This document shows, piece by piece, positions 1 through 64,000 of a DNA stretch of 64,000 nt. Source of the stretch: Rahnella victoriana (GTDB lineage: Bacteria > Pseudomonadota > Gammaproteobacteria > Enterobacterales > Enterobacteriaceae); NCBI RefSeq assembly GCF_004330295.1, contig NZ_SJOJ01000001.1:248001-312000 (forward strand), given 5' to 3'. Position 1 is the first letter of the stretch, and each line of letters starts with the position of its first letter. Both the position numbers and the translations under genes were made by a program. The notes below the pieces were generated by a model, which ran no database searches, was not told the origin of the DNA, and worked only from the letters and a program-made list of their open reading frames with translations.

Positions 1-1699
1 TTTTATCCGTCGGACGAATGGCCACGCCATCACCCACCGCTTTGCTGGCAAAGGCTTCATCAGGGACCTGATCCAGCGCCACGATGTCACCGGTGACCGG
101 CGATACCAGCGTTTCTACCACGGTTTTCACGCTGTTGGGTACAGCCTGAGGCTTGATTTCAGACACTGGCGCAGCCGGCGTCGCCGTAGCCGCAGCAATC
201 GGGCCTGCATTCAGTGCCGTGCGCATCGCACCGGCAATGATTTCAGCACGGGTACCGACAATCACCTGCACGCTTTGCTTGTTCAGGCGGATAACCCCTG
301 AAGCACCCAGACGTTTTGCCAACCCGTCATTCACCAGCGCGGAGTCTTTCACGTTCAGGCGCAGGCGGGTGATACAGGCATCAATACCGGTGAGGTTTTC
401 TGAACCGCCGATGGCACTGATATAACGACGTGCCAGAGCAACCGTTTCGTCGCCTTTATTGCCCGCAGATTCCACATCAACGTCATAACCGTCAGTTTCG
501 TCACCGGCAACCGCCAGCTCACGACCCGGCGTCAGCAGGTTGAATTTCTGAATGGTGAAACGGAACACCACATAGTAAATCACGAAGAACACCAGACCCT
601 GAGGGATCAGCATGTACCAGTGAGTCGCCAGCGGGTTACGGGAAGACAGCACCATATCCACCAAACCTGCGCTGAAGCCGAAACCGGCAATCCAGTGCAT
701 GCTTGCGGCGATGAAGACCGAAATACCGGTCAGCACGGCGTGGATAACATACAGAACCGGCGCAACGAACATGAAGGAGAATTCCAGCGGTTCGGTGATA
801 CCCGTGAAGAAGGAAGCGAAAGCGGCAGCCATCATGATACCGGCAACTTTTGCCTTGTTTTCAGGACGTGCGCAGTGGTAAATCGCCAGCGCCGCACCCG
901 GAAGACCGAACATCATGATCGGGAAGAAGCCCGCCTGATAACGACCGGTGATACCCACAACCGCTTTACCTGCCTGGATAGATTCCTGGCCGCCAAGGAA
1001 GTTAGGGATGTCGTTAATGCCTGCCACGTCAAACCAGAACACGGAGTTCAGGGCGTGATGCAGACCGACCGGGATCAGTAAACGGTTGAAGAAAGCATAG
1101 ATACCGGCACCGGCAGAACCGAGTTGCTGGATGTGCTCACCGAAGGTCACCAGACCGTTGAAGATCAGAGGCCAGACATACATCAGAATGAAGGCAACGA
1201 TGATCATCAGGAAAGAGGTGAGGATCGGCACCAGACGACGACCGCTGAAGAAAGACAACGCTTTCGGCAACTCAACGTGGCTGAAGCGGTTGTACAACTC
1301 AGCGGAAATGATACCGACTAAGATACCGACGAACTGGTTATTGATTTTACCAAATGCCGCCGGCACCTGGTCTAACGGGATCTTCTGAATCATTGACACG
1401 GCTGCTGGCGAACACAGCGTGGTCAGCACCAGGAAACCGACAAAACCGGTCAGTGCAGCCGCACCGTCTTTGTCTTTGGACATGCCATACGCCACACCGA
1501 TCGCAAACAGTACGGACATGTTTTCGATGATAGCGGAACCCGATTTAATGAAAAATGCCGCCAGTGCATTGTCTCCACCCCAGCCCACAGGGTCGATCCA
1601 ATAACCGACACCCATAAGAATGGCGGCGGCTGGCAACGTAGCGACTGGCACCATCAATGCCCGGCCAATCTTTTGTAAATAACTCAGTATATTCAACAT
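1..1699 (-). CDS. nagE: PTS N-acetylglucosamine transporter IICBA (3' part missing)
   Basis: Membrane permease that imports and phosphorylates N-acetylglucosamine to GlcNAc-6-phosphate. Read on the minus strand from ATG at 1699; about 566 codons are visible and the rest lies beyond the window start. The first ~370 residues are the hydrophobic EIIC channel. Next comes an EIIB domain with the phospho-cysteine motif DACITRLRL. The frame is open at position 1 inside the start of the EIIA domain (motif DEAFASKAVGDG). E. coli NagE is about 648 residues, so roughly 80 are missing. It is divergent from nagBACD and shares its regulatory region, with a NagC operator and a CRP site upstream. Identity is by recognition of family sequence and context. 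Confidence 0.97.
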   Translation of the reverse strand, partial: MLNILSYLQKIGRALMVPVATLPAAAILMGVGYWIDPVGWGGDNALAAFFIKSGSAIIENMSVLFAIGVAYGMSKDKDGAAALTGFVGFLVLTTLCSPAAVSMIQKIPLDQVPAAFGKINNQFVGILVGIISAELYNRFSHVELPKALSFFSGRRLVPILTSFLMIIVAFILMYVWPLIFNGLVTFGEHIQQLGSAGAGIYAFFNRLLIPVGLHHALNSVFWFDVAGINDIPNFLGGQESIQAGKAVVGITGRYQAGFFPIMMFGLPGAALAIYHCARPENKAKVAGIMMAAAFASFFTGITEPLEFSFMFVAPVLYVIHAVLTGISVFIAASMHWIAGFGFSAGLVDMVLSSRNPLATHWYMLIPQGLVFFVIYYVVFRFTIQKFNLLTPGRELAVAGDETDGYDVDVESAGNKGDETVALARRYISAIGGSENLTGIDACITRLRLNVKDSALVNDGLAKRLGASGVIRLNKQSVQVIVGTRAEIIAGAMRTALNAGPIAAATATPAAPVSEIKPQAVPNSVKTVVETLVSPVTGDIVALDQVPDEAFASKAVGDGVAIRPTDK

Positions 1700-1809
1700 T
1701 CCCCCTACTCGCCCGTAAGCGAATCACCTAAGTAGTTTAATTAGTATGTTTACTACCTTTTACATTTACCGTTCCGATTTAACCAACTGCGATTGCGAGT
1801 GTAAAAAGA

Positions 1810-1831
1810 TTATTTCGTATCGCAAATTAAA
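1810..1831. promoter_or_regulatory. NagC operator, nagE side
   Basis: An AT-rich imperfect palindrome with a TATTTCG ... CGCAAATTA core. It closely resembles the nagE operator known from E. coli. It lies 110 bp upstream of the nagE start. Confidence 0.75.
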
Positions 1832-1840
1832 ACCTCTCTT

Positions 1841-1860
1841 TTTGTGAGAATCGTCACCAA
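1841..1860. promoter_or_regulatory. CRP-cAMP binding site
   Basis: TGTGA-N6-TCACC within 1843-1858 matches the CRP consensus TGTGA-N6-TCACA at nine of ten core positions. It sits between the two NagC operators, as in E. coli, where CRP activates the divergent nag promoters. Confidence 0.75.
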
Positions 1861-1903
1861 AAAGAGGTCATAACATGCCATTACACTGGTCAAGACACCA
1901 AAC

Positions 1904-1926
1904 TTATTTTATCATTAAAAAAATCC
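1904..1926. promoter_or_regulatory. NagC operator, nagB side
   Basis: TTATTTTATCATTAAAAAAATCC resembles the E. coli nagB operator (halves TTATTTTATC and TTAAAAAAATCC). Its centre is about 94 bp from the centre of the nagE-side operator, roughly nine helical turns. That fits the known NagC repression loop. Confidence 0.7.
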
Positions 1927-2038
1927 AGACGGCATTGTGCCAGTCATAAACCGCTGCGGTGGTTTACGCTTAACAAGACCGCCTTTGAACCGACGAACTT
2001 CGTTTTTGCTTTGACTACGGATATCCGCAGTCCCTGAC

Positions 2039-2133
2039 CTTGCAGGAAGGCGGCAATCGAGTGGATCCCGATGAGCTTACACAGGTAAGTGATCCGGGTG
2101 AGCGAGAGCAGCCAACGCCCCTGCAACGTCAAG
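2039..2133. repeat. Dispersed intergenic repeat, copy A
   Basis: A ~95-bp element with complementary ends (TTGCAGGAAGGCGGCAA and GCCAACGCCCCTGCAA) and a central GCTTAC/GTAAGT hairpin. Two related copies occur at 3011-3105 and about 12281-12340. It occupies the nagB leader, just upstream of the gene. It is non-coding and foldable, resembling a miniature palindromic intergenic element. Confidence 0.75.
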
Positions 2134-2185
2134 AACAAAGGATATCAACAGTATATTCAATATTCTGAAAAACTAGAGGTATGTG

Positions 2186-2986
2186 ATGAGACTTATTCCT
2201 TTAAACACCACCACTGAAGTTGGCAAATGGGCTGCACGTCATATCGTTGAACGTATCAATGCTTTCAAACCCACTGCCGACCGCCCGTTTGTTCTGGGCT
2301 TACCTACCGGTGGTACCCCGCTCGAAGCGTATAAACATTTAATCGCCATGCATAAAGCAGGCCAGGTTAGCTTTAAGCACGTTGTTACCTTCAATATGGA
2401 TGAATATGTTGGTCTGCCGCAGGAACACCCTGAGAGCTATCATACCTTCATGTACAAAAACTTCTTTGACCACGTTGATATTCCACGCGAAAACATCAAT
2501 CTGCTGAATGGTAATGCGCCAGACGTCAACGAAGAATGCCGCCAGTACGAAGCAAAAATTAAGTCTTACGGCAAAATTCACCTGTTCATGGGTGGCGTGG
2601 GCAACGACGGTCATATCGCATTCAACGAACCGGCGTCTTCTCTGGCTTCCCGCACCCGCATCAAAACCCTGACGCATGAAACCCGCATCGCGAACTCACG
2701 TTTCTTCGACAACGATGTCTCCCAGGTGCCAAAATACGCCCTGACCGTTGGCGTGGGCACGCTGCTGGACGCAGAAGAAGTGATGATTCTGGTGACCGGC
2801 CACGCGAAAGCGCAGGCGCTGGAAGCGGCGGTAGAAGGCAATATCAACCACATGTGGACCATCAGTTGCCTGCAATTGCACGCAAAAGCCGTTATGGTGT
2901 GCGACGAACCGTCCACCATGGAACTGAAAGTCAAAACTGTTAAATATTTCCGCGAGTTAGAAGCGGAAAATATGAAAAATCTTTAA
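2186..2986 (+). CDS. nagB: Glucosamine-6-phosphate deaminase
   Basis: Converts glucosamine-6-phosphate to fructose-6-phosphate and ammonia, the last step of GlcNAc breakdown in the cytoplasm. The 266-residue product is the same length as E. coli NagB. The active-site segments NMDEYVG (Asp72) and [14 protein letters not shown] (Asp141, His143, Glu148 by E. coli numbering) are intact. ATG at 2186 is chosen over an in-frame GTG three bases earlier because it gives the conserved N-terminus MRLIPL and has AGAGGT upstream. It is the first gene of nagBACD. A repeat element lies before and after the gene. Confidence 0.98.
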
Positions 2987-3010
2987 TTAACTGAGTCCCC
3001 GAAAGCATTT

Positions 3011-3105
3011 GAGTTGCAGCAAGGCGGCAACTGAACGAATCTCCGCGAGCTTACTGAAGTAAGTGACCGGAGTGAGTAAAGGTAGCCAACGCCGCTGCGG
3101 CTCAA
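3011..3105. repeat. Dispersed intergenic repeat, copy B
   Basis: Second copy of the ~95-bp foldable repeat, lying between nagB and nagA. Its ends (GTTGCAGCAAGGCGGCAAC and GTAGCCAACGCCGCTGC) are complementary with a few mismatches, and the centre carries GCTTACT/AGTAAGT. Within the transcript it would form a stem that could influence nagB/nagA mRNA ratio. Confidence 0.75.
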
Positions 3106-3126
3106 AGGATAAAGGGGAATGGGGGC

Positions 3127-4269
3127 ATGATGTACGCATTAGTGAACTGCCGGGTTTATACCGGTCATGACGTTCTGGATAACCACGCGGTAGTGATTGC
3201 GGATGGCAAAATCGAACGTGTCTGCCCGGTGAGTGAATTGCCGGCGAATGTGGAAACCCGCAGTCTGGACGGCGCCATTCTTGCCCCCGGATTTATCGAT
3301 CTGCAACTGAACGGTTGTGGCGGCGTGCAGTTCAACGATTCACTGGAAGCGATTTCCGTGGAAACGTTAGAAATCATGCAGAAAGCCAATGAAAAATCGG
3401 GCTGTACCAGTTTCTTACCGACGCTGATCACCTGTAGCGATGACTACATGAAACACGGTATCAGCGTGATGCGTACCTATCTGGAAAAATATCCGAATCA
3501 GGCGCTCGGTCTGCATCTTGAAGGGCCGTACCTCAGCCCGGAGAAAAAAGGCACGCATAATCCGGCCTTTATTCGTCTGCCAGACAGCGCCATGATCGAT
3601 TTCCTGTGCGCCAATGCGGATGTCATCAGCCAGCTGACGCTCGCGCCAGAACAGGTTGAAGCGAAATATATCCGCCAGTTGCGCGACGCCGGTATTGTGA
3701 TTTCCGCAGGCCACTCAAATTCAACTTACGCACAGGCGCGTGAAGGTTTCGCGGCCGGTATCAGCTTCGCCACGCACCTTTATAATGCAATGCCTGCCAT
3801 CACCGGCCGTCAGCCTGGCCTGATTGGTGCAATCTTCGATACGCCGGAAGTCTATACCGGAGTGATTGCTGACGGCCTGCACGTCGACTGGGCGAATATC
3901 CGCAACGCGAAAAAGCTCAAAGGCGAGAAGCTGGTGCTGGTCACTGACGCCACTGCGCCCGCAGGTGCGAATATTGATGAGTTCATTTTTGCCGGTAAAA
4001 CAATATACTACCGTGACGGACTCTGTGTGGACGAAAACGGAACACTGAGCGGCTCTGCCCTGACAATGATTGAAGCGGTGCAAAACAGCGTCGAACATGT
4101 CGGGATTGCGCTGGATGAAACGCTGCGTATGGCATCGCTTTATCCGGCACGCGCCATTGGTGTTGACAGCCAACTGGGCAGCATTGAAGCAGGTAAAGTC
4201 GCCAACCTCACCGCGTTCACTCATGATTTTAAAATCACAAAAACTATCGTTAATGGTGACGAAGTTTAA
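3127..4269 (+). CDS. nagA: N-acetylglucosamine-6-phosphate deacetylase
   Basis: Removes acetate from GlcNAc-6-phosphate to give glucosamine-6-phosphate, the substrate of NagB. The product is 379-380 residues (E. coli 382). Metal and active-site motifs of the amidohydrolase fold are present in order: HLEGP, AGHSN, THLYNAM and VTDATAPAG. Two adjacent ATG codons (3127 and 3130) are possible starts; homologues begin MYAL, so 3130 is equally likely. It is preceded by GGGGAATGGGGG, in which the ribosome binding site must lie, and is separated from nagB by a repeat element. It ends 20 bp before nagC. Confidence 0.98.
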
Positions 4270-4289
4270 TTGAGCGGATAACAGCATTG

Positions 4290-5513
4290 ATGACAACTGG
4301 CGGACAGCAGGCACAAATCGGCAACGTTGATCTGGTTAAGCAGTTAAACGGCGCGGCGGTTTACCGCCTGATTGACCAACAAGGTCCCATCTCGCGCATT
4401 CAGATTGCCGACATGAGTCAGTTAGCGCCCGCCAGTGTGACCAAAATTACCCGACAATTACTTGAGCGCGGGCTGATTAAAGAAGTCGATCAGCAGGCTT
4501 CCACCGGTGGTCGCCGCGCCATTTCTATCATCACAGAAACCCGCCCTTTCCATACTATCGCCGTGCGTCTTGGCCGCCATGACGCAACGATTACGCTCTA
4601 CGATCTCAGCGCCAAATCACTGGCGGAACAACATTACGCCCTGCCGGAACGCACTCAGGAAACGCTGGAGAACGCGCTCTTTGAGGCCATCCGTCAATTT
4701 ATTGAGCTGAACCAGCGCAAGATCCGCGAGCTGATTGCCATTTCCGTCATCCTCCCCGGTCTGGTGGATCCGAATAAAGGTATCGTGCGCTACATGCCGC
4801 ATATCAGCGTCGGCGCATGGAAATTAGTGGATGCGCTGGAAGCAAAATTTAAAGTCACCAGTTTTGTCGGTCACGATATCCGCAGTCTGGCGCTTGCCGA
4901 GCACTATTTCGGTGCAACCCGCGACTGTCAGGACTCCATTTTGGTTCGTTTACACCGTGGTACCGGTGCCGGGATCATCGTTAACGGGCAGATTTTTCTC
5001 GGCAGTAACGGCAACGTCGGTGAAATCGGTCATATCCAGATCGACCCGCTGGGCGAACGCTGTCATTGCGGAAATTTCGGCTGTCTGGAAACCGTGGCCG
5101 CGAACGCCGCCATCGAAAACCGCGTGCGCCATCTGCTGACACAAGGCTACGCCAGTAAGCTCAGCCTCGATGACTGCTCTATTTCCGCGATCTGCAAAGC
5201 AGCCAACCGCCACGATGCGCTGGCGACGGAAGTGATTGAACACGTGGGCCGCCAGTTGGGCAAAGGCGTGTCGATCGCGATAAACCTGTTTAATCCGCAA
5301 AAAGTCGTGATTGCCGGTGAAATTACCGAAGCGGATAAGGTCCTGCTTCCGGCCATTCAGAACTGCATTAATGCGCAGGTTCTGAAAGATTTCCGCCGTA
5401 ATTTACCGGTTGTGACGTCAGCCCTGAATCATCAGTCAGCCATTGGCGCATTTGCCCTGGTCAAACGGGCGATGCTCAACGGGGTTCTGTTACAGCGCCT
5501 GATGGAAAACTGA
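4290..5513 (+). CDS. nagC: N-acetylglucosamine repressor NagC (ROK family)
   Basis: DNA-binding repressor of the nag genes, induced by GlcNAc-6-phosphate. The 407-residue product starts with a winged helix (helix-turn-helix around ISRIQIADMSQLAPASVTK). It continues into a ROK sugar-kinase-like domain with the zinc motif CHCGNFGC. ATG at 4290 is preferred to an in-frame TTG at 4287 because it aligns with E. coli NagC (406 residues) and lies after GAGCGGA. Its operators are recognisable at 1810-1831 and 1904-1926. It is the third gene of nagBACD, so the repressor is autoregulated with its targets. Confidence 0.97.
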   Translation: MTTGGQQAQIGNVDLVKQLNGAAVYRLIDQQGPISRIQIADMSQLAPASVTKITRQLLERGLIKEVDQQASTGGRRAISIITETRPFHTIAVRLGRHDATITLYDLSAKSLAEQHYALPERTQETLENALFEAIRQFIELNQRKIRELIAISVILPGLVDPNKGIVRYMPHISVGAWKLVDALEAKFKVTSFVGHDIRSLALAEHYFGATRDCQDSILVRLHRGTGAGIIVNGQIFLGSNGNVGEIGHIQIDPLGERCHCGNFGCLETVAANAAIENRVRHLLTQGYASKLSLDDCSISAICKAANRHDALATEVIEHVGRQLGKGVSIAINLFNPQKVVIAGEITEADKVLLPAIQNCINAQVLKDFRRNLPVVTSALNHQSAIGAFALVKRAMLNGVLLQRLMEN

Positions 5514-5517
5514 GGCG

Positions 5518-5526
5518 TGCTATAGT
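5518..5526 (+). promoter_or_regulatory. Possible internal promoter (extended -10) before nagD
   Basis: TGC-TATAGT at the end of nagC forms a good extended -10 element 45 bp before the nagD start. No convincing -35 box is seen. It may give nagD some expression independent of NagC. Confidence 0.35.
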
Positions 5527-5570
5527 ATCTGGCTGTCAGAAAGGGGACTGAAAATGTGGGTTTGGAAATC

Positions 5571-6323
5571 ATGACAATAAAGAACGTAATTTGTGACATT
5601 GATGGCGTGCTGATGCACGACAATACCGCAGTACCCGGCGCCGATCGTTTTCTGGCCCGGATCCAGGAACAGGGAATGCCTTTGGTCATTCTCACGAACT
5701 ACCCTTCCCAGACAGCACAGGATCTGGCAAACCGCTTCGGCGCCGCCGGTCTCGACGTCCCTGAAAGTGCCTTTTTCACCTCTGCGATGGCGACTGCTGA
5801 TTTCCTCAAACGTCAGGAAGGCAAAAAAGCCTATGTCGTGGGTGAAGGCGCGCTGATCCACGAACTGTATAAAGCCGGTTTCACCATTACCGATATCAAC
5901 CCTGATTTCGTGATTGTTGGCGAGACCCGTTCATACAACTGGGACATGATCCATAAAGCCGCGTATTTCGTGGCAAACGGTGCGCGCTTTATCGCCACCA
6001 ATCCTGATAATCACGGGCACGGTTTTGTCCCTGCCTGTGGCGCGTTGTGCGCGCCTATCGAGAAGATTACCGGCCGCCAGCCATTCTACGTCGGCAAGCC
6101 AAGCCCGTGGATTATCCGCTCGGCGCTCAATAAAATGCAGGCGCATTCCGAAGATACCGTCATTGTGGGCGACAATCTGCGTACCGACATTCTGGCAGGC
6201 TTTCAGGCAGGTCTGGAAACCATTCTGGTGCTGACCGGCGTGTCCACCCTCAATGATATTGAAGGTATGCCTTTCCGTCCGACATGGATTTACCCTTCCG
6301 TGGCCGATATCGACGTCATTTAA
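5571..6323 (+). CDS. nagD: HAD-family nucleotide phosphatase NagD
   Basis: Class IIA haloacid-dehalogenase phosphatase acting on nucleoside monophosphates in vitro in E. coli; its physiological role in the nag operon is unclear. The 250-residue product has the same length as E. coli NagD. It shows HAD motif I (DIDGVLMHD), motif II (LTNYPS) and the late motif (GKPSPWII...GDNLRTDI). An upstream in-frame start exists at 5556, but ATG 5571 matches the conserved MTIKNVICDIDG N-terminus. Last gene of nagBACD, closed by an intrinsic terminator. Confidence 0.97.
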   Translation: MTIKNVICDIDGVLMHDNTAVPGADRFLARIQEQGMPLVILTNYPSQTAQDLANRFGAAGLDVPESAFFTSAMATADFLKRQEGKKAYVVGEGALIHELYKAGFTITDINPDFVIVGETRSYNWDMIHKAAYFVANGARFIATNPDNHGHGFVPACGALCAPIEKITGRQPFYVGKPSPWIIRSALNKMQAHSEDTVIVGDNLRTDILAGFQAGLETILVLTGVSTLNDIEGMPFRPTWIYPSVADIDVI

Positions 6324-6343
6324 TCTTTTTCCTAAGCATTTGA

Positions 6344-6380
6344 AAACGAGCCCGGATTGCTATTCAGGCTCGTTTTTTTT
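6344..6380 (+). terminator. Intrinsic terminator of nagBACD
   Basis: ACGAGCC and GGCTCGT pair around a 14-nt loop and are followed by eight T residues, 20 bp after the nagD stop. Confidence 0.85.
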
Positions 6381-6683
6381 CGTCTTGCTGACTGATTTTT
6401 ATCCACTTTTCCCTTTTTTTGAATCCTCGTCAATTTTTCACGCTTAAATTAATAATCCACTAATAAAATCACCATAAAACTGAGAATTCGTTAAAGATCA
6501 CCGGTCATCAACCAACTATTTATCAGAAGAGCGTTAAACCGCTTGCACAACATAGGGGTTATGACGCATTTTCATAGTCAGCAACGCAACAACGCCGACT
6601 GAAATTGCAGGAACGGCAACGTTGATCCTCATTCGTAATCATAAAAATGACAGCCAGAGAAACGTCGTTAGGGAGAAAGTAAT
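6381..6683 (+). other. asnB leader, no gene seen
   Basis: About 300 bp, AT-rich, between the nag terminator and asnB. There is no ORF with a credible ribosome binding site. A promoter must lie here, but I cannot pick an unambiguous -35/-10 pair. AGGGAGA at 6671-6677 is the asnB ribosome binding site. Confidence 0.5.
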
Positions 6684-8348
6684 ATGTGTTCAATTTTCGG
6701 TGTGCTCGATATCAAAACTGACTCCGTCGAGCTGCGCAAAAAAGCGCTGGAACTGTCGCGCCTGATGCGTCACCGCGGACCCGACTGGTCCGGTGTGTTT
6801 GCCAGCGATAAAGCGATTCTGTCGCATGAGCGCCTGTCCATTGTCGACGTGAACAACGGCGCACAGCCTCTTTACAACGCAGCACACACTCACGTTCTGG
6901 CTGTTAACGGCGAAATCTACAACCATCAGGCCCTGCGTGCTGAACTGGGCGACAAATATGCGTTCCAGACCGCGTCTGACTGCGAAGTCATTCTGGCGCT
7001 GTATCAGGAAAAAGGCCCGGAGTTCCTCGATGAACTGCAAGGCATGTTCGCCTTTATTCTGTATGACACAGAAAAAGACGCCTACCTGATTGGCCGTGAC
7101 CATTTAGGCATTATCCCGCTGTATATGGGTTATGACGAACACGGCAACATGTATGTGGCGTCAGAAATGAAAGCGCTGGTGCCGGTTTGCCGCACCATCA
7201 AAGAATTCCCGGCAGGCAGCTATCTGTGGAGCCAGGACGGTGAAATTCGCGAATACTACCAGCGCGACTGGTTTGACTTCGAAAACGTCAAAGACAACGT
7301 CACTGACGCAGCCGCATTGAAAGATGCGCTGGAAGAATCGGTGAAAAGTCACCTGATGTCTGACGTACCTTATGGCGTGTTGCTGTCCGGTGGTCTGGAT
7401 TCCTCCGTGATTTCCGCCATCACCAAGAAATTTGCCGGTCGCCGTATCGAAGATAAAGATCAAAGCGAAGCCTGGTGGCCGCAGTTGCACTCTTTTGCTG
7501 TCGGTCTGGAAGGTTCACCGGATCTGCGTGCCGCGCAGGAAGTGGCAAACCATTTGGGCACCGTGCACCATGAAATTCATTTCACCGTGCAGGAAGGTCT
7601 GGATGCGATCCGTGACGTGATTTATCACATCGAAACTTACGATGTCACCACGATCCGTGCCTCCACTCCGATGTATCTGATGTCGCGTAAAATCAAAGCG
7701 ATGGGCATCAAGATGGTGTTGTCTGGCGAAGGCGCTGACGAAGTGCTGGGTGGCTATCTGTATTTCCACAAAGCGCCAAACGCCAAAGAATTCCATGAAG
7801 AAACCGTGCGTAAATTGCTGGCGCTGCACATGTATGACTGTGCGCGTGCCAACAAAGCGATGTCCGCCTGGGGTGTTGAAGCCCGCGTACCGTTCCTGGA
7901 TAAAAAATTCCTCGACGTCGCCATGCGTATCAACCCGAAAGACAAGATGTGCGGCAACGGCAAGATGGAAAAACATATCCTGCGTGAATGTTTCGAGTCT
8001 TATTTGCCACACAGCGTGGCATGGCGTCAGAAGGAACAATTCTCTGACGGCGTTGGTTACAGCTGGATCGATACCTTAAAAGAAGTGGCATCCCAGCAGA
8101 TCACTGACCAACAGCTCGAAACGGCGCATTTCCGCTTCCCGTATAACACGCCGACATCTAAAGAAGGCTACCTGTACCGGACGATTTTTGAAGAACTGTT
8201 CCCGGTTCCAAGCGCCGCAGAATGCGTGCCTGGTGGCCCGTCAGTGGCCTGTTCTTCTGCGAAAGCCATTGAGTGGGATGAAGCGTTCAAAAACATGGAC
8301 GATCCTTCTGGCCGTGCGGTTGGCGTGCATCAGTCCGCTTACAAATAA
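6684..8348 (+). CDS. asnB: Asparagine synthase B, glutamine-hydrolysing
   Basis: Makes asparagine from aspartate, ATP and glutamine. The 554-residue product is identical in length to E. coli AsnB. The N-terminal glutaminase domain begins MCSIFG, so Cys2 becomes the catalytic N-terminal Cys after Met removal, and the active-site region RHRGPDWSG follows. The C-terminal synthetase domain has the ATP pyrophosphatase loop SGGLDSS near residue 230. Monocistronic: about 300 bp of leader upstream, intrinsic terminator downstream. Confidence 0.98.
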   Translation: MCSIFGVLDIKTDSVELRKKALELSRLMRHRGPDWSGVFASDKAILSHERLSIVDVNNGAQPLYNAAHTHVLAVNGEIYNHQALRAELGDKYAFQTASDCEVILALYQEKGPEFLDELQGMFAFILYDTEKDAYLIGRDHLGIIPLYMGYDEHGNMYVASEMKALVPVCRTIKEFPAGSYLWSQDGEIREYYQRDWFDFENVKDNVTDAAALKDALEESVKSHLMSDVPYGVLLSGGLDSSVISAITKKFAGRRIEDKDQSEAWWPQLHSFAVGLEGSPDLRAAQEVANHLGTVHHEIHFTVQEGLDAIRDVIYHIETYDVTTIRASTPMYLMSRKIKAMGIKMVLSGEGADEVLGGYLYFHKAPNAKEFHEETVRKLLALHMYDCARANKAMSAWGVEARVPFLDKKFLDVAMRINPKDKMCGNGKMEKHILRECFESYLPHSVAWRQKEQFSDGVGYSWIDTLKEVASQQITDQQLETAHFRFPYNTPTSKEGYLYRTIFEELFPVPSAAECVPGGPSVACSSAKAIEWDEAFKNMDDPSGRAVGVHQSAYK

Positions 8349-8376
8349 ACGATTTACCGGTCAATCTCCTTGTTGC

Positions 8377-8405
8377 AAACGGGCCTTCTCAGGCCCGTTT
8401 TTTTA
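8377..8405 (+). terminator. Intrinsic terminator of asnB
   Basis: AACGGGCC and GGCCCGTT pair around a short TTCTCA loop and are followed by a run of T. Confidence 0.9.
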
Positions 8406-8508
8406 TGCGTAAAGCCAGTAAAAATAATGTCTTTTGCCCAATTAATCACCAGAGTGGTTATAAGCCAGACAAATGGACGCCATCAGGCCTTTTTCTCCAA
8501 AAAAGGTG

Positions 8509-8537
8509 TTGACGCAAAACGGTCATATACGCATAAT
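8509..8537 (+). promoter_or_regulatory. tRNA operon promoter
   Basis: TTGACG (8509-8514), a 17-bp spacer and CATAAT (8532-8537), followed by a GC-rich discriminator GCGCCCCGC. This is typical of stringently controlled stable-RNA promoters. It lies about 40 bp before the first tRNA. Confidence 0.75.
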
Positions 8538-8576
8538 GCGCCCCGCAACGCCGATGAAGGTTGCGCGAAAAAAGAT

Positions 8577-8653
8577 GGCTACGTAGCTCAGTTGGTTAGA
8601 GCACATCACTCATAATGATGGGGTCACAGGTTCGAATCCCGTCGTAGCCACCA
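8577..8653 (+). tRNA. metT: tRNA-Met (CAU), elongator type
   Basis: 77 nt with encoded CCA. Acceptor stem GGCTACG/CGTAGCC, anticodon stem CATCA/TGATG, anticodon CAT. First gene of the tRNA operon. The symbol follows the E. coli cluster order. Confidence 0.95.
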
Positions 8654-8661
8654 TCTTTTTT

Positions 8662-8746
8662 GCGGGAGTGGCGAAATTGGTAGACGCACTAGATTTAGGT
8701 TCTAGCGCCGCAAGGTGTGCGAGTTCAAGTCTCGCCTCCCGCACCA
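8662..8746 (+). tRNA. leuW: tRNA-Leu (UAG)
   Basis: 85 nt with encoded CCA and a long variable arm, as expected of a type II tRNA. Acceptor stem GCGGGAG/CTCCCGC; anticodon stem CTAGA/TCTAG with loop TTTAGGT gives anticodon TAG. Confidence 0.95.
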
Positions 8747-8770
8747 TTTCATAGAGTCGGCAGCACAGTT

Positions 8771-8845
8771 GGGGTATCGCCAAGCGGTAAGGCACTGGTT
8801 TTTGATACCAGCATTCCCAGGTTCGAATCCTGGTACCCCAGCCAT
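8771..8845 (+). tRNA. glnU: tRNA-Gln (UUG)
   Basis: 75 nt with encoded CCA. Acceptor stem TGGGGTA/TACCCCA, anticodon stem CTGGT/ACCAG, loop TTTTGAT, anticodon TTG. Confidence 0.95.
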
Positions 8846-8936
8846 ACTTCTTTCTGTATAATTGGTAAGCACTTGAAATTTATTATTAAGTTAGTTAAAT
8901 TAGTGCTTGAAGTTTTGAAGTAAGTCAGTAAAATTT

Positions 8937-9013
8937 GGCTACGTAGCTCAGCTGGTTAGAGCACATCACTCATAATGATGGGGTCACAGGTTCAAATCCC
9001 GTCGTAGCCACCA
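8937..9013 (+). tRNA. metU: tRNA-Met (CAU), second copy
   Basis: 77 nt, almost identical to the copy at 8577 apart from single changes in the D arm and T loop. Anticodon CAT, encoded CCA. Confidence 0.95.
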
Positions 9014-9057
9014 TTTTACTTGCAGTACACTGCTCAAAAGGTAGTGAGAAACAAAAT

Positions 9058-9132
9058 TGGGGTGTCGCCAAGCGGTAAGGCTCTGGTTTCTGATACCAGC
9101 ATACCCAGGTTCGAATCCTGGCACCCCAGCCA
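9058..9132 (+). tRNA. glnV: tRNA-Gln (CUG)
   Basis: 75 nt with encoded CCA. Acceptor stem TGGGGTG/CACCCCA, anticodon loop TTCTGAT, anticodon CTG. Last gene of the cluster; E. coli carries two further Gln tRNA genes here. Confidence 0.95.
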
Positions 9133-9138
9133 CATTAA

Positions 9139-9163
9139 GAAAGCCCGCCTCGTGCGGGCTTTC
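9139..9163 (+). terminator. Terminator of the tRNA operon
   Basis: GAAAGCCCGC pairs perfectly with GCGGGCTTTC around CTCGT, directly after the last tRNA. The T run is short. Confidence 0.8.
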
Positions 9164-9231
9164 TGCTATTTGTCGTTTCGTCAGCAAAAAACAAAAGGCA
9201 AACCGATATTTCGCGGTTTGCCCGGAACACA

Positions 9232-10416
9232 TTAAATCCCTAAGGCATATTTCAGGGCTTTGGTCTTCAGCCCCCCGGCACGCTGTGCCGCCATCAGCGC
9301 AAGATTTCGCAAGGCTTTTACCGGCGGCAGGTCATTGCTGAACGCGGTATAGAACAAATCCATGCCGCTTTGCATCAGTAAATTGTCCAGACGGCGCTGA
9401 CGCTGATAACGTAACAACACTTTTTCGCTGCTCCACGCTTCATCATGATCACGCGCCTTCTCCAGTACGGATAACAAGGCTTCCACGTCACGGTATCCCA
9501 GATTCACGCCCTGCCCTGCCAGCGGATTGATGGTATGCGCCGCGTCCCCTACCAGCGCCAGCCCCGGTAACACGTACCGCTGAGCGTGACGGCGTACCAG
9601 CGGGAAGGCACCGGCATTGAGCGCCTTCACCGCCCCCAGTCGTGCGGGGAAAGCCTGCATCACTTCTGACGTGAGCTGTTGCATATTCAGTGTTTTCAGA
9701 TAACGGATACGCTGCGGACTGTCATACCAGACCAGAGAGGCCTGATGGCCGGAAAGCGGCAGGAATGCCCGCGGGCCGGAAGGGAAAAACTGCTGCCACG
9801 TTACATCCTGATCCGGCGTGGCGGTCTCGACATTGATCAGCATGCAATGCTGGCGGTATTCCCAGCCATCCACACCAATCCCGGCCAACTGCCGCACCAA
9901 AGAATTTGCGCCATCGGCAGCCACCACCAAAGGTGCGCGCAATAATTCCCCCGTGGTCAGTTGCAGTGACCAGGTTTTATCATCGTGTTGCAAAAGATGG
10001 CGTAACTTTGCCGGACAAAAGCGGGTCAGACTGGTGAATGCGTCGAACTGCTGCCACAACGCAGCCTGGAGCACCGGGTTTTCTACCATAAACCCGAGTT
10101 CAGGCAACCCAAGCGATTGCGCGTCAAACTTCACATCAGAGCCATCCACTTCCCAGGTTTCCAGACGGCGGTAAGGCACCGCGCGCATTGCCGCTACCGC
10201 ATCCCACGCACCCAGCTTTTGCAGGAAGCGCACAGAGGCGCAACCAATGGCAGAGATACGTAAATCAGTGGGAGCAGAGGGGTCAAAGACAGCGGGTTGT
10301 GCATTTTCCACCAGCGCGACCTGTAGCCCCTGTTGTGCCAGCCCCAGCGCGGCGGCGGCACCGACCATGCCTCCCCCGACAATTACTGCATCAAATGTCT
10401 TCTCAGAATGATTCAT
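9232..10416 (-). CDS. ubiF: 3-demethoxyubiquinol 3-hydroxylase
   Basis: FAD monooxygenase that hydroxylates the demethoxyubiquinol ring, a late step of aerobic ubiquinone synthesis. The 394-residue product (E. coli 391) has the FAD dinucleotide-binding motif GGGMVGAAAALGLAQ at the N-terminus and the second FAD motif GDAAHTINPLAGQG near residue 290. Like other UbiH/UbiF/VisC proteins it ends in KALKYALG. Convergent with the tRNA operon and divergent from miaB, as in E. coli. Confidence 0.95.
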   Translation of the reverse strand: MNHSEKTFDAVIVGGGMVGAAAALGLAQQGLQVALVENAQPAVFDPSAPTDLRISAIGCASVRFLQKLGAWDAVAAMRAVPYRRLETWEVDGSDVKFDAQSLGLPELGFMVENPVLQAALWQQFDAFTSLTRFCPAKLRHLLQHDDKTWSLQLTTGELLRAPLVVAADGANSLVRQLAGIGVDGWEYRQHCMLINVETATPDQDVTWQQFFPSGPRAFLPLSGHQASLVWYDSPQRIRYLKTLNMQQLTSEVMQAFPARLGAVKALNAGAFPLVRRHAQRYVLPGLALVGDAAHTINPLAGQGVNLGYRDVEALLSVLEKARDHDEAWSSEKVLLRYQRQRRLDNLLMQSGMDLFYTAFSNDLPPVKALRNLALMAAQRAGGLKTKALKYALGI

Positions 10417-10603
10417 TTTATTCCGGCTTTCTGTTCAGTTCATTATGCGAAGTGTACCGGATTTTTGTGCCCGCATCAGGGTCTAAGCTGCTTTCCTGCA
10501 CTGGTCAGCACCGGAGGGAGGGTTTACAATAGCGCCCCAGAACCATGCTATGCACTGCGGCACTGCCGATCTAACGTTCCCCGTATTGAGTACTGACACG
10601 CTG

Positions 10604-12028
10604 ATGACTAAAAAACTGCACATAAAAACCTGGGGCTGCCAGATGAATGAATACGATTCATCCAAAATGGCCGATCTTCTCGACAGCACCCACGGTTACC
10701 AGCTGACGGATAACGCTGAGGAAGCAGATATTCTGCTGCTGAATACCTGCTCGATCAGGGAAAAAGCACAAGAGAAGGTGTTCAGCCTGCTCGGACACTG
10801 GAAGTTACTGAAGAAGAAAAACCCAAACATCATCATCGGCGTCGGTGGCTGTGTCGCTTCACAGGAAGGCGAAATGCTGCGCAAGCGTGCGCCTTGTGTC
10901 GATATCGTCTTCGGCCCGCAAACCCTGCACCGCCTGCCGGAGATGGTGAATCACGTCCGAGGCACCAAAAGCCCGGTAGTCGATATCAGCTTCCCTGAAA
11001 TCGAAAAGTTTGACCGGCTGCCGGAACCGCGCGCCGACGGTCCGACCGCTTTTGTCTCCATCATGGAAGGCTGCAACAAATATTGCAGCTTCTGCGTCGT
11101 GCCTTATACGCGCGGTGAAGAAGTCAGCCGCCCGTGCGATGACGTGCTGTTTGAAGTGGCCCAACTGGCCGCGCAGGGCGTGCGTGAAGTCAACCTGCTG
11201 GGCCAGAACGTCAATGCCTATCGTGGTGACGCGTTTGATGGCGGCGTCTGTACCTTTGCCGAATTGCTGCGTCTGGTCGCTGCCATTGACGGTATCGACC
11301 GAATCCGTTTCACCACCAGTCATCCGGTGGAATTTACCGACGACATTATTGACGTCTACAAAGACACGCCTGAAGTGGTGAGCTTCCTGCATTTGCCAAT
11401 CCAGAGCGGTTCAGACCGCATTCTGACGATGATGAAGCGCCCTCATACGGTGCTGGAATACAAATCCACTATCCGTAAGCTGCGCGCCGCGCGTCCTGAT
11501 ATTCATTTCAGTTCCGATTTCATCATCGGTTTCCCCGGCGAAACGAATGATGATTTCGAGCGCACGATGGATTTGATCACCCAGGTGAATTACGACGTCA
11601 GTTTCAGCTTCATCTATTCCCCTCGTCCGGGGACACCTGCCGCCGATATGGTGGATGATGTCAGCATGGACGAGAAGAAACAGCGTCTGGCGCTGTTACA
11701 GGACCGGATCACTCAGCAGGTTATGCGTTTCAGCCGCGCCACGCTGGGCACCGTTCAGCGCATTCTGGTGGAAGGGACATCCCGCAAGGACATTATGGAA
11801 CTGACGGGCCGTACCGAATGTAACCGCGTGGTCAATTTCGAAGGCACGCCGGATATGATTGGTAAGTTCGTGGATGTCGAGATTGTCGATGTCTATGCCA
11901 ACTCGCTGCGCGGTGTGGTTGTCCGTACCGAAGAACAGATGGCACTGCGTCTGCATGAATCGCCGCAATCGGTCATTAAACGCACCCGTAAAGAAAATGA
12001 ATTGGGCGTTGGAATGTTTCAACCCTGA
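10604..12028 (+). CDS. miaB: tRNA-2-methylthio-N6-dimethylallyladenosine synthase
   Basis: Radical-SAM methylthiotransferase that adds the methylthio group to i6A37 of tRNAs reading UNN codons. The 474-residue product matches E. coli length. Domains: N-terminal UPF0004 domain with cysteines for the auxiliary iron-sulfur cluster ([25 protein letters not shown]), radical-SAM core with CNKYCSFC, and C-terminal TRAM domain. The frame is open to 10550, but ATG 10604 gives the conserved [12 protein letters not shown] start. Confidence 0.98.
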
Positions 12029-12057
12029 ATCATCAGAATGATGCATGACCTGATCTC

Positions 12058-12087
12058 GACAGGGCGCTACGGCGTCCTGTTTCTTTT
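12058..12087 (+). terminator. Probable terminator of miaB
   Basis: ACAGGGCG and CGTCCTGT pair with one mismatch around CTACGG, followed by TTTCTTTT, about 30 bp after the miaB stop. Confidence 0.6.
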
Positions 12088-12383
12088 GAGATTTTCGCTG
12101 ATACCTTCATCCCAAGGGTTTAATTTTCCAGCAAAGGCCGCATATCCGGATGAAGGTGCCTGCAACTGCCGCCACGACGCAGCATATTTTGCCAAGGGCA
12201 TGTATTATTAACTCAGGTATGGTTGACGGCTGAAAGCAGTAATCAGCCGGGTGTTTCATAAAACGTACCCGAAATAATTCGGGTTGCAGAAACGCGGCAA
12301 ATTCGGGTGAGTGAATGCAGCCAACGCCTCTGCAGCGTGAAGTATGAAGGGTAAACTGGTCCCAAGTGACCCAAAGGATTCGT
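12088..12383. other. miaB-ybeZ intergenic region
   Basis: About 300 bp without a credible gene. It contains a shortened copy of the dispersed repeat near 12281-12340, then the ybeZ ribosome binding site. I see no clear promoter boxes. Confidence 0.5.
12281..12340. repeat. Dispersed intergenic repeat, copy C (shortened)
   Basis: Contains GGTTGCAGAAACGCGGCAA, GGGTGAGTGAATGCAGCCAACG and CTGCAGCG, in the same order as copies at 2039 and 3011. The central GCTTAC/GTAAGT hairpin is missing, so this looks like an internally deleted copy. Confidence 0.6.
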
Positions 12384-13442
12384 TTGAACGTTGTAACACA
12401 AGAGCTTTTACTGGAGCCCGAAGACAACCAGCGTTTGCTGAGCCTGTGCGGGCCGTTTGATGACAATATCAAACAACTGGAACGCCGGTTGGGCGTTGAA
12501 ATCAACCGTCGTGATAACGCGTTTAAATTGGTCGGTAAGAGTCTGCCTGTTGCGGCAGCCGCCGACATCCTGCGTGATTTATACGTAGACACTGCGCCGC
12601 TGCGCGGTGAAATCCAGGATATCGATCCTGAAAAAATCCATCTGGCGATCAAAGAAAGCCGGGTGCTGGAACAAACGGCCGAAAGCGTGCCGGATTTCGG
12701 CAAGGCCGTCATCATCAAAACCAAACGCGGGATGGTGAAGCCGCGTACGCCAAATCAGGCGCAGTACATTGCCAACATTCTCGACCATGACATCACCTTC
12801 GGCATTGGCCCTGCGGGTACCGGTAAAACCTACCTCGCGGTGGCTGCTGCCGTCGATGCGCTGGAACGTCAGGAAGTGCGCCGCATTCTGCTGACCCGTC
12901 CTGCGGTAGAGGCCGGTGAAAAACTGGGCTTCCTGCCGGGCGATCTCAGCCAGAAAGTGGATCCTTATCTGCGCCCGCTGTATGACGCCTTGTTTGAAAT
13001 GCTTGGCTTCGAGAAAGTGGAAAAACTGATTGAGCGCAACGTGATTGAGGTCGCCCCGCTGGCTTACATGCGTGGCCGTACGCTGAACGACGCCTTTATT
13101 ATTCTTGATGAAAGCCAGAACACCTCTATCGAACAGATGAAGATGTTCCTGACCCGTATTGGCTTTAACTCCAAAGCGGTGATCACCGGCGACGTCACGC
13201 AAATCGACTTGCCGCGCCATCAGAAATCAGGTTTGCGCCATGCGATTGAGGTGCTGTCCTCCGTCGAAGAACTCAGTTTCAACTTCTTCCACAGTGAAGA
13301 CGTGGTGCGCCATCCGGTAGTTGCACGCATCGTTGTCGCCTATGAGGCCTGGGAAGAAGAAGACCAAAAACGCCGCGATGCCATTGCCGCAGAGCGTAAA
13401 CAAGAACATCAGTCCAACGCCACACAACAGGTCAGTCAATGA
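12384..13442 (+). CDS. ybeZ: PhoH-like ATPase YbeZ
   Basis: PhoH-family ATPase that works with the endoribonuclease YbeY in RNA and ribosome metabolism. It carries Walker [10 protein letters not shown] and Walker [10 protein letters not shown]. Two non-ATG starts are possible: TTG at 12384 (352 residues) and GTG at 12366. The TTG is preferred because AAAGGA lies five bases upstream of it and the product then aligns with the 346-residue E. coli protein. It overlaps ybeY by four bases. First gene of ybeZ-ybeY-ybeX-lnt. Confidence 0.95.
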
Positions 13443-13912
13443 ATACGGTAATCCTCGATTTACAAATTGCCTGCGAAGATGCAGCAGGTTTACCGTCAGA
13501 AAATGACTTTCAGAAATGGCTGGAAGCGGTGTTGCCGCAATTCCAGGAAGAATCGGAAGTGACCATCCGTCTGGTCGATATCCCTGAAAGCCATGAGCTT
13601 AATATGACTTATCGTGGCATGGATAAGCCGACCAACGTGTTATCCTTCCCGTTCGAAGCACCTCCGGGTATGGAGATGCCGCTTCTCGGTGACCTGATTA
13701 TTTGTCGTCAGGTCGTCGAGAAAGAAGCGAAAGAGCAGGAAAAAGACCTTCTGGCCCACTGGGCGCATATGGTGATCCACGGCAGTTTGCATTTGCTGGG
13801 CTATGACCATATCGTTGACGAAGAAGCCGAAGAGATGGAATCGATTGAAACTGAAATCATGCAGGGCCTGGGTTATCCGGATCCGTATATTTCAGAAAAA
13901 GAAGATCACTGA
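13439..13912 (+). CDS. ybeY: Endoribonuclease YbeY (rRNA maturation)
   Basis: Zinc-dependent endoribonuclease needed for 16S rRNA 3'-end maturation and late 70S quality control. The 157-residue product (E. coli 155) contains the zinc motif [11 protein letters not shown], which supplies the three metal-binding histidines. Its ATG overlaps the ybeZ stop, implying coupled translation. Confidence 0.97.
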
Positions 13913-14011
13913 GTATCGCAGTCAACTCGCTTAACGCCTGCCTGATAAGGTTTTAATCCGCAGGCGTTTCGCATAATTTTCACTAACCACGAGTAAAAAA
14001 AACCAAACGCC

Positions 14012-14890
14012 ATGAGCGATGACCATTCACAAAATAGTGACAGCCCCAGTCCCAAGAAGGGCTTCTTTTCCCTTATCCTTAGCCAGCTTTTTCACGGTGA
14101 ACCTAAAAACCGTGGTGATCTGGTTGAGCTGATCCGTGATTCAGAACAAAACGATCTGATCGACCCCGATACCCGTGACATGCTGGAAGGCGTGATGGAT
14201 ATCGCCGAGCAGCGCGTCCGGGACATCATGATCCCGCGTTCACAAATGATCACGCTTAAACGCAATCAGCCGCTGGAAGAGTGCCTCGATGTGATCATCG
14301 AATCCGCACACTCACGCTTCCCGGTGATCAGCGAAGATAAGGATCACATTGAAGGCATCCTGATGGCCAAAGACCTGCTGCCGTTTATGCGCTCAGCGTC
14401 TGAGCCATTCAGCATCGATAAGGTGCTGAGAACCGCAGTCGTGGTTCCTGAAAGCAAACGCGTTGACCGCATGCTGAAGGAATTCCGCTCCCAGCGTTAC
14501 CATATGGCGATTGTCGTTGATGAATTTGGCGGCGTCTCCGGTCTGGTCACTATCGAAGATATTCTCGAACTGATCGTCGGCGAAATTGATGATGAGTACG
14601 ACGAAGCGGAAGATCTGGATATCCGCCAGCTCAGCCGCCATACCTATACCGTCCGCGCGCTGGCACCGATTGAAGATTTCAATGAAGTGTTCCAGACCCA
14701 TTACAGTGACGACGAAGTCGATACCATTGGCGGTCTGGTGATGCAGTCATTCGGCCATTTACCGGCACGTGGCGAAAGCATTGAAATTGACGGTTACCTG
14801 TTCAAGGTTGCGATGGCAGACAGCCGCCGTATCATTCAGGTTCACGTAAAAATACCGGACGACGCGCCGCAACCGATACTGGAAGAATAA
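14012..14890 (+). CDS. ybeX: CorC/YbeX CBS-domain protein
   Basis: The 292-residue product has paired CBS domains (about residues 70-190; motif [10 protein letters not shown] at the start) and a C-terminal CorC/HlyC transporter-associated domain (VDTIGG...GRGES-type region near the end). Known as CorC, historically linked to magnesium-cobalt efflux, and more recently to ribosome function with YbeY. Cytoplasmic, no membrane segments. 99 bp after ybeY and 7 bp before lnt, so part of the same operon. Confidence 0.95.
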
Positions 14891-14897
14891 TTACTCC

Positions 14898-16427
14898 ATG
14901 GCAATTGCCTCTTTATATCAACGCCAGCGGGTTCGCGCCCTGCTGGCGCTCTTTTTCGGTGCCTGTGGCACGCTGTCATTTTCCCCTTATGACTTCTGGC
15001 CTGCGGCGATTATTTCGCTGTGCGGCTTGCTGGCATTAACGCTGGATCGCCGCCCGGCGCAGGCCGCGCTGCTCGGCTTCTTCTGGGGAATGGGGCTGTT
15101 TGGCAGCGGCGTCAACTGGGTGTATGTCAGCATCGCCACCTTTGGCGGCATGCCTGAAGCCATTAACCTTTTCCTTGTCGTTTTGCTGGCGGCCTATTTG
15201 TCGCTGTACACGATGCTGTTTGCGGGCTTGTTCAGCAAACTGTGGCCAAAAACCACCTGGTGGAAACTGGCACTTGGTGCACCGGCATTGTGGCAAATAA
15301 CCGAATTCCTGCGCGGCTGGGTACTGACCGGTTTCCCGTGGTTGCAGTTTGGCTACAGCCAGATCGACGGCCCGCTGAAAGGTCTTGCGCCGATCACCGG
15401 CGTTGACGGCATTACCCTGTTACTGACCTCGCTGAGCGGTCTGATTGTGTATGCCGTCTGTCAGCGCCGTTGGACGCCGGGGATCGTTGCCGTCGTCATG
15501 CTACTGTTGCCATGGCCGCTGCGTTACATCCACTGGTATCAGGAACAGCCGGACAAAACCGTCGATGTGGCGCTGGTTCAGGGCAATATTCCGCAATCCA
15601 TGAAATGGGATCCGAAAGCGCTGGAAAGTGCCTTACAGACCTATCTGGATCTCAGCCGTCCGTACGTCGGCAAATCCAGCATGATCATCTGGCCGGAATC
15701 AGCGATTTCCGACATTGAGTCCGATCAGCAGGGTTTCCTGAGCATGGTGGATAATATCTATCGCGCACACGGCACCCAGCTCATTACCGGCATTATTGAT
15801 GCCCGCCGTAATGAAGAAGGCATGAAGGTCTATAACAGCGCCATCGTGCTCGGCGGTGAACAGCCGTATCACTATCCGGACGAGAATCGCTTCAACAAAC
15901 ACCATCTGGTGCCTTTCGGTGAGTTCGTGCCGCTGGAAGCCCTTCTTCGCCCGCTGGCACCGTTCTTCGATTTACCGATGTCCGGGCTGACCAGCGGTGA
16001 ATACGTGCAGAAACCGCTGTTTGTCAGCGGACTCAATATGACCACGGCGATTTGTTATGAAGTGGTGTTTGGCGAACAGGTGCGTGACAATCTGCGTCCG
16101 GACACCAATTTCCTGCTGACGATTTCCAACGACGCCTGGTTCGGACATTCGATTGGTCCGTGGCAGCACTTCCAGATGGCGCGTATGCGTTCACTGGAAC
16201 TGGGCCGCCCGTTACTGCGCAGCACCAATAACGGCATTACCGCTGTGGTGAATGCTCAGGGTGATGTGACCCATGAAATCCCGCAGTTTACCCGTCAGGT
16301 GCTGAACGTGAAGGTCACGCCAACGACCGGTATGACACCTTACGCCCGCGCTGGCTGGTGGCCGGTGTGGTTTGCTACGCTTGTCATGGCGGCGGTTGCG
16401 CTGTGGCTGGCTCGTCGCAAATCCTGA
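14898..16427 (+). CDS. lnt: Apolipoprotein N-acyltransferase
   Basis: Inner-membrane enzyme that N-acylates the lipid-modified cysteine of lipoproteins, the last maturation step. The 509-residue product (E. coli 512) has six or so N-terminal membrane segments. A periplasmic nitrilase-like domain follows with the catalytic triad in WPESAI (Glu), [12 protein letters not shown] (Lys) and AICYEVVFG (Cys). One more membrane segment is at the C-terminus. Seven bases after ybeX. Confidence 0.97.
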
Positions 16428-16447
16428 GTCATGCCCTTTCTTCGTTA

Positions 16448-16481
16448 ACACAGGCACCTTTTGGGGTGCCTGTTCTTTTTT
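16448..16481 (+). terminator. Terminator of the ybeZYX-lnt operon
   Basis: ACAGGCACC and GGTGCCTGT pair around a TTTTGG-type loop, followed by TCTTTTTT, 20 bp after lnt. Confidence 0.88.
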
Positions 16482-16594
16482 GTCGCACCGCTTATCGCCC
16501 TCCTCTGCCCCTCCCTTTTACCTGCTGTTGATTGTCACAACTGCCGCATTAAGCCCTGCCGATTTAACCGCTTATGAAGTTAAATCAGGCCATC

Positions 16595-16610
16595 TGGCAC
16601 GACTCTTGCT
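16595..16610 (+). promoter_or_regulatory. Sigma-54 (RpoN) promoter upstream of gltI
   Basis: TGGCACGACTCTTGCT matches the -24/-12 consensus TGGCACG-N4-TTGCW at every fixed position with exact spacing. It points toward gltIJKL, about 255 bp before the gltI start. Confidence 0.7.
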
Positions 16611-16688
16611 ACATCTGATTGAAAGATATCTGTTTAGTGATTTTTTTTGACGTCATGCATCATTTTGATACAAAAAGGCTGCTCCTCA

Positions 16689-16705
16689 TGCACTTTATCA
16701 GTGCA
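16689..16705. promoter_or_regulatory. NtrC box 1
   Basis: TGCAC-TTTATCA-GTGCA is a perfect dyad of the NtrC type (GCAC-N7-GTGC). It lies 79 bp downstream of the sigma-54 -12 element and 162 bp upstream of gltI. Confidence 0.65.
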
Positions 16706-16717
16706 TAGCCATTTGAT

Positions 16718-16734
16718 TGCTTTGATTTGGTGCG
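16718..16734. promoter_or_regulatory. NtrC box 2 (half-conserved)
   Basis: TGC-TTTGATT-TGGTGCG keeps the strong right half TGGTGC of an NtrC box. Its centre is 29 bp from box 1, close to three helical turns, like paired enhancer sites elsewhere. Confidence 0.45.
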
Positions 16735-16866
16735 CGTCTCGTCTCAAAAAAGAAACAATATGGTTTCATAATATTCACATTCAGCTATTTTCTAGCTTCA
16801 TATGACGAGGCATTAGTACTTTCTGATCCCAGAGTTTGGATCCCTAATGACAGCAAGGAGTTGGAC

Positions 16867-17763
16867 ATGCAATTGCGCAAATTGGCGTTATCAGTACTGT
16901 TGGCAAGCGTTACCGTAAGCAGCTTTGCTCACGCAGAAGAACTGACCGGCACCCTGAAAAAAATTAAAGACAATGGCGTTATCGTTGTGGGTCACCGCGA
17001 ATCCTCAGTGCCATTCTCCTACTACAACAATGAACAGAAAGTCGTCGGTTACTCACAGGACTATTCTGACGCCATCGTTGATGCAGTGAAGAAGAAACTG
17101 GACCTGCCAAACCTGCAGGTCAAAATGATGCCGATCACCTCACAGAACCGTATCCCGCTGCTGCAAAACGGCACCTACGATTTTGAGTGTGGTTCAACCA
17201 CCAACAACCTGGAACGTCAGCAACAGGCGGCCTTCTCAGACACCATCTTCGTGATCGGTACGCGTCTGCTGGTGAAAAAAGGCTCAGACATCAAAGATTT
17301 TGCTGACCTGAAAGGCAAGACCGTGGTGGTGACCTCCGGGACAACCTCTGAAGTGTTGCTCAACAAGCTCAACGAAGAGAAAAAACTGGAAATGCGCATC
17401 ATCAGCGCGAAAGACCACGGTGACTCTTTCCGTACACTGGAAACAGGCCGCGCCGTTGCCTTCATGATGGATGACGCTCTGCTGGCGGGTGAACGTGCGA
17501 AAGCCAAGAAACCAGACAACTGGGAAATCGTCGGCACACCGCAATCCAAAGAAGCATACGGCTGCATGATGCGTAAAGACGATGCGGAATTCAAAAAACT
17601 GGTGGATGACACCATTGTGAAAGCTCAGTCCTCGGGCGAAGCCTCTAAATGGTTTGAAACCTGGTTCAAAAAACCGATCCCTCCGAAAAACCTGAACATG
17701 AACTTTGAATTGTCTGATGACATGAAAGCCCTGTTCAAAGCGCCTAACGATAAAGCGCTGTAA
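16867..17763 (+). CDS. gltI: Glutamate/aspartate ABC transporter, periplasmic binding protein
   Basis: Periplasmic binding protein of the GltIJKL importer for glutamate and aspartate. The 298-residue precursor has a typical Sec signal peptide (MQLRKLALSV...SSFAHAEE). The mature protein is a family-3 solute-binding fold with RESSVPFSYY near its start and the conserved FECGSTTNN ligand-site segment. ATG 16867 is chosen over an in-frame TTG at 16861 because AAGGAG lies six bases before it. The upstream region has sigma-54 and NtrC signals, suggesting nitrogen control. Followed by a hairpin that probably reduces downstream expression. Confidence 0.97.
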   Translation: MQLRKLALSVLLASVTVSSFAHAEELTGTLKKIKDNGVIVVGHRESSVPFSYYNNEQKVVGYSQDYSDAIVDAVKKKLDLPNLQVKMMPITSQNRIPLLQNGTYDFECGSTTNNLERQQQAAFSDTIFVIGTRLLVKKGSDIKDFADLKGKTVVVTSGTTSEVLLNKLNEEKKLEMRIISAKDHGDSFRTLETGRAVAFMMDDALLAGERAKAKKPDNWEIVGTPQSKEAYGCMMRKDDAEFKKLVDDTIVKAQSSGEASKWFETWFKKPIPPKNLNMNFELSDDMKALFKAPNDKAL

Positions 17764-17849
17764 GAAATACCAGACAGACGGGTATAACCAAGAGAAGTGT
17801 AGTTAAAGTATAAGGCTGGCCCACCAGCCTGTGATGATGCAGACCGGAT

Positions 17850-17887
17850 GCGGGGTGGTCGTTCCCCACCCCGCGTTTTCCTCTTTT
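17850..17887 (+). terminator. Attenuating terminator between gltI and gltJ
   Basis: GCGGGGTGG pairs perfectly with CCACCCCGC, followed by GTTTTCCTCTTTTT. It lies within the gltI-gltJ gap. Such hairpins commonly keep the binding protein more abundant than the permease. Confidence 0.7.
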
Positions 17888-17948
17888 TATTCACGCGGAT
17901 TACGTCATCACTCAGAGGGTAATTTATTACCCGTTTTACGGAGTTTTT

Positions 17949-18689
17949 ATGTCAATAGATTGGAACTGGGGCATCTTTTTGCAACAAGCCCCCTTCGGTA
18001 ATACCACCTATCTGGGCTGGATTTGGAATGGATTTCAGGTCACTGTCGCATTGTCGATTTGTGCATGGATTATCGCCTTCTTCGTCGGCTCTCTGTTCGG
18101 TATTTTACGTACCGTCCCCAACCGTATTCTCTCAGGCATTGGTACCTGTTACGTCGAACTGTTCCGTAACGTGCCATTGATTGTGCAATTCTTTATCTGG
18201 TATCTGGTGGTGCCTGAACTGCTGCCTGAAAATATCGGCATGTGGTTTAAATCCGAACTGGCGCCTGACGTGCAGTTCTTCACCTCATCCGTGATTTGCC
18301 TTGGCTTGTTCACCGCCGCCCGCGTGTGCGAACAGGTACGTGCGGCGATCCAGTCCCTGCCCAGCGGACAACGCAACGCCGGACTGGCGATGGGCCTGAC
18401 GCTGCCGCAAACCTACCGCTATGTGCTGTTACCCAATGCTTACCGTGTGATCGTGCCGCCGATGACCTCAGAGATGGTCAACCTGGTGAAAAACTCCGCC
18501 ATCGCCTCGACCATTGGTCTGGTCGATATGGCCGCACAAGCCGGTAAATTGCTGGATTACTCGGCGCATGCCTATGAATCATTCACAGCCATCACCGTTG
18601 CTTATGTCCTTATCAATGCCGTCATCATGCTGCTGATGCATTTCGTAGAACGTAAAGTCCGCCTGCCGGGCAACATGGGAGGGAAATAA
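17949..18689 (+). CDS. gltJ: Glutamate/aspartate ABC transporter permease GltJ
   Basis: Inner-membrane permease of the GltIJKL system. The 246-residue product equals E. coli GltJ in length and has several membrane segments. The EAA loop follows the sequence [20 protein letters not shown], which contacts the ATPase. 185 bp after gltI and 2 bp before gltK. Confidence 0.96.
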
Positions 18690-18691
18690 GC

Positions 18692-19369
18692 ATGCATGAA
18701 TTTGACTGGAGTTCTATTGGTCCCGGCCTGCCCTATCTGTGGCAAGGCATGGTCATCACGCTGAAGATCACGTCGCTGGCGATTGTTGTCGGTATTTTGT
18801 GGGGAACCTTGCTGGCGGTCATGCGCTTATCAACGTTCAAACCGCTCAGCTGGTTTGCCTCGGCGTACGTCAATGTGTTCCGTGCCATTCCGCTGGTGAT
18901 GGTGCTGTTGTGGTTTTATCTGATTGTGCCGGGCTTTCTGCAAAAAGTACTCGGGCTGTCGCCTAAAACCGATATCCGCCTGATTTCTGCGATGGTGGCG
19001 TTTGCCCTCTTTGAAGCGGCCTATTATTCAGAAATTATTCGTGCCGGGATCATCAGCATCGCGCGCGGCCAGTCCTCCGCCGCTCTGGCGCTGGGCATGA
19101 CCCAATGGCAATCCATGAAGCTGGTCATCCTGCCGCAGGCTTTCCGTGCCATGGTGCCATTACTGCTGACGCAGGCCATTGTGCTATTCCAGGATACCTC
19201 ACTGGTGTATGTACTGGGCCTCGCAGACTTCTTCCGCAGTGCCTCTAACATTGGCGACCGTGACGGTACGCTGGTGGAGATGGTGCTGTTTGCAGGACTT
19301 ATTTACTTTGTTATCAGCCTTTCCGCTTCCTTGCTGGTGCGTTATTTGAAGAAAAGGACCGTTTCATGA
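18692..19369 (+). CDS. gltK: Glutamate/aspartate ABC transporter permease GltK
   Basis: Second permease subunit, 225 residues (E. coli 224). The EAA-type loop is at [20 protein letters not shown]. Its stop overlaps the gltL start by four bases, so translation is coupled. Confidence 0.96.
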
Positions 19370-20091
19370 TTTCACTGAAGAATGTTTCTAAATGGTACGG
19401 GCACTTTCAGGTGCTTACCGATTGCAGCACCGAAGTTAAAAAAGGTGAAGTTGTGGTGGTGTGCGGGCCGTCAGGCTCCGGGAAATCGACGCTGATCAAA
19501 ACCGTAAACGGACTGGAACCTGTTCAGAAAGGCCAAATCCTGGTCAACGGGACGCCGGTCAATGACAAGAAAACCAACCTGGCGCAACTGCGTGCCAAAG
19601 TCGGCATGGTTTTCCAGCATTTCGAACTGTTCCCGCACCTGTCTATCATCGATAACCTGACGCTGGCGCAGGTCAAGGTATTGAAACGTGATAAAGCGGC
19701 AGCGAAAGATAAGGGCCTGAAGTTATTAGATCGCGTCGGTTTATCCGCCCACGCCAATAAATTCCCCGGTCAGCTTTCCGGTGGTCAGCAGCAGCGTGTG
19801 GCGATTGCCCGTGCGTTATGCATGGATCCGATCGCCATGTTGTTTGACGAACCGACGTCAGCACTGGATCCGGAAATGATCAACGAAGTGCTGGATGTGA
19901 TGGTTGAACTGGCCAACGAAGGCATGACGATGATGGTCGTGACCCACGAAATGGGCTTCGCCCGTAAAGTGGCCAACCGCGTGATTTTCATGGACGAAGG
20001 CAAGATTGTGGAAGATCGGAATAAAGACGATTTCTTCAATAATCCGGAATCCGATCGTGCGCGTGACTTCCTGGCGAAAATCCTGCACTAA
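19366..20091 (+). CDS. gltL: Glutamate/aspartate ABC transporter ATPase GltL
   Basis: ATP-binding subunit of the GltIJKL importer, 241 residues. Walker [11 protein letters not shown], signature LSGGQQQR, Walker [13 protein letters not shown] and the switch histidine in VVTHEMGF are all intact. Last gene of the operon. Confidence 0.97.
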
Positions 20092-20103
20092 GACATTGAA
20101 GAA

Positions 20104-20131
20104 AACCTGCTCCGCGTCTGCGGGGCAGGTT
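20104..20131. terminator. Shared terminator between gltL and ybeL
   Basis: AACCTGCTCCGC and GCGGGGCAGGTT form a 12-bp stem with one G-U pair. On the minus strand it is followed by a T-rich run, so it best serves ybeL. It may also stop gltIJKL transcription. Confidence 0.65.
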
Positions 20132-20139
20132 GCTGAAGT

Positions 20140-20637
20140 TTAAGGTTCGAACGGACGGCGTGAGAATTCGGTGTTGCCACATTTCGGGCATTTGCTCAGA
20201 ATTTCCGGCGTATATACCGCCAGGTGGAAATGACAATTTTCACACACCAGATTTCCTAATCCGACCACTTCCCCGCTGTGATAAATCCCATGATGGCTCA
20301 CATCCTTGAACACTTCTTTCCATTCAAGCTGGGTTTTATCGGTCATGTCCGCCAGCTCTTTCCACAAACTCTCTTTAATCACCCGCAGGAAGACACTGTC
20401 TGTGCCGTCATCTTCCGCCACTGCCTGCTGGCTTTCTTCATAACTGCGGGCAAATTCATGCAAATCGCGGCGTACTGCTGAGGTTAACTGCTCAATCTGG
20501 ATTTCCGTCAACTTGCCCTCTTCCTGCAACCTGACGCGGGCATCCTGCACCAGCGCGCTGATATCACGTTCCCCATTTTTTATCCGTTCGGTCAGTGATG
20601 TCACCAGCTGACGGTAAGATTGCGTAATATTGCTCAT
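20140..20637 (-). CDS. ybeL: Zinc-ribbon protein YbeL (DUF1451)
   Basis: 165-residue homologue of E. coli YbeL (160), function unknown. The N-terminal ~100 residues are charged and helical. The C-terminus has two Cys pairs, CENCH and CPKCG, forming a zinc ribbon, and ends RRPFEP as in E. coli. ATG at 20637 is chosen over an upstream in-frame ATG at 20685 because it matches the family start and is preceded by AAGGAGAGG. Confidence 0.92.
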   Translation of the reverse strand: MSNITQSYRQLVTSLTERIKNGERDISALVQDARVRLQEEGKLTEIQIEQLTSAVRRDLHEFARSYEESQQAVAEDDGTDSVFLRVIKESLWKELADMTDKTQLEWKEVFKDVSHHGIYHSGEVVGLGNLVCENCHFHLAVYTPEILSKCPKCGNTEFSRRPFEP

Positions 20638-20904
20638 ATTTCCTCTCCTTGAACTGTCATAACCATTTTCACGGCGGGAGCGCACTGTCTTTATTTTAGT
20701 CGTAAATCCCTGATCCGTGGCGCAGATTATCCCGGGCTGGCTCGCAGATTATGAATATTGCGCCAGAAGAGGACAGAAATCCCCTTTAGCCTTCGCTGAG
20801 TGTTGTTGCGCCAACCCCTTATCAGCTATGCTATGCGGATCTTTTGATTAAAACTTTTTGAGCTACAGGCGTAGCTGTTTTCACTCACAGGACCACCGGC
20901 CGCC

Positions 20905-23487
20905 ATGCAAGAGCAATACCGTCCAGAAGACATCGAGTCACACGTTCAGCTTCACTGGCAAGAGAAGCAAACCTTCAAAGTTACCGAACAGCCTGGTAAG
21001 GAGAAATATTACTGCCTCTCCATGTTGCCTTACCCGTCAGGTCGTCTCCATATGGGACACGTGCGCAACTACACCATCGGTGACGTGATTTCCCGTTATC
21101 AGCGCATGCTCGGTAAAAACGTCCTGCAGCCTATCGGCTGGGATGCATTCGGCCTGCCGGCTGAAGGTGCTGCGGTGAAGAACAACACAGCCCCTGCGCC
21201 GTGGACTTACGAAAATATCGAATACATGAAGAACCAGCTTAAATTGCTGGGCTTCGGCTATGACTGGGATCGTGAAGTCGCGACCTGTAAGCCTGACTAT
21301 TATCGCTGGGAACAATGGTTCTTCACCAAGCTTTACGAAAAAGGCCTGGTTTATAAGAAGACCTCCGCTGTGAACTGGTGTCCGCACGACCTGACCGTTC
21401 TGGCGAACGAACAGGTGATCGACGGCTGCTGCTGGCGCTGCGATACCAAAGTTGAGCGTAAAGAAATTCCTCAGTGGTTCATCAAAATCACCGATTACGC
21501 CGATCAGTTGCTGAACGATCTGGACACGCTGGAAAGCTGGCCGGAGCAGGTGAAAACCATGCAGCGTAACTGGATTGGCCGTTCCGAAGGTGTGGAAATC
21601 ACTTTCGACGTGGCTGACAGTGACGAAAAAGTCACGGTTTACACCACCCGTCCTGATACCTTCATGGGCGCGACCTATGTTGCGGTGGCTGCGGGTCATC
21701 CGCTGGCGCAACGGGGCGCACAGAACAATCCTGCCCTAACCGATTTCATCGACGAATGCCGTAACACCAAAGTTGCCGAAGCAGAAATGGCAACGATGGA
21801 GAAAAAAGGGATGGCAACCGGTCTGTATGCGATCCACCCGCTGTCTGGTGAGAAGCTGCCAATCTGGGCTGCCAACTTCGTGCTGATGGAATACGGTACC
21901 GGCGCAGTGATGGCCGTGCCTGGCCACGACCAGCGCGACTGGGAATTCGCCACCAAATACGATCTGCAGATCAAGCCGGTTATCCTGAATCTGGACGGCA
22001 GCCAGCCTGACGTCAGCGCAGAAGCGATGACGGAAAAAGGCACGCTGTTCAACTCCGGTGAATTCGATGGTCTGAACCACGAAGACGGTTTCAATGCCAT
22101 TGCCGATAAACTGGTTGCTCAGGGTGTCGGTCAGCGCAAAGTGAACTATCGCCTGCGCGACTGGGGCGTCTCCCGTCAGCGTTACTGGGGCGCACCTATC
22201 CCGATGATCACGCTGGAAGACGGCACCGTTATTCCGACACCAGAAGATCAGCTGCCGGTTATTCTGCCGGAAGATGTGGTGATGGATGGGATCACCAGCC
22301 CGATTAAGGCCGATCCAGAGTGGGCAAAAACCACGGTTAACGGTATGCCGGGTCTGCGTGAAACCGACACCTTCGACACCTTCATGGAATCCTCCTGGTA
22401 TTACGCGCGTTACACCTGCCCGCAATACGACGAAGGGATGCTGGATCCGGCTGCGGCCAACTACTGGTTGCCGGTCGATCAGTATGTCGGTGGCATCGAA
22501 CACGCCATCATGCACCTGATGTATTTCCGCTTCTTCCACAAACTGATGCGTGATGCCGGTCTGGTGGACTCTGACGAGCCTGCCAAACGACTTCTGTGTC
22601 AGGGTATGGTGCTGGCGGATGCCTTCTACCACACCGGCAGCAACGGCGAACGTATCTGGGTTTCCCCGACGGATGCCACTGTTGAGCGTGACGAGAAAGG
22701 CCGCATCACCAAAGCCACCGATCCGCAAGGTCGCGAGCTGGTTTATGCCGGCATGAGCAAGATGTCCAAGTCTAAAAACAACGGCATCGACCCGCAGGTC
22801 ATGGTGGATAAATACGGCGCAGATACGGTGCGTCTGTTTATGATGTTCGCTTCTCCGGCAGAAATGACGCTGGAATGGCAGGAATCCGGGGTTGAAGGGG
22901 CGAACCGCTTCCTGAAACGTGTCTGGAAACTGGCTTACGAACACACAGAAAAAGGCCCGGTTGCTGCTCTGGATGTGGCTTCACTGAATGAAGCGCAAAA
23001 AGATTTGCGTCGCGACCTGCACAAAACTATCGCCAAAGTGACCGATGATATTGGCCGTCGTCAGACCTTCAACACCGCGATCGCTGCGGTAATGGAACTG
23101 ATGAACAAACTGGGCCGTGCACCGCAAGAGACCGAACAGGATCGCGCGTTGTTGCAGGAAGCCCTGCTGGCCGTCGTCCGTATGCTCTATCCGTTCACGC
23201 CACACGTTTGCTTCAGCCTCTGGCAGTCACTGAAAGGCGAAGGCGATGTGGATACTGCGCCGTGGCCTCAGGCTGATGAAAAAGCCATGGTGGAAGATTC
23301 CAAACTGGTGGTTGTACAGGTGAATGGTAAAGTGCGTGCTAAAATCACCGTAGCCGCTGATGCTACCGAGCAACAAGTGCGCGAGCGTGCGGCAGAAGAA
23401 CATTTGGTCGCAAAATATCTGGATGGGGTTACGGTTCGCAAAGTAATCTACGTCCCGGGCAAACTGCTTAACCTGGTGGTAGGTTGA
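20905..23487 (+). CDS. leuS: Leucyl-tRNA synthetase
   Basis: Charges tRNA-Leu. The 860-residue product equals E. coli LeuS in length. Class I signatures are present: the HIGH-like motif HMGH within [12 protein letters not shown] and KMSKS within [10 protein letters not shown]. The CP1 editing domain lies between. The anticodon-binding domain and the C-terminal [11 protein letters not shown] domain follow. First gene of leuS-lptE-holA-nadD. Confidence 0.99.
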
Positions 23488-23501
23488 GTCAAGGAGGATC
23501 T

Positions 23502-24149
23502 GTGCGACATCGTATAGTGACACTGCTGCTGACCGCAGCAGTGATGGTTACCGCAGGCTGTGGCTTCCATTTACGTGGAAAAACCAATGTGCCTGACGAA
23601 CTGCGAACTATCGTTCTGGACAGTGCGGATCCTTATGGTCCGCTGACGCGTGATATTCGTACTCAGTTACGTCTTTCCAATGTGACCATCGTTGATGATC
23701 CGACGGGTCTGCGTAAGGATATACCGTCACTGCGCATTGCCGGAGAAACCAGCGGTAAGAGTACGGCGTCCATCTTCCAGGACGGTAAAACCGCTGAATA
23801 CCAGATGAAGATGAGCGTCAATGCGACCGTTCTGATGCCGGGTAAAGATATTTACCCGCTTCATGTGACGGTGTTCCGTTCATTCTTTGACAACCCGTTA
23901 ACGGCGCTGGCAAAGGATAATGAAGAAGACATCATCAAAGAAGAAATGCGTCAGCAGGCGGCACAGCAACTGATCCGTAAACTTCTGACGGTACATGCTT
24001 CAGAACTGCATAAAGCCGAAGAAGTCGATGGCAAAGTCGAAGTGATTACGACGGGTTCATCGGCCAGCCAGGCTTCTGATGCGGCTACCACCACGTCGTC
24101 TGATACGTCCGTATTATCAACGACACCGGCCAGCACTTCCGCACAATGA
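23502..24149 (+). CDS. lptE: LPS-assembly lipoprotein LptE
   Basis: Outer-membrane lipoprotein that plugs LptD and delivers LPS to the surface. GTG 23502 with AAGGAGGA just upstream gives a 215-residue precursor. It has a lipoprotein signal ([16 protein letters not shown]) and lipobox TAGC. The body contains the conserved VFRSFFDNP and [10 protein letters not shown] segments. E. coli LptE is 193 residues; the extra length is a Ser/Thr/Ala-rich tail after about residue 180. Overlaps holA by four bases. Confidence 0.95.
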
Positions 24150-25186
24150 TCCGAGTTTATCCGGAACAACTTGCCGCGCAGCTCCGTGAGGGGCTGCGCG
24201 CTTGTTATTTGCTGTGTGGAAATGACCCGCTGCTTCTCCAGGAAAGTCAGGACAGCATCCGTAAAGCGGCTCAGCACGCTGACTTTCAGGAACATTACAC
24301 CTATGTGCTCGACAACCATACCGAATGGGACTCGATCTTCAGTATCTGTCAGGCACTGAGTCTCTTTGCCAGCCGTCAGACACTGATGCTGATCCTGCCT
24401 GAAAACGGCCCCACGGCGCCGATGGCAGAACAGTTACTGAAACTGACGACCCTTTTGCACGACGATATCCTGTTACTGTTGCGCGGTACTAAGCTGACCA
24501 AAGGGCAGGAGAACAGCGCGTGGTTTAAGGCGCTGAGTGATAAAGGCGTTTTTGTCAGTTGTCAGACACCTGAACAGGCACAACTTCCGCGCTGGGTGAC
24601 CCGCCGGGCCAAAGAGTTGTCCCTTGAGCTTGATGAGCCAGCCAATCAGCTTTTGTGTTATTGCTACGAAGGTAACCTGCTGGCATTAGCGCAGTCTCTG
24701 GAGCGTCTTTCCCTGCTCTATCCGGATGGAAAACTCACGCTGCCGCGCGTCGAAGAGGCGGTCAATGACGCTGCACACTTCACGCCGTATCACTGGCTGG
24801 ATGCGATCCTTGCCGGAAAAAGTAAACGTGCCTGGCATATTTTACGACAGCTGCAACAGGAAGACAGCGAACCGGTTATTTTGCTGCGCACCGTGCAACG
24901 CGAACTTCTGATGCTGCTGAATCTGAAACGAAAAATGGATACCATACCGCTGCGCACGCTGTTTGATCAGCAAAAAGTCTGGCAAAACCGGCGCGCGCTG
25001 GTGACGCAGGCTGTGCAACGTTTGTCGGCTGAGCAACTGTCGCTGGCGGTGCGTTTACTGACGCAAATGGAAATCACCCTGAAGCAGGATTACGGTCAGT
25101 CCGTATGGTCTGAGCTGGAAAGCCTCTCCATGTTATTGTGCGGCAAACCGTTACCCACCCTGTTTACCGGTTCGGATTTGTATTGA
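24146..25186 (+). CDS. holA: DNA polymerase III subunit delta
   Basis: Clamp-loader delta subunit that opens the beta sliding clamp. The 346-residue product (E. coli 343) begins [13 protein letters not shown] and contains the family segment [14 protein letters not shown]. Start overlaps the lptE stop (ATGA), implying coupling. Confidence 0.96.
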
Positions 25187-25200
25187 AGCAGGAGAACAGT

Positions 25201-25872
25201 ATGCCGCAGAGCACTCCACATTCCCCTTCTGCATCGCTGCTGGCTTTTTTTGGCGGAACCTTCGATCCCATTCATTATGGTCATCTGAAACCCGTTGCCA
25301 GTCTGGCAGAACAAGCCGGATTTGAACGTGTGGTTCTGTTGCCCAATAATGTTCCTCCACACCGCCCGCAGCCTGAAGCAACCCCCCAACAGCGTCTGGA
25401 AATGGCCAGACTTGCCGTGGCGGGTAATCCGCTGTTTACCGTTGATCCGCGCGAACTGGCGGTTGAAACGCCCTCCTATACCATTGAGACACTTGCAACG
25501 TTACGTAAAGAACATGGCGATAATTGCCCGCTGGCGTTTATCATTGGCCAGGATTCGTTACTGACGCTTCACAAGTGGCATCGCTGGGAGTCGTTACTGG
25601 ATTTCTGTCATATCGTGGTGATGGCGCGGCCGGGCTATCAGGAGCATCTTGATACACCGGCACTTCAGCACTGGTATGACACGCACCGGGTGACCCATCC
25701 CGATGCGCTGAAGCAAAAACCGGCCGGATTCATTTATCAGGCCAATACACCGCTGCTGAATATTTCGGCAACTGAAATTCGTGAGCGCCGTCATGCGGGG
25801 CTTGATTGCTCAGATTTGCTGCCTTTCGCCGTTGAACGCTATATAGAATCACAGGGCTTGTACCGCCAGTAG
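25201..25872 (+). CDS. nadD: Nicotinate-mononucleotide adenylyltransferase
   Basis: Adenylates nicotinate mononucleotide in NAD synthesis. The 223-residue product has the nucleotidyltransferase motif [11 protein letters not shown] and the late ISATEIRER motif. ATG 25201 follows CAGGAG. The ten or so extra N-terminal residues compared with E. coli (213) are low-complexity. In E. coli cobC follows; here the next gene is rsfS. Confidence 0.97.
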
Positions 25873-25880
25873 CTAACGCG

Positions 25881-25889
25881 TGCTATACT
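25881..25889 (+). promoter_or_regulatory. Extended -10 promoter before rsfS
   Basis: TGC-TATACT just after the nadD stop, 190 bp before rsfS. No good -35 at 17 bp, consistent with an extended -10 promoter. Confidence 0.5.
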
Positions 25890-26078
25890 GCGCCGCTTAA
25901 TTTCGGCTCCCGATAACGCTGCGAAACTAACCGATACAATGTATTGATTATTCACTGTTTTCAGGTGTTTTCCGGACAACCGCTATGTTTATCCATCATG
26001 AGATTGCCCGTTGCTTCGGTGCCACACCGGCGATCATCTCGTGAGGTCAATTGTTTCAAACATCCCCAGGGGGAACCT

Positions 26079-26396
26079 TTGCAAGGTAAAGCGCTCCAAG
26101 ATTTTGTTGTCGATAAAGTCGATGACCTGAAAGCACAAGACATCATCGCGATTGATGTTAAAGGTAAATCCAGTATTACTGACTGCATGATCATTTGCAC
26201 CGGCACCTCAAGCCGCCACGTCATTTCTATCGCCGGACATCTGGTTGAAGAAGTGAAAGCGGCAGGTATGGATGCGATGGGTGTGAAAGGCATTAACGAA
26301 GCCGACTGGGTCGTGGTTGATCTGGGCGAAGTAATTGTCCATGTAATGCAGGAAGAAAGCCGCCAGCTGTATGAGCTTGAGAAACTCTGGGGCTGA
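26079..26396 (+). CDS. rsfS: Ribosomal silencing factor RsfS
   Basis: Binds ribosomal protein L14 and blocks subunit joining in stationary phase. TTG 26079 gives 105 residues, exactly the E. coli length, starting (M)[17 protein letters not shown] lies upstream of this TTG. The frame remains open to 25944, but that extension has no family similarity. Three bases before rlmH. Confidence 0.93.
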
Positions 26397-26399
26397 TGC

Positions 26400-26870
26400 G
26401 TGAAGCTGCAACTTGTCGCCGTCGGCACAAAAATGCCTGACTGGGTACAAACCGGTTTTAACGATTATCTGCACCGTTTCCCTAAAGACATGCCGTTTGA
26501 ACTGACTGAAGTTCCGGCCGGGAAACGTGGGAAAAATGCAGATATCAAACGCATTCTTGAAAAAGAAGGCGAGCTGATGCTGGCTGCCGTCGGTAAGGGA
26601 AATCGCATTGTGACGCTCGATATTCCGGGCACACCGTGGGAAACCCCGCAACTGGCGCAACAACTGGAACGCTGGAAACAGGACGGGCGCAATGTCAGCC
26701 TGTTAATCGGCGGACCGGAAGGGTTGGCGCCGGCCTGTAAAGCCGCAGCGGAACAGAGCTGGTCGCTCTCGCCGTTGACACTTCCTCACCCGCTGGTTCG
26801 GGTTCTGGTCGCGGAAAGTCTTTACCGCGCCTGGAGTATTACCACTAATCATCCATACCACCGCGAATAA
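26400..26870 (+). CDS. rlmH: 23S rRNA pseudouridine-1915 N3-methyltransferase
   Basis: SPOUT methyltransferase that modifies pseudouridine 1915 of 23S rRNA. GTG 26400 gives 156 residues (E. coli 155). The knot/SAM motif LLIGGPEGL and the C-terminal [17 protein letters not shown] are conserved. Confidence 0.97.
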
Positions 26871-26908
26871 CGGGTGGTGAATGTCAGCAACATGAATTAA
26901 GTAGTGGG

Positions 26909-28813
26909 ATGAAAATAGATCGTAACCCTTTTCGCGACTATACGGCTGAATCAGCCCTCTTTGTGCGCCGTGCACTGGTGGCGTTCATCGGCATTCTGCT
27001 ACTTAGCGGCGTCTTAGCCTTTAATCTCTATAATCTGCAAATAGTCCGTTTTCAGGATTACCAAACCCGTTCTAATGATAACCGTATCAAGCTGGTGCCC
27101 ATCGCGCCCAGCCGCGGGATTATCTACGATCGCAATGGCACCCCGCTGGCCCTGAACCGCACCATTTACCAGCTGGAACTGGTGCCGGAAAAAGTGGACG
27201 ATTTGCAGGCCACGCTTGAAGGTCTCAAGCCGATTGTCGATCTCACCCCGGAAGATATCGATAACTTCAAAAAAGAGCGCCAGCGTTCACGACGCTTTAC
27301 CTCTATTGCGGTCAAAACGGCCCTGACGGAAGTTCAGGTCGCGCGTTTCTCCGTCAATCAGTTCCATTTCCCCGGCGTTGAAGTCAAAGGCTATCAGCGT
27401 CGCTATTACCCGTACGGTTCTGCACTGACGCACGTCATCGGCTATGTGTCGAAAATCAATGATCGTGACGTTGAGCGTCTGGATAAAGATGGCATTCTGG
27501 CCAACTACGCCGCCACACACGATATTGGCAAGCTGGGCATCGAGCGTTATTACGAAGACACGCTTCATGGCAAAACAGGCTATGAAGAGGTTGAGGTCAA
27601 TAACCGCGGGCGCGTCATCCGCCAGTTGCACGAAGAGCCACCGCAGGCCGGTAAAGACATTTACCTGACCATTGACCTGCCGTTGCAGAAATACATTGAA
27701 GAATTGCTGACCGGCAGCCGTGCCGCCGTCGTGGTCACCGATCCGCGCGATGGCGCGATCCGTGCGCTGGTCTCCAACCCGAGCTATGACCCGAACCTGT
27801 TCGTGGATGGCATATCGAGCAAAGATTACAGCGGCTTGTTAAACGATCCGAACAAACCGCTGATCAACCGGGCGACGCAGGGGGTTTACCCGCCAGCGTC
27901 GACGGTGAAACCTTATATTGCCGTCTCCGCACTCACCTCTGGTGTGATCACCAAAAACACCTCCCTGTTTGATCCGGGCTGGTGGCAGTTGCCGGGTTCT
28001 GATAAACGCTACCGTGACTGGAAACACTGGGGTCATGGCCGCCTGAACGTCACCAAATCCCTTGAGGAATCGGCCGATACCTTCTTCTATCAGGTGGCCT
28101 ATGATATGGGCATCGACCGGCTGTCAGAATGGATGGGCAAATTCGGATACGGTCATTACAGCGGCATCGATTTGTCGGAAGAGCGCAGCGGCAATATGCC
28201 AAACCGCGACTGGAAGTTTAAACGCTTCAAGAAACCCTGGTATCAGGGTGACACCATTCCGGTGGGGATCGGTCAGGGCTACTGGACCGCAACGCCAATA
28301 CAAATCATGAAAGCCATGACCACCCTGATTAACGACGGCAATGTGAAAACGCCGCATTTGTTGCTGAGCACGAAAGTGGAAGGGAAGCAGGTCCCTTATC
28401 AGCAGCAGGAAACCACCCAGATTGGGGATATCCATTCCGGTTACTGGGAAATTGCCAAAGACGGCATGTACGGCGTGGCTAACCGGCCGAACGGCACCGC
28501 ACGCAAATATTTTGCCGATGCCCCTTACAAAGCGGCGGCAAAATCCGGTACCGCACAAGTTTACGGTTTGAAAGCCAATGAAATCTATAATGCGCATAAG
28601 ATTGCAGAGCATCTGCGCGACCACAAACTGATGACCTCGTTTGCCCCGTTCGACAAACCTACGGTGGCGGTGGCTGTCGTTCTGGAGAACGGCGGTGCAG
28701 GTCCGGCAGTGGGGACGATTTCGCGGCAGATACTCGACCATATTTTACTGGGCGACAACACGACACAATTACCGGCTGACGCGCCTGCGCCGCCGGGAAC
28801 CGAAGGTGATTAA
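26909..28813 (+). CDS. mrdA: Penicillin-binding protein 2
   Basis: Essential transpeptidase of the elongasome. 634 residues (E. coli 633). An N-terminal membrane anchor (about residues 22-42) is followed by the dimerisation domain. The transpeptidase domain has active-site motif STVK (PPASTVKPY), SAD in EESADTFFY and KSGTAQV. Six bases before mrdB. Confidence 0.98.
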   Translation: MKIDRNPFRDYTAESALFVRRALVAFIGILLLSGVLAFNLYNLQIVRFQDYQTRSNDNRIKLVPIAPSRGIIYDRNGTPLALNRTIYQLELVPEKVDDLQATLEGLKPIVDLTPEDIDNFKKERQRSRRFTSIAVKTALTEVQVARFSVNQFHFPGVEVKGYQRRYYPYGSALTHVIGYVSKINDRDVERLDKDGILANYAATHDIGKLGIERYYEDTLHGKTGYEEVEVNNRGRVIRQLHEEPPQAGKDIYLTIDLPLQKYIEELLTGSRAAVVVTDPRDGAIRALVSNPSYDPNLFVDGISSKDYSGLLNDPNKPLINRATQGVYPPASTVKPYIAVSALTSGVITKNTSLFDPGWWQLPGSDKRYRDWKHWGHGRLNVTKSLEESADTFFYQVAYDMGIDRLSEWMGKFGYGHYSGIDLSEERSGNMPNRDWKFKRFKKPWYQGDTIPVGIGQGYWTATPIQIMKAMTTLINDGNVKTPHLLLSTKVEGKQVPYQQQETTQIGDIHSGYWEIAKDGMYGVANRPNGTARKYFADAPYKAAAKSGTAQVYGLKANEIYNAHKIAEHLRDHKLMTSFAPFDKPTVAVAVVLENGGAGPAVGTISRQILDHILLGDNTTQLPADAPAPPGTEGD

Positions 28814-28819
28814 CCGTCA

Positions 28820-29932
28820 ATGACTGAGAACCAACAAAAAAGATCATTGTGGTCGAAAATGCATATCGACCTGACGATGCTGCTGATCGTGCTCGCCCTG
28901 CTGACGTACAGTGCGTTCGTGATGTGGAGCGCCAGCGGTCAGGATATGGGCATGATGGAACGTAAAATTGGCCAGATCCTGATGGGTCTGGTGATCATGC
29001 TGATCATGGCGCAAATTCCGCCGCGCGTGTATGAAAGCTGGGCACCGTATCTGTATATTTTCTGCGTCTTCCTGCTGGTGCTGGTGGATGCTTTCGGCAG
29101 TATCAGTAAAGGCGCGCAACGCTGGCTGGATCTGGGGATCATCAAATTCCAGCCGTCGGAACTGGCAAAAATCGCCGTACCGCTGATGGTCGCGCGTTTT
29201 ATCAACCGCGATGTCTGCCCGCCCTCCCTGAAAAATACCGCGATTGCGCTGGCACTGATCTTCATCCCTACCCTGCTGGTGGCCGCACAGCCCGATCTGG
29301 GTACGTCGATTCTGATTGCCGCCTCCGGTTTATTTGTGCTGTTCCTTTCCGGTATGAGCTGGAAACTGATCGCCGTTGCCGCCCTTCTGGTTGCCGCGTT
29401 TATTCCAATCCTGTGGTTCTTCCTGATGCATGATTATCAGCGCGACCGCGTCATGATGTTACTGGATCCGGAAAGCGATCCGCTGGGTGCGGGCTATCAT
29501 ATTATTCAGTCGAAAATTGCCATCGGCTCAGGCGGACTTTCCGGTAAAGGCTGGCTGCACGGCACCCAGTCACAGCTGGAATTCCTGCCTGAACGTCATA
29601 CCGACTTTATCTTCGCCGTGCTCGCCGAAGAACTGGGGCTGATTGGCGTACTGGTGCTGCTGGGACTGTACTTATGTCTCATCATGCGCGGTCTGGTGAT
29701 CGCCGCCCATGCGCAAACCACGTTTGGCCGCGTGATGTCCGGCGGGCTGATGCTGATCCTGTTCGTTTATGTGTTTGTTAACATCGGCATGGTCAGTGGC
29801 ATTGTCCCGGTAGTTGGGGTACCTTTGCCTCTGGTCAGCTATGGCGGGTCAGCACTCATCGTGCTAATGGCAGGGTTTGGTATCGTCATGTCGATACATA
29901 CTCATCGAAAAATGTTGTCGAAAAATTTATAG
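28820..29932 (+). CDS. mrdB: Peptidoglycan glycosyltransferase RodA
   Basis: SEDS-family glycosyltransferase, partner of PBP2 in lateral wall synthesis. 370 residues, same as E. coli, about ten membrane segments. SEDS hallmarks include FQPSELAK, the long loop [14 protein letters not shown] and [12 protein letters not shown]. Confidence 0.98.
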
Positions 29933-29941
29933 AGGTGAGCA

Positions 29942-31090
29942 ATGCGTAAGGAGTGGCTTGGAGCTGTCATTATCGGTTTGCTGTTAAGTGGCTGTGCCAC
30001 TGACGATGTTCAGCAACAACAACCGGCACCGCAGCAAGCCTACAACGGCCCTGTGGTAGAAATCGGCGGGGCTGATCCGCGTTACGAACCTTATAATCAG
30101 GGCACGATGCAGGATTATACCGTTAACGGTAAAACCTATAAAATCATCAAAGACCCGTCTAACTTCTCGCAGGTGGGACAAGCAGCCTGGTACGGTCAGG
30201 AAAATGGCGGCAATATGACCGCCATCGGCGAAGAGTTCGACCCTTCAGCCATGACCGCCGCGCATCCGACCTTGCCAATCCCAAGTTATGTGCGTGTCAC
30301 CAACATGGCGACCGGCCGTATGCTGGTGGTGCGTGTGAATGACCGTGGCCCTTACGTGCCGGGCAAAATTATTGATTTGTCACAGGCGGCGGCCGATCGT
30401 CTGAATCTGACCAACAGCACCAAAGTCCGCATCGATTTTATCAACGTGGCACCTGACGGCACCCTGTCCGGTCCGGGTACGATTGGTACGACCGTTGCCA
30501 AACAATCTTACGCCCTGCCGTCACGTCCAAGTTTAGGTGCCAGCAGCATGGGCACACCGACGCTGAGCGCTCAACCGGTCGATACCTCAGATGTCCGTCC
30601 GATCAGCAACAGCACCCTGAGCAATCCGAATGCTGCGCCTTTAACCAATGACGAAGATAACAACGGCACCGTAGCCTCTGCGCCAGCAGCGACCACGATG
30701 TCCGGTAGCAGCGGCGGCGGCTTTCTGAGCGCTCCCACTCCGCTGCGTCAGGGCGTGTTAGAAGGCAGTGAACCGGTGGCTGCGCCCGTCGCCGTCGCCA
30801 GTGCCGCACCGGTAGCCGCGTCTGCGGCCTCCGCAGCGCCCGCGCATACCACCGCCATCCCGAGCTCAGGTTTTATGGTGCAGGTTGGCGCGCTGAGTAA
30901 CCCGCAGAACGCACAGTTGTGGCAAAAAAGCCTCAGCCAGCGTTTCTCCGTGCCGGGGAAAGTGCAGGCCAACGGCAGCACCTATCGCGTGCAGCTTGGT
31001 CCGTTCAGCACCCGCCAGCAGGCCGAACAGCTGAAACAGCGACTGGCCAGCGAAGCCCAGCAGCAGTCCTTCGTCACTGCCAGCATGTAA
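29942..31090 (+). CDS. rlpA: Rare lipoprotein A, septal ring lytic transglycosylase
   Basis: Outer-membrane lipoprotein with lipobox LLSGC near residue 18. A double-psi beta-barrel domain (about 75-170; GQAAWYG, RVNDRGPYV) is followed by a low-complexity Ala/Ser/Pro linker. A SPOR domain closes the protein (about 305-380; FMVQVGALSNPQNA) and binds denuded septal glycan. 382 residues. Confidence 0.96.
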   Translation: MRKEWLGAVIIGLLLSGCATDDVQQQQPAPQQAYNGPVVEIGGADPRYEPYNQGTMQDYTVNGKTYKIIKDPSNFSQVGQAAWYGQENGGNMTAIGEEFDPSAMTAAHPTLPIPSYVRVTNMATGRMLVVRVNDRGPYVPGKIIDLSQAAADRLNLTNSTKVRIDFINVAPDGTLSGPGTIGTTVAKQSYALPSRPSLGASSMGTPTLSAQPVDTSDVRPISNSTLSNPNAAPLTNDEDNNGTVASAPAATTMSGSSGGGFLSAPTPLRQGVLEGSEPVAAPVAVASAAPVAASAASAAPAHTTAIPSSGFMVQVGALSNPQNAQLWQKSLSQRFSVPGKVQANGSTYRVQLGPFSTRQQAEQLKQRLASEAQQQSFVTASM

Positions 31091-31097
31091 TCTGAAT

Positions 31098-31118
31098 ACG
31101 GGGCTGCGGCCCCGTTCT
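31098..31118 (+). terminator. Weak terminator after rlpA
   Basis: ACGGGGC/GCCCCGT stem with a TGCG loop, followed by TCTT. Short T run. Confidence 0.5.
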
Positions 31119-31156
31119 TATAAGTGCTCTGTCTTATAAGGACTTTGTCTTATAAG
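31117..31156. repeat. Three CTTATAAG palindromes, 16-bp period
   Basis: The palindrome CTTATAAG occurs at 31117-31124, 31133-31140 and 31149-31156, exactly 16 bp apart, with partly conserved spacers (TGTCTTATAAG, CTTTG). Lies between rlpA and the dacA promoter. Confidence 0.85.
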
Positions 31157-31206
31157 TAAAAGTCAGTAAGCGCCGGTAATCGAAGATGTCTGACTTATGA
31201 CTCTTC

Positions 31207-31215
31207 TGCTATAGT
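31207..31215 (+). promoter_or_regulatory. Extended -10 promoter of dacA
   Basis: TGC-TATAGT 46 bp before the dacA start. No strong -35. Confidence 0.5.
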
Positions 31216-31260
31216 GGCGCACGTTTATCACTTACTCCCACGGATGTTGTTGTCCCGATC

Positions 31261-32469
31261 ATGAAACTTGTAAATACTTCACGTTTAGTCAAAAGCCTCG
31301 CATTTGGCACCGTCATCACTTTTAGTGCAGCGTCCGCCTATGCCGACGATGTTAATTTAAAAACAATGATCCCGGGCGTTCCGCAGATTGATGCTGAAGC
31401 CTATATCCTGATCGACTACAACTCCGGCAAAGTTCTGGCAGAAATGAATGCCGATGCACGCCGTGATCCGGCCAGCCTGACCAAAATGATGACCAGTTAT
31501 GTCATTGGTCAGTCCATCAAAGCCGGAAAAATTTCGCCGACAGACATCGTCACCGTCGGTCAGGATGCCTGGGCAACCGGTAATCCGGTGTTCAAAGGCT
31601 CTTCCCTGATGTTCCTCAAACCTGGCGATCGCGTCCCGGTTTCTGAGCTGAACCGCGGCATTATCCTGCAATCCGGTAACGACGCCTGCGTGGCAATGGC
31701 TGACCATGTCGCCGGCAGTCAGGATGCCTTCGTTGCCATCATGAACAATTACGTGAATGCCCTTGGCCTGAAAAATACCCATTTCGGCACCGTTCACGGC
31801 CTTGATGCAGAAGGTCAGTACAGCTCAGCCCGCGATATGGCGCTGATCGGTCAGGCATTGATCCGTGATGTACCGGACGAATACGCCACCTACAAAGAAA
31901 AAGAATTCACCTTCAACAATATCCGCCAGATGAACCGTAACGGTTTGCTGTGGGATAACAGCCTGAGCGTTGACGGCATCAAAACCGGTCATACGGAATC
32001 AGCGGGCTATAACCTGGTGGCTTCCGCGACAGAAGGCCAGATGCGTCTGATCTCTGCGGTGATGGGCGGTCATACCTACAAAGGCCGCGAAGTTGAAAGT
32101 AAAAAACTGCTGACCTGGGGCTTCCGTTTCTTCGAAACCGTTTCTCCGCTGAAAGCCGGTAAAGAATTTGCCTCTGAACCTGTGTGGTTCGGCGATACCG
32201 ACCGCGTTGCACTGGGTGTTGAGAAAGATGCTTACCTGACGATCCCACGCGGTCGCATGAAAGATCTGAAAGCCAGTTATGTGCTGAACACGCCGGAACT
32301 GCATGCGCCGCTGCAGAAAAATCAGGTGGTCGGTTCAATCAACTTCCAGCTTGATGGCAAAACCATTGATGAGCGTCCGCTGGTGGTCATGAACGAAGTG
32401 AAAGAAGGCGGTTTCTTCGGTCGCATCGTGGATTACATCAAGCTGATGTTCCACCACTGGTTTGGCTAA
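31261..32469 (+). CDS. dacA: D-alanyl-D-alanine carboxypeptidase, PBP5
   Basis: Trims the terminal D-Ala of peptidoglycan pentapeptides. 402-residue precursor with a signal peptide ending near SAYADD. Serine DD-peptidase motifs: SLTK (active-site Ser), SGN (LQSGNDAC) and KTG (IKTGHTE). The C-terminal amphipathic helix ([13 protein letters not shown]) anchors it to the inner membrane. Monocistronic. Confidence 0.98.
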
Positions 32470-32478
32470 GTTGCCTGC

Positions 32479-32509
32479 TTGAAAAAGTTTGCAACAATCC
32501 CCATATAAT
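32479..32509 (+). promoter_or_regulatory. Possible ybeD promoter
   Basis: TTGAAA (32479-32484) and a perfect TATAAT (32504-32509), but with a 19-bp spacer. Lies just after dacA. Confidence 0.4.
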
Positions 32510-32524
32510 CGGTATAGATTATGG

Positions 32525-32542
32525 CTCCCGCTTCGGCGGGAG
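32525..32542. terminator. Hairpin after dacA
   Basis: CTCCCGC-TT-CGGCGGGAG type stem with a stable CTTCGG core, but only a short T-rich tail. It could be a dacA terminator or a processing hairpin in the ybeD leader. Confidence 0.5.
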
Positions 32543-32594
32543 TTATACTTTCAGAGACTACACTAAATACGCTGTACAACACGCTGGAGTGCAC

Positions 32595-32858
32595 ATGAAA
32601 ACCAAACTGAACGAACTGCTCGAATTCCCTTGCACCTTTACCTACAAAGTAATGGGCCTGGCACAACCCGAGCTGGTGGACCAGGTTGTGGAAGTCGTGC
32701 AACGCCATGCGCCTGGCGATTACAATCCTCAGGTAAAACCGAGCAGTAAAGGGAATTACCACTCCGTTTCAATTACGATCACTGCCACCCACATCGATCA
32801 GGTCGAAACCCTGTACGATGAGCTGGGCAATATCGAAATTGTCCGCATGGTGCTGTAA
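32595..32858 (+). CDS. ybeD: YbeD family protein (DUF493)
   Basis: 87-residue cytoplasmic protein, same length and closely similar to E. coli YbeD. ACT-like alpha/beta fold known from the family structure. Exact role unknown, but it is conserved next to lipB. ATG 32595 is chosen over GTG 32589 on conservation ([12 protein letters not shown]). Confidence 0.95.
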
Positions 32859-32875
32859 GCCCTTTCTGACCGACC

Positions 32876-32906
32876 CGCGCGAGAGCAAGCCTGTCGCGCG
32901 TTTCTC
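32876..32906 (+). terminator. Hairpin between ybeD and lipB
   Basis: CGCGCGA and TCGCGCG pair perfectly around an 11-nt loop, followed by TTTCTCCC. Weak terminator or attenuator. Confidence 0.45.
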
Positions 32907-32915
32907 CCTCCCCTG

Positions 32916-33614
32916 ATGACGATAACTGCCGTGCAATCACAAAATCCGCAAGAACGTATCGTACTGCGCCAGCTTGGCCTGCAACCTTATGAGCCGGTTT
33001 CTCTGGCGATGCACCATTTCACTGAACACCGCAACGCCGACTCGCTGGATGAAATCTGGCTGGTTCAGCATCCGCGCGTCTTCACGCAGGGTCAGGCGGG
33101 TAAAGCCGAACACGTACTGATGCCCGGTGACATTCCGGTGATCCAGAGCGACCGTGGCGGTCAGGTGACTTATCATGGTCCCGGCCAGCAGGTGATGTAT
33201 GTAATGGTCGACCTGAAGCGGAAGAAATTGGGTGTCCGTCAGTTAGTGACCGCTATCGAACAAACGGTTGTCGATACGCTGGCCCATTTTTCCATTGATG
33301 CCTATCCGCGCGCCGATGCGCCGGGCGTCTATGTTGACGGTAAAAAGATTTGCTCGCTCGGGCTGCGCATCCGCAAAGGCTGCTCGCTGCACGGTCTGGC
33401 GCTGAATATTGATATGGATCTGGAGCCTTTCCACCGTATCAATCCCTGTGGTTATGCCGGCCTTGAAATGACACAAGCCAGCCGCGAAAAACCGGGACTG
33501 ACCGTGGATCAGGTGATGCCCGTACTGGTGAAATCGTTCAACCATCGTCTGGATTACCAGCAGGTTGATTATCTCCCCTGGCAGCTTGAACATTACGCCC
33601 CTTCCGCGCCATGA
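32916..33614 (+). CDS. lipB: Octanoyltransferase LipB
   Basis: Transfers octanoate from ACP to lipoyl domains. 232 residues (E. coli 213); the extra length is at both ends. [22 protein letters not shown] (catalytic Lys) and the catalytic Cys in [12 protein letters not shown] are present. The ATG at 32916 has no strong ribosome binding site, and a GTG about 15 bases later is an alternative. Substrate supply for lipA, downstream. Confidence 0.96.
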
Positions 33615-33676
33615 CGTTGATTCTGACGCGCTGACGCGTAAGCCGGGAAAGCCCTTCACACTGACAGGAATGTTTT

Positions 33677-34615
33677 ATGGATGATAACGATATTAATGCC
33701 AGTCTGAACAAGCTTCGCAATCTCGACCTGAATCTGCTGACTGTTTTCGAGGCGGTCTATCTGCACAAAGGCATTGTGCATGCTGCGAAAGCACTGAATC
33801 TGACGCCATCGTCGGTCAGTCAGTCTATTCAGAAATTACGCAATACCTTTCCTGACCCGTTGTTTATCCGCAACGGTCAGGGCATCAGCCCGACGGCGTA
33901 TGCCAACAATCTGCATACGCATATCAGTCAGGGACTGAATGCCATTCTCACCGGTCTGGATTTCTCTCAGGACAATGATAAATCCCGCGTTCTGACCATC
34001 AGCTGTTACCCTTTCGCCGCACTGATTACTTTTCCGGTGATCCTGAAAGTCCTGGAAAAAATCAATATCAACTACTCGCTGAAACATCTGCCGCTGACGG
34101 ATCCCGAAGAGACGCTGGTGCAGCACCGTGCGGATTTGGTGATCGACACGGGGCCGCTGTTCAACAGCACGCTTAAAGGCATCCGGCTGATGTCGGACAG
34201 CACGGTTTTTGTGTGCAGAAAAAACCATCCGACGCTGAGTAAAACCCTGAGTGTGGAACAGGCGCTGACCACGCCACAAACCATGCTGATAACCGATGCC
34301 AGCGAACTCAGACGCATGCAGTTTGAGATCAGCGAAGCCCTGCCGGAGCGCCCTGTCGCCTTCACCAGTTATAACGGGATCAATATTCTTTCCATGGTGT
34401 CCGGCACCGATTTGCTGGGGATCCTCCCCCGGAAAATGGTCGAACTCTTCAAAGACACTTTCCCCGTTGAGATCCTCGAATGCGAAGTGCCGTCGCAGTC
34501 ATACGACATCATGATGTATTACAACAAAATGGTCAGCGGCGATAAGACGCTCAGCATGATTATCGACGCCATCAGTCAGGCATTCGCGGCACTGGAAAAC
34601 CCTCCGGCGGAATAA
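33677..34615 (+). CDS. ybeF: LysR-family regulator YbeF
   Basis: 312-residue LysR-type transcription regulator. Winged helix-turn-helix about residues 20-80 (LNLLTVFEAVY, AAKALNLTPSSVSQSIQKLR), then a type-2 periplasmic-binding effector domain. Position between lipB and lipA and sequence both match E. coli YbeF. Its ligand and targets are not evident here. Confidence 0.9.
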   Translation: MDDNDINASLNKLRNLDLNLLTVFEAVYLHKGIVHAAKALNLTPSSVSQSIQKLRNTFPDPLFIRNGQGISPTAYANNLHTHISQGLNAILTGLDFSQDNDKSRVLTISCYPFAALITFPVILKVLEKININYSLKHLPLTDPEETLVQHRADLVIDTGPLFNSTLKGIRLMSDSTVFVCRKNHPTLSKTLSVEQALTTPQTMLITDASELRRMQFEISEALPERPVAFTSYNGINILSMVSGTDLLGILPRKMVELFKDTFPVEILECEVPSQSYDIMMYYNKMVSGDKTLSMIIDAISQAFAALENPPAE

Positions 34616-34921
34616 TGCTCGCTGCGAAAAAATATTTACACACCATTAACACCCTCTGTCGGGTGACCCTGAACTGATATAAAAACTAATATTTTCAATA
34701 AACTAACGTCAGTTACTGGTCGTTTTTTCGAGAATTATTCTTATTTAACGTTAAAAAATTGCAGCATTTAGCACATCCGGCCATGACGAAGGGCTGAACG
34801 TAGGGATGCTTCAATGATATAATTTCCGCATTATTTCTACTTTTTTTGATGAATCAGCCAGTTCATTGAATGTCCTGAAAAAACTCGGGTATCGAGTGAC
34901 AAACCTGGAAGCTGCAAGATT
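34616..34921 (+). other. ybeF-lipA intergenic region
   Basis: About 300 bp, AT-rich, without a gene. It holds the lipA promoter near 34795-34823; the rest shows no recognisable element. Confidence 0.6.
34795..34823 (+). promoter_or_regulatory. Probable lipA promoter
   Basis: Perfect -10 TATAAT (34818-34823), 17-bp spacer and weak -35 TGAACG (34795-34800), about 100 bp before lipA. Confidence 0.5.
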
Positions 34922-35887
34922 ATGAGTAAACCGATTCAGATGGAACGCGGCGTTAAATACCGCGATGCAGATAAGATGGCGTTAATTCCGGTGAAAACCG
35001 TGGTCAGTGACCGGCAGGAAATGTTACGTAAGCCGGCATGGATGAAAATCAAATTGCCTGCCGACTCAACGAAAATTCAGGGCATTAAATCCGCATTGCG
35101 CAAGAATGGCCTGCATTCCGTTTGTGAAGAAGCCGCCTGCCCTAACCTTTCCGAATGCTTTAACCACGGCACCGCGACCTTCATGATCCTGGGCGCTATT
35201 TGTACCCGTCGCTGCCCGTTCTGCGACGTGGCACATGGCCGCCCGACCGCACCCGACACCAACGAGCCGGAAAAACTGGCACAGACCATCTCGGATATGG
35301 GACTGCGTTATGTGGTGATCACCTCGGTTGACCGCGATGATCTGCGCGACGGCGGTGCTCAGCACTTTGCTGATTGTATTACGGCAATCCGCGCGAAAAA
35401 CCCGACCATCAAAATCGAAACGCTGGTGCCGGATTTCCGTGGCCGTATGGATCGTGCGCTGGACATCCTGAATGCCAGCCCGCCGGATGTGTTCAACCAC
35501 AATCTGGAGAACGTGCCGCGTGTTTACCGTCAGGTTCGTCCGGGCGCTAACTACGAGTGGTCGCTGACCTTGCTGCAACGCTTCAAAGAAGCGCATCCGG
35601 AAATCCCGACCAAATCGGGTCTGATGGTGGGTCTGGGTGAAACCAACGAAGAAATCATTGAAGTGATGCGCGACCTGCGTCGTCATGGCGTGACGATGCT
35701 GACCCTCGGCCAGTACTTACAGCCAAGCCGCCATCACCTGCCGGTGCAGCGTTATGTCAGCCCGGAAGAGTTTGACCAGATGAAAGAAGCGGCGATGGAA
35801 ATGGGCTTTACCCATGCTGCCTGCGGTCCGTTCGTGCGTTCTTCTTACCACGCCGACCTGCAAGCCAAAGGTCTGGAAGTGAAGTAA
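34922..35887 (+). CDS. lipA: Lipoyl synthase
   Basis: Radical-SAM enzyme inserting two sulfurs into octanoyl groups. 321 residues as in E. coli. Auxiliary cluster cysteines in [12 protein letters not shown], radical-SAM motif CTRRCPFC and C-terminal RSSYHAD (serine ligand of the auxiliary cluster) are all intact. Followed by a bidirectional terminator. Confidence 0.99.
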
Positions 35888-35914
35888 TATCTCGTTACGA
35901 CTTCGTCGCAAAAC

Positions 35915-35946
35915 AAAAAAGGTTGTTCGCAAGAACAACCTTTTTT
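35915..35946. terminator. Bidirectional terminator lipA/tatE
   Basis: AAAAAAGGTTGTTC and GAACAACCTTTTTT form a perfect stem around GCAA. A-run on one side and T-run on the other serve both convergent genes. Confidence 0.92.
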
Positions 35947-35978
35947 ATGCCCGGAAAACGTGAGCGAATAAGCAAGAC

Positions 35979-36182
35979 TCAGTCTTTGTGCTCTACGCGC
36001 TCAGCAGGTTTTTCTTCTGCTGTGGTTTTTTCAGCCGGCGCCGGGTCATCATTCATGGCTTTCTTGAAGCCACGCAGTGCCGCACCCAGGTCGCCGCCCA
36101 GAGAACGCAGTTTGCTGGTACCGAACAACAGAACGATCAGCACGCCGACCACCAACAATTTAGTAATACTTAGACCTTCCAT
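35979..36182 (-). CDS. tatE: Twin-arginine translocase subunit TatE
   Basis: 67-residue TatA paralogue, same length as E. coli TatE. One N-terminal membrane segment ([15 protein letters not shown]) is followed by the hinge [26 protein letters not shown] and a charged tail. Convergent with lipA, as in E. coli. Confidence 0.96.
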
Positions 36183-36440
36183 ACATACCTTCTTTACACT
36201 GAGTGCTGGAAAACAGCAGTGACAATTTGCCGTTATTAACGGCCATTCGCGACGTTAATACAACCCGAAAATGTAACAGAACGGATCCAGAACTGTGCGC
36301 ATTGTGACCAGAGTGAGCTATTATGAGCGTGAACAGCACGCTCATAAAGGACTTCTGTCTTTATTTACCGCAAAACCGCGTCAAATTTGATTTCGACCAG
36401 ATTTACTAGCCCGGGTTAACACACCCTGTAATGAGAACCG

Positions 36441-37505
36441 ATGCCGAAAAAGCTTCATACGACTCTGGTTAACGATACTCATCATTCCGGACTGCGTTTC
36501 GCGAAACGGACTTATCTTCCCCGCATCGTCGGAATGGGCACAGGATGCTTCTGTGTCGGTTCGGTGATGATTGAACAGACGACGCCGGGCTGGCTGTGGT
36601 TGCTGCTGTTCCTCAACGGATTCATCTGGCCGCACATCGCGTACTGGAAAGCCAGACGCTCATCCGCGCCTTTCAAAAGTGAGATCCACAACCTGCAGGG
36701 GGATGCCATTTTCGGCGGTCTGTGGATTGCCGTCATGGGCTTCAACGCCCTGCCCTCGGCGACCATTTTCGCCATGATGGGCATGAACAATATCTCTGCC
36801 GGAGGCAAAACTTTGTTCTTCCGCTGCGTCATCGCGCAGGTCACGGTCGCGCTGTCGGTCTTATTCCTCGCTGACCTTCCCTTCCGCCCGGAAACCACTC
36901 CGTTCCAGCTGTATCTTTGTCTGCCGATGATCATGATTTACCCGATTTTCCTCGGCAACGTCACCTACCGGACATCGCGCCGTCTGGCGGAACATAAGCA
37001 GGCGATCATGCAAATCAGCGTCCGTGATGGTCTGACCGGTTTGTATAACCGCCGTCACTGGGAATCTCTGCTGCAAAATGAGCTGGAAAGCTTCCGCCGT
37101 TACCGGCACAAAACGACGCTGATCCTGATCGACATCGATCACTTCAAGGCGATTAACGATAACTACGGCCACAGCGTCGGCGATCAGGCGATTATTTTGC
37201 TGGCGCAGGAGCTACAGCAAACCATGCGTACGGCGGATATTATCGGGCGTTTCGGCGGGGATGAATTTGCCGCGATCCTGCCGCACAGTACCCAATTGCA
37301 GGCAAAGCGGGCGATGGAGCGTCTGCAAAGCCGTCTGGCAAACAGCCTGTTCCCGCAGCATCCGCAATTGCAGATCCACATCAGTGCAGGTATTGCTGAA
37401 TGCGATGACGCGCAGGAAACGCCGACACACTGGCTGAATGCCGCCGACCATGCCTTATATGAGGCGAAAAAAAACGGGCGAAACCGGGTCGAACTGGCGG
37501 GATAA
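36441..37505 (+). CDS. MASE2-GGDEF diguanylate cyclase
   Basis: 354-residue membrane protein predicted to make cyclic di-GMP. An N-terminal MASE2 sensor domain with several membrane segments (about 25-185) precedes a GGDEF domain. The metal-site segment [16 protein letters not shown] active site and an upstream I-site RTAD five residues before GGDEF are all canonical. An active, product-inhibited cyclase is therefore expected. ATG 36441. It is not part of the E. coli gene order at this locus. A diverged paralogue is at 54309-55385. Confidence 0.92.
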
Positions 37506-37539
37506 CGCCCCGCCCTCCCGGTTTCAGCCCGCCGTCAGA

Positions 37540-38328
37540 TCAGATAAAACGGCTCAGAAATGCCTGGGTTCTCGGATGCTGCGGATTGACTAACACCTCA
37601 TCCGCCGCGCCCTGTTCGACCACCACACCGCGATCCATAAACACCACGCGGTCTGCCGCCTCTTTGGCAAAACCAATCTCATGCGTCACAACAATCATCG
37701 TCAGCCCCTGCTGCGCCAGATCCCGCATGGTGCCCAGCACTTCGCCCACCAGTTCAGGATCGAGCGCCGACGTCGGCTCATCGAACAACATCAGTTTAGG
37801 CTTCACCGCCAGCGCGCGGGCGATAGCCACACGCTGTTGCTGGCCGCCGGAAAGATGGCGCGGATAGGCATCGGCTTTATCGCTCAGTCCCACTTTTTGC
37901 AGCAGTTCACGGGCATACTTTTCCGCTTCCTGACGGCTTTCCTTGTGGACGCCCACCGGGGCTTCAATGATGTTCTGCAACACGGTCATGTGCGGATAAA
38001 GGTTGAATTGCTGGAACACCATACCGATATCGCGGCGCTGACGCGCAATCGCCCGTTCAGACAATTTATGCAGCCGTTCGCCACGCAACTCATAACCGAT
38101 CTGCTCACCGCCGACCATGATCGAGCCGCGATCGATATCTTCCAGATGGTTAATGCAGCGCAGGAATGTCGATTTACCGGAGCCGGACGGCCCGAGGATC
38201 ACCACCACTTCGCTGGGTTTTACCTCCAGATCGATACCTTTTAAAACCTCGTTATCGCCATAACTTTTGTGCACGTTACGGGCCACCACCAGAGAAGTCT
38301 GGGCGGAGTCAGCGGATATTTGACTCAT
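37540..38328 (-). CDS. Polar amino-acid-type ABC transporter ATPase
   Basis: 262-residue ATPase of the GlnQ/HisP group. Walker [10 protein letters not shown], signature LSGGQQQR, Walker [13 protein letters not shown] and switch His (VVTHEIGF) intact. Its start overlaps the permease stop. Last gene of a five-gene minus-strand operon with a permease, binding protein, ybeM-type amidase and decarboxylase-like protein. Confidence 0.93.
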
Positions 38329-39308
38329 AAGTCCTCCTTTCGGGCCAGGCCGGGTGAATTAATGATCGGCACCGCTTTATCTTCAGTCGTGTTCTGACGC
38401 CGTTTGACATTAGGTAACGTCCGGCGCGTGCCACGGGAATAATAACGCTCAATGGCGGACTGACCGAGGTTGAGCAAAGAGGTGATAAACAGATACCAGA
38501 TCACCGCCACCATCAGCATCGGCACCACTTCAAAGGTGCGGTTATAGACGGTTTGTACGGAATACAGCAAATCCCCCATGGCGATCACACTGACCAGCGA
38601 CGTGGCTTTAATCATGCTGATCAGCTGGTTGCCGGTCGGCGGAATGATCGAGCGCATGGCCTGCGGAATGATGATCCGGCGTAACGCGCGACCCCGGCTC
38701 ATGCCAAAGGCTTGTGCGGTTTCCGCCTGACCGTTATCCACCGACAGCAAACCGGCACGAATGATTTCCGCCATATAGGCCGCTTCATTGAGTGCCAGAC
38801 CGGCAATCGCGGCCGTCAGCGGCGTGATCAGATCATTGGTATTCCAGCTCATGTATTCCGGGCCGAACGGGATCCCCAATACCACACGCGGGAACAGCGT
38901 CGACATGTTGTACCAGAACAGTAACTGCACCAGCAGCGGCGTACCGCGGAAGAACCAGATATACAGCCCCGCCAGTCTGCGCAGCAACATGCTGTCAGAC
39001 AACCGGGCGATAGCCAGCATCAGCCCGATGAACACGCCGAGCAACATCGACACCACGGTCAGGCCGAGCGTGACGCCCAGACCTTTGATCACCGACCCTT
39101 CCGTAAACCACTGCGCGACAACGTGCCATTCAAAATTCTCGTTGTGCGACACCGCCCAGATCACATCGGCGGCAATCAGCAGCACCACTATCCAGGCAAT
39201 CCAGCGGCCGTAGTGACGCGGTGCGTGGGAAAACTCAACGTTACGTCGTGGATCCTGCGTATAGTCGTCCTTGACTGCCGGCGTTGAACTATACGTTTTA
39301 TCAGTCAT
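38325..39308 (-). CDS. Polar amino-acid-type ABC transporter permease
   Basis: 327-residue inner-membrane permease. The polar N-terminal ~35 residues are unusual for small HisMQ-type permeases. Several membrane segments and the EAA-type loop (AQAFGMSRGRALRRIIIPQA) follow. The C-terminal ~50 residues are charged. Start and stop overlap the binding protein and the ATPase genes by four bases each. Confidence 0.92.
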   Translation of the reverse strand: MTDKTYSSTPAVKDDYTQDPRRNVEFSHAPRHYGRWIAWIVVLLIAADVIWAVSHNENFEWHVVAQWFTEGSVIKGLGVTLGLTVVSMLLGVFIGLMLAIARLSDSMLLRRLAGLYIWFFRGTPLLVQLLFWYNMSTLFPRVVLGIPFGPEYMSWNTNDLITPLTAAIAGLALNEAAYMAEIIRAGLLSVDNGQAETAQAFGMSRGRALRRIIIPQAMRSIIPPTGNQLISMIKATSLVSVIAMGDLLYSVQTVYNRTFEVVPMLMVAVIWYLFITSLLNLGQSAIERYYSRGTRRTLPNVKRRQNTTEDKAVPIINSPGLARKEDL

Positions 39309-40213
39309 TTAGCCTGCGCCTTTGCCAGGTTGATGCCCGGAGCAGAAATCATATTGCCTTCCAGCCCCCATTTTTTCATGATGATGGCGTACGTGCCGTT
39401 ATCGAACAGTTTCTGATAACCGGCAAGAATGGCATCACGTACCGGTGAATCTTTCGCCACCACCGTGCCCTGGAAAATATCGCCAAAACCGTTGGATTTG
39501 CCGGTGCCGGTCAGTTCAAGCTGGCCGTTGGCTTTTTCCACAAAGTACGTCAGCGGGGCCTGAGAAGAGAAGAACGCATCGGAACGGTTAGAACGCACGG
39601 CCAGAATCGACGTCGGCTGATCAGAGAAAGATTGCACGGTGACCGCCGGTTTGCCGTCTTTGACACACACCTCAGACTGCTTGCGGATCACCTGCTCAGC
39701 CGAGCCGCCCGCCATCACGGCAATGCGTTTACCGCAGGTGTCATCGAGTGAATTGATTTTTTCCGGGTTACCTTTACGCACACCGAACACCACGTACTCT
39801 TTGACGAAATCGATGAAATCATTTTTCGCCTGACGGTCAGGGTAGTCGCCAATCGGGCCGATGCCCATCTGATAGCGTCCCGCAGCCATGCCGCTGAGAA
39901 TGCCTGACAAGCCGCTCACAGAAGCATGCTCAATTTTGACACCCATGACTTCCGCCAGCGCGTGCGCCAGATCGGCACTCGCCCCGTCCAGACCGTTGGC
40001 ACCGGTCACGATTTCATACGGAGGGAATGAGCCATTGTTCACAGAGGTCATCACACCTGATTTCTGAATATCCGCAGGTAATTTAGCGTGGATCGCCGGA
40101 TCCATCGTCTGAGTCGGGATCGTCACATTTTCAGCAGCAAAGGCGTTTATGGAAGATACGGAAAGTAATGCAGCGGTCAGTACAGCAGCCTGACGAAGTT
40201 GTTTTGCCATCAT
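39305..40213 (-). CDS. ABC transporter substrate-binding protein, family 3
   Basis: 302-residue periplasmic binding protein with a Sec signal peptide ending near INAFAAEN. Family-3 features include NGSFPPYEIV near the mature start. Ligand not predictable. The start may be the second of two adjacent ATG codons (40210). Co-transcribed with the permease and ATPase. Confidence 0.92.
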   Translation of the reverse strand: MMAKQLRQAAVLTAALLSVSSINAFAAENVTIPTQTMDPAIHAKLPADIQKSGVMTSVNNGSFPPYEIVTGANGLDGASADLAHALAEVMGVKIEHASVSGLSGILSGMAAGRYQMGIGPIGDYPDRQAKNDFIDFVKEYVVFGVRKGNPEKINSLDDTCGKRIAVMAGGSAEQVIRKQSEVCVKDGKPAVTVQSFSDQPTSILAVRSNRSDAFFSSQAPLTYFVEKANGQLELTGTGKSNGFGDIFQGTVVAKDSPVRDAILAGYQKLFDNGTYAIIMKKWGLEGNMISAPGINLAKAQAK

Positions 40214-40393
40214 TCTCTTATTTCCTCTGTGTAAAAAGTCGGTCTGTGAGTTTATGAATGTTGTGGTTTTATAGTGAGTACCTTCCGTGGCGAATTTCCG
40301 GGTAGTTCTTTTTCATCGTTCACGCGTTCCCTGGTGAGGGCGCGGTACTGCCTGAGCGTTAAGGCAGCCGTTGAGGACCGGCTGCACACAGGC

Positions 40394-41188
40394 TCAGTCG
40401 TGACGCAGTTGCGGCAAACCAAAACGGCGGTTCGCCAGCACCGGCAACACTTTTCTGGCATGCGCCAGACGATCTTTCTCCAGCTCAGCAAACACCAGCG
40501 CCGGGGCTTCTGCTGCGCGGGCAATGGCCACACCCAGCGGATCGACCACCATGCTGTTGCCGATATTGCGCTCGCCACATTCGCCCACGGCCACCATATA
40601 CGCGGTGTTTTCCAGTGCGCGTGCCGTGACCAGCACTTCCCAATGCATTTCTTTCAGCGGGCCTTTCACCCACGCGGCGGGCAGTACCAGAACGTCGGCC
40701 CCGTCGAGCACCAGCCGGCGCGCCAGTTCCGGGAAACGGACGTCATAGCAAGTCATCAGGCCGACGTTAAAGCCCGCAACATTCACCAGCGGCGGAACGT
40801 CGTCCCCTGCGGTGACGTTTTTTGATTCCTGCGAGGAAAACGCATCGTAAAGATGCAGCTTCTGATATTCAGAAATAATCTCGCCATTACGGATTGAAAT
40901 CAGGACGTTATAGGCACGACCTTGCGGAGCGGGCGTATGCACGCTCATCATGGTGGTCATCTGATTACCGCGACTGGCCGCCAGCAACTGGCTGACGAAC
41001 GGGCCATCTAGCGGTTGCGCCGCTTTCAGTACCAGATCCGGATCGGTGATATCGCGTGCCAGAATACCTTCCGGCAGCACCAGTAAATCCACGCCCGCTT
41101 CCAGAGATTTCGCCATCAGTGAAAGACAGGTTTCCACGTTCGCTTCCCATTCGCGGGAAACGGCAAACTGACCTAATGCAACTTTCAT
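40394..41188 (-). CDS. ybeM: Deaminated glutathione amidase-type nitrilase (YbeM homologue)
   Basis: 264-residue carbon-nitrogen hydrolase. Catalytic triad positions are visible: Glu in LPEGILARD, Lys in YQKLHLYDAF and Cys in MTCYDVRFPE. Sequence and locus (between tatE and crcB) match E. coli YbeM, which is broken in some E. coli strains. The family repairs deaminated glutathione; the neighbouring transporter suggests a substrate taken up from outside could also be used here. 180 bp before the binding protein gene. Confidence 0.85.
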   Translation of the reverse strand: MKVALGQFAVSREWEANVETCLSLMAKSLEAGVDLLVLPEGILARDITDPDLVLKAAQPLDGPFVSQLLAASRGNQMTTMMSVHTPAPQGRAYNVLISIRNGEIISEYQKLHLYDAFSSQESKNVTAGDDVPPLVNVAGFNVGLMTCYDVRFPELARRLVLDGADVLVLPAAWVKGPLKEMHWEVLVTARALENTAYMVAVGECGERNIGNSMVVDPLGVAIARAAEAPALVFAELEKDRLAHARKVLPVLANRRFGLPQLRHD

Positions 41189-41232
41189 TTTTACTCCCCT
41201 GTCGCTGAGTATGAAACGCGATTGGTTAAGTG

Positions 41233-42189
41233 TTACTGAGCAAAGTTCGGGAACAACTCCTGCGGCGTCAGGCGGTTAGCCGTCAGCCCCTGCGCATGCA
41301 ATTCCTGCGCAAAATCGTCGATCATCTTTTCATTGGCGGCGAAACCGTTTGCGTTCCAGTCCGCCGGTAAATCCACCACCGTGCGGCGCAGATCGTCCAG
41401 CAACCATGGCGTGGTGTCGGCGTATTTTGCGCGCTTATCCATCCACATCTGATAAGAGCGATCGATGATGTCGCTCAGCGCCTGCGGCAGCCACGGATGT
41501 TCTTCCGCCAGCGCCGGTTTGATCGCCAGCAGGTGAATGCCGGGGATGTAACCGACGCGGTTAAAATAGGCCAGTTCAGCAGCGCGGAAATCCGGCTGGA
41601 ACTGACGGAAACCAGAATCCGGCTTAAAGAAACCGTCAGGCATAAACGGCGTAAATACCGCGTCCAGCCAGCCTTCCTGCAATAATTCCATCATCGGACG
41701 CTCTTCCGGCACCGCTTCGATACGCCCTTCACGGCCAAAACCGGCCAGACGATCGACAATCGGATGCGATGCGGTCAGGCGGCCGACATACCAGTTAGCG
41801 TCTTCGATGCCCACACCTTCCAGCGCCAGCAGCGTGCGGGTCCAGGTATTGCCTGAATCCTGCCAGCCGGTCAGGCCGATACGTTTACCGGCCAGCTGAG
41901 AAAGTTCGGTCAGCGGGCTGTCTTCGCGGGTGATGATGCAACGCTGACGGAAGCCGCGCATCAGGAAATGCGGTATCGCCAGCAGATCAGATTCGCCCCG
42001 CGCACGCCCTTGTGCATAACGGCTGAAAGAGACTTCACCCGCATCGTATTTGTCGCTGGTGCCAAGGTTATCGACCAGCGTGCCCACACGGTCTATCTCA
42101 AGATTAAACCCTTCCGGTTTAAGATCGCCTAACGCCAGCGGCGTAAAATAATCCCAGTCACGAACTGCCAGCCTGATGGTAATCGTCAC
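41233..42189 (-). CDS. 4,5-dihydroxyphthalate decarboxylase-like / binding-protein fold
   Basis: 318 residues from a GTG at 42189 that has AAGGGG six bases upstream. In-frame ATG codons farther up add residues without similarity. The protein resembles proteins annotated as 4,5-dihydroxyphthalate decarboxylase or NMT1/THI5-like binding proteins (RLAVRDWDYFTPLALGDL at the start, GLTGWQDSGNTWTR mid-protein). With this start it has no signal peptide, so it is probably a cytoplasmic enzyme or carrier. First gene of the operon and divergent from a MocR regulator. Exact function unknown. Confidence 0.7.
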   Translation of the reverse strand: MTITIRLAVRDWDYFTPLALGDLKPEGFNLEIDRVGTLVDNLGTSDKYDAGEVSFSRYAQGRARGESDLLAIPHFLMRGFRQRCIITREDSPLTELSQLAGKRIGLTGWQDSGNTWTRTLLALEGVGIEDANWYVGRLTASHPIVDRLAGFGREGRIEAVPEERPMMELLQEGWLDAVFTPFMPDGFFKPDSGFRQFQPDFRAAELAYFNRVGYIPGIHLLAIKPALAEEHPWLPQALSDIIDRSYQMWMDKRAKYADTTPWLLDDLRRTVVDLPADWNANGFAANEKMIDDFAQELHAQGLTANRLTPQELFPNFAQ

Positions 42190-42334
42190 ATCTTTCCCCT
42201 TAAGTGTCAGCATGGTTGATATGCAGAAAAACAACGGTGCGTTTACAAATTTTCCTGAAAACACACCCATTTCTTTCACGAAGGCCCTCATCTTTACGGC
42301 AATGTGATTATTTTATCGCCTCCGTTGGCTAAGT

Positions 42335-42363
42335 TTGATACTAATGGCATAAATTAATATGTA
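42335..42363 (+). promoter_or_regulatory. Promoter of the MocR-type regulator
   Basis: TTGATA (42335-42340), 17-bp spacer, TATGTA (42358-42363), about 40 bp before the regulator start. Confidence 0.5.
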
Positions 42364-42373
42364 CAATAGAATC

Positions 42374-42389
42374 TTTGTTACTGAACAAA
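42374..42389. promoter_or_regulatory. Inverted repeat in MocR leader, possible operator
   Basis: TTTGTT-ACTG-AACAAA, a perfect 6-bp inverted repeat overlapping the ribosome binding region of the regulator. Candidate autoregulatory operator. Confidence 0.5.
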
Positions 42390-42399
42390 AGGCGAAAAA

Positions 42400-43746
42400 A
42401 TGGCAGAAAACCTCCTCGAAAAAACGCTGGATGCGCAATGGTTAGCCACCCGGTTACAGGATCGTTCCATGCGGGGAATTGCGATTGAAACAGCGGCGAT
42501 GATCCGATCCGGCGTGATCGAGATTGGTACCCATCTGCCTGCGGTGCGTGAACTGGCGCAGGCGCTCGGGGTCAGTCCGGCCACGGTTTCTGCCGCCTGG
42601 GGGCAGTTGCGACGTCAGAAAGTGATCGCCGGACGCGGACGCAACGGCGTCTGGGTATGTGGCGATATGCTGTCGCCGCGCCCGGCCCGCTTTGAAAAAA
42701 TCGGTAATTTTGGCGAGCATATTATTGCCGATCTGGCGCTGTCATCGCCCGATCCGGCGCTGCTGCCCGACCTGCGCGACGCCATGCAGCACGGTGTCGG
42801 CGCGGATAACCTGAACAGCTATCAGCGTGAGGCCATCGCCCCATCGTTGCTGGCAGCGGCAAAACAGGACTGGCCTTACGATGCCCCGGCGTTTATGAGT
42901 GCGGACGGCGGATTTGACGGCATGAACCTGACGCTGCAAACCCTGCTGATGCAGGGTTCGGTGGTGGCGATTGAAGACCCGACCGCCACCCGTCTGCTGG
43001 ATATGCTGGATAACCTGGGGGCGCAGGTGATCCCGGTGAAGTGCGACGAATTTGGCCCCACGCCGGAATCCCTCAGTCAGGCGCTGCTGAAAAATCCGTC
43101 CGCCTTTATTTTTCAGCCGCGCACGCACTCGCATTGCGGCCATGCCCTCAGCGCAGAACGTTATGCTGCGCTGGCCGATATTCTCAGCCAAAGTCATACC
43201 CTGATTATTGAAGATGACGGCATCGGCCAGTTGTCGCGTTACGCCCCGCTCAGTATGGGCAGCCGGTTGCCGGACCGCACGGTGCATGTCCGTTCCTATT
43301 CGAAAGCTTACGGGCCGGATTTACGTCTGGCAGTGATTTCGGGTTCAACGGATTTAATCAAACAAATCAAATCATTCCGTAACTTCGGGGCGGGCTGGTC
43401 GAGCCGTATTTTGCAGGAGGCACTGGCGTGGCTGATCAACGATCCAAAGACGCAGGAAGGCATTGCGCACGCCAAAAGCGTGTATGCTCAGCGCCGTAAA
43501 GCCATGTCCGATGCCCTGCGTATCCGTGGCGTCACTATCCCGGAACGCGACGGGCTGGCGATGTGGATCCCGGTGCCTTCAGAGCAGTTCGCACTGGTGA
43601 CCATGGCCGCACGCGGTATTGCGGTGCTGCCCGGCGAGCGGAGCCGCATCGGGCCGGGGCAGTTTATCCGTATCAGTACCAGTCAGGTAAAACCGGAGCA
43701 GGTTGACCTGATCGCCGACGCCATTGTGCTGGCGCTGGATGCCTGA
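42400..43746 (+). CDS. MocR-type GntR/aminotransferase transcription regulator
   Basis: 448-residue regulator. N-terminal GntR winged helix (about 25-95; PAVRELAQALGVSPATVSAAW) is fused to a class-I aminotransferase-like domain. The PLP lysine is in SYSKAYGPDLRLA. Such proteins usually sense an amino-acid derivative or PLP and control neighbouring genes. It is divergent from the decarboxylase/amidase/ABC operon, the likely target. Confidence 0.92.
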   Translation: MAENLLEKTLDAQWLATRLQDRSMRGIAIETAAMIRSGVIEIGTHLPAVRELAQALGVSPATVSAAWGQLRRQKVIAGRGRNGVWVCGDMLSPRPARFEKIGNFGEHIIADLALSSPDPALLPDLRDAMQHGVGADNLNSYQREAIAPSLLAAAKQDWPYDAPAFMSADGGFDGMNLTLQTLLMQGSVVAIEDPTATRLLDMLDNLGAQVIPVKCDEFGPTPESLSQALLKNPSAFIFQPRTHSHCGHALSAERYAALADILSQSHTLIIEDDGIGQLSRYAPLSMGSRLPDRTVHVRSYSKAYGPDLRLAVISGSTDLIKQIKSFRNFGAGWSSRILQEALAWLINDPKTQEGIAHAKSVYAQRRKAMSDALRIRGVTIPERDGLAMWIPVPSEQFALVTMAARGIAVLPGERSRIGPGQFIRISTSQVKPEQVDLIADAIVLALDA

Positions 43747-43750
43747 TCAC

Positions 43751-44218
43751 TCAGCATTTTTTGAGCAGATATTTGGGGGATTCTTCGTACTGCGCCCGCG
43801 CATAAAAATGGTGGGCGCGGACGCGGCGGGTATGGCTGTGAACTTCCATGCGGTCGCAGCCACGTTCTGCCGCCAGACGTTCGGCTTCATCCAGCAATGC
43901 CTGGCCGATACCGCCGCCACGCGACAGGTCGCTGACACACAAATAGCTGATGCGACAAAATTCTCCGGCCAGCGCGATCTGCGGAATAAAATGCAGCGAG
44001 ATGAACCCGACGGCTTTCCCGTCCGCTTCGGCGACCAGCAGACGGCTGTCCGGGTTTGCCGCCATTTTCACCACCCGTTCCGCGATCGCTTCCGGCGTAT
44101 TGGGATAATCCAGATCGCCCAGTAATTGCGCCAGAACCGGCGCATCGGACGCCATACCTTCTCTGATCAATATGCCTTTATCCTCGTAAAATGTTGTTTC
44201 AGTCTCACGGCTACACAA
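43751..44218 (-). CDS. GNAT-family N-acetyltransferase
   Basis: 155-residue acetyltransferase with acetyl-CoA binding motif RGGGIGQALL near residue 105 and a C-terminal HFYARAQYEES segment. Substrate unknown. Convergent with the MocR gene, four bases apart. Confidence 0.88.
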   Translation of the reverse strand: MCSRETETTFYEDKGILIREGMASDAPVLAQLLGDLDYPNTPEAIAERVVKMAANPDSRLLVAEADGKAVGFISLHFIPQIALAGEFCRISYLCVSDLSRGGGIGQALLDEAERLAAERGCDRMEVHSHTRRVRAHHFYARAQYEESPKYLLKKC

Positions 44219-44287
44219 GCCTGAATGCGCGGGGTAAACTTAGCGCCCGGCCCTTGGCGAATTCATCTGTTTTTTTAAGGCATTCCT

Positions 44288-44671
44288 ATGTTTAGCACCT
44301 TACTTGCAGTCTTTATTGGTGGCGGTATTGGCAGCGTTGTGCGCTGGTATGTCAGTCTGAAAATGAACGGCATCAGCCCGGTGCTGCCAGCCGGTACGCT
44401 GACCGTCAATCTGGTCGGTGCCTTTATCATCGGTCTGGGTATCGCCATTTTCACCCGCCTGACCCATATCGACCCGGTGTGGAAACTGCTGATCACCACC
44501 GGTTTCTGCGGCGGCCTGACCACCTTTTCCACCTTCTCTCTGGAAGTGGTGTACATGCTTCAGGATGGCCGCTTCGGTGCCGCCCTGCTGAACATGGCGC
44601 TGAATCTCGCCGGTTCGCTGGTCATGACCTTACTGGCCTTTGCGCTGGTCAGCTGGTACACCGCGCACTGA
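44288..44671 (+). CDS. crcB: Fluoride channel CrcB/Fluc
   Basis: 127-residue membrane protein with four membrane segments that exports fluoride as a dual-topology dimer. Same length as E. coli CrcB, with conserved [10 protein letters not shown] near the start and [12 protein letters not shown] mid-protein. I do not see a fluoride riboswitch upstream. Confidence 0.96.
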
Positions 44672-44707
44672 TCTTAATGTTTCCTTCATGTTCCTTACCG
44701 ATAATAG

Positions 44708-44737
44708 CCTCAATTCATGTCAGTTTATAAATTGAGG
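44708..44737 (+). promoter_or_regulatory. Hairpin covering a ribosome binding site
   Basis: CCTCAATT (44708-44715) and AATTGAGG (44730-44737) pair perfectly around a 14-nt loop. The GAGG that serves as ribosome binding site of the following 30-codon ORF is inside the stem. Confidence 0.65.
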
Positions 44738-44742
44738 TTCCT

Positions 44743-44835
44743 ATGTTTTCTGCTCCAAAAACGTCTTCTGAATTCCTGACTGTCGCCCTGTGCCTCTTCA
44801 CTGTCATGGCCTTTTTGCAGGCTTATCTGTCATAG
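44743..44835 (+). CDS. 30-residue single-span membrane microprotein
   Basis: ATG 44743 to TAG 44835, with GAGG five bases upstream of the start. A short polar N-terminus (MFSAPKTSSEF) is followed by one hydrophobic segment (residues 12-29). It has no homologue that I recognise. Lies between crcB and the TetR gene. Its ribosome binding site lies in a hairpin. Real coding is plausible but unproven. Confidence 0.5.
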   Translation: MFSAPKTSSEFLTVALCLFTVMAFLQAYLS

Positions 44836-44905
44836 CGGCCCCGCAAAATGACGCGGGTCAGGCTGAAATGAAACGTCACTTTTTATTCCATTCATAATAC
44901 AAATA

Positions 44906-44934
44906 TTTACCTGTCTCTCCATATTGCCTATAAT
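44906..44934 (+). promoter_or_regulatory. Promoter of the TetR gene
   Basis: TTTACC (44906-44911), 17-bp spacer, perfect TATAAT (44929-44934). Confidence 0.6.
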
Positions 44935-44938
44935 TGAG

Positions 44939-44958
44939 AATGATCGTTCACAATCATT
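44939..44958. promoter_or_regulatory. Probable TetR operator
   Basis: AATGAT (44939-44944) and ATCATT (44953-44958) form an inverted repeat with an 8-bp spacer over the likely transcription start of the TetR gene. This fits autorepression of the TetR-efflux operon. Confidence 0.55.
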
Positions 44959-44981
44959 ATTGGCAACCGACCAGGTATCTC

Positions 44982-45638
44982 ATGCTTCCCCCACAACAAT
45001 GCACCAAAGACGCGCGCATCAGCGCACGACGCGACCAGATCATTGCCGCCGCCCGCCTGTGTTTTCGCAAACACGGCTTTCACGGGGCGGGGATGGCTGA
45101 AATCGCTAAAACGTCACTGCTGAGTGTGGGGCAAATTTACCGGTACTTCGCCAATAAAGACGCGATCATTGAGGAAATTGTCCGGCGCATCGTGATGAAG
45201 AAAATCCGCCTGATGACCGGCAATGCGCATAATTTGCAGCAGGTCGCCCATAATCTGGCGCACCGGCGGATCGGCAATTTGAGCGCACCTTATAAAGAAG
45301 AACAGTGCACCGAACAAAAAGAGCAGGCAGAAATTGACCACGCGCTGATGCTGGAAGTGGCCGCAGAAGCCACCCGCAATCCCGCCGTGGAAAAAATCTG
45401 GCGCGACTCTGAAAAACAATTGTTCAACGAAGCAAAATCTCTCCTCAGTGCCACTTTCCCGCAGTTTTCTGATGCCGAAATGACGGCGAAAGTGGAGTCT
45501 TTAGCGGTGATTTGTGAAGGCACCGCATTTCGTCGCATGACAACTGTTCACGCCGACGCGGAGCTTCTGGAAGCCTTATACCATCGCTACTTTCAGGATC
45601 TCTTCGAAACGGATTTAACCACCAGCAAAGCGGAATAA
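44982..45638 (+). CDS. TetR-family repressor
   Basis: 218 residues from ATG 44982 (AGGT upstream). N-terminal TetR helix-turn-helix (about 18-65; GMAEIAKTSLLSVGQIYRYFANKD); variable ligand-binding C-terminal domain. The frame is open upstream to 44934, but that stretch is the promoter/operator. Nine bases before the efflux gene, which it presumably represses. Confidence 0.92.
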   Translation: MLPPQQCTKDARISARRDQIIAAARLCFRKHGFHGAGMAEIAKTSLLSVGQIYRYFANKDAIIEEIVRRIVMKKIRLMTGNAHNLQQVAHNLAHRRIGNLSAPYKEEQCTEQKEQAEIDHALMLEVAAEATRNPAVEKIWRDSEKQLFNEAKSLLSATFPQFSDAEMTAKVESLAVICEGTAFRRMTTVHADAELLEALYHRYFQDLFETDLTTSKAE

Positions 45639-45647
45639 ACATTTACC

Positions 45648-46835
45648 ATGAGCGCTCATCTGCAAGAAAAACGCCTCGGTTATGCCCTGGTCCTCGGCTC
45701 ACTCGCCGCTCTCGGACCTTTATGCACAGATTTATATTTACCGGCGCTGCCGGAAATGGCGGGCGACCTGAATACGTCGACGGCCAGCGCGCAGCTCAGC
45801 CTGACCGCCGGTTTACTCGGCCTCGGTTTCGGCCAGTTGCTGTTCGGCCCGCTGAGCGATCGCTACGGCCGTATGCGCCCTTTATTGTGGTCACTGGCCT
45901 TATTGCTGGCCGCCTCTGTCTGGTGCGCGGTAGCGCAGGACATCAATCAGCTGATAGTCGCCCGTCTGTTACAGGGCATTGCCGGTGCGGGCGGCGCGGT
46001 ACTGTCGCGCGCCGTGGCCAGGGATCTGTATAACGGGCATGAACTGACCCGCTTTTTTGCCCTGCTGATGCTGGTGAACGGGCTGGCGCCGATTGTCGCG
46101 CCGGTACTGGGTGGCGCGATGCTGAACTGGATGAACTGGCGGGGCATATTCGGCGTACTGGCCTTAATCGCCATTTTGCTGTTCAGCTTCTCCTCGCTGA
46201 AACTGCACGAAACCTTAGCGCCGGAACGCCGGGCGCAGGGCGGGATCCTCAGCATGTTAGGCTCGGTATTTGGCCTGCTGAAACACCGTCCCTTTATGGG
46301 GCTGTGCCTGACGCAGGGCTTTATCATGGCGGGGATGTTTGCCTATATCGGTGCATCGCCGTTCGTTCTGCAACAGATTTACCATCTCAGCCCGCAGATG
46401 TTCAGCCTGTGCTTCGCCATTAACGGTATCGGACTGGTGATTTCCGCGCAGGTCTCAACCCGCCTGAGCCACCATTTCGGCGAAATGGCACTGGTCAAAG
46501 CCGGTTTATGCATCGCGGCCATAGCCTCGGTGGCGCTGGTGATTTCCGCCAGTCTGAATGCCCCGCTGGTCATGCTGCTGATCCCGCTGTTCTTCTCGGT
46601 GATGGTGATCGGCATTATCGGCCCGAATGCCGGGTCGCTGGCGATGCAAAGTCAGGGGAAAAATGCAGGCAGCGCCTCGGCTCTGCTGGGCGTGTGTATG
46701 TTTGCTCTGGGCGCGGTTGCGGTGCCGGTGACCGGCTTTGGCAACCATCCGGCGTTGTCGATGGGGCTGACGATCCTCGGTTGCTACGCCATTGCCATCC
46801 TGATGTTTGTCACGCTGGTGCGTAAAGCAGAATAA
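45648..46835 (+). CDS. Bcr/CflA-family drug efflux MFS transporter
   Basis: 395-residue proton antiporter with twelve predicted membrane segments. Loop 2-3 MFS motif GPLSDRYGRMRP and Bcr-type LYLPALPEM in the first segment. Substrate unknown. Forms an operon with the TetR repressor. Confidence 0.92.
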   Translation: MSAHLQEKRLGYALVLGSLAALGPLCTDLYLPALPEMAGDLNTSTASAQLSLTAGLLGLGFGQLLFGPLSDRYGRMRPLLWSLALLLAASVWCAVAQDINQLIVARLLQGIAGAGGAVLSRAVARDLYNGHELTRFFALLMLVNGLAPIVAPVLGGAMLNWMNWRGIFGVLALIAILLFSFSSLKLHETLAPERRAQGGILSMLGSVFGLLKHRPFMGLCLTQGFIMAGMFAYIGASPFVLQQIYHLSPQMFSLCFAINGIGLVISAQVSTRLSHHFGEMALVKAGLCIAAIASVALVISASLNAPLVMLLIPLFFSVMVIGIIGPNAGSLAMQSQGKNAGSASALLGVCMFALGAVAVPVTGFGNHPALSMGLTILGCYAIAILMFVTLVRKAE

Positions 46836-46853
46836 CGCTGGCGGATAACAGGC

Positions 46854-46882
46854 AAAAAAAAACCCGCTTCGGCGGGTTTTTT
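46854..46882. terminator. Bidirectional terminator efflux gene/cspE
   Basis: AACCCGC and GCGGGTT pair around TTCG, with A-run on one side and T-run on the other. Confidence 0.92.
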
Positions 46883-46897
46883 AGAATTCGGCTAAAG

Positions 46898-47107
46898 TCA
46901 GATAGCGATAACGTTAGCAGCCGACGGGCCTTTGGCACCATTGGTGATTTCGAACTCTACGCGCTGGCCTTCAGCAAGGGTTTTGAAACCGTTGCTGGAA
47001 ATAGCAGAGAAATGAACGAAAACATCTTTGCTGCCATCTTCAGGGGTAATGAAACCAAAACCTTTTGATTCATTGAACCACTTAACGCTACCTTTAATCT
47101 TAGACAT
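46898..47107 (-). CDS. cspE: Cold-shock-like protein CspE
   Basis: 69-residue RNA/DNA-binding beta barrel with RNP1 KGFGFI and RNP2 VFVHF. Nearly identical to E. coli CspE. Start 47107 is the family start; the frame extends upstream to 47137 without support. The ~175-bp upstream region may hold a long leader. crcB-cspE adjacency is as in E. coli apart from the inserted efflux genes. Confidence 0.96.
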
Positions 47108-47283
47108 CAAACTTACCTTTACGTGAATGTTGGACACAAAATGTGTGTCAAATACAGTACAGCAACAGATTTAACTTTTGTCCAGAATTCTGATAGCAAT
47201 AAGCGATAAACCTCTCACTCCTGGCATTTTGTTGCCGTTTTCTGCTGCCAGATTGCCCTTCTGAATCGTATAACATCAGTCAG

Positions 47284-48027
47284 TTAGAAAAACGAATCGT
47301 CGTCGTTGTTGAAATCATCCGTATCAAAGTCGTCATTTCCGAAACCCAAATCCGCGTTGTCATTACGCAGTGACGCGTCTTCCCACGACGGCTGATTGCT
47401 GTCGAACCCCTGACTGTTATCGAGGAAGCTGCTGTCGGCAGGATTGAGATCCTGCACCGGCGGTTCTTCGATAATGTTGACGATTTCCTGCGGCTGGCTG
47501 TGGTGGAACATGCCGGTCAGCATATCCGCCAGCACCACACCGCCCGCCACGCCTGCGGCGGTACGCAATGCGCTGCCCAGAAAACCCGGCTGCTGAGGTG
47601 CAGCCTGTGCCGGTGCCTGCTGTTGCGGCTGTTGGGCATATTGCGGCTGTTGTGGCTGAGCCCCCCATCCCTGCGTGCCGGGGATCGGCTGACTGCCCTG
47701 CGACGCCGGACGTTGCGGCGCAGGCTGTGACGCACCGCCGCCAAACAACCCGGCCAGGAATCCGCTGCTTTGCGGTTTGGCGGTCTGCGCCTGCTGTTGC
47801 AGTTGTTCGACCTGCTGTTGCAGTTCCTGCACCTGGGCGTTCAGTTTGGTCAGCGCGGCTTCCTGAATAATCATCGCCTGCGCCATGTAATACGGGGCAG
47901 ACGGCTGCTGACGAATATGGGCCTGAATCACACGTTCAGCTTCCGCATCACGCGGTGCCGTATTGGACTCAGCCTGTTGCAAGCGACTAAAAAGCCCGTC
48001 AATTAAACGCTGTTCTTCAGATTGCAT
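47284..48027 (-). CDS. DUF2076 family protein
   Basis: 247 residues. A conserved N-terminal domain (MQSEEQRLIDGLFSRLQQAE ... ) of the DUF2076 type is followed by a coiled coil rich in Gln (about 65-85). A Gln/Pro/Ala low-complexity stretch and an acidic C-terminus (many Asp/Asn, ending DDDSFF) close the protein. No signal peptide. Function unknown; a membrane-associated role for the family is not demonstrable here. Confidence 0.8.
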   Translation of the reverse strand: MQSEEQRLIDGLFSRLQQAESNTAPRDAEAERVIQAHIRQQPSAPYYMAQAMIIQEAALTKLNAQVQELQQQVEQLQQQAQTAKPQSSGFLAGLFGGGASQPAPQRPASQGSQPIPGTQGWGAQPQQPQYAQQPQQQAPAQAAPQQPGFLGSALRTAAGVAGGVVLADMLTGMFHHSQPQEIVNIIEEPPVQDLNPADSSFLDNSQGFDSNQPSWEDASLRNDNADLGFGNDDFDTDDFNNDDDSFF

Positions 48028-48167
48028 AAATTCACCTTGTTGATGTGTCGTACCACGCCAGTCGGCGTTATGCAGATACAGTAATACAGTTAGATTTTTG
48101 TATGAATTAACGGAGTGTCAACAAATGTGACGGAGGTAAAGTTTGTGCAGAAGGCATACCACGGGGG

Positions 48168-48204
48168 TTGAAAACCCGCCTGCGTGACCACAGACGGGCG
48201 GGTC
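48168..48204 (-). terminator. Terminator of the iron-uptake binding protein gene
   Basis: ACCCGCC/GGCGGGT stem followed by TTTTC on the minus strand, just after the stop at 48212. Confidence 0.6.
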
Positions 48205-48211
48205 TCAGGGC

Positions 48212-49342
48212 TTATTTTTTCGCAGACCAGCCGAGGATCAGATCCTGATCCGGCAGGTTGGTGTAGTTGCGCACGATATCGTGGTAAGTCTTCGCCGGAT
48301 CGACGTTTTTAAACTGCTGCGGATAGATAAACTTCGCCAGATATTCCATCCCGACAATGTTGTACGGGTGGTTGTAGAACTGGTGATAAATCGCATACAC
48401 GCGTTTGTCGCTGACGGCCGGGATCTGCGCCACGCCGGTACGGTGAGTCAGCACCGCGACTTCTTTATTAATGCTGGCTTCATCTGCGCCATACCCGAAC
48501 GGCAGAATATGCGTCACGGAACCGCCTTTCGGACGCGCTGAGCCGGTCATGATGTACACGTCAGGCTTCATGCTGATCACCTGCTCCAGCGAAACCGTGC
48601 CCGATGCGCCCGGCAGCAATGTCGAGCCGATGTTATTGGCGCCAACCGCCTGGATCAGTTTGCCCCAGCCCGCATTACCGTGGGTAAAGCAGCAGGAATC
48701 ATCGCGACCGGCAATCGGCTCAATGAACACATTTGGCCTGGTTTTAACGGCAGACACCGCTTTCTGAATAGCGTCAAAATGCTGGTTATAGAAGGTGGTA
48801 TAGGCGCGGGCATTGTCTTCCTGATCCATCACCTGGCCGAGCAGTTCGATGCTCGGGGCGGTATTTTTGGCCGGATCCAGTTCGTAATCCAGGAACACCA
48901 CCGGAATATGCAACGCCGCCAGTTTATCCAGCACGCCTGCCTGCGCCAGCGAATCTTTCGCACGCAACTGCGCCACCATCAGATCCGGTTTTTTGGCGAT
49001 CACGGTTTCCAGATCCACCTGCCCTTTATCGCTGAATCCCATATCAAGGATTTTAGCGGATTCCGGCCATTTGCTTTTCAGCATGTCCCAGGTGCCGCTG
49101 TCGGTTTTTTTCAGCAGGTTATTCCAGGCCACCACATGCTGGAACGGGTTGGCTTTGTCCAGCACGGCCAGCGCCAGCAGATCACGGCCATCCTGTAAAA
49201 TTACCCGTTGCGGGGCTTTATCGATCGTGACTTGCTGGCCGGACATATCCGTCACAGTCAGCGGATAGGTGGTGGCAAAACTGGCAAAGGAAGTGGCCAT
49301 CAGGCCGGCAACTGACAGCACGCGAGCGGTGTTCTTTAACAT
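48212..49342 (-). CDS. Iron-siderophore ABC transporter binding protein
   Basis: 376-residue precursor with a signal peptide (MLKNTARVLSVAGLMATSFASFA). The mature part is a class III (FepB/BtuF-type) periplasmic binding protein. It has APQRVILQDGRDLLALAVLD near the start and a long helix backbone. ATG at 49342 is preferred; the frame opens further upstream into the Fur box. No permease or ATPase gene is adjacent. Ligand (siderophore or haem) undetermined. Confidence 0.88.
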   Translation of the reverse strand: MLKNTARVLSVAGLMATSFASFATTYPLTVTDMSGQQVTIDKAPQRVILQDGRDLLALAVLDKANPFQHVVAWNNLLKKTDSGTWDMLKSKWPESAKILDMGFSDKGQVDLETVIAKKPDLMVAQLRAKDSLAQAGVLDKLAALHIPVVFLDYELDPAKNTAPSIELLGQVMDQEDNARAYTTFYNQHFDAIQKAVSAVKTRPNVFIEPIAGRDDSCCFTHGNAGWGKLIQAVGANNIGSTLLPGASGTVSLEQVISMKPDVYIMTGSARPKGGSVTHILPFGYGADEASINKEVAVLTHRTGVAQIPAVSDKRVYAIYHQFYNHPYNIVGMEYLAKFIYPQQFKNVDPAKTYHDIVRNYTNLPDQDLILGWSAKK

Positions 49343-49379
49343 GCGATTACCCGAAAATGAGAATGAATAAGAAATGATT

Positions 49380-49396
49380 TTGATAATTGTTATCAA
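49380..49396. promoter_or_regulatory. Fur box
   Basis: TTGATAA-TTG-TTATCAA, a perfect 7-bp inverted repeat with the GATAAT/TATC core of Fur sites, 38 bp upstream of the binding protein start. Confidence 0.8.
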
Positions 49397-49471
49397 CTGG
49401 AGCCGAAATAATAAACAAGGAATGATTAGCGGGGCAACGTTTTTACGGTGATTCAGCGCGGATAAAACATG

Positions 49472-49510
49472 TCGAAATATGAACGGGATACCGCGAGGGT
49501 ATCCCGTTCA
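49472..49510 (-). terminator. Terminator of the S9 peptidase gene
   Basis: GAACGGGATACC and GGTATCCCGTTC are perfect 12-bp inverted arms around GCGAG, downstream of the minus-strand gene. T run weak. Confidence 0.65.
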
Positions 49511-49534
49511 GGGTCAGTCAGCAGCTTAACGTGC

Positions 49535-51622
49535 TCAGTGGCGGCCGAGGGTATGCATCAGGAATTCACTGACCATCACCCGCTTAAACGCCGACTGTTT
49601 TTTGTCAGCAGCGGCGCTGTGACCGCCGTCGGTATTCTCGTAGAACCAGACATCCGGGATGCCCAGCGCCTGCATTTTCGCTGCCATTTTACGCGCATGG
49701 TCAGGCCCGACACGGTCATCGCTGGTGGCCGTAGAGAACAACACCGGCGGGTATTTTTTTGCCGGATCGATATTGTGATACGGCGAAAATTCGCGGATAA
49801 ACGCCCACTCTTCCGGTTTCTGCGGGTCGCCGTATTCCGCAATCCACGACGCGCCAGCCGAGATTTGCGTATACCGGTACATATCCAGCAGCGCCACTTC
49901 ACAGACAATCGCACCGAACAGTTCCGGGTAGCGCGTCAGCATATTGCCGACCAGTAAACCGCCGTTGCTGCCGCCCTGCGCCGCCAGATGGGCCGGAGAC
50001 GTGATCTTACTGGCGATCAGCGCCTTCGCCACGGAGGCGAAATCTTCATAGGCGCGCAGACGTTTTTCCTTCAGCGCCGCTTTGTGCCATTCCGGCCCGT
50101 ATTCGCCCCCGCCGCGGATATTCGCCACCACAAACACGCCGCCGCGATCCAGCCACGACACGCCACTGACGCCGAGATAATACGGGTCAAGCGAGACTTC
50201 AAAACCGCCGTAGCCATAAAGCAGGGTCGGATTTTTGCCGTCGTACGCCACGTCTTTGCGGCAGACCACGAAATACGGCACGCGGGTGCCGTCGTCGGAG
50301 ACCGCGAAATGCTGGCTGACCTGATACGCTGACGCGTCAAAATGCGACGGATCTTGTTTCAGCAGTTCGGCTTCCACCTCCGCGCCGTTATCCAGATTAC
50401 CAAGCGACAAACTGGCCGGTTGCAGGAAGCCACTGACACTCATGAAATATTCATTGGTGTCGTCATCCACGCCCCACGCATTGATTTTGCTCAGTTCCGG
50501 CACGTTGCCAAACGGCTGACGCTGCCAGCCGCCGTCTTTTGGCGTCAGTACTTCCAGCCGGTTGGACACATCGCGGGTGATGCTGAGAATAATGTGATCA
50601 CGGGTGTAAGAATAACCGTTGAGCTGGTCACGGGTTGCCGTGACGCCGCTGAGGGAAGCATGAGCAGAAGGCATAAACAGCGGCTTCAGCGTACGATCAC
50701 CGGCCATAAAGGCATCAAAATTCATGGTCAGCAGCGAACCGGAAGGCCAGCTTTCACCGTTTACCTGCCATTCGCTGGAAGGCTGGATCAGGATCCATTC
50801 CCGCCAGGTACTGAATTTGGCATCCGTCGGCAGATCGATTTTGACCAGGTTTTTGCCGTCATCAAGCAGGAACACTTCGCGGTGATAGAAGTCGATCACC
50901 CGAACGACGTAACTGTGCTCGAAGCCTTTCATGGCATCGCGATAACCCGCCGCCAGCATGTCGGTTTTCTCCGCGCTGAACACGGTGACCGCGTCAGAGA
51001 GCGGCGTACCGCGCTGCCAGATTTTGACGATGCGCGGGTAACCCGAATCAGTCAGGGATCCTTCTCCAAAATCGGTCGCGACAAATAAATGGTCGCGGTC
51101 AATCCAGCTGATACGGCTTTTCGCGACCGGCAGACAGAACCCGCCGGGAACGAAATCCTGGGTGACTAAATCAAACTCGCGCACTTCTGATGCATCTCCC
51201 CCGTCGGGTGAGAGCATTAACAATGCACGGTCAAAATCCGGCTTCAGATTCAGGAAGCCATGAAACACCCAGTCCTTGCCTTCGGCTTTGCCCAGCGCAT
51301 CAATATCCAGCACGGTTTGCCATGCCGGTTGTGCTTTGCGGAATTCATCCAGTGTGGTTTTACGCAACAACCCTTTTGGATTCTGCGCATCCTGCCAGAA
51401 GTTGTACCAGTCATGCCCGCATTTCCACACACCGGGGATGTGATCCGGTGAGTTCAGACCTTCCAGCACTTTCTCCCGCAACGGTTCGAAGTCCTTGCCC
51501 TGCGTAAAGGCTTTCAGCGTGATGGCATTTTGCCCGCGCGCCCATTCCAGCGCTTTTTCGTTGCGTAAACCTTCCAGCCAGATGAAATCATCCTGCGGCG
51601 GGGTCATTGAGTCAGTTGTCAT
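49535..51622 (-). CDS. S9 family (prolyl oligopeptidase) serine peptidase
   Basis: 695 residues. N-terminal beta-propeller-like region (to about 420) and C-terminal alpha/beta hydrolase. The catalytic Ser is in GGSNGGLL, the Asp in TSDDRVGPDHA and the His in DGGHSAAADK. No signal peptide, so cytoplasmic. Strong AAGGAG before the start. Likely cleaves short peptides; substrate unknown. Confidence 0.9.
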   Translation of the reverse strand: MTTDSMTPPQDDFIWLEGLRNEKALEWARGQNAITLKAFTQGKDFEPLREKVLEGLNSPDHIPGVWKCGHDWYNFWQDAQNPKGLLRKTTLDEFRKAQPAWQTVLDIDALGKAEGKDWVFHGFLNLKPDFDRALLMLSPDGGDASEVREFDLVTQDFVPGGFCLPVAKSRISWIDRDHLFVATDFGEGSLTDSGYPRIVKIWQRGTPLSDAVTVFSAEKTDMLAAGYRDAMKGFEHSYVVRVIDFYHREVFLLDDGKNLVKIDLPTDAKFSTWREWILIQPSSEWQVNGESWPSGSLLTMNFDAFMAGDRTLKPLFMPSAHASLSGVTATRDQLNGYSYTRDHIILSITRDVSNRLEVLTPKDGGWQRQPFGNVPELSKINAWGVDDDTNEYFMSVSGFLQPASLSLGNLDNGAEVEAELLKQDPSHFDASAYQVSQHFAVSDDGTRVPYFVVCRKDVAYDGKNPTLLYGYGGFEVSLDPYYLGVSGVSWLDRGGVFVVANIRGGGEYGPEWHKAALKEKRLRAYEDFASVAKALIASKITSPAHLAAQGGSNGGLLVGNMLTRYPELFGAIVCEVALLDMYRYTQISAGASWIAEYGDPQKPEEWAFIREFSPYHNIDPAKKYPPVLFSTATSDDRVGPDHARKMAAKMQALGIPDVWFYENTDGGHSAAADKKQSAFKRVMVSEFLMHTLGRH

Positions 51623-51711
51623 ATCATTCTGCTCCTTCAGTGAAAACAGCCGTTCTTAAAAGGGTCTTCTGAATAAACGCTAAGCGCAGTGTCGCGCATC
51701 GTTTACCGGAT

Positions 51712-52725
51712 TTATTGCACCAGGATGCCCTGGATCAGGCTGGCTTTGACAATCGTCACCTGCGGGATATTCAGCGCCTGCATAAAACCTTCCACCAGCA
51801 GCAAATTACTGACATCCGTGGCGCGGTATTCGCCCGTAAGTTCGCTGTCCCCTTTCCATACCTGATTTTTCGACACGCGTTCAACATCGGCCAACGTGTA
51901 GGTATTGTCCTTCGGATGCAGCTGATCTTTCAGCGAAAAACCGTGCACACCGCCGATTCCGATCACCCGGCGGGTTTGCGCATCCTGTTTGATTTGCGGG
52001 CTGACGTGCGTGCGGGCGTAGAAATTCACGTAACGCAGAACCGTATTGCGCAGCGAGCCAATCGGGTTGGGCGAGGCGGCTTTATCCAGTGCCTGATTTT
52101 TCAGTACGCTGATAATGAATTCTTTTAACGTCACAGACGCCAGTCTGCCCTGATAAATATCCGTCACCGGCTGACCATTTTGCTCACGCAGGGCGGTCAT
52201 TTGCATCGAGCCTCCGCCGATATCCCAGACCAGCAGATCCTGATTTTTAATGGTGTTGTCATGCAGCGCCGCTTTCGCCGACAGGAATCCCAGCTCCGCT
52301 TCCTGCTCCTGAGAAATCACCCGCAACTGGATGTGCGTCTGCTGATTGAAACGGTCAATCACCTGCTGACCGTTGGCCGCCGAACGAAACACGGCCGTGG
52401 CGACGCCGGTAATGCGCTGCGGATGGAAAGTGCGGGCTTTATCGACCATCTCTTTCAGCGCCGTCACGCCTTGCTGTTGCATGGCTTCGCTGATGTGGTT
52501 GTTGCCGGATTTGCCCAGGTCGTCATTAAAGCCCAGCGGCCGTTGGTCTTCATACAGCACTTTTCCCAGCTGATGCTGGCAAATATCCACCTGCGCCACC
52601 TGAATTTTGGTGGTACCGGATCCCATGTCAATTCCCGCGCGGGTTTCGATACATTGACTGGCCAGCGAGGAAAAGGTGCTTAACGCGAACAGCGTACCGA
52701 GAAAACCCTTCATCCAATAATGCAT
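51712..52725 (-). CDS. Ppx/GppA-family phosphatase with a signal peptide
   Basis: 337 residues. The first ~24 residues form a Sec-type signal (KGFLGTLFALSTFSSLAS). The rest is an ASKHA Ppx/GppA N-terminal and central domain. Phosphate-binding loops are DMGSGTTK and DIGGGSMQ, with catalytic-Glu region ISQEQEAELGF and late motif GIGGVHGF. It lacks the C-terminal HD domain of full GppA. Export of this family is unusual. Possible polyphosphate or nucleotide phosphatase in the periplasm, or an inactive relative. 90 bp upstream of the S9 peptidase gene on the same strand. Confidence 0.78.
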   Translation of the reverse strand: MHYWMKGFLGTLFALSTFSSLASQCIETRAGIDMGSGTTKIQVAQVDICQHQLGKVLYEDQRPLGFNDDLGKSGNNHISEAMQQQGVTALKEMVDKARTFHPQRITGVATAVFRSAANGQQVIDRFNQQTHIQLRVISQEQEAELGFLSAKAALHDNTIKNQDLLVWDIGGGSMQMTALREQNGQPVTDIYQGRLASVTLKEFIISVLKNQALDKAASPNPIGSLRNTVLRYVNFYARTHVSPQIKQDAQTRRVIGIGGVHGFSLKDQLHPKDNTYTLADVERVSKNQVWKGDSELTGEYRATDVSNLLLVEGFMQALNIPQVTIVKASLIQGILVQ

Positions 52726-53038
52726 GTCGTCCTGCCCCTGAAAAATATAAGAAAAGTAGAAAGTACTCAGGAATACCCGCTTTATAGCGTTGAGTTCAAG
52801 TCTTTTTAATTTCCGTTTACGCTCTGAATAACCTTTCTAAAAGAGTGAGATCTCGTTTAATTAATTCATTCTGCGATCCGTACGCAAGCCCGTCTTGCTT
52901 TTTGTGAGTCAGTTCAAGCATTCAAATAACAGGAACGCCTATAAAGAAATCATTACTTTGTCATGACAAAAAATGACAGGGATTTGAGGTAGAAAAGGGA
53001 AACGAAAAATCAGGCAGCCACAGGAAAGGAGTGAGAAT
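52726..53038. other. Intergenic region with a 14-bp palindrome
   Basis: About 310 bp, AT-rich, between two divergent genes. TTTGTCATGACAAA at 52957-52970 is a perfect palindrome 69 bp before the next gene. No other element recognised. Confidence 0.5.
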
Positions 53039-53284
53039 ATGGAATGGAAAATCATAGACATCCTGAGTATCCCGCAAACCGGACTGAAATATATCTGCAT
53101 TCAGGCGTTTAAAAATCTGAAGCTGATTTTGTCCGTGGATAATGATTTCACCCTGCACACCGGCGATACCTTAGAGATCACGCCGGAGGGCTATTCACTG
53201 AACCGTCATCAGGCGCAGAGCCTGAAAATTCACCGCATGATGCCGTATTGTCAGCAACGCTGGCAGTCGCTTTCGGTGCAGTAA
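53039..53284 (+). CDS. Hypothetical protein, 81 residues
   Basis: Small soluble protein, unrecognised. Alternating hydrophobic/polar residues (MEWKIIDILSIPQTG, LKLILSVDNDFTLHTGD) suggest a beta-rich fold. No signal peptide or Cys motif. AAAGGAG eight bases upstream of the ATG and a strong downstream terminator support a real gene. Confidence 0.65.
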   Translation: MEWKIIDILSIPQTGLKYICIQAFKNLKLILSVDNDFTLHTGDTLEITPEGYSLNRHQAQSLKIHRMMPYCQQRWQSLSVQ

Positions 53285-53311
53285 ATGTGTGTAATCAGAC
53301 ACCTTAAATAG

Positions 53312-53344
53312 AAAAGCCGGTATTCAGAACACCGGCTTTTTTTT
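53312..53344. terminator. Terminator after the 81-residue gene
   Basis: AAAGCCGGT and ACCGGCTTT pair around ATTCAGAAC and are followed by eight T. Also oriented to serve the convergent cupin gene. Confidence 0.9.
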
Positions 53345-53358
53345 GCATTTTCCGGCTT

Positions 53359-53877
53359 TTAGTCAGACGTTTTATTGTGCTCACGTCGCCGGTCAGAAAT
53401 ACCGTCATGGTCACCGAATTGCTGCTCAGGCACATCCCGCCAGCGGTCTTTGCGCGTCGCTTCGTATTCCTGATTCAGCGGATAATAAATCCGGTTTTCC
53501 GGTTTATTCGCCTCGCCCACCACCAGCAGACGAATTTCCTCGTCCGTATTATTGATAAAGGTGTGGCAGATGCCGGTTCCGTGCGGAAACCCCACGGCAT
53601 CGCCCGGTTTAAGCCGGTGCAGGTGGCCGTTGATCCAGGCATCCGGCGTGCCTTCCAGCACGTAGACAAACTCATCTTCTGAACTTTCTGCGTGCGCGTA
53701 ACAGGTACGCCGCCCCGGCAACAAACGTTCGTGGTGAATGCCAATTTTCGTCAACCCGAGCGCCCTGCCAAGCGGCGCGCCGAAGGACATCCGTTCGTCA
53801 TCACCGGCATAACCGCTGTCATCCGGGCTTTCGAGTTCGCGCCAGTGACGGATGAAATCAGGTCTTTCCATGTGCAT
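53359..53877 (-). CDS. Cupin-domain protein
   Basis: 172 residues with one cupin barrel (about 50-125): CYAHAESSEDEFVYVLEG is cupin motif 1, PHGTGICHTFIN is motif 2. Metal-binding His/Glu positions are mostly present. Charged C-terminus. The start may be the ATG at 53871, which has better spacing from GAGGA. Function unknown; similar proteins are annotated as cupins of unknown substrate. Confidence 0.82.
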   Translation of the reverse strand: MHMERPDFIRHWRELESPDDSGYAGDDERMSFGAPLGRALGLTKIGIHHERLLPGRRTCYAHAESSEDEFVYVLEGTPDAWINGHLHRLKPGDAVGFPHGTGICHTFINNTDEEIRLLVVGEANKPENRIYYPLNQEYEATRKDRWRDVPEQQFGDHDGISDRRREHNKTSD

Positions 53878-53909
53878 GTTTCCTCGGATAAAGGGACGAC
53901 GTCTCAGTC

Positions 53910-54278
53910 TCAGTACAGCGACGGTGACGGTGACGTGGTCGCCGGTTGCAGCGAATACGGGCTTTGCTGCGTCTGAGACGTCTGTTTCGGCAGACAGGCA
54001 AATCTTATGTGCACCTTCTCGCCGTCATTACTTTCGCCCAGCGTCTGGAATTTACCGGTACAAAACGTGAAGATCTTTTTGTAGGTATCCGCACGACGCT
54101 GACGTTCAAGAATTGAAAAAACGGACGTGGTATAGCTCGCCTCGCCTTGCGCAAATGCCGCATCATAATTCGCCGGACGATAGGTTTCGTCTCCCACCGG
54201 CTTATCAATCGATGAACACCCTGCCAGCACACCCGCTATGGCTACCGCTGCTACCATCATTATTGTGATATTTTTCAT
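53910..54278 (-). CDS. Hypothetical lipoprotein
   Basis: 122 residues with a lipoprotein signal (MKNITIMMVAAVAIAGV) and lipobox LAGC at residue 21. The body has two Cys and a Ser/Pro/Gln-rich tail. Sits between a cupin gene and a GGDEF gene on the same strand. No family recognised. Confidence 0.75.
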   Translation of the reverse strand: MKNITIMMVAAVAIAGVLAGCSSIDKPVGDETYRPANYDAAFAQGEASYTTSVFSILERQRRADTYKKIFTFCTGKFQTLGESNDGEKVHIRFACLPKQTSQTQQSPYSLQPATTSPSPSLY

Positions 54279-54308
54279 TGATCATCCAGGATAAACGGTG
54301 AATTCACT

Positions 54309-55385
54309 TCATTGTAGCTGAGCCGCGAGTTCCGCCCGGCCCACACTGCCAATACTGTTCTTGCCATTTTTTTTGACGTTCACTAATGCGCGCTCTGCCG
54401 CCGCCAGCCACTGATTGTAATTCTCATGATGTCTGGACGTCGCCACCCCGATACTCAGCGAGCACTGGAAACCCGAGTCTTGCGACAAACGGATCTCTGA
54501 GGTTTTCAGTAATAACCGGTAACCCACGGCATAGGCTTCCTCTTCGGAGACGCCCGGCAGGATCACCACAAATTCATCGCCGCCCAGAATAGCCGGGAAA
54601 TCATTTTGCCCGGTTTCATGGCGCAAAATCGCTGACACGGATCGCAATACATAATCCCCCGCCTCGCGCCCGAATAAGTCATTCACCATCTTAAGATCAT
54701 CCACGCCCAATACCATCAGGCAGGATAAATCATGTTTCGAACGTTCAAATTCCAGCATCAGCCGCCGGTCAAGTAAACGCCGGTTTGGCAGCCCGAGGAA
54801 CGGATCCATCAGCGCCGCCTTTTCCAGCTCATGTTGTTTATCGCGCAGCTTGCGGGAGATGGAATAATTGGCGGCGCTGAAGGCAATAATATAAATAGTC
54901 GACAGCGGCAGCGTCAGCCACAGCGTCCGGTCGGTGACGACGGGATAAAAAGGCATTCCCGCCGCCAGCCAGCAAAGGAGAAAACCAGCGCAATAAAACA
55001 GCGCGGCACGGCGCAGCAAATGCCAGCCACCGGCAGAGAAACGGTCGGCAATCAGAATAGACGTAATAATGGCCGACGGCAGCGGGCACACGCCCATCAG
55101 CGCCACCCATGCGCCGCCTGCGATGGCGTCAAACGCCAGATTTCTGAACTCGGCCTGATTAGGATGTTTTGCGCGATGGGAAATCAGCATCGCGACATGC
55201 GGCCAGACAAACGCATTCAGCGCCAGCAGACATATCGGTATCCAGGAAACCTGTCGTTCGAGCAGAACGGAAAGCACCGGAAAAAAGCAGAGGAAAGTGC
55301 CGAGCATGCGCATCAAATACATTCGCTTTAAAAAGCGATCCGAACGCTCACGCACGAAACTCTCACCCGGAGAATAATAAGGCAT
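54309..55385 (-). CDS. MASE2-GGDEF protein with altered catalytic residues
   Basis: 358 residues, membrane MASE2 domain (about 20-185) plus GGDEF domain. GGDEF itself is kept (AILGGDEFVV). The metal-site segment reads GVDDLKMVND, so the first Asp (PleD Asp327 position) is Gly. The GH of the usual GHxxGD motif is GR (GREAGD), and the I-site RxxD is GQND. Cyclase activity is therefore doubtful. Paralogue of the canonical protein at 36441. Confidence 0.88.
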   Translation of the reverse strand: MPYYSPGESFVRERSDRFLKRMYLMRMLGTFLCFFPVLSVLLERQVSWIPICLLALNAFVWPHVAMLISHRAKHPNQAEFRNLAFDAIAGGAWVALMGVCPLPSAIITSILIADRFSAGGWHLLRRAALFYCAGFLLCWLAAGMPFYPVVTDRTLWLTLPLSTIYIIAFSAANYSISRKLRDKQHELEKAALMDPFLGLPNRRLLDRRLMLEFERSKHDLSCLMVLGVDDLKMVNDLFGREAGDYVLRSVSAILRHETGQNDFPAILGGDEFVVILPGVSEEEAYAVGYRLLLKTSEIRLSQDSGFQCSLSIGVATSRHHENYNQWLAAAERALVNVKKNGKNSIGSVGRAELAAQLQ

Positions 55386-55533
55386 ACCGATACGACTCTG
55401 TAGTTGATGTCTGTTTATATTAGTCGAGTTAGTGATTACAGGGCTACAGAAAGCGGCGGTTTTAATGCGTCGAATAACGGGGCTTTTTAACCGTAAATAA
55501 AACAGGTGAGCGGTTAGCCGGATAATTTAGGAT

Positions 55534-55565
55534 AAAAAAACGGCCACCCAAAGGGCAGCCGTTTG
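55534..55565 (-). terminator. Terminator of the second cupin gene
   Basis: On the minus strand AACGGCTGCCC and GGGTGGCCGTT pair with one internal mismatch and are followed by seven T. Confidence 0.85.
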
Positions 55566-55589
55566 CAGACATTAACGTGTGACTTTACA

Positions 55590-55997
55590 TTATCTGGAAT
55601 ACTGCACGTCCGTCACTTTTTCCATCCACTCTACCGGGCTGCCGTTCAGGGATTCGGCAATCGCGATGTGCGTCATGGCATTCTCAGGGGTTGCGCCGTG
55701 CCAGTGTTTCACCCCTTCCGGGATCCACACGATATCGCCGACGTTCATTTCACGGATTTCGCCGCCCTCTTCCTGTAACCAGCCGCGACCCTGCGTAATG
55801 ATCAACGTCTGACCCAGCGGATGGGTGTGCCAGGCGGTACGGGCGCCCGGCTCAAAGGTCACGGTCGCCCCGCCCACACGGGCAGATTCAGTGCCGCTGA
55901 ACGGCGAGTCGATACGCACCTTACCGGTGAAGTAACTTTCAGGACCGTTCTGAGAAGGCACAGAACCGCTTCGGGTAATTTTCATTTTGTCAGTCAT
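55590..55997 (-). CDS. Small cupin protein (mandelonitrile lyase-like fold)
   Basis: 135 residues from ATG 55997 (CGGAG upstream). Single-domain cupin: [10 protein letters not shown] supplies two His and a Gln, KHWHG a further His, all plausible metal ligands. Resembles short manganese cupins annotated as (R)-mandelonitrile lyase or carboxymuconolactone-associated cupins. Substrate unknown. The frame is open to 56036. Confidence 0.82.
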
Positions 55998-56131
55998 TTC
56001 ATTCTCCGCTGCGGCAACCGCCGCTGGAATAGTCATCGTAATACAGACTGTAGCGCCATTCGTTTGTTGCGACTATATAGCTGAATACGCAAGGAGCTAT
56101 GAATTAAACTCATTAATAGCCCCTTCAGCCC

Positions 56132-59100
56132 TTACTCTTCGCTCTGGCCGGGCGTCCCGGCGAAACGCCGGCGCACCACCACGAAGAACACCGGCACAAA
56201 GAAGATGGCCAGTAACGTGGCTGAAATCATTCCGCCCATCACGCCGGTTCCGACCGCGTTTTGTGCGCCGGAACCCGCGCCGTTGCTGATCGCCAGCGGC
56301 AGGACGCCGAGGATAAACGCCAGCGACGTCATCAGGATCGGCCGCAAACGCATCCGCACCGCGTCAAGCGTGGCTTCCAGCAGCGGTTTGCCTTCTTTCA
56401 GCATCAGGTCATTGGCGAATTCGACGATCAGAATGGCGTTTTTCGCCGCCAGCCCGATGGTGGTCAGCAGGCCGACCACGAAATACACATCGTTATTCAG
56501 CCCGCGCAGGCTGGTCGCCAGCAACGCGCCCACCACGCCAAGCGGAACCACCAGCATCACCGAGAACGGGATCGACCAGCTTTCATACAGTGCCGCCAGA
56601 CACAGGAACACCACAACCAGCGAGATGGCATACAGCGCCGGTGCCTGTTCACCGCTCATGCGTTCCTGATACGACATGCCGGTCCAGTCATGACCCATCC
56701 CCGCAGGCAGTTGCCCGGCCAGTTGTTCCATCAGCGCCATGGCTTCGCCGGAACTTTTACCCGGCGCAGGCTGCCCGAGGATCTCCAGTGAAGACAGTCC
56801 GTTATAGCGTTCCAGACGCGGCGAACCATACACCCATTTCGCCGTCGAGAAGCTGGCAAACGGCACCATTTTCCCGTTAGTCGCGCGCACAAACCAGTTA
56901 TTGAGATCGTCCGGCATCATGCGGTAAGGCGCATCACTCATGACATACACTTTTTTCACGCGGCCATTATCGACGAAGTCGTTCACGTAACTGCCGCCCC
57001 AGGCCGCCGACAAGGTGGTGTTGATATCCGACAGCGATAACCCCAGCGCCCTGGCTTTTTCCTGATCAATCGTCACTTTGTATTGCGGCATATCTTCCAT
57101 GCCGTTTGGCCTTACCGCCATCAGCACATCCGGATGCTGCGCTGCCAGCGCCAGCAACTGATTACGCGCCTCAAGCAGTTTCTGATGCCCCAGATTGCCA
57201 CGGTCGATCAGTTCAAAATCGAAACCAGTGGCATTTCCCAGCGCGATAATCGGCGGCAGGTTGAACGCCACGACGGTGCCGTCGAGGATTTTTGAAAACG
57301 CCGCGTTGGCACGCTGAACGATCGCCGTCACGTTGTTGGCGTCACCGGCACGCTCGCGCCAGTCTTTCAGGCCGATAAAGGCGATACCGACGTTTTGCCC
57401 GCGTCCGGCAAACCCGAAACCGTTAACGGTGAGGACATTCGCGACATTACGGTTTTCGTCATTCATATAGTGTGCAGTGATGGCGTCGAGCACTTTCTGC
57501 GTCCGCTCCTGCGTGGCACCCGCCGGTAAAATGGCCTGCGTCGCCAGCACGCCCTGATCTTCATCAGGTAAAAACGAGGTCGGCAGACGCATAAACATCA
57601 CCACCATGCCTGCCACAATCAGCAGATAAATGACGATGTAACGCCCGGTACTTTGCAAAATCCGCCCGACCGAGGACGTGTAATGCTGCGTACTCTGGTC
57701 AAACTTACGGTTGAACCAGCCAAAGAAACCGGTGGTTTTCCCGTGGCTACCCTGCGCCACCGGTTTAAGCAACGTGACGCACAATGCGGGCGTCAGGATT
57801 AATGCCACCAGCACCGACAAGGCCATCGCAGACACAATCGTTATCGAGAACTGACGATAAATCACGCCGGTGGTGCCGCCGAAAAAGGCCATCGGCACAA
57901 AGACCGCCGACAGCACCAGCGCGATACCCACCAGCGCGCCCTGAATTTGCGCCATCGATTTTCGTGTCGCCGCTTTAGGCGACAGGCCCTCTTCGGCCAT
58001 CACGCGCTCAACGTTTTCCACCACCACGATCGCATCATCCACCAGCAGCCCGATGGCGAGCACCATGCCGAACATCGTCAGCGTGTTGATGGTAAAACCG
58101 CAGGCGGCGAGAATGCCAAACGTCCCCAGTAACACCACCGGCACGGCAATGGTCGGGATCAGCGTCGCCCTGACGTTTTGCAGGAACAGGAACATCACCA
58201 GAAACACCAGCACAATGGCTTCGAACAGCGTTTTCACCACCTCATTAATCGAGATTTTGATAAACGGCGTGGTGTCGTAGGGATAGACCACCTGCAAACC
58301 GTCCGGGAAGAACGGCCGCAGTTGTTCCAGTTCGGCGCGCACCGCCGCCGCCGTATCCAGCGCATTGGCTCCGGTCGCGAGCTGGATCCCCAGTGCCGAC
58401 GCCGGTTGCCCGTTAATTTTCACCACGAACTGATAATCTTCCCCACCGCGCTCAATGCGGGCAACATCGCGCAGCCGCACCTGCGAACCGTCGGCATTCA
58501 CCTTCAGCAAAATGTCGCCAAATTCTTCCGGTGAGATCAGCCGCGTTTGCGCGATGAGCGAGGCATTCAGTTGCTGTCCCGGCACCGGTGGCGCACCGCC
58601 GATTTGTCCGGCGGCAACCTGCGCATTCTGGGTGTTCAGCTCGCTGATCACATCCACCGGCGTCAGCTGATAATTATTCAGTCTGGCCGGATCCAGCCAG
58701 ATACGCATGGCGTATTGCGAACCGAAGATCTGCGTATCCCCCACACCGTCGATACGGCTGATCGGATCTTTAATATTCGAACCGACGTAGTCCGAAATAT
58801 CCTGCTGGGTCATGGTGTGATTACTGTTCACAAAACCGACCACCATCATAAAGGTGCTGGACGATTTACGGACGGTGATCCCCTGTTGCTGCACTTCCGA
58901 CGGCAATAACGGCGTCGCCAGTTGCAGTTTGTTCTGCACCTGAACCTGCGCGATATCCGCGTCGGTGCCGGTTTTGAAGGACAGCGTCAGTTGCAGCGTG
59001 CCCGACGAATCGCTGGTTGAGGACATGTACATCAGCCCGTCGAGGCCATTCATGTTTTGCTCAATCACCTGCGTCACGGAGTTCTGCAACGTGGTGGCAT

Positions 59101-59257
59101 CCGCGCCCGGATATTGTGCGCGGATCTGGATCGCCGGTGGCGCTACGCTGGGATACTGTTCGACAGGCAGATTAATGATTGAGATCGCCCCTGCCAGCAT
59201 GACGATAATGGCGATCACCCAGGCAAAAATAGGCCGATCGATAAAGAATTTAGACAT
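56132..59257 (-). CDS. RND multidrug efflux transporter, AcrB type
   Basis: 1041-residue inner-membrane proton/drug antiporter of the HAE1 family (E. coli AcrB 1049). Twelve membrane segments with two large periplasmic loops. Proton-relay aspartates are in [17 protein letters not shown], and the C-terminal half keeps the [13 protein letters not shown] segment. Lies 18 bp after the fusion-protein gene. TolC-like partner not in the window. Confidence 0.95.
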
Positions 59258-59275
59258 GATTTCCGCGTTCCCTGA

Positions 59276-60427
59276 TTAAGACCTGGCTGGCTGTTCGTGG
59301 GCAGAAACAACATCACCCGGTTTGACTTTTTGTACGCCGGACACCACCACGCGCTCGCCCGCCGCCAGTCCTGACAGCACCTGCCACTGATCGCCAAAGG
59401 CTTTGCCTGTGATGACATTTTTCAGTGCCACTTTGTTATCCGTGCCAACCACCAGCGCCGTCGCATCTCCCCGCGGGTTGCGGGTAATCGCCACCTGTGG
59501 CACCAGTAACGCCGACGGAGCAACGCCCTCTTCAAGCCGCGCACGCACGAACATTCCCGGCAATAACCGGTACTGAGGGTTCGGGATCAGCGCGCGCAAG
59601 GTGATGGAGCCGGTGGTTTCGTCCACCGTCACGTCGGAGAATTCCAGCGAACCTTTCGGCGCATACGCGCTGCCGTCAGAGAGCAGCACGGTAACTTCAG
59701 CTTTGCCTTCCACCTGACGCAGCTGGCCGCCGGACATTTCCTGACGCAGACGCAGGAATTCATCCCCCGACTGCGTGACATCGACATACAAGGTATCGAG
59801 CTGCTGAACCGTCGCCAGCGCCGTGGTTTGGGCGTTTTGCACCAGCGCGCCTTCGGTGACGGAGGAGCGGCCAATACGCCCGGAAATCGGTGACGTCACA
59901 CGGGTATAACCCAGATTGATACGCGCGGATTTCACCGCCGCTTTTGCGGCAACCATTGCCGCCTGCGCCTGTTGCGCCGTGGCCTGCGCCTGATCGAAAT
60001 CCTGCTGACTGATGTAATGCGTGCCGGTCAGCGGACGGTAACGGTTCACCGTGGTGACGGCGATGCGCGCACTGGCTTCAGCCTGTGCCAGTGCGCCCAG
60101 CGCGTTATCCAGCGTCGCCTGATAGGGCGCGGGATCAATCTGGTACAACGCCTGTCCGGCAGTCACATCGCTGCCTTCGGTGAAAAGACGTTTTTGTATG
60201 ATGCCGGAGACCTGCGGGCGCACTTCTGCCACCCGCAGCGCCGAGGTTCTGCCCGGCAATTCGGAGGTCATATTCAGCGGTGCGGTGCTGAGTTTCACGA
60301 CATTGACGTCAGGTAATGCAGGCTGGCCCGACGCGGCGTTTTTACCGCTGTCACAGCCGGCAAACACTACACTCCCGGATAAAAGACAAAGCACTGCCAA
60401 AGGCCTGATGCGCCCCAAATTATTCAT
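59276..60427 (-). CDS. RND efflux membrane-fusion lipoprotein, AcrA type
   Basis: 383-residue periplasmic adaptor. Lipoprotein signal with lipobox FAGC, then lipoyl-like halves, a coiled-coil hairpin (about 95-165) and beta-barrel domain. The start at 60427 has GAGGTGG upstream and matches the family; the frame opens further to 60463. Operon with the AcrB-type gene, next to a RamA-like activator. Confidence 0.93.
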   Translation of the reverse strand: MNNLGRIRPLAVLCLLSGSVVFAGCDSGKNAASGQPALPDVNVVKLSTAPLNMTSELPGRTSALRVAEVRPQVSGIIQKRLFTEGSDVTAGQALYQIDPAPYQATLDNALGALAQAEASARIAVTTVNRYRPLTGTHYISQQDFDQAQATAQQAQAAMVAAKAAVKSARINLGYTRVTSPISGRIGRSSVTEGALVQNAQTTALATVQQLDTLYVDVTQSGDEFLRLRQEMSGGQLRQVEGKAEVTVLLSDGSAYAPKGSLEFSDVTVDETTGSITLRALIPNPQYRLLPGMFVRARLEEGVAPSALLVPQVAITRNPRGDATALVVGTDNKVALKNVITGKAFGDQWQVLSGLAAGERVVVSGVQKVKPGDVVSAHEQPARS

Positions 60428-60523
60428 GGTTTCCCACCTCAATATTCCCATCTGGTTATTCACTCAATCAGTGAATTTGCGTTAAATAAAAACAAAATCA
60501 AAAAGTACGTCAGTAATTAATCA

Positions 60524-60859
60524 TTACGCAGGTTGTGACTGATGCATTCTGCGATATGCCTGCGGCGGCAAATGGTATTTGCGCGAAAAGGTGCGGGAAA
60601 AAGATTGTTGCGAGTCGTACCCGTACTTAAAGGAAATATCAATTACCGCATTTTTTGTGTGGAGAAGTTCATTCGCCGCTAATTCGAGTTTTCTGTCGCG
60701 AATATAATTGCCCAGCGTTTCACCGATGACCTGCTGAAACATTCTTTGTAAATGCCATTTTGAATAGCCTGATTTTTCAGCAACATCGCTGATTTTCAAC
60801 GGCTTATCAATATGTTCATCTATCCACCCGATCAGGGAGTCAATAACGTCTTTATGCAT
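60524..60859 (-). CDS. AraC-family activator, RamA/SoxS/MarA-like
   Basis: 111 residues, only the DNA-binding half of the AraC family, like MarA, SoxS and RamA. Two helix-turn-helix motifs: ISDVAEKSGYSKWHLQRMF and the second around ISFKYGYDSQQSFSRTF. Start ATG 60859, or GTG 60862, after GAGGA. Upstream of the acrAB-like genes on the same strand, so a local activator of the pump is likely. Confidence 0.9.
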   Translation of the reverse strand: MHKDVIDSLIGWIDEHIDKPLKISDVAEKSGYSKWHLQRMFQQVIGETLGNYIRDRKLELAANELLHTKNAVIDISFKYGYDSQQSFSRTFSRKYHLPPQAYRRMHQSQPA

Positions 60860-62081
<1,222 letters not shown>

Positions 62082-62211
62082 CGATCACTATTTGATCAAA
62101 ATCCCCAAAAAGTGTGCTGATACTTATTTCAGGAAGATAATTAATTGATTTAGATTACATTGTGTTTCATGCTGTGCGCACTTTAAGAAATATTGTACTT
62201 TTTGCATTTGC

Positions 62212-62236
62212 AGCCCGCCTGGAGCGGGCTTTTTTA
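62212..62236 (+). terminator. Intrinsic terminator
   Basis: AGCCCGC and GCGGGCT pair around CTGGA, followed by six T. It lies 130 bp after the LysR gene, farther than usual. Confidence 0.85.
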
Positions 62237-62281
62237 TGTCTTGTTTCTCAAAGCATGAATATTTTTTGATTAGGAATTTCT

Positions 62282-62827
62282 TTAGCGAATGACGCGACAG
62301 GGATTGCCGCAGGCCACCGCCCCCGCCGGAACGGATCGCGTGACCACGCTGCCTGCCCCGACAGTACAGCCATCACCCAGAGTGACGCCCGGCAGAATGA
62401 TACACCCTCCGCCGATCCAGACATCGTTACCGACAGTCACCGGCCGCGCGCTGCCGATATGTTCACGACGTATCTCAATATCCAGCGGATGTTGCGCCGT
62501 ATAAATTTGCACATCGGGGCCAATAAAAACGTTATTGCCTATCGTGACCGGCGCGCAATCGAGTAAGACAAAGTTAAAATTAACAAAAACATTATTTCCG
62601 AGCACGGTATTGATACCGTAATCAATGCGCATGCCTTTTTCAAAATGCACATTACTGCCCACCTGACCAAATATTTTTCTGATCAGTGCGTCCTTTTCTG
62701 CGGTTTGTCGTGCGCTCAGCGCATTAAACGCATCCACTTTATCGCGGGTCTGATAACGAATTTCACGTAATTCCTCATCATTGATCTGATAATCCAGCCC
62801 GCTGGTCATTTTCGTTAGCTCACGCAT
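62282..62827 (-). CDS. Sugar O-acetyltransferase (maltose acetyltransferase family)
   Basis: 181 residues. N-terminal maltose-acetyltransferase domain followed by a left-handed beta helix of hexapeptide repeats (IGNNVFIGPDVQIYTAQHPLD...VGNDVWIGGG). The catalytic His is in TAQHPLD. Convergent with the LysR gene. Sugar substrate unknown. Confidence 0.9.
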   Translation of the reverse strand: MRELTKMTSGLDYQINDEELREIRYQTRDKVDAFNALSARQTAEKDALIRKIFGQVGSNVHFEKGMRIDYGINTVLGNNVFVNFNFVLLDCAPVTIGNNVFIGPDVQIYTAQHPLDIEIRREHIGSARPVTVGNDVWIGGGCIILPGVTLGDGCTVGAGSVVTRSVPAGAVACGNPCRVIR

Positions 62828-63327
62828 ATACCGCTCCCTGATGATTGTTTGCTTTGCGGATAACCATTGTTCCGCACTTACTGCCCGATATCGCGCAGCT
62901 TCTTCCCTGCCGCGCCGATATTGTCCATCAACGTCAGAAAAGTTGCGCCGATCATCATAGTAAAGATCCCGTTGGTGGTGGTCGAGCAGGTGATATCAAA
63001 ATCGCGACGTTGTAACGGCTGGATTTCAGAACATAGGATCCACACCACCGGCGCGGCGCTCATCATCGCCGCAAATGACCCTGGTATTTTTCAGCGGATA
63101 CTCCGCCATTTTTGCCACATCGATTGCTTTTATACTGCTCTTTGCGAGACGTCTTCCAGATCTGAATACAACTCCCTGTAAATGCATCCAGCCTGTTTCT
63201 TTGTTCCGGCGGCAGGAATAAAGTCTCCTTGCTGCGGCAAAATCCGCAGCCGGAATTAGCGTTCCGAAAGACATAACTAGGCGACATTGTGTAATAATGC
63301 CGCGCACTTTGATTCACTCTAAATAAT
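62828..63327 (-). other. Gene-poor region with two orphan reading frames
   Basis: Minus-strand frames at 62878-63066 and 63026-63307 overlap in different frames and neither has a good ribosome binding site. The first encodes two hydrophobic stretches. They could be a decayed gene, but I recognise no family. No other element seen. Confidence 0.35.
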
Positions 63328-63407
63328 GGTGGCTCAGGTGGGGGCTTCGAAAGAAGCACCGGTTTTCCTAGTGTGTCCGGTACGCTAACCCCGTCTGAGC
63401 TGCCACC
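63328..63407 (+). ncRNA. Branched structured leader RNA (candidate cis-regulator)
   Basis: The 80 nt before a small gene fold into nested perfect stems: outer GGTGG/CCACC plus CTCAG/CTGAG; GGGG (63340-63343)/CCCC (63389-63392); hairpin GCTTC-GAAA-GAAGC (63344-63357); hairpin ACCGG/CCGGT (63358-63362 and 63377-63381). ACGCTAA is left single-stranded. Strong, compact multi-branch architecture typical of conserved regulatory RNA. I cannot name a family. Confidence 0.6.
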
Positions 63408-63458
63408 CAAGTTTAGCGTCTTGTGTTGCAGTCATTTAATCATCTAGGAGCTTTTAAA

Positions 63459-63785
63459 ATGACGAACACCGAAACTGCATTAACAGAAAACTCAATTACC
63501 GTCTTCCGCTCACTGATCGCAGAGCTGGAATTCAGTCACTTTGAAGATGCCCAGCTTTACGATCTCAGCGCGCTGGCCTCAGACTCTGCCGAAGGATTGT
63601 GTCATGGTCTGCTTTGCCTGAGCGAAGGGCTGGAGAATGGCGAGATCGTCCCGCCGGAAGGTATCCCGCAGATCAGCGCCTATCTCAAGGCGACCGCGCA
63701 TTTAGTGCCGGTGCTGTTTGAGCTGAGTGAACGGGCGAATGACGGGCTGGCAAAAGGCAGAGCACCGTCTGTTTTCACCCTGTAA
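63459..63785 (+). CDS. Hypothetical acidic protein, 108 residues
   Basis: Starts at ATG 63459 with AGGAG eight bases upstream. A mostly helical acidic protein (SVTVFRSL-like, AQLYDLSALASDSAEGLCHGLLCLSEGLENGE). No signal peptide or motif that I recognise. Preceded by the branched leader RNA 50 bp upstream, which may control it. Confidence 0.75.
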   Translation: MTNTETALTENSITVFRSLIAELEFSHFEDAQLYDLSALASDSAEGLCHGLLCLSEGLENGEIVPPEGIPQISAYLKATAHLVPVLFELSERANDGLAKGRAPSVFTL

Positions 63786-63816
63786 GCGTCACGGTCAGCA
63801 TGAAGGCAGGAACAGG

Positions 63817-64000
63817 CTATTCCTGTCTTCGCTTCATACCCTTCCCCGCCAGCACCGCCGCCATTACCATAAACAAATGGCCTTCCGCTGAATCGAGCAG
63901 GAAGGCGTTGAATAAGTGGCAGGCCATATAGGCACTGAGTACCGCGATCATCAGGTTGCGGATGGCGACCGGCTGCCGCCAGGCTTCGCGGTAGCAATAC
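63817..64000 (-). CDS. C-terminal end of a probable O-antigen ligase
   Basis: Only the last 61 codons are in the window (stop 63817-63819). The segment has a hydrophobic helix (LMIAVLSAYMACHLF), then NAFLLDSAEGHLFM and a basic end (GKGMKRRQE). This fits the C-terminus of WaaL/Wzy-type O-antigen ligase family membrane proteins. The start lies beyond the window. Confidence 0.5.
   Translation of the reverse strand, partial: YCYREAWRQPVAIRNLMIAVLSAYMACHLFNAFLLDSAEGHLFMVMAAVLAGKGMKRRQE

Follow-up and report, generated by a model that had tools for sequence, protein, structure and literature searches.

C4-type antisense RNAs and related systems

The C4 RNA is mostly known from phages P1 and P7, in which it is the immunity RNA. 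The immunity of phage P4 involves the CI RNA with two flanking complementary sequences, and symE/symR and tisB/istR are LexA-controlled type I toxin-antitoxin pairs. In P1/P7, the b' antisense arm of C4 lies partly over the ribosome-binding site of the target and the a' arm upstream of it, and GGW is the processing motif of C4-family RNAs, according to the accessible part of PMC5320573; binding of C4 around the ribosome-binding site is described in that of PMC12197685 as well. The IsrK RNA of Salmonella Gifsy-1 acts in trans as a translational activator of its own operon (PMC4825925, accessible part).

The locus described here is located in a 64,000-nucleotide stretch of the Rahnella victoriana genome (hereinafter, the window; all features of the unit are on the + strand) and, judging from sequence comparisons, very probably consists of a C4-type antisense RNA together with its own target, most likely keeping the downstream 108-codon gene (hereinafter ORF108) switched off. 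With the c4-icd-ant system of P1/P7 (RF01695 and RF03163), this locus shares the fold, the a' and b' arms, the upstream a1b1-like leader, the a2b2 target pair at the ribosome-binding site and the GGU at the expected processing site, and the exchange of specificity between its relatives resembles P1/P7 heteroimmunity. Unlike P1/P7, where icd and ant are downstream, the window unit includes a single gene of another family and no icd or ant, and is compact, chromosomal, adjacent to housekeeping genes and endowed with a LexA-like box at the promoter. The CI RNA of phage P4 is likewise an antisense RNA between upstream and downstream complementary sites in one transcript, a likeness by description, without sequence comparison; no P4-type genes are seen beside the window unit, and a literature search, mostly without subscription papers, for the P4 satellite with the CI RNA found nothing. 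With symE/symR and tisB/istR, the locus shares possible LexA control and an antisense RNA directed at the beginning of a small gene, the differences being that C4 is within the same leader as its target gene and that toxicity of ORF108 is hypothetical. As in the case of the Group 1 small RNAs of Acinetobacter baumannii, there are many C4-family RNAs per genome, with variable a' regions and a proposed co-option (PMC5320573); unlike the accounts in the accessible part of that report, an adjacent downstream target pair, with a gene attached, is identified and tested here. IsrK (RF01394) has similar upstream hairpins and is a leader RNA that pairs with the start region of the same operon, but it activates and is followed by an antirepressor (PMC4825925, accessible part), and the match in the window (63231-63292) reaches only 43.7 bits, below the cut-off of 50. 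The RNA thus belongs to an already known family, combined in this case with an unnamed gene into a compact chromosomal unit in which C4 is the likely brake.

Identity and fold of the RNA

A covariance-model scan of the whole window shows a full-length match to RF01695 at 63322-63410 (72.4 bits compared with the cut-off of 45, positions 1-87 of 87, E 3.7e-12), which makes the assignment of this RNA to the C4 family close to certain. The predicted mature 5' end is the GGU at 63328, the expected processing position, although GGW is missing there in some of the copies. An earlier note on this sequence had described a multi-branched RNA leader upstream of the gene, and such a structured leader is genuine, with the end of C4 48 nt from the ATG at 63459; the hairpins reported in that note are all present, namely, GCUUC-GAAA-GAAGC, CCGG/CCGG with a 14-nt loop (63363-63376) and GGGG/CCCC. 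The outer stem is there as well but, rather than two parts separated by a 3-nt bulge, it is better represented by a continuous 17-bp helix starting from U63327, which is the register in both the Rfam and the minimum-energy fold, the bulged register being an alternative. The ACGCTAA stretch that was thought to be unpaired is indeed unpaired in the Rfam fold but, in the minimum-energy fold, ACGCUA pairs with a part of the b' loop, so that the exposure of the a' and b' arms is a feature of the Rfam fold. The region 63328-63458 folds at -46.6 kcal/mol (z = -2.87, with 3 of 200 shuffled sequences folding equally well), compared with z = -1.15 and 21 of 200 shuffles for the reverse strand.

Compensatory changes in homologs, which the earlier note proposed to look for, are observed in the P1 and P2 stems. 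The C4 model built from 23 copies retrieved 60 copies (48 distinct) in 76 loci; the 23 model-building copies match by construction, and some of the 76 loci are the same place recorded twice. Over the 60 copies, two-sided changes are found in 8 of the 17 P1 pairs and in 4 of the 5 P2 pairs, and the signal is destroyed when the partners are slid. The P3 columns are out of register in two alignments; a pattern search, a partly circular check, finds pairable P3 arms in 60 of the 60 copies, with a two-sided change in one of these (L007).

Antisense arms and target sites

The a' antisense arm is the same ACGCTAA (63382-63388), which forms seven Watson-Crick pairs with the a2 target TTAGCGT (63413-63419), and the b' arm TTCCTAG, in the 14-nt loop (63365-63371), forms six Watson-Crick pairs and one G-U pair with the b2 target CTAGGAG (63444-63450) that includes the Shine-Dalgarno sequence AGGAG of ORF108. 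A permissive Rfam scan of the region 63100-63500 yielded, in addition to the IsrK match, a c4-a1b1-like element (RF03163) in the 5' leader at 63218-63270 (44.9 bits, slightly below the cut-off of 46.7, E 2.7e-10). Upstream copies of the targets are present as well, namely, a1, TTAGCGT, at 63256-63262 and b1, ACTAGG, at 63276-63281, the targets of a' and b', respectively.

The specificity of the pairing was assessed by swapping leaders among distinct arms, with 20,000 permutations per site. For a2 (15 distinct a' arms), the score with the own leader is 7.27 compared with 4.77 for the swapped leaders and, for b2 (30 distinct b' loops), 8.03 compared with 4.82; the respective values are 7.44 and 5.47 for a1, and 7.33 and 5.40 for b1, and at each of the four sites, none of the 20,000 permutations scored as high. 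In the 50 unique units, site a retains at least seven Watson-Crick pairs without exception, and site b scores at least 5.4 in 49, the exception being a copy with a deleted target. The own leader is strictly the best for 11 of the 30 b' loops. The b' pairing in the window is modest (6.4), and some foreign leaders reach 7 with its loop, so that this single arm is unconvincing when taken alone.

ORF108 and its relatives

ORF108 (63459-63785) encodes a helical protein of 108 amino acids for which searches of Pfam and NCBIfam identified no family, with only scattered Pfam matches of single members at E 0.05-0.08, and the PADLOC models and PDB sequences yielded nothing usable. Among the 25 aligned family members, 23 match PHROG 19484 (function unknown) at E ≤0.1, with the best value of 1.7e-27 and 0.079 for the window protein itself. 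The predicted structure consists of three helices (pLDDT 84.7, pTM 0.71), and a Foldseek search with it found no match at E ≤0.001 (best 0.94 for the PDB and 0.19 for viral models); a second look with VIA gave a best Z of 7.7, to helical hairpins, which is uninformative for helical proteins. Searches with tblastn for ORF108 in phages and plasmids (E 0.01), and for a divergent relative in phages, produced no match, and two scans of viral contigs detected no relative.

The gene was previously considered an orphan, which holds inasmuch as there is no known family or function, but not with respect to its distribution: relatives are detected in 31 of the 295 sampled genomes of its family, in 17 of the 154 genera. 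The 39 named loci come from Rahnella, Ewingella, Hafnia, Serratia, Budvicia, Enterobacillus, Samsonia, Dickeya, Pectobacterium and one uncultured Enterobacterales assembly. The dN/dS ratio is between 0.05 and 0.18 in seven of the nine pairs for which it could be computed, and 0.32 and 0.49 in the other two, dS being saturated in two further pairs; hence, ORF108 is under purifying selection in most of the pairs compared.

A C4 RNA is located directly upstream of the ORF108 relative in 40 of the 58 distinct loci; it is not there in the remaining 18, so that C4 is not obligatory for ORF108. Before the removal of duplicates, C4 was adjacent in 21 of 30 loci (L009-L038) and in 28 of 39 (L039-L077), leaving 20 of 69 without it, and in 4 of those 39, C4 is found 0.6-4 kb upstream instead. 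In four Pectobacterium loci (L070, L072, L076 and L077), C4 is replaced, upstream of the ORF108 relatives, by another conserved leader (TACGAAACTCGTAGTATCTGAAC... AAGGAGGATC), which might be a control RNA of a different kind.

The unit and exchange of its control block

The C4-ORF108 arrangement comprises a discrete unit of about 600 bp (63143-63785), with the left edge common to loci with different flanks. The homology between loci starts at 63141-63143 in many of these or, when the loci are more distant, further in, at 63154-63231; it is lost around 63721-63757, within the last codons of ORF108. The unit occupies several different sites in the chromosomes of enteric bacteria. Clustering of the 36 named loci above 15 kb by their flanks yields 12 groups on the left and 17 on the right, and one locus is common to some ten records of Pectobacterium and Samsonia. 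A match to one or the other of two test integrases is present within the 10-kb flanks in only 4 of 39 loci, and judged by these integrases, most ORF108 units are likely to be outside a prophage.

In the window, the unit is sandwiched between an acetyltransferase gene and genes for an O-antigen ligase-like protein, on the opposite strand immediately after ORF108, and a glycosyltransferase. A prophage at this site was considered and rejected: the nearest integrase domain on the contig is 13.3 kb away, next to a FolD-like gene (named from the translation). At the acetyltransferase-DUF2461 locus, the unit is intact in the window genome and in G298, shortened by deletion in G304 and G296, and absent from G255 and G297, where the gap measures about 317 bp; in G295, G300 and G301, the gaps are longer, and no unit was detected in them. 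For G302, G303 and G299, the compared stretch does not include both neighbors; a more distant ORF108 relative is present in G302 and G303. Elsewhere in the window, five tRNA genes are clustered at 8577-9129, and a cspA thermoregulator RNA (107.4 bits) is found at 46854-47239 on the minus strand.

Two pairs of loci are informative in this respect. L047 (Rahnella laticis) and its counterpart L048 (Rahnella sp. AA) represent two alleles of one locus, with the left flanks 94-100% identical and the ORF windows 90-98% identical, compared with only 40-56% in the control block; the differing block of ~200 bp corresponds to a1b1-C4-a2b2, and in either allele, the arms still match the targets of that allele. 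In the Pectobacterium loci L061 and L066, the long outer flanks are 91-96% identical and the unit about 90%, the alignment breaks down over a stretch of a few hundred bases bordering the unit, and the b' loops differ, each being matched by its own leader. Accordingly, the antisense and its target sites seemingly travel together.

The LexA-like box

Upstream of the leader, the window contains a LexA-like box, CTGT-N8-CCAG (63176-63191), with one mismatch to the LexA operator core CTGT-N8-ACAG; its position is fixed in the relatives, at -140 to -147 from C4 in the ORF108-linked loci. A putative -10 element, TAAAGT (63219-63224; TATAGT, TAGAGT or TACAGT in many relatives), is suggested by conservation, 43 nt downstream of the first base of the box; a scan for consensus promoters found none. 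In the 50 ORF108-linked loci, the core is perfect in 7 and has at most one mismatch in 26 (0.1% and 6.5%, respectively, in single-base shuffles), whereas 20 have two mismatches and 4 have three, so that no recognizable box is present in these; among the 41 distinct C4-linked loci, the corresponding numbers are 6 and 22. In the 98 parsed C4 loci, a box with at most one mismatch is found in 8 of the 12 ORF108-linked units, always at the same place, compared with 6 of the 86 others, at scattered positions, one of which, in L187, seems to hold the same box.

The scan for the box also covered all 18 distinct loci of the family that have no adjacent C4. It is perfect in 7 of the 8 Rahnella-type loci (L009, L012/L040, L013/L041 and L042-L046, except L044), which are mutually related and do not represent independent events. 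The five Pectobacterium-type loci (L027, L070, L072, L076 and L077) have a different upstream region, and no box was found in the five divergent loci (L034-L038). The perfect CTGT-N8-ACAG upstream of L009 (in the same genome as the window, C85:142552), L040-L043, L045 and L046 looks as if LexA had replaced the RNA brake. The recA and recN genes of the same genome (named from translations) have canonical boxes, and one of the recN boxes contains a CCAG half like that in the window. Because the box in the window is located further upstream than usual, upstream of the -35 region, the SOS link is put forward as a hypothesis, under which ORF108 is possibly inducible by DNA damage.

Proposed mechanism and alternatives

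By analogy with P1/P7, C4 is likely to act by repressing the translation of ORF108. Under the same analogy, a single transcript would start near 63228 and extend through a1b1, C4, a2b2 and ORF108, and C4 would be cut out of it, the 5' end being generated by RNase P. The freed C4, or the same segment in cis, would then pair with a2 and b2, hiding the ribosome-binding site and leaving ORF108 untranslated, and pairing at a1b1 may additionally end transcription early. ORF108 would be produced only while C4 is scarce, for example, when the unit is new in a naive cell or when transcription is induced, and incoming elements that carry the same targets could be affected by C4 in trans as well. For ORF108 itself, the role of a host-modulating effector of phage or satellite origin appears to be the most likely. 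Given that IsrK of Gifsy-1 activates its own operon, we infer the sign of the control rather than take it for granted.

The compact junction, the GNRA-type loop and the location in a 5' leader are features that could be expected of a cis-acting riboregulator that binds a ligand or a protein, as the earlier note hinted. However, the loop and the junction vary along with the matching targets, the opposite of a conserved binding pocket, the match to an antisense family is strong, and the unpaired parts are the arms for the ribosome-binding site of the next gene, so that a riboswitch or protein-binding leader was rejected and this explanation appears extremely improbable. An IsrK-like activation, whereby C4 in trans would open the leader and switch ORF108 on, draws on the resemblance of the upstream leader to IsrK, below the cut-off, and on the activation of anrP translation by IsrK (PMC4825925, accessible part); because b' pairs with the Shine-Dalgarno sequence itself and should block ribosomes, and the geometry is that of the P1/P7 C4, activation seems improbable as well. 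Roughly the same low probability attaches to the possibility that the locus is a decaying remnant of a prophage or satellite, without a present function: C4 is a phage element (PMC5320573 and PMC12197685, accessible parts), the protein relatives match a PHROG, and deletion-shortened copies occupy the same locus in G304 and G296, whereas the purifying selection in seven of the nine pairs, the matched pairing retained in 49 of the 50 unique units and the locus common to the Pectobacterium and Samsonia records are all at odds with decay.

Translational repression of ORF108 by C4, the preferred explanation, also has a sharper form that resembles a type I toxin-antitoxin system, with a toxic ORF108, C4 as the RNA antitoxin and LexA gating the promoter. 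In another enteric genome, a C4 RNA is found ahead of a gene for a SymE-family toxin, and the LexA-like box is located at a fixed place and is perfect in seven of the eight distinct Rahnella-type loci without an adjacent C4. On the other side, the protein is predicted to consist of three helices and has no diagnostic relatives, and ORFs without an adjacent C4 persist, which implies that C4 is not needed for viability; overall, this sharper form seems rather unlikely, albeit less so than the other alternatives.

If the SOS link is true, ORF108 would join the LexA-controlled, RNA-braked effectors. The locus draws attention to a protein family, as yet unnamed, that seemingly has to be kept under tight control, and the relatives comprise a natural series of matched antisense-target pairs, including an allele pair with the whole control block exchanged, that offer ready-made swaps for addressing how such RNAs stay separate in one cell.

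C4 RNAs across genomes

The window genome encodes seven C4 RNAs (L001-L007) with different antisense arms, and all 14 members of the genus that were searched carry between 2 and 9. When the seven are cross-paired, none of the foreign combinations attains both a ≥7 and b ≥6.4, the thresholds used, but there are near misses: the L002 RNA scores 6.4 and 7.2 with the L007 leader, a sum above the 7 and 5.4 of L007 itself, and L004 scores 7 and 6 with L001; L001 and L003 have the b site in common. The specificities within this genome are, accordingly, largely but not wholly distinct. Across genomes, specificity is shared by 1 of the 132 within-genome pairs (without similar flanks) compared with 56 of the 1686 between-genome pairs (21 of 2000 label shuffles as low); orthologs with diverged flanks may be among the 1686 and, together with the near misses, this renders the orthogonality of co-resident C4 units only suggestive.

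Of the 102 C4 places retrieved, 98 could be parsed (L163, L173, L185 and L211 were excluded). Within 1 kb downstream, there is an HTH_35-like gene alone in 36 cases, an ORF108 relative in 12, an Icd-like gene in 9 and small proteins of the L006/L007 type in 27 (one of these also counted under ORF108 and ten with HTH_35), whereas 15 have none of these classes; families represented among the 15, by one member each, are AntA, Rha, BRO, ORF6N, ankyrin-repeat and SymE-toxin. C4 thus appears to be a brake ahead of varied genes, many of which are phage regulators. A broader scenario, which we consider tentative and, on balance, doubtful, is that in the self-standing C4 units of enteric bacteria, the phage immunity RNA has turned into a brake that is portable, exchangeable and applied to varied effectors, with several largely distinct specificities per genome (seven in this case) and a1b1-C4-a2b2 blocks swapped by recombination, ORF108 being an SOS-gated effector that would be held by C4 or, where C4 was lost, by a perfect LexA operator.

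Several additional observations concern individual C4 loci. In genome G003, C4 is located directly upstream of SymE-family (PF08845) toxin genes in L150, L158 and L174, the assignment coming from a scan of the L150 protein, to which the other two are similar by eye; no publication on C4 antisense RNA with SymE, or in Rahnella, was found in a search mostly without subscription papers. Three of the seven C4 RNAs in the window genome have only an HTH_35-like gene downstream, and L003 and L004 adjoin apparent housekeeping genes (maltose and nitrate-sensing loci, by eye). L124 and L125 (genome G297, contig C2) are identical over all of the 1438 bases compared and are located near the two ends of a 743-kb contig. 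Among the 20 Escherichia coli records listed of 177, the stretch that matches the window C4 carries the label 'ash family protein' in 19 and 'Icd-like protein' in one (the records include NZ_CP195953.1:2759558); a part of the 'ash family' and 'Icd-like' annotation may be a translation of a non-coding element.
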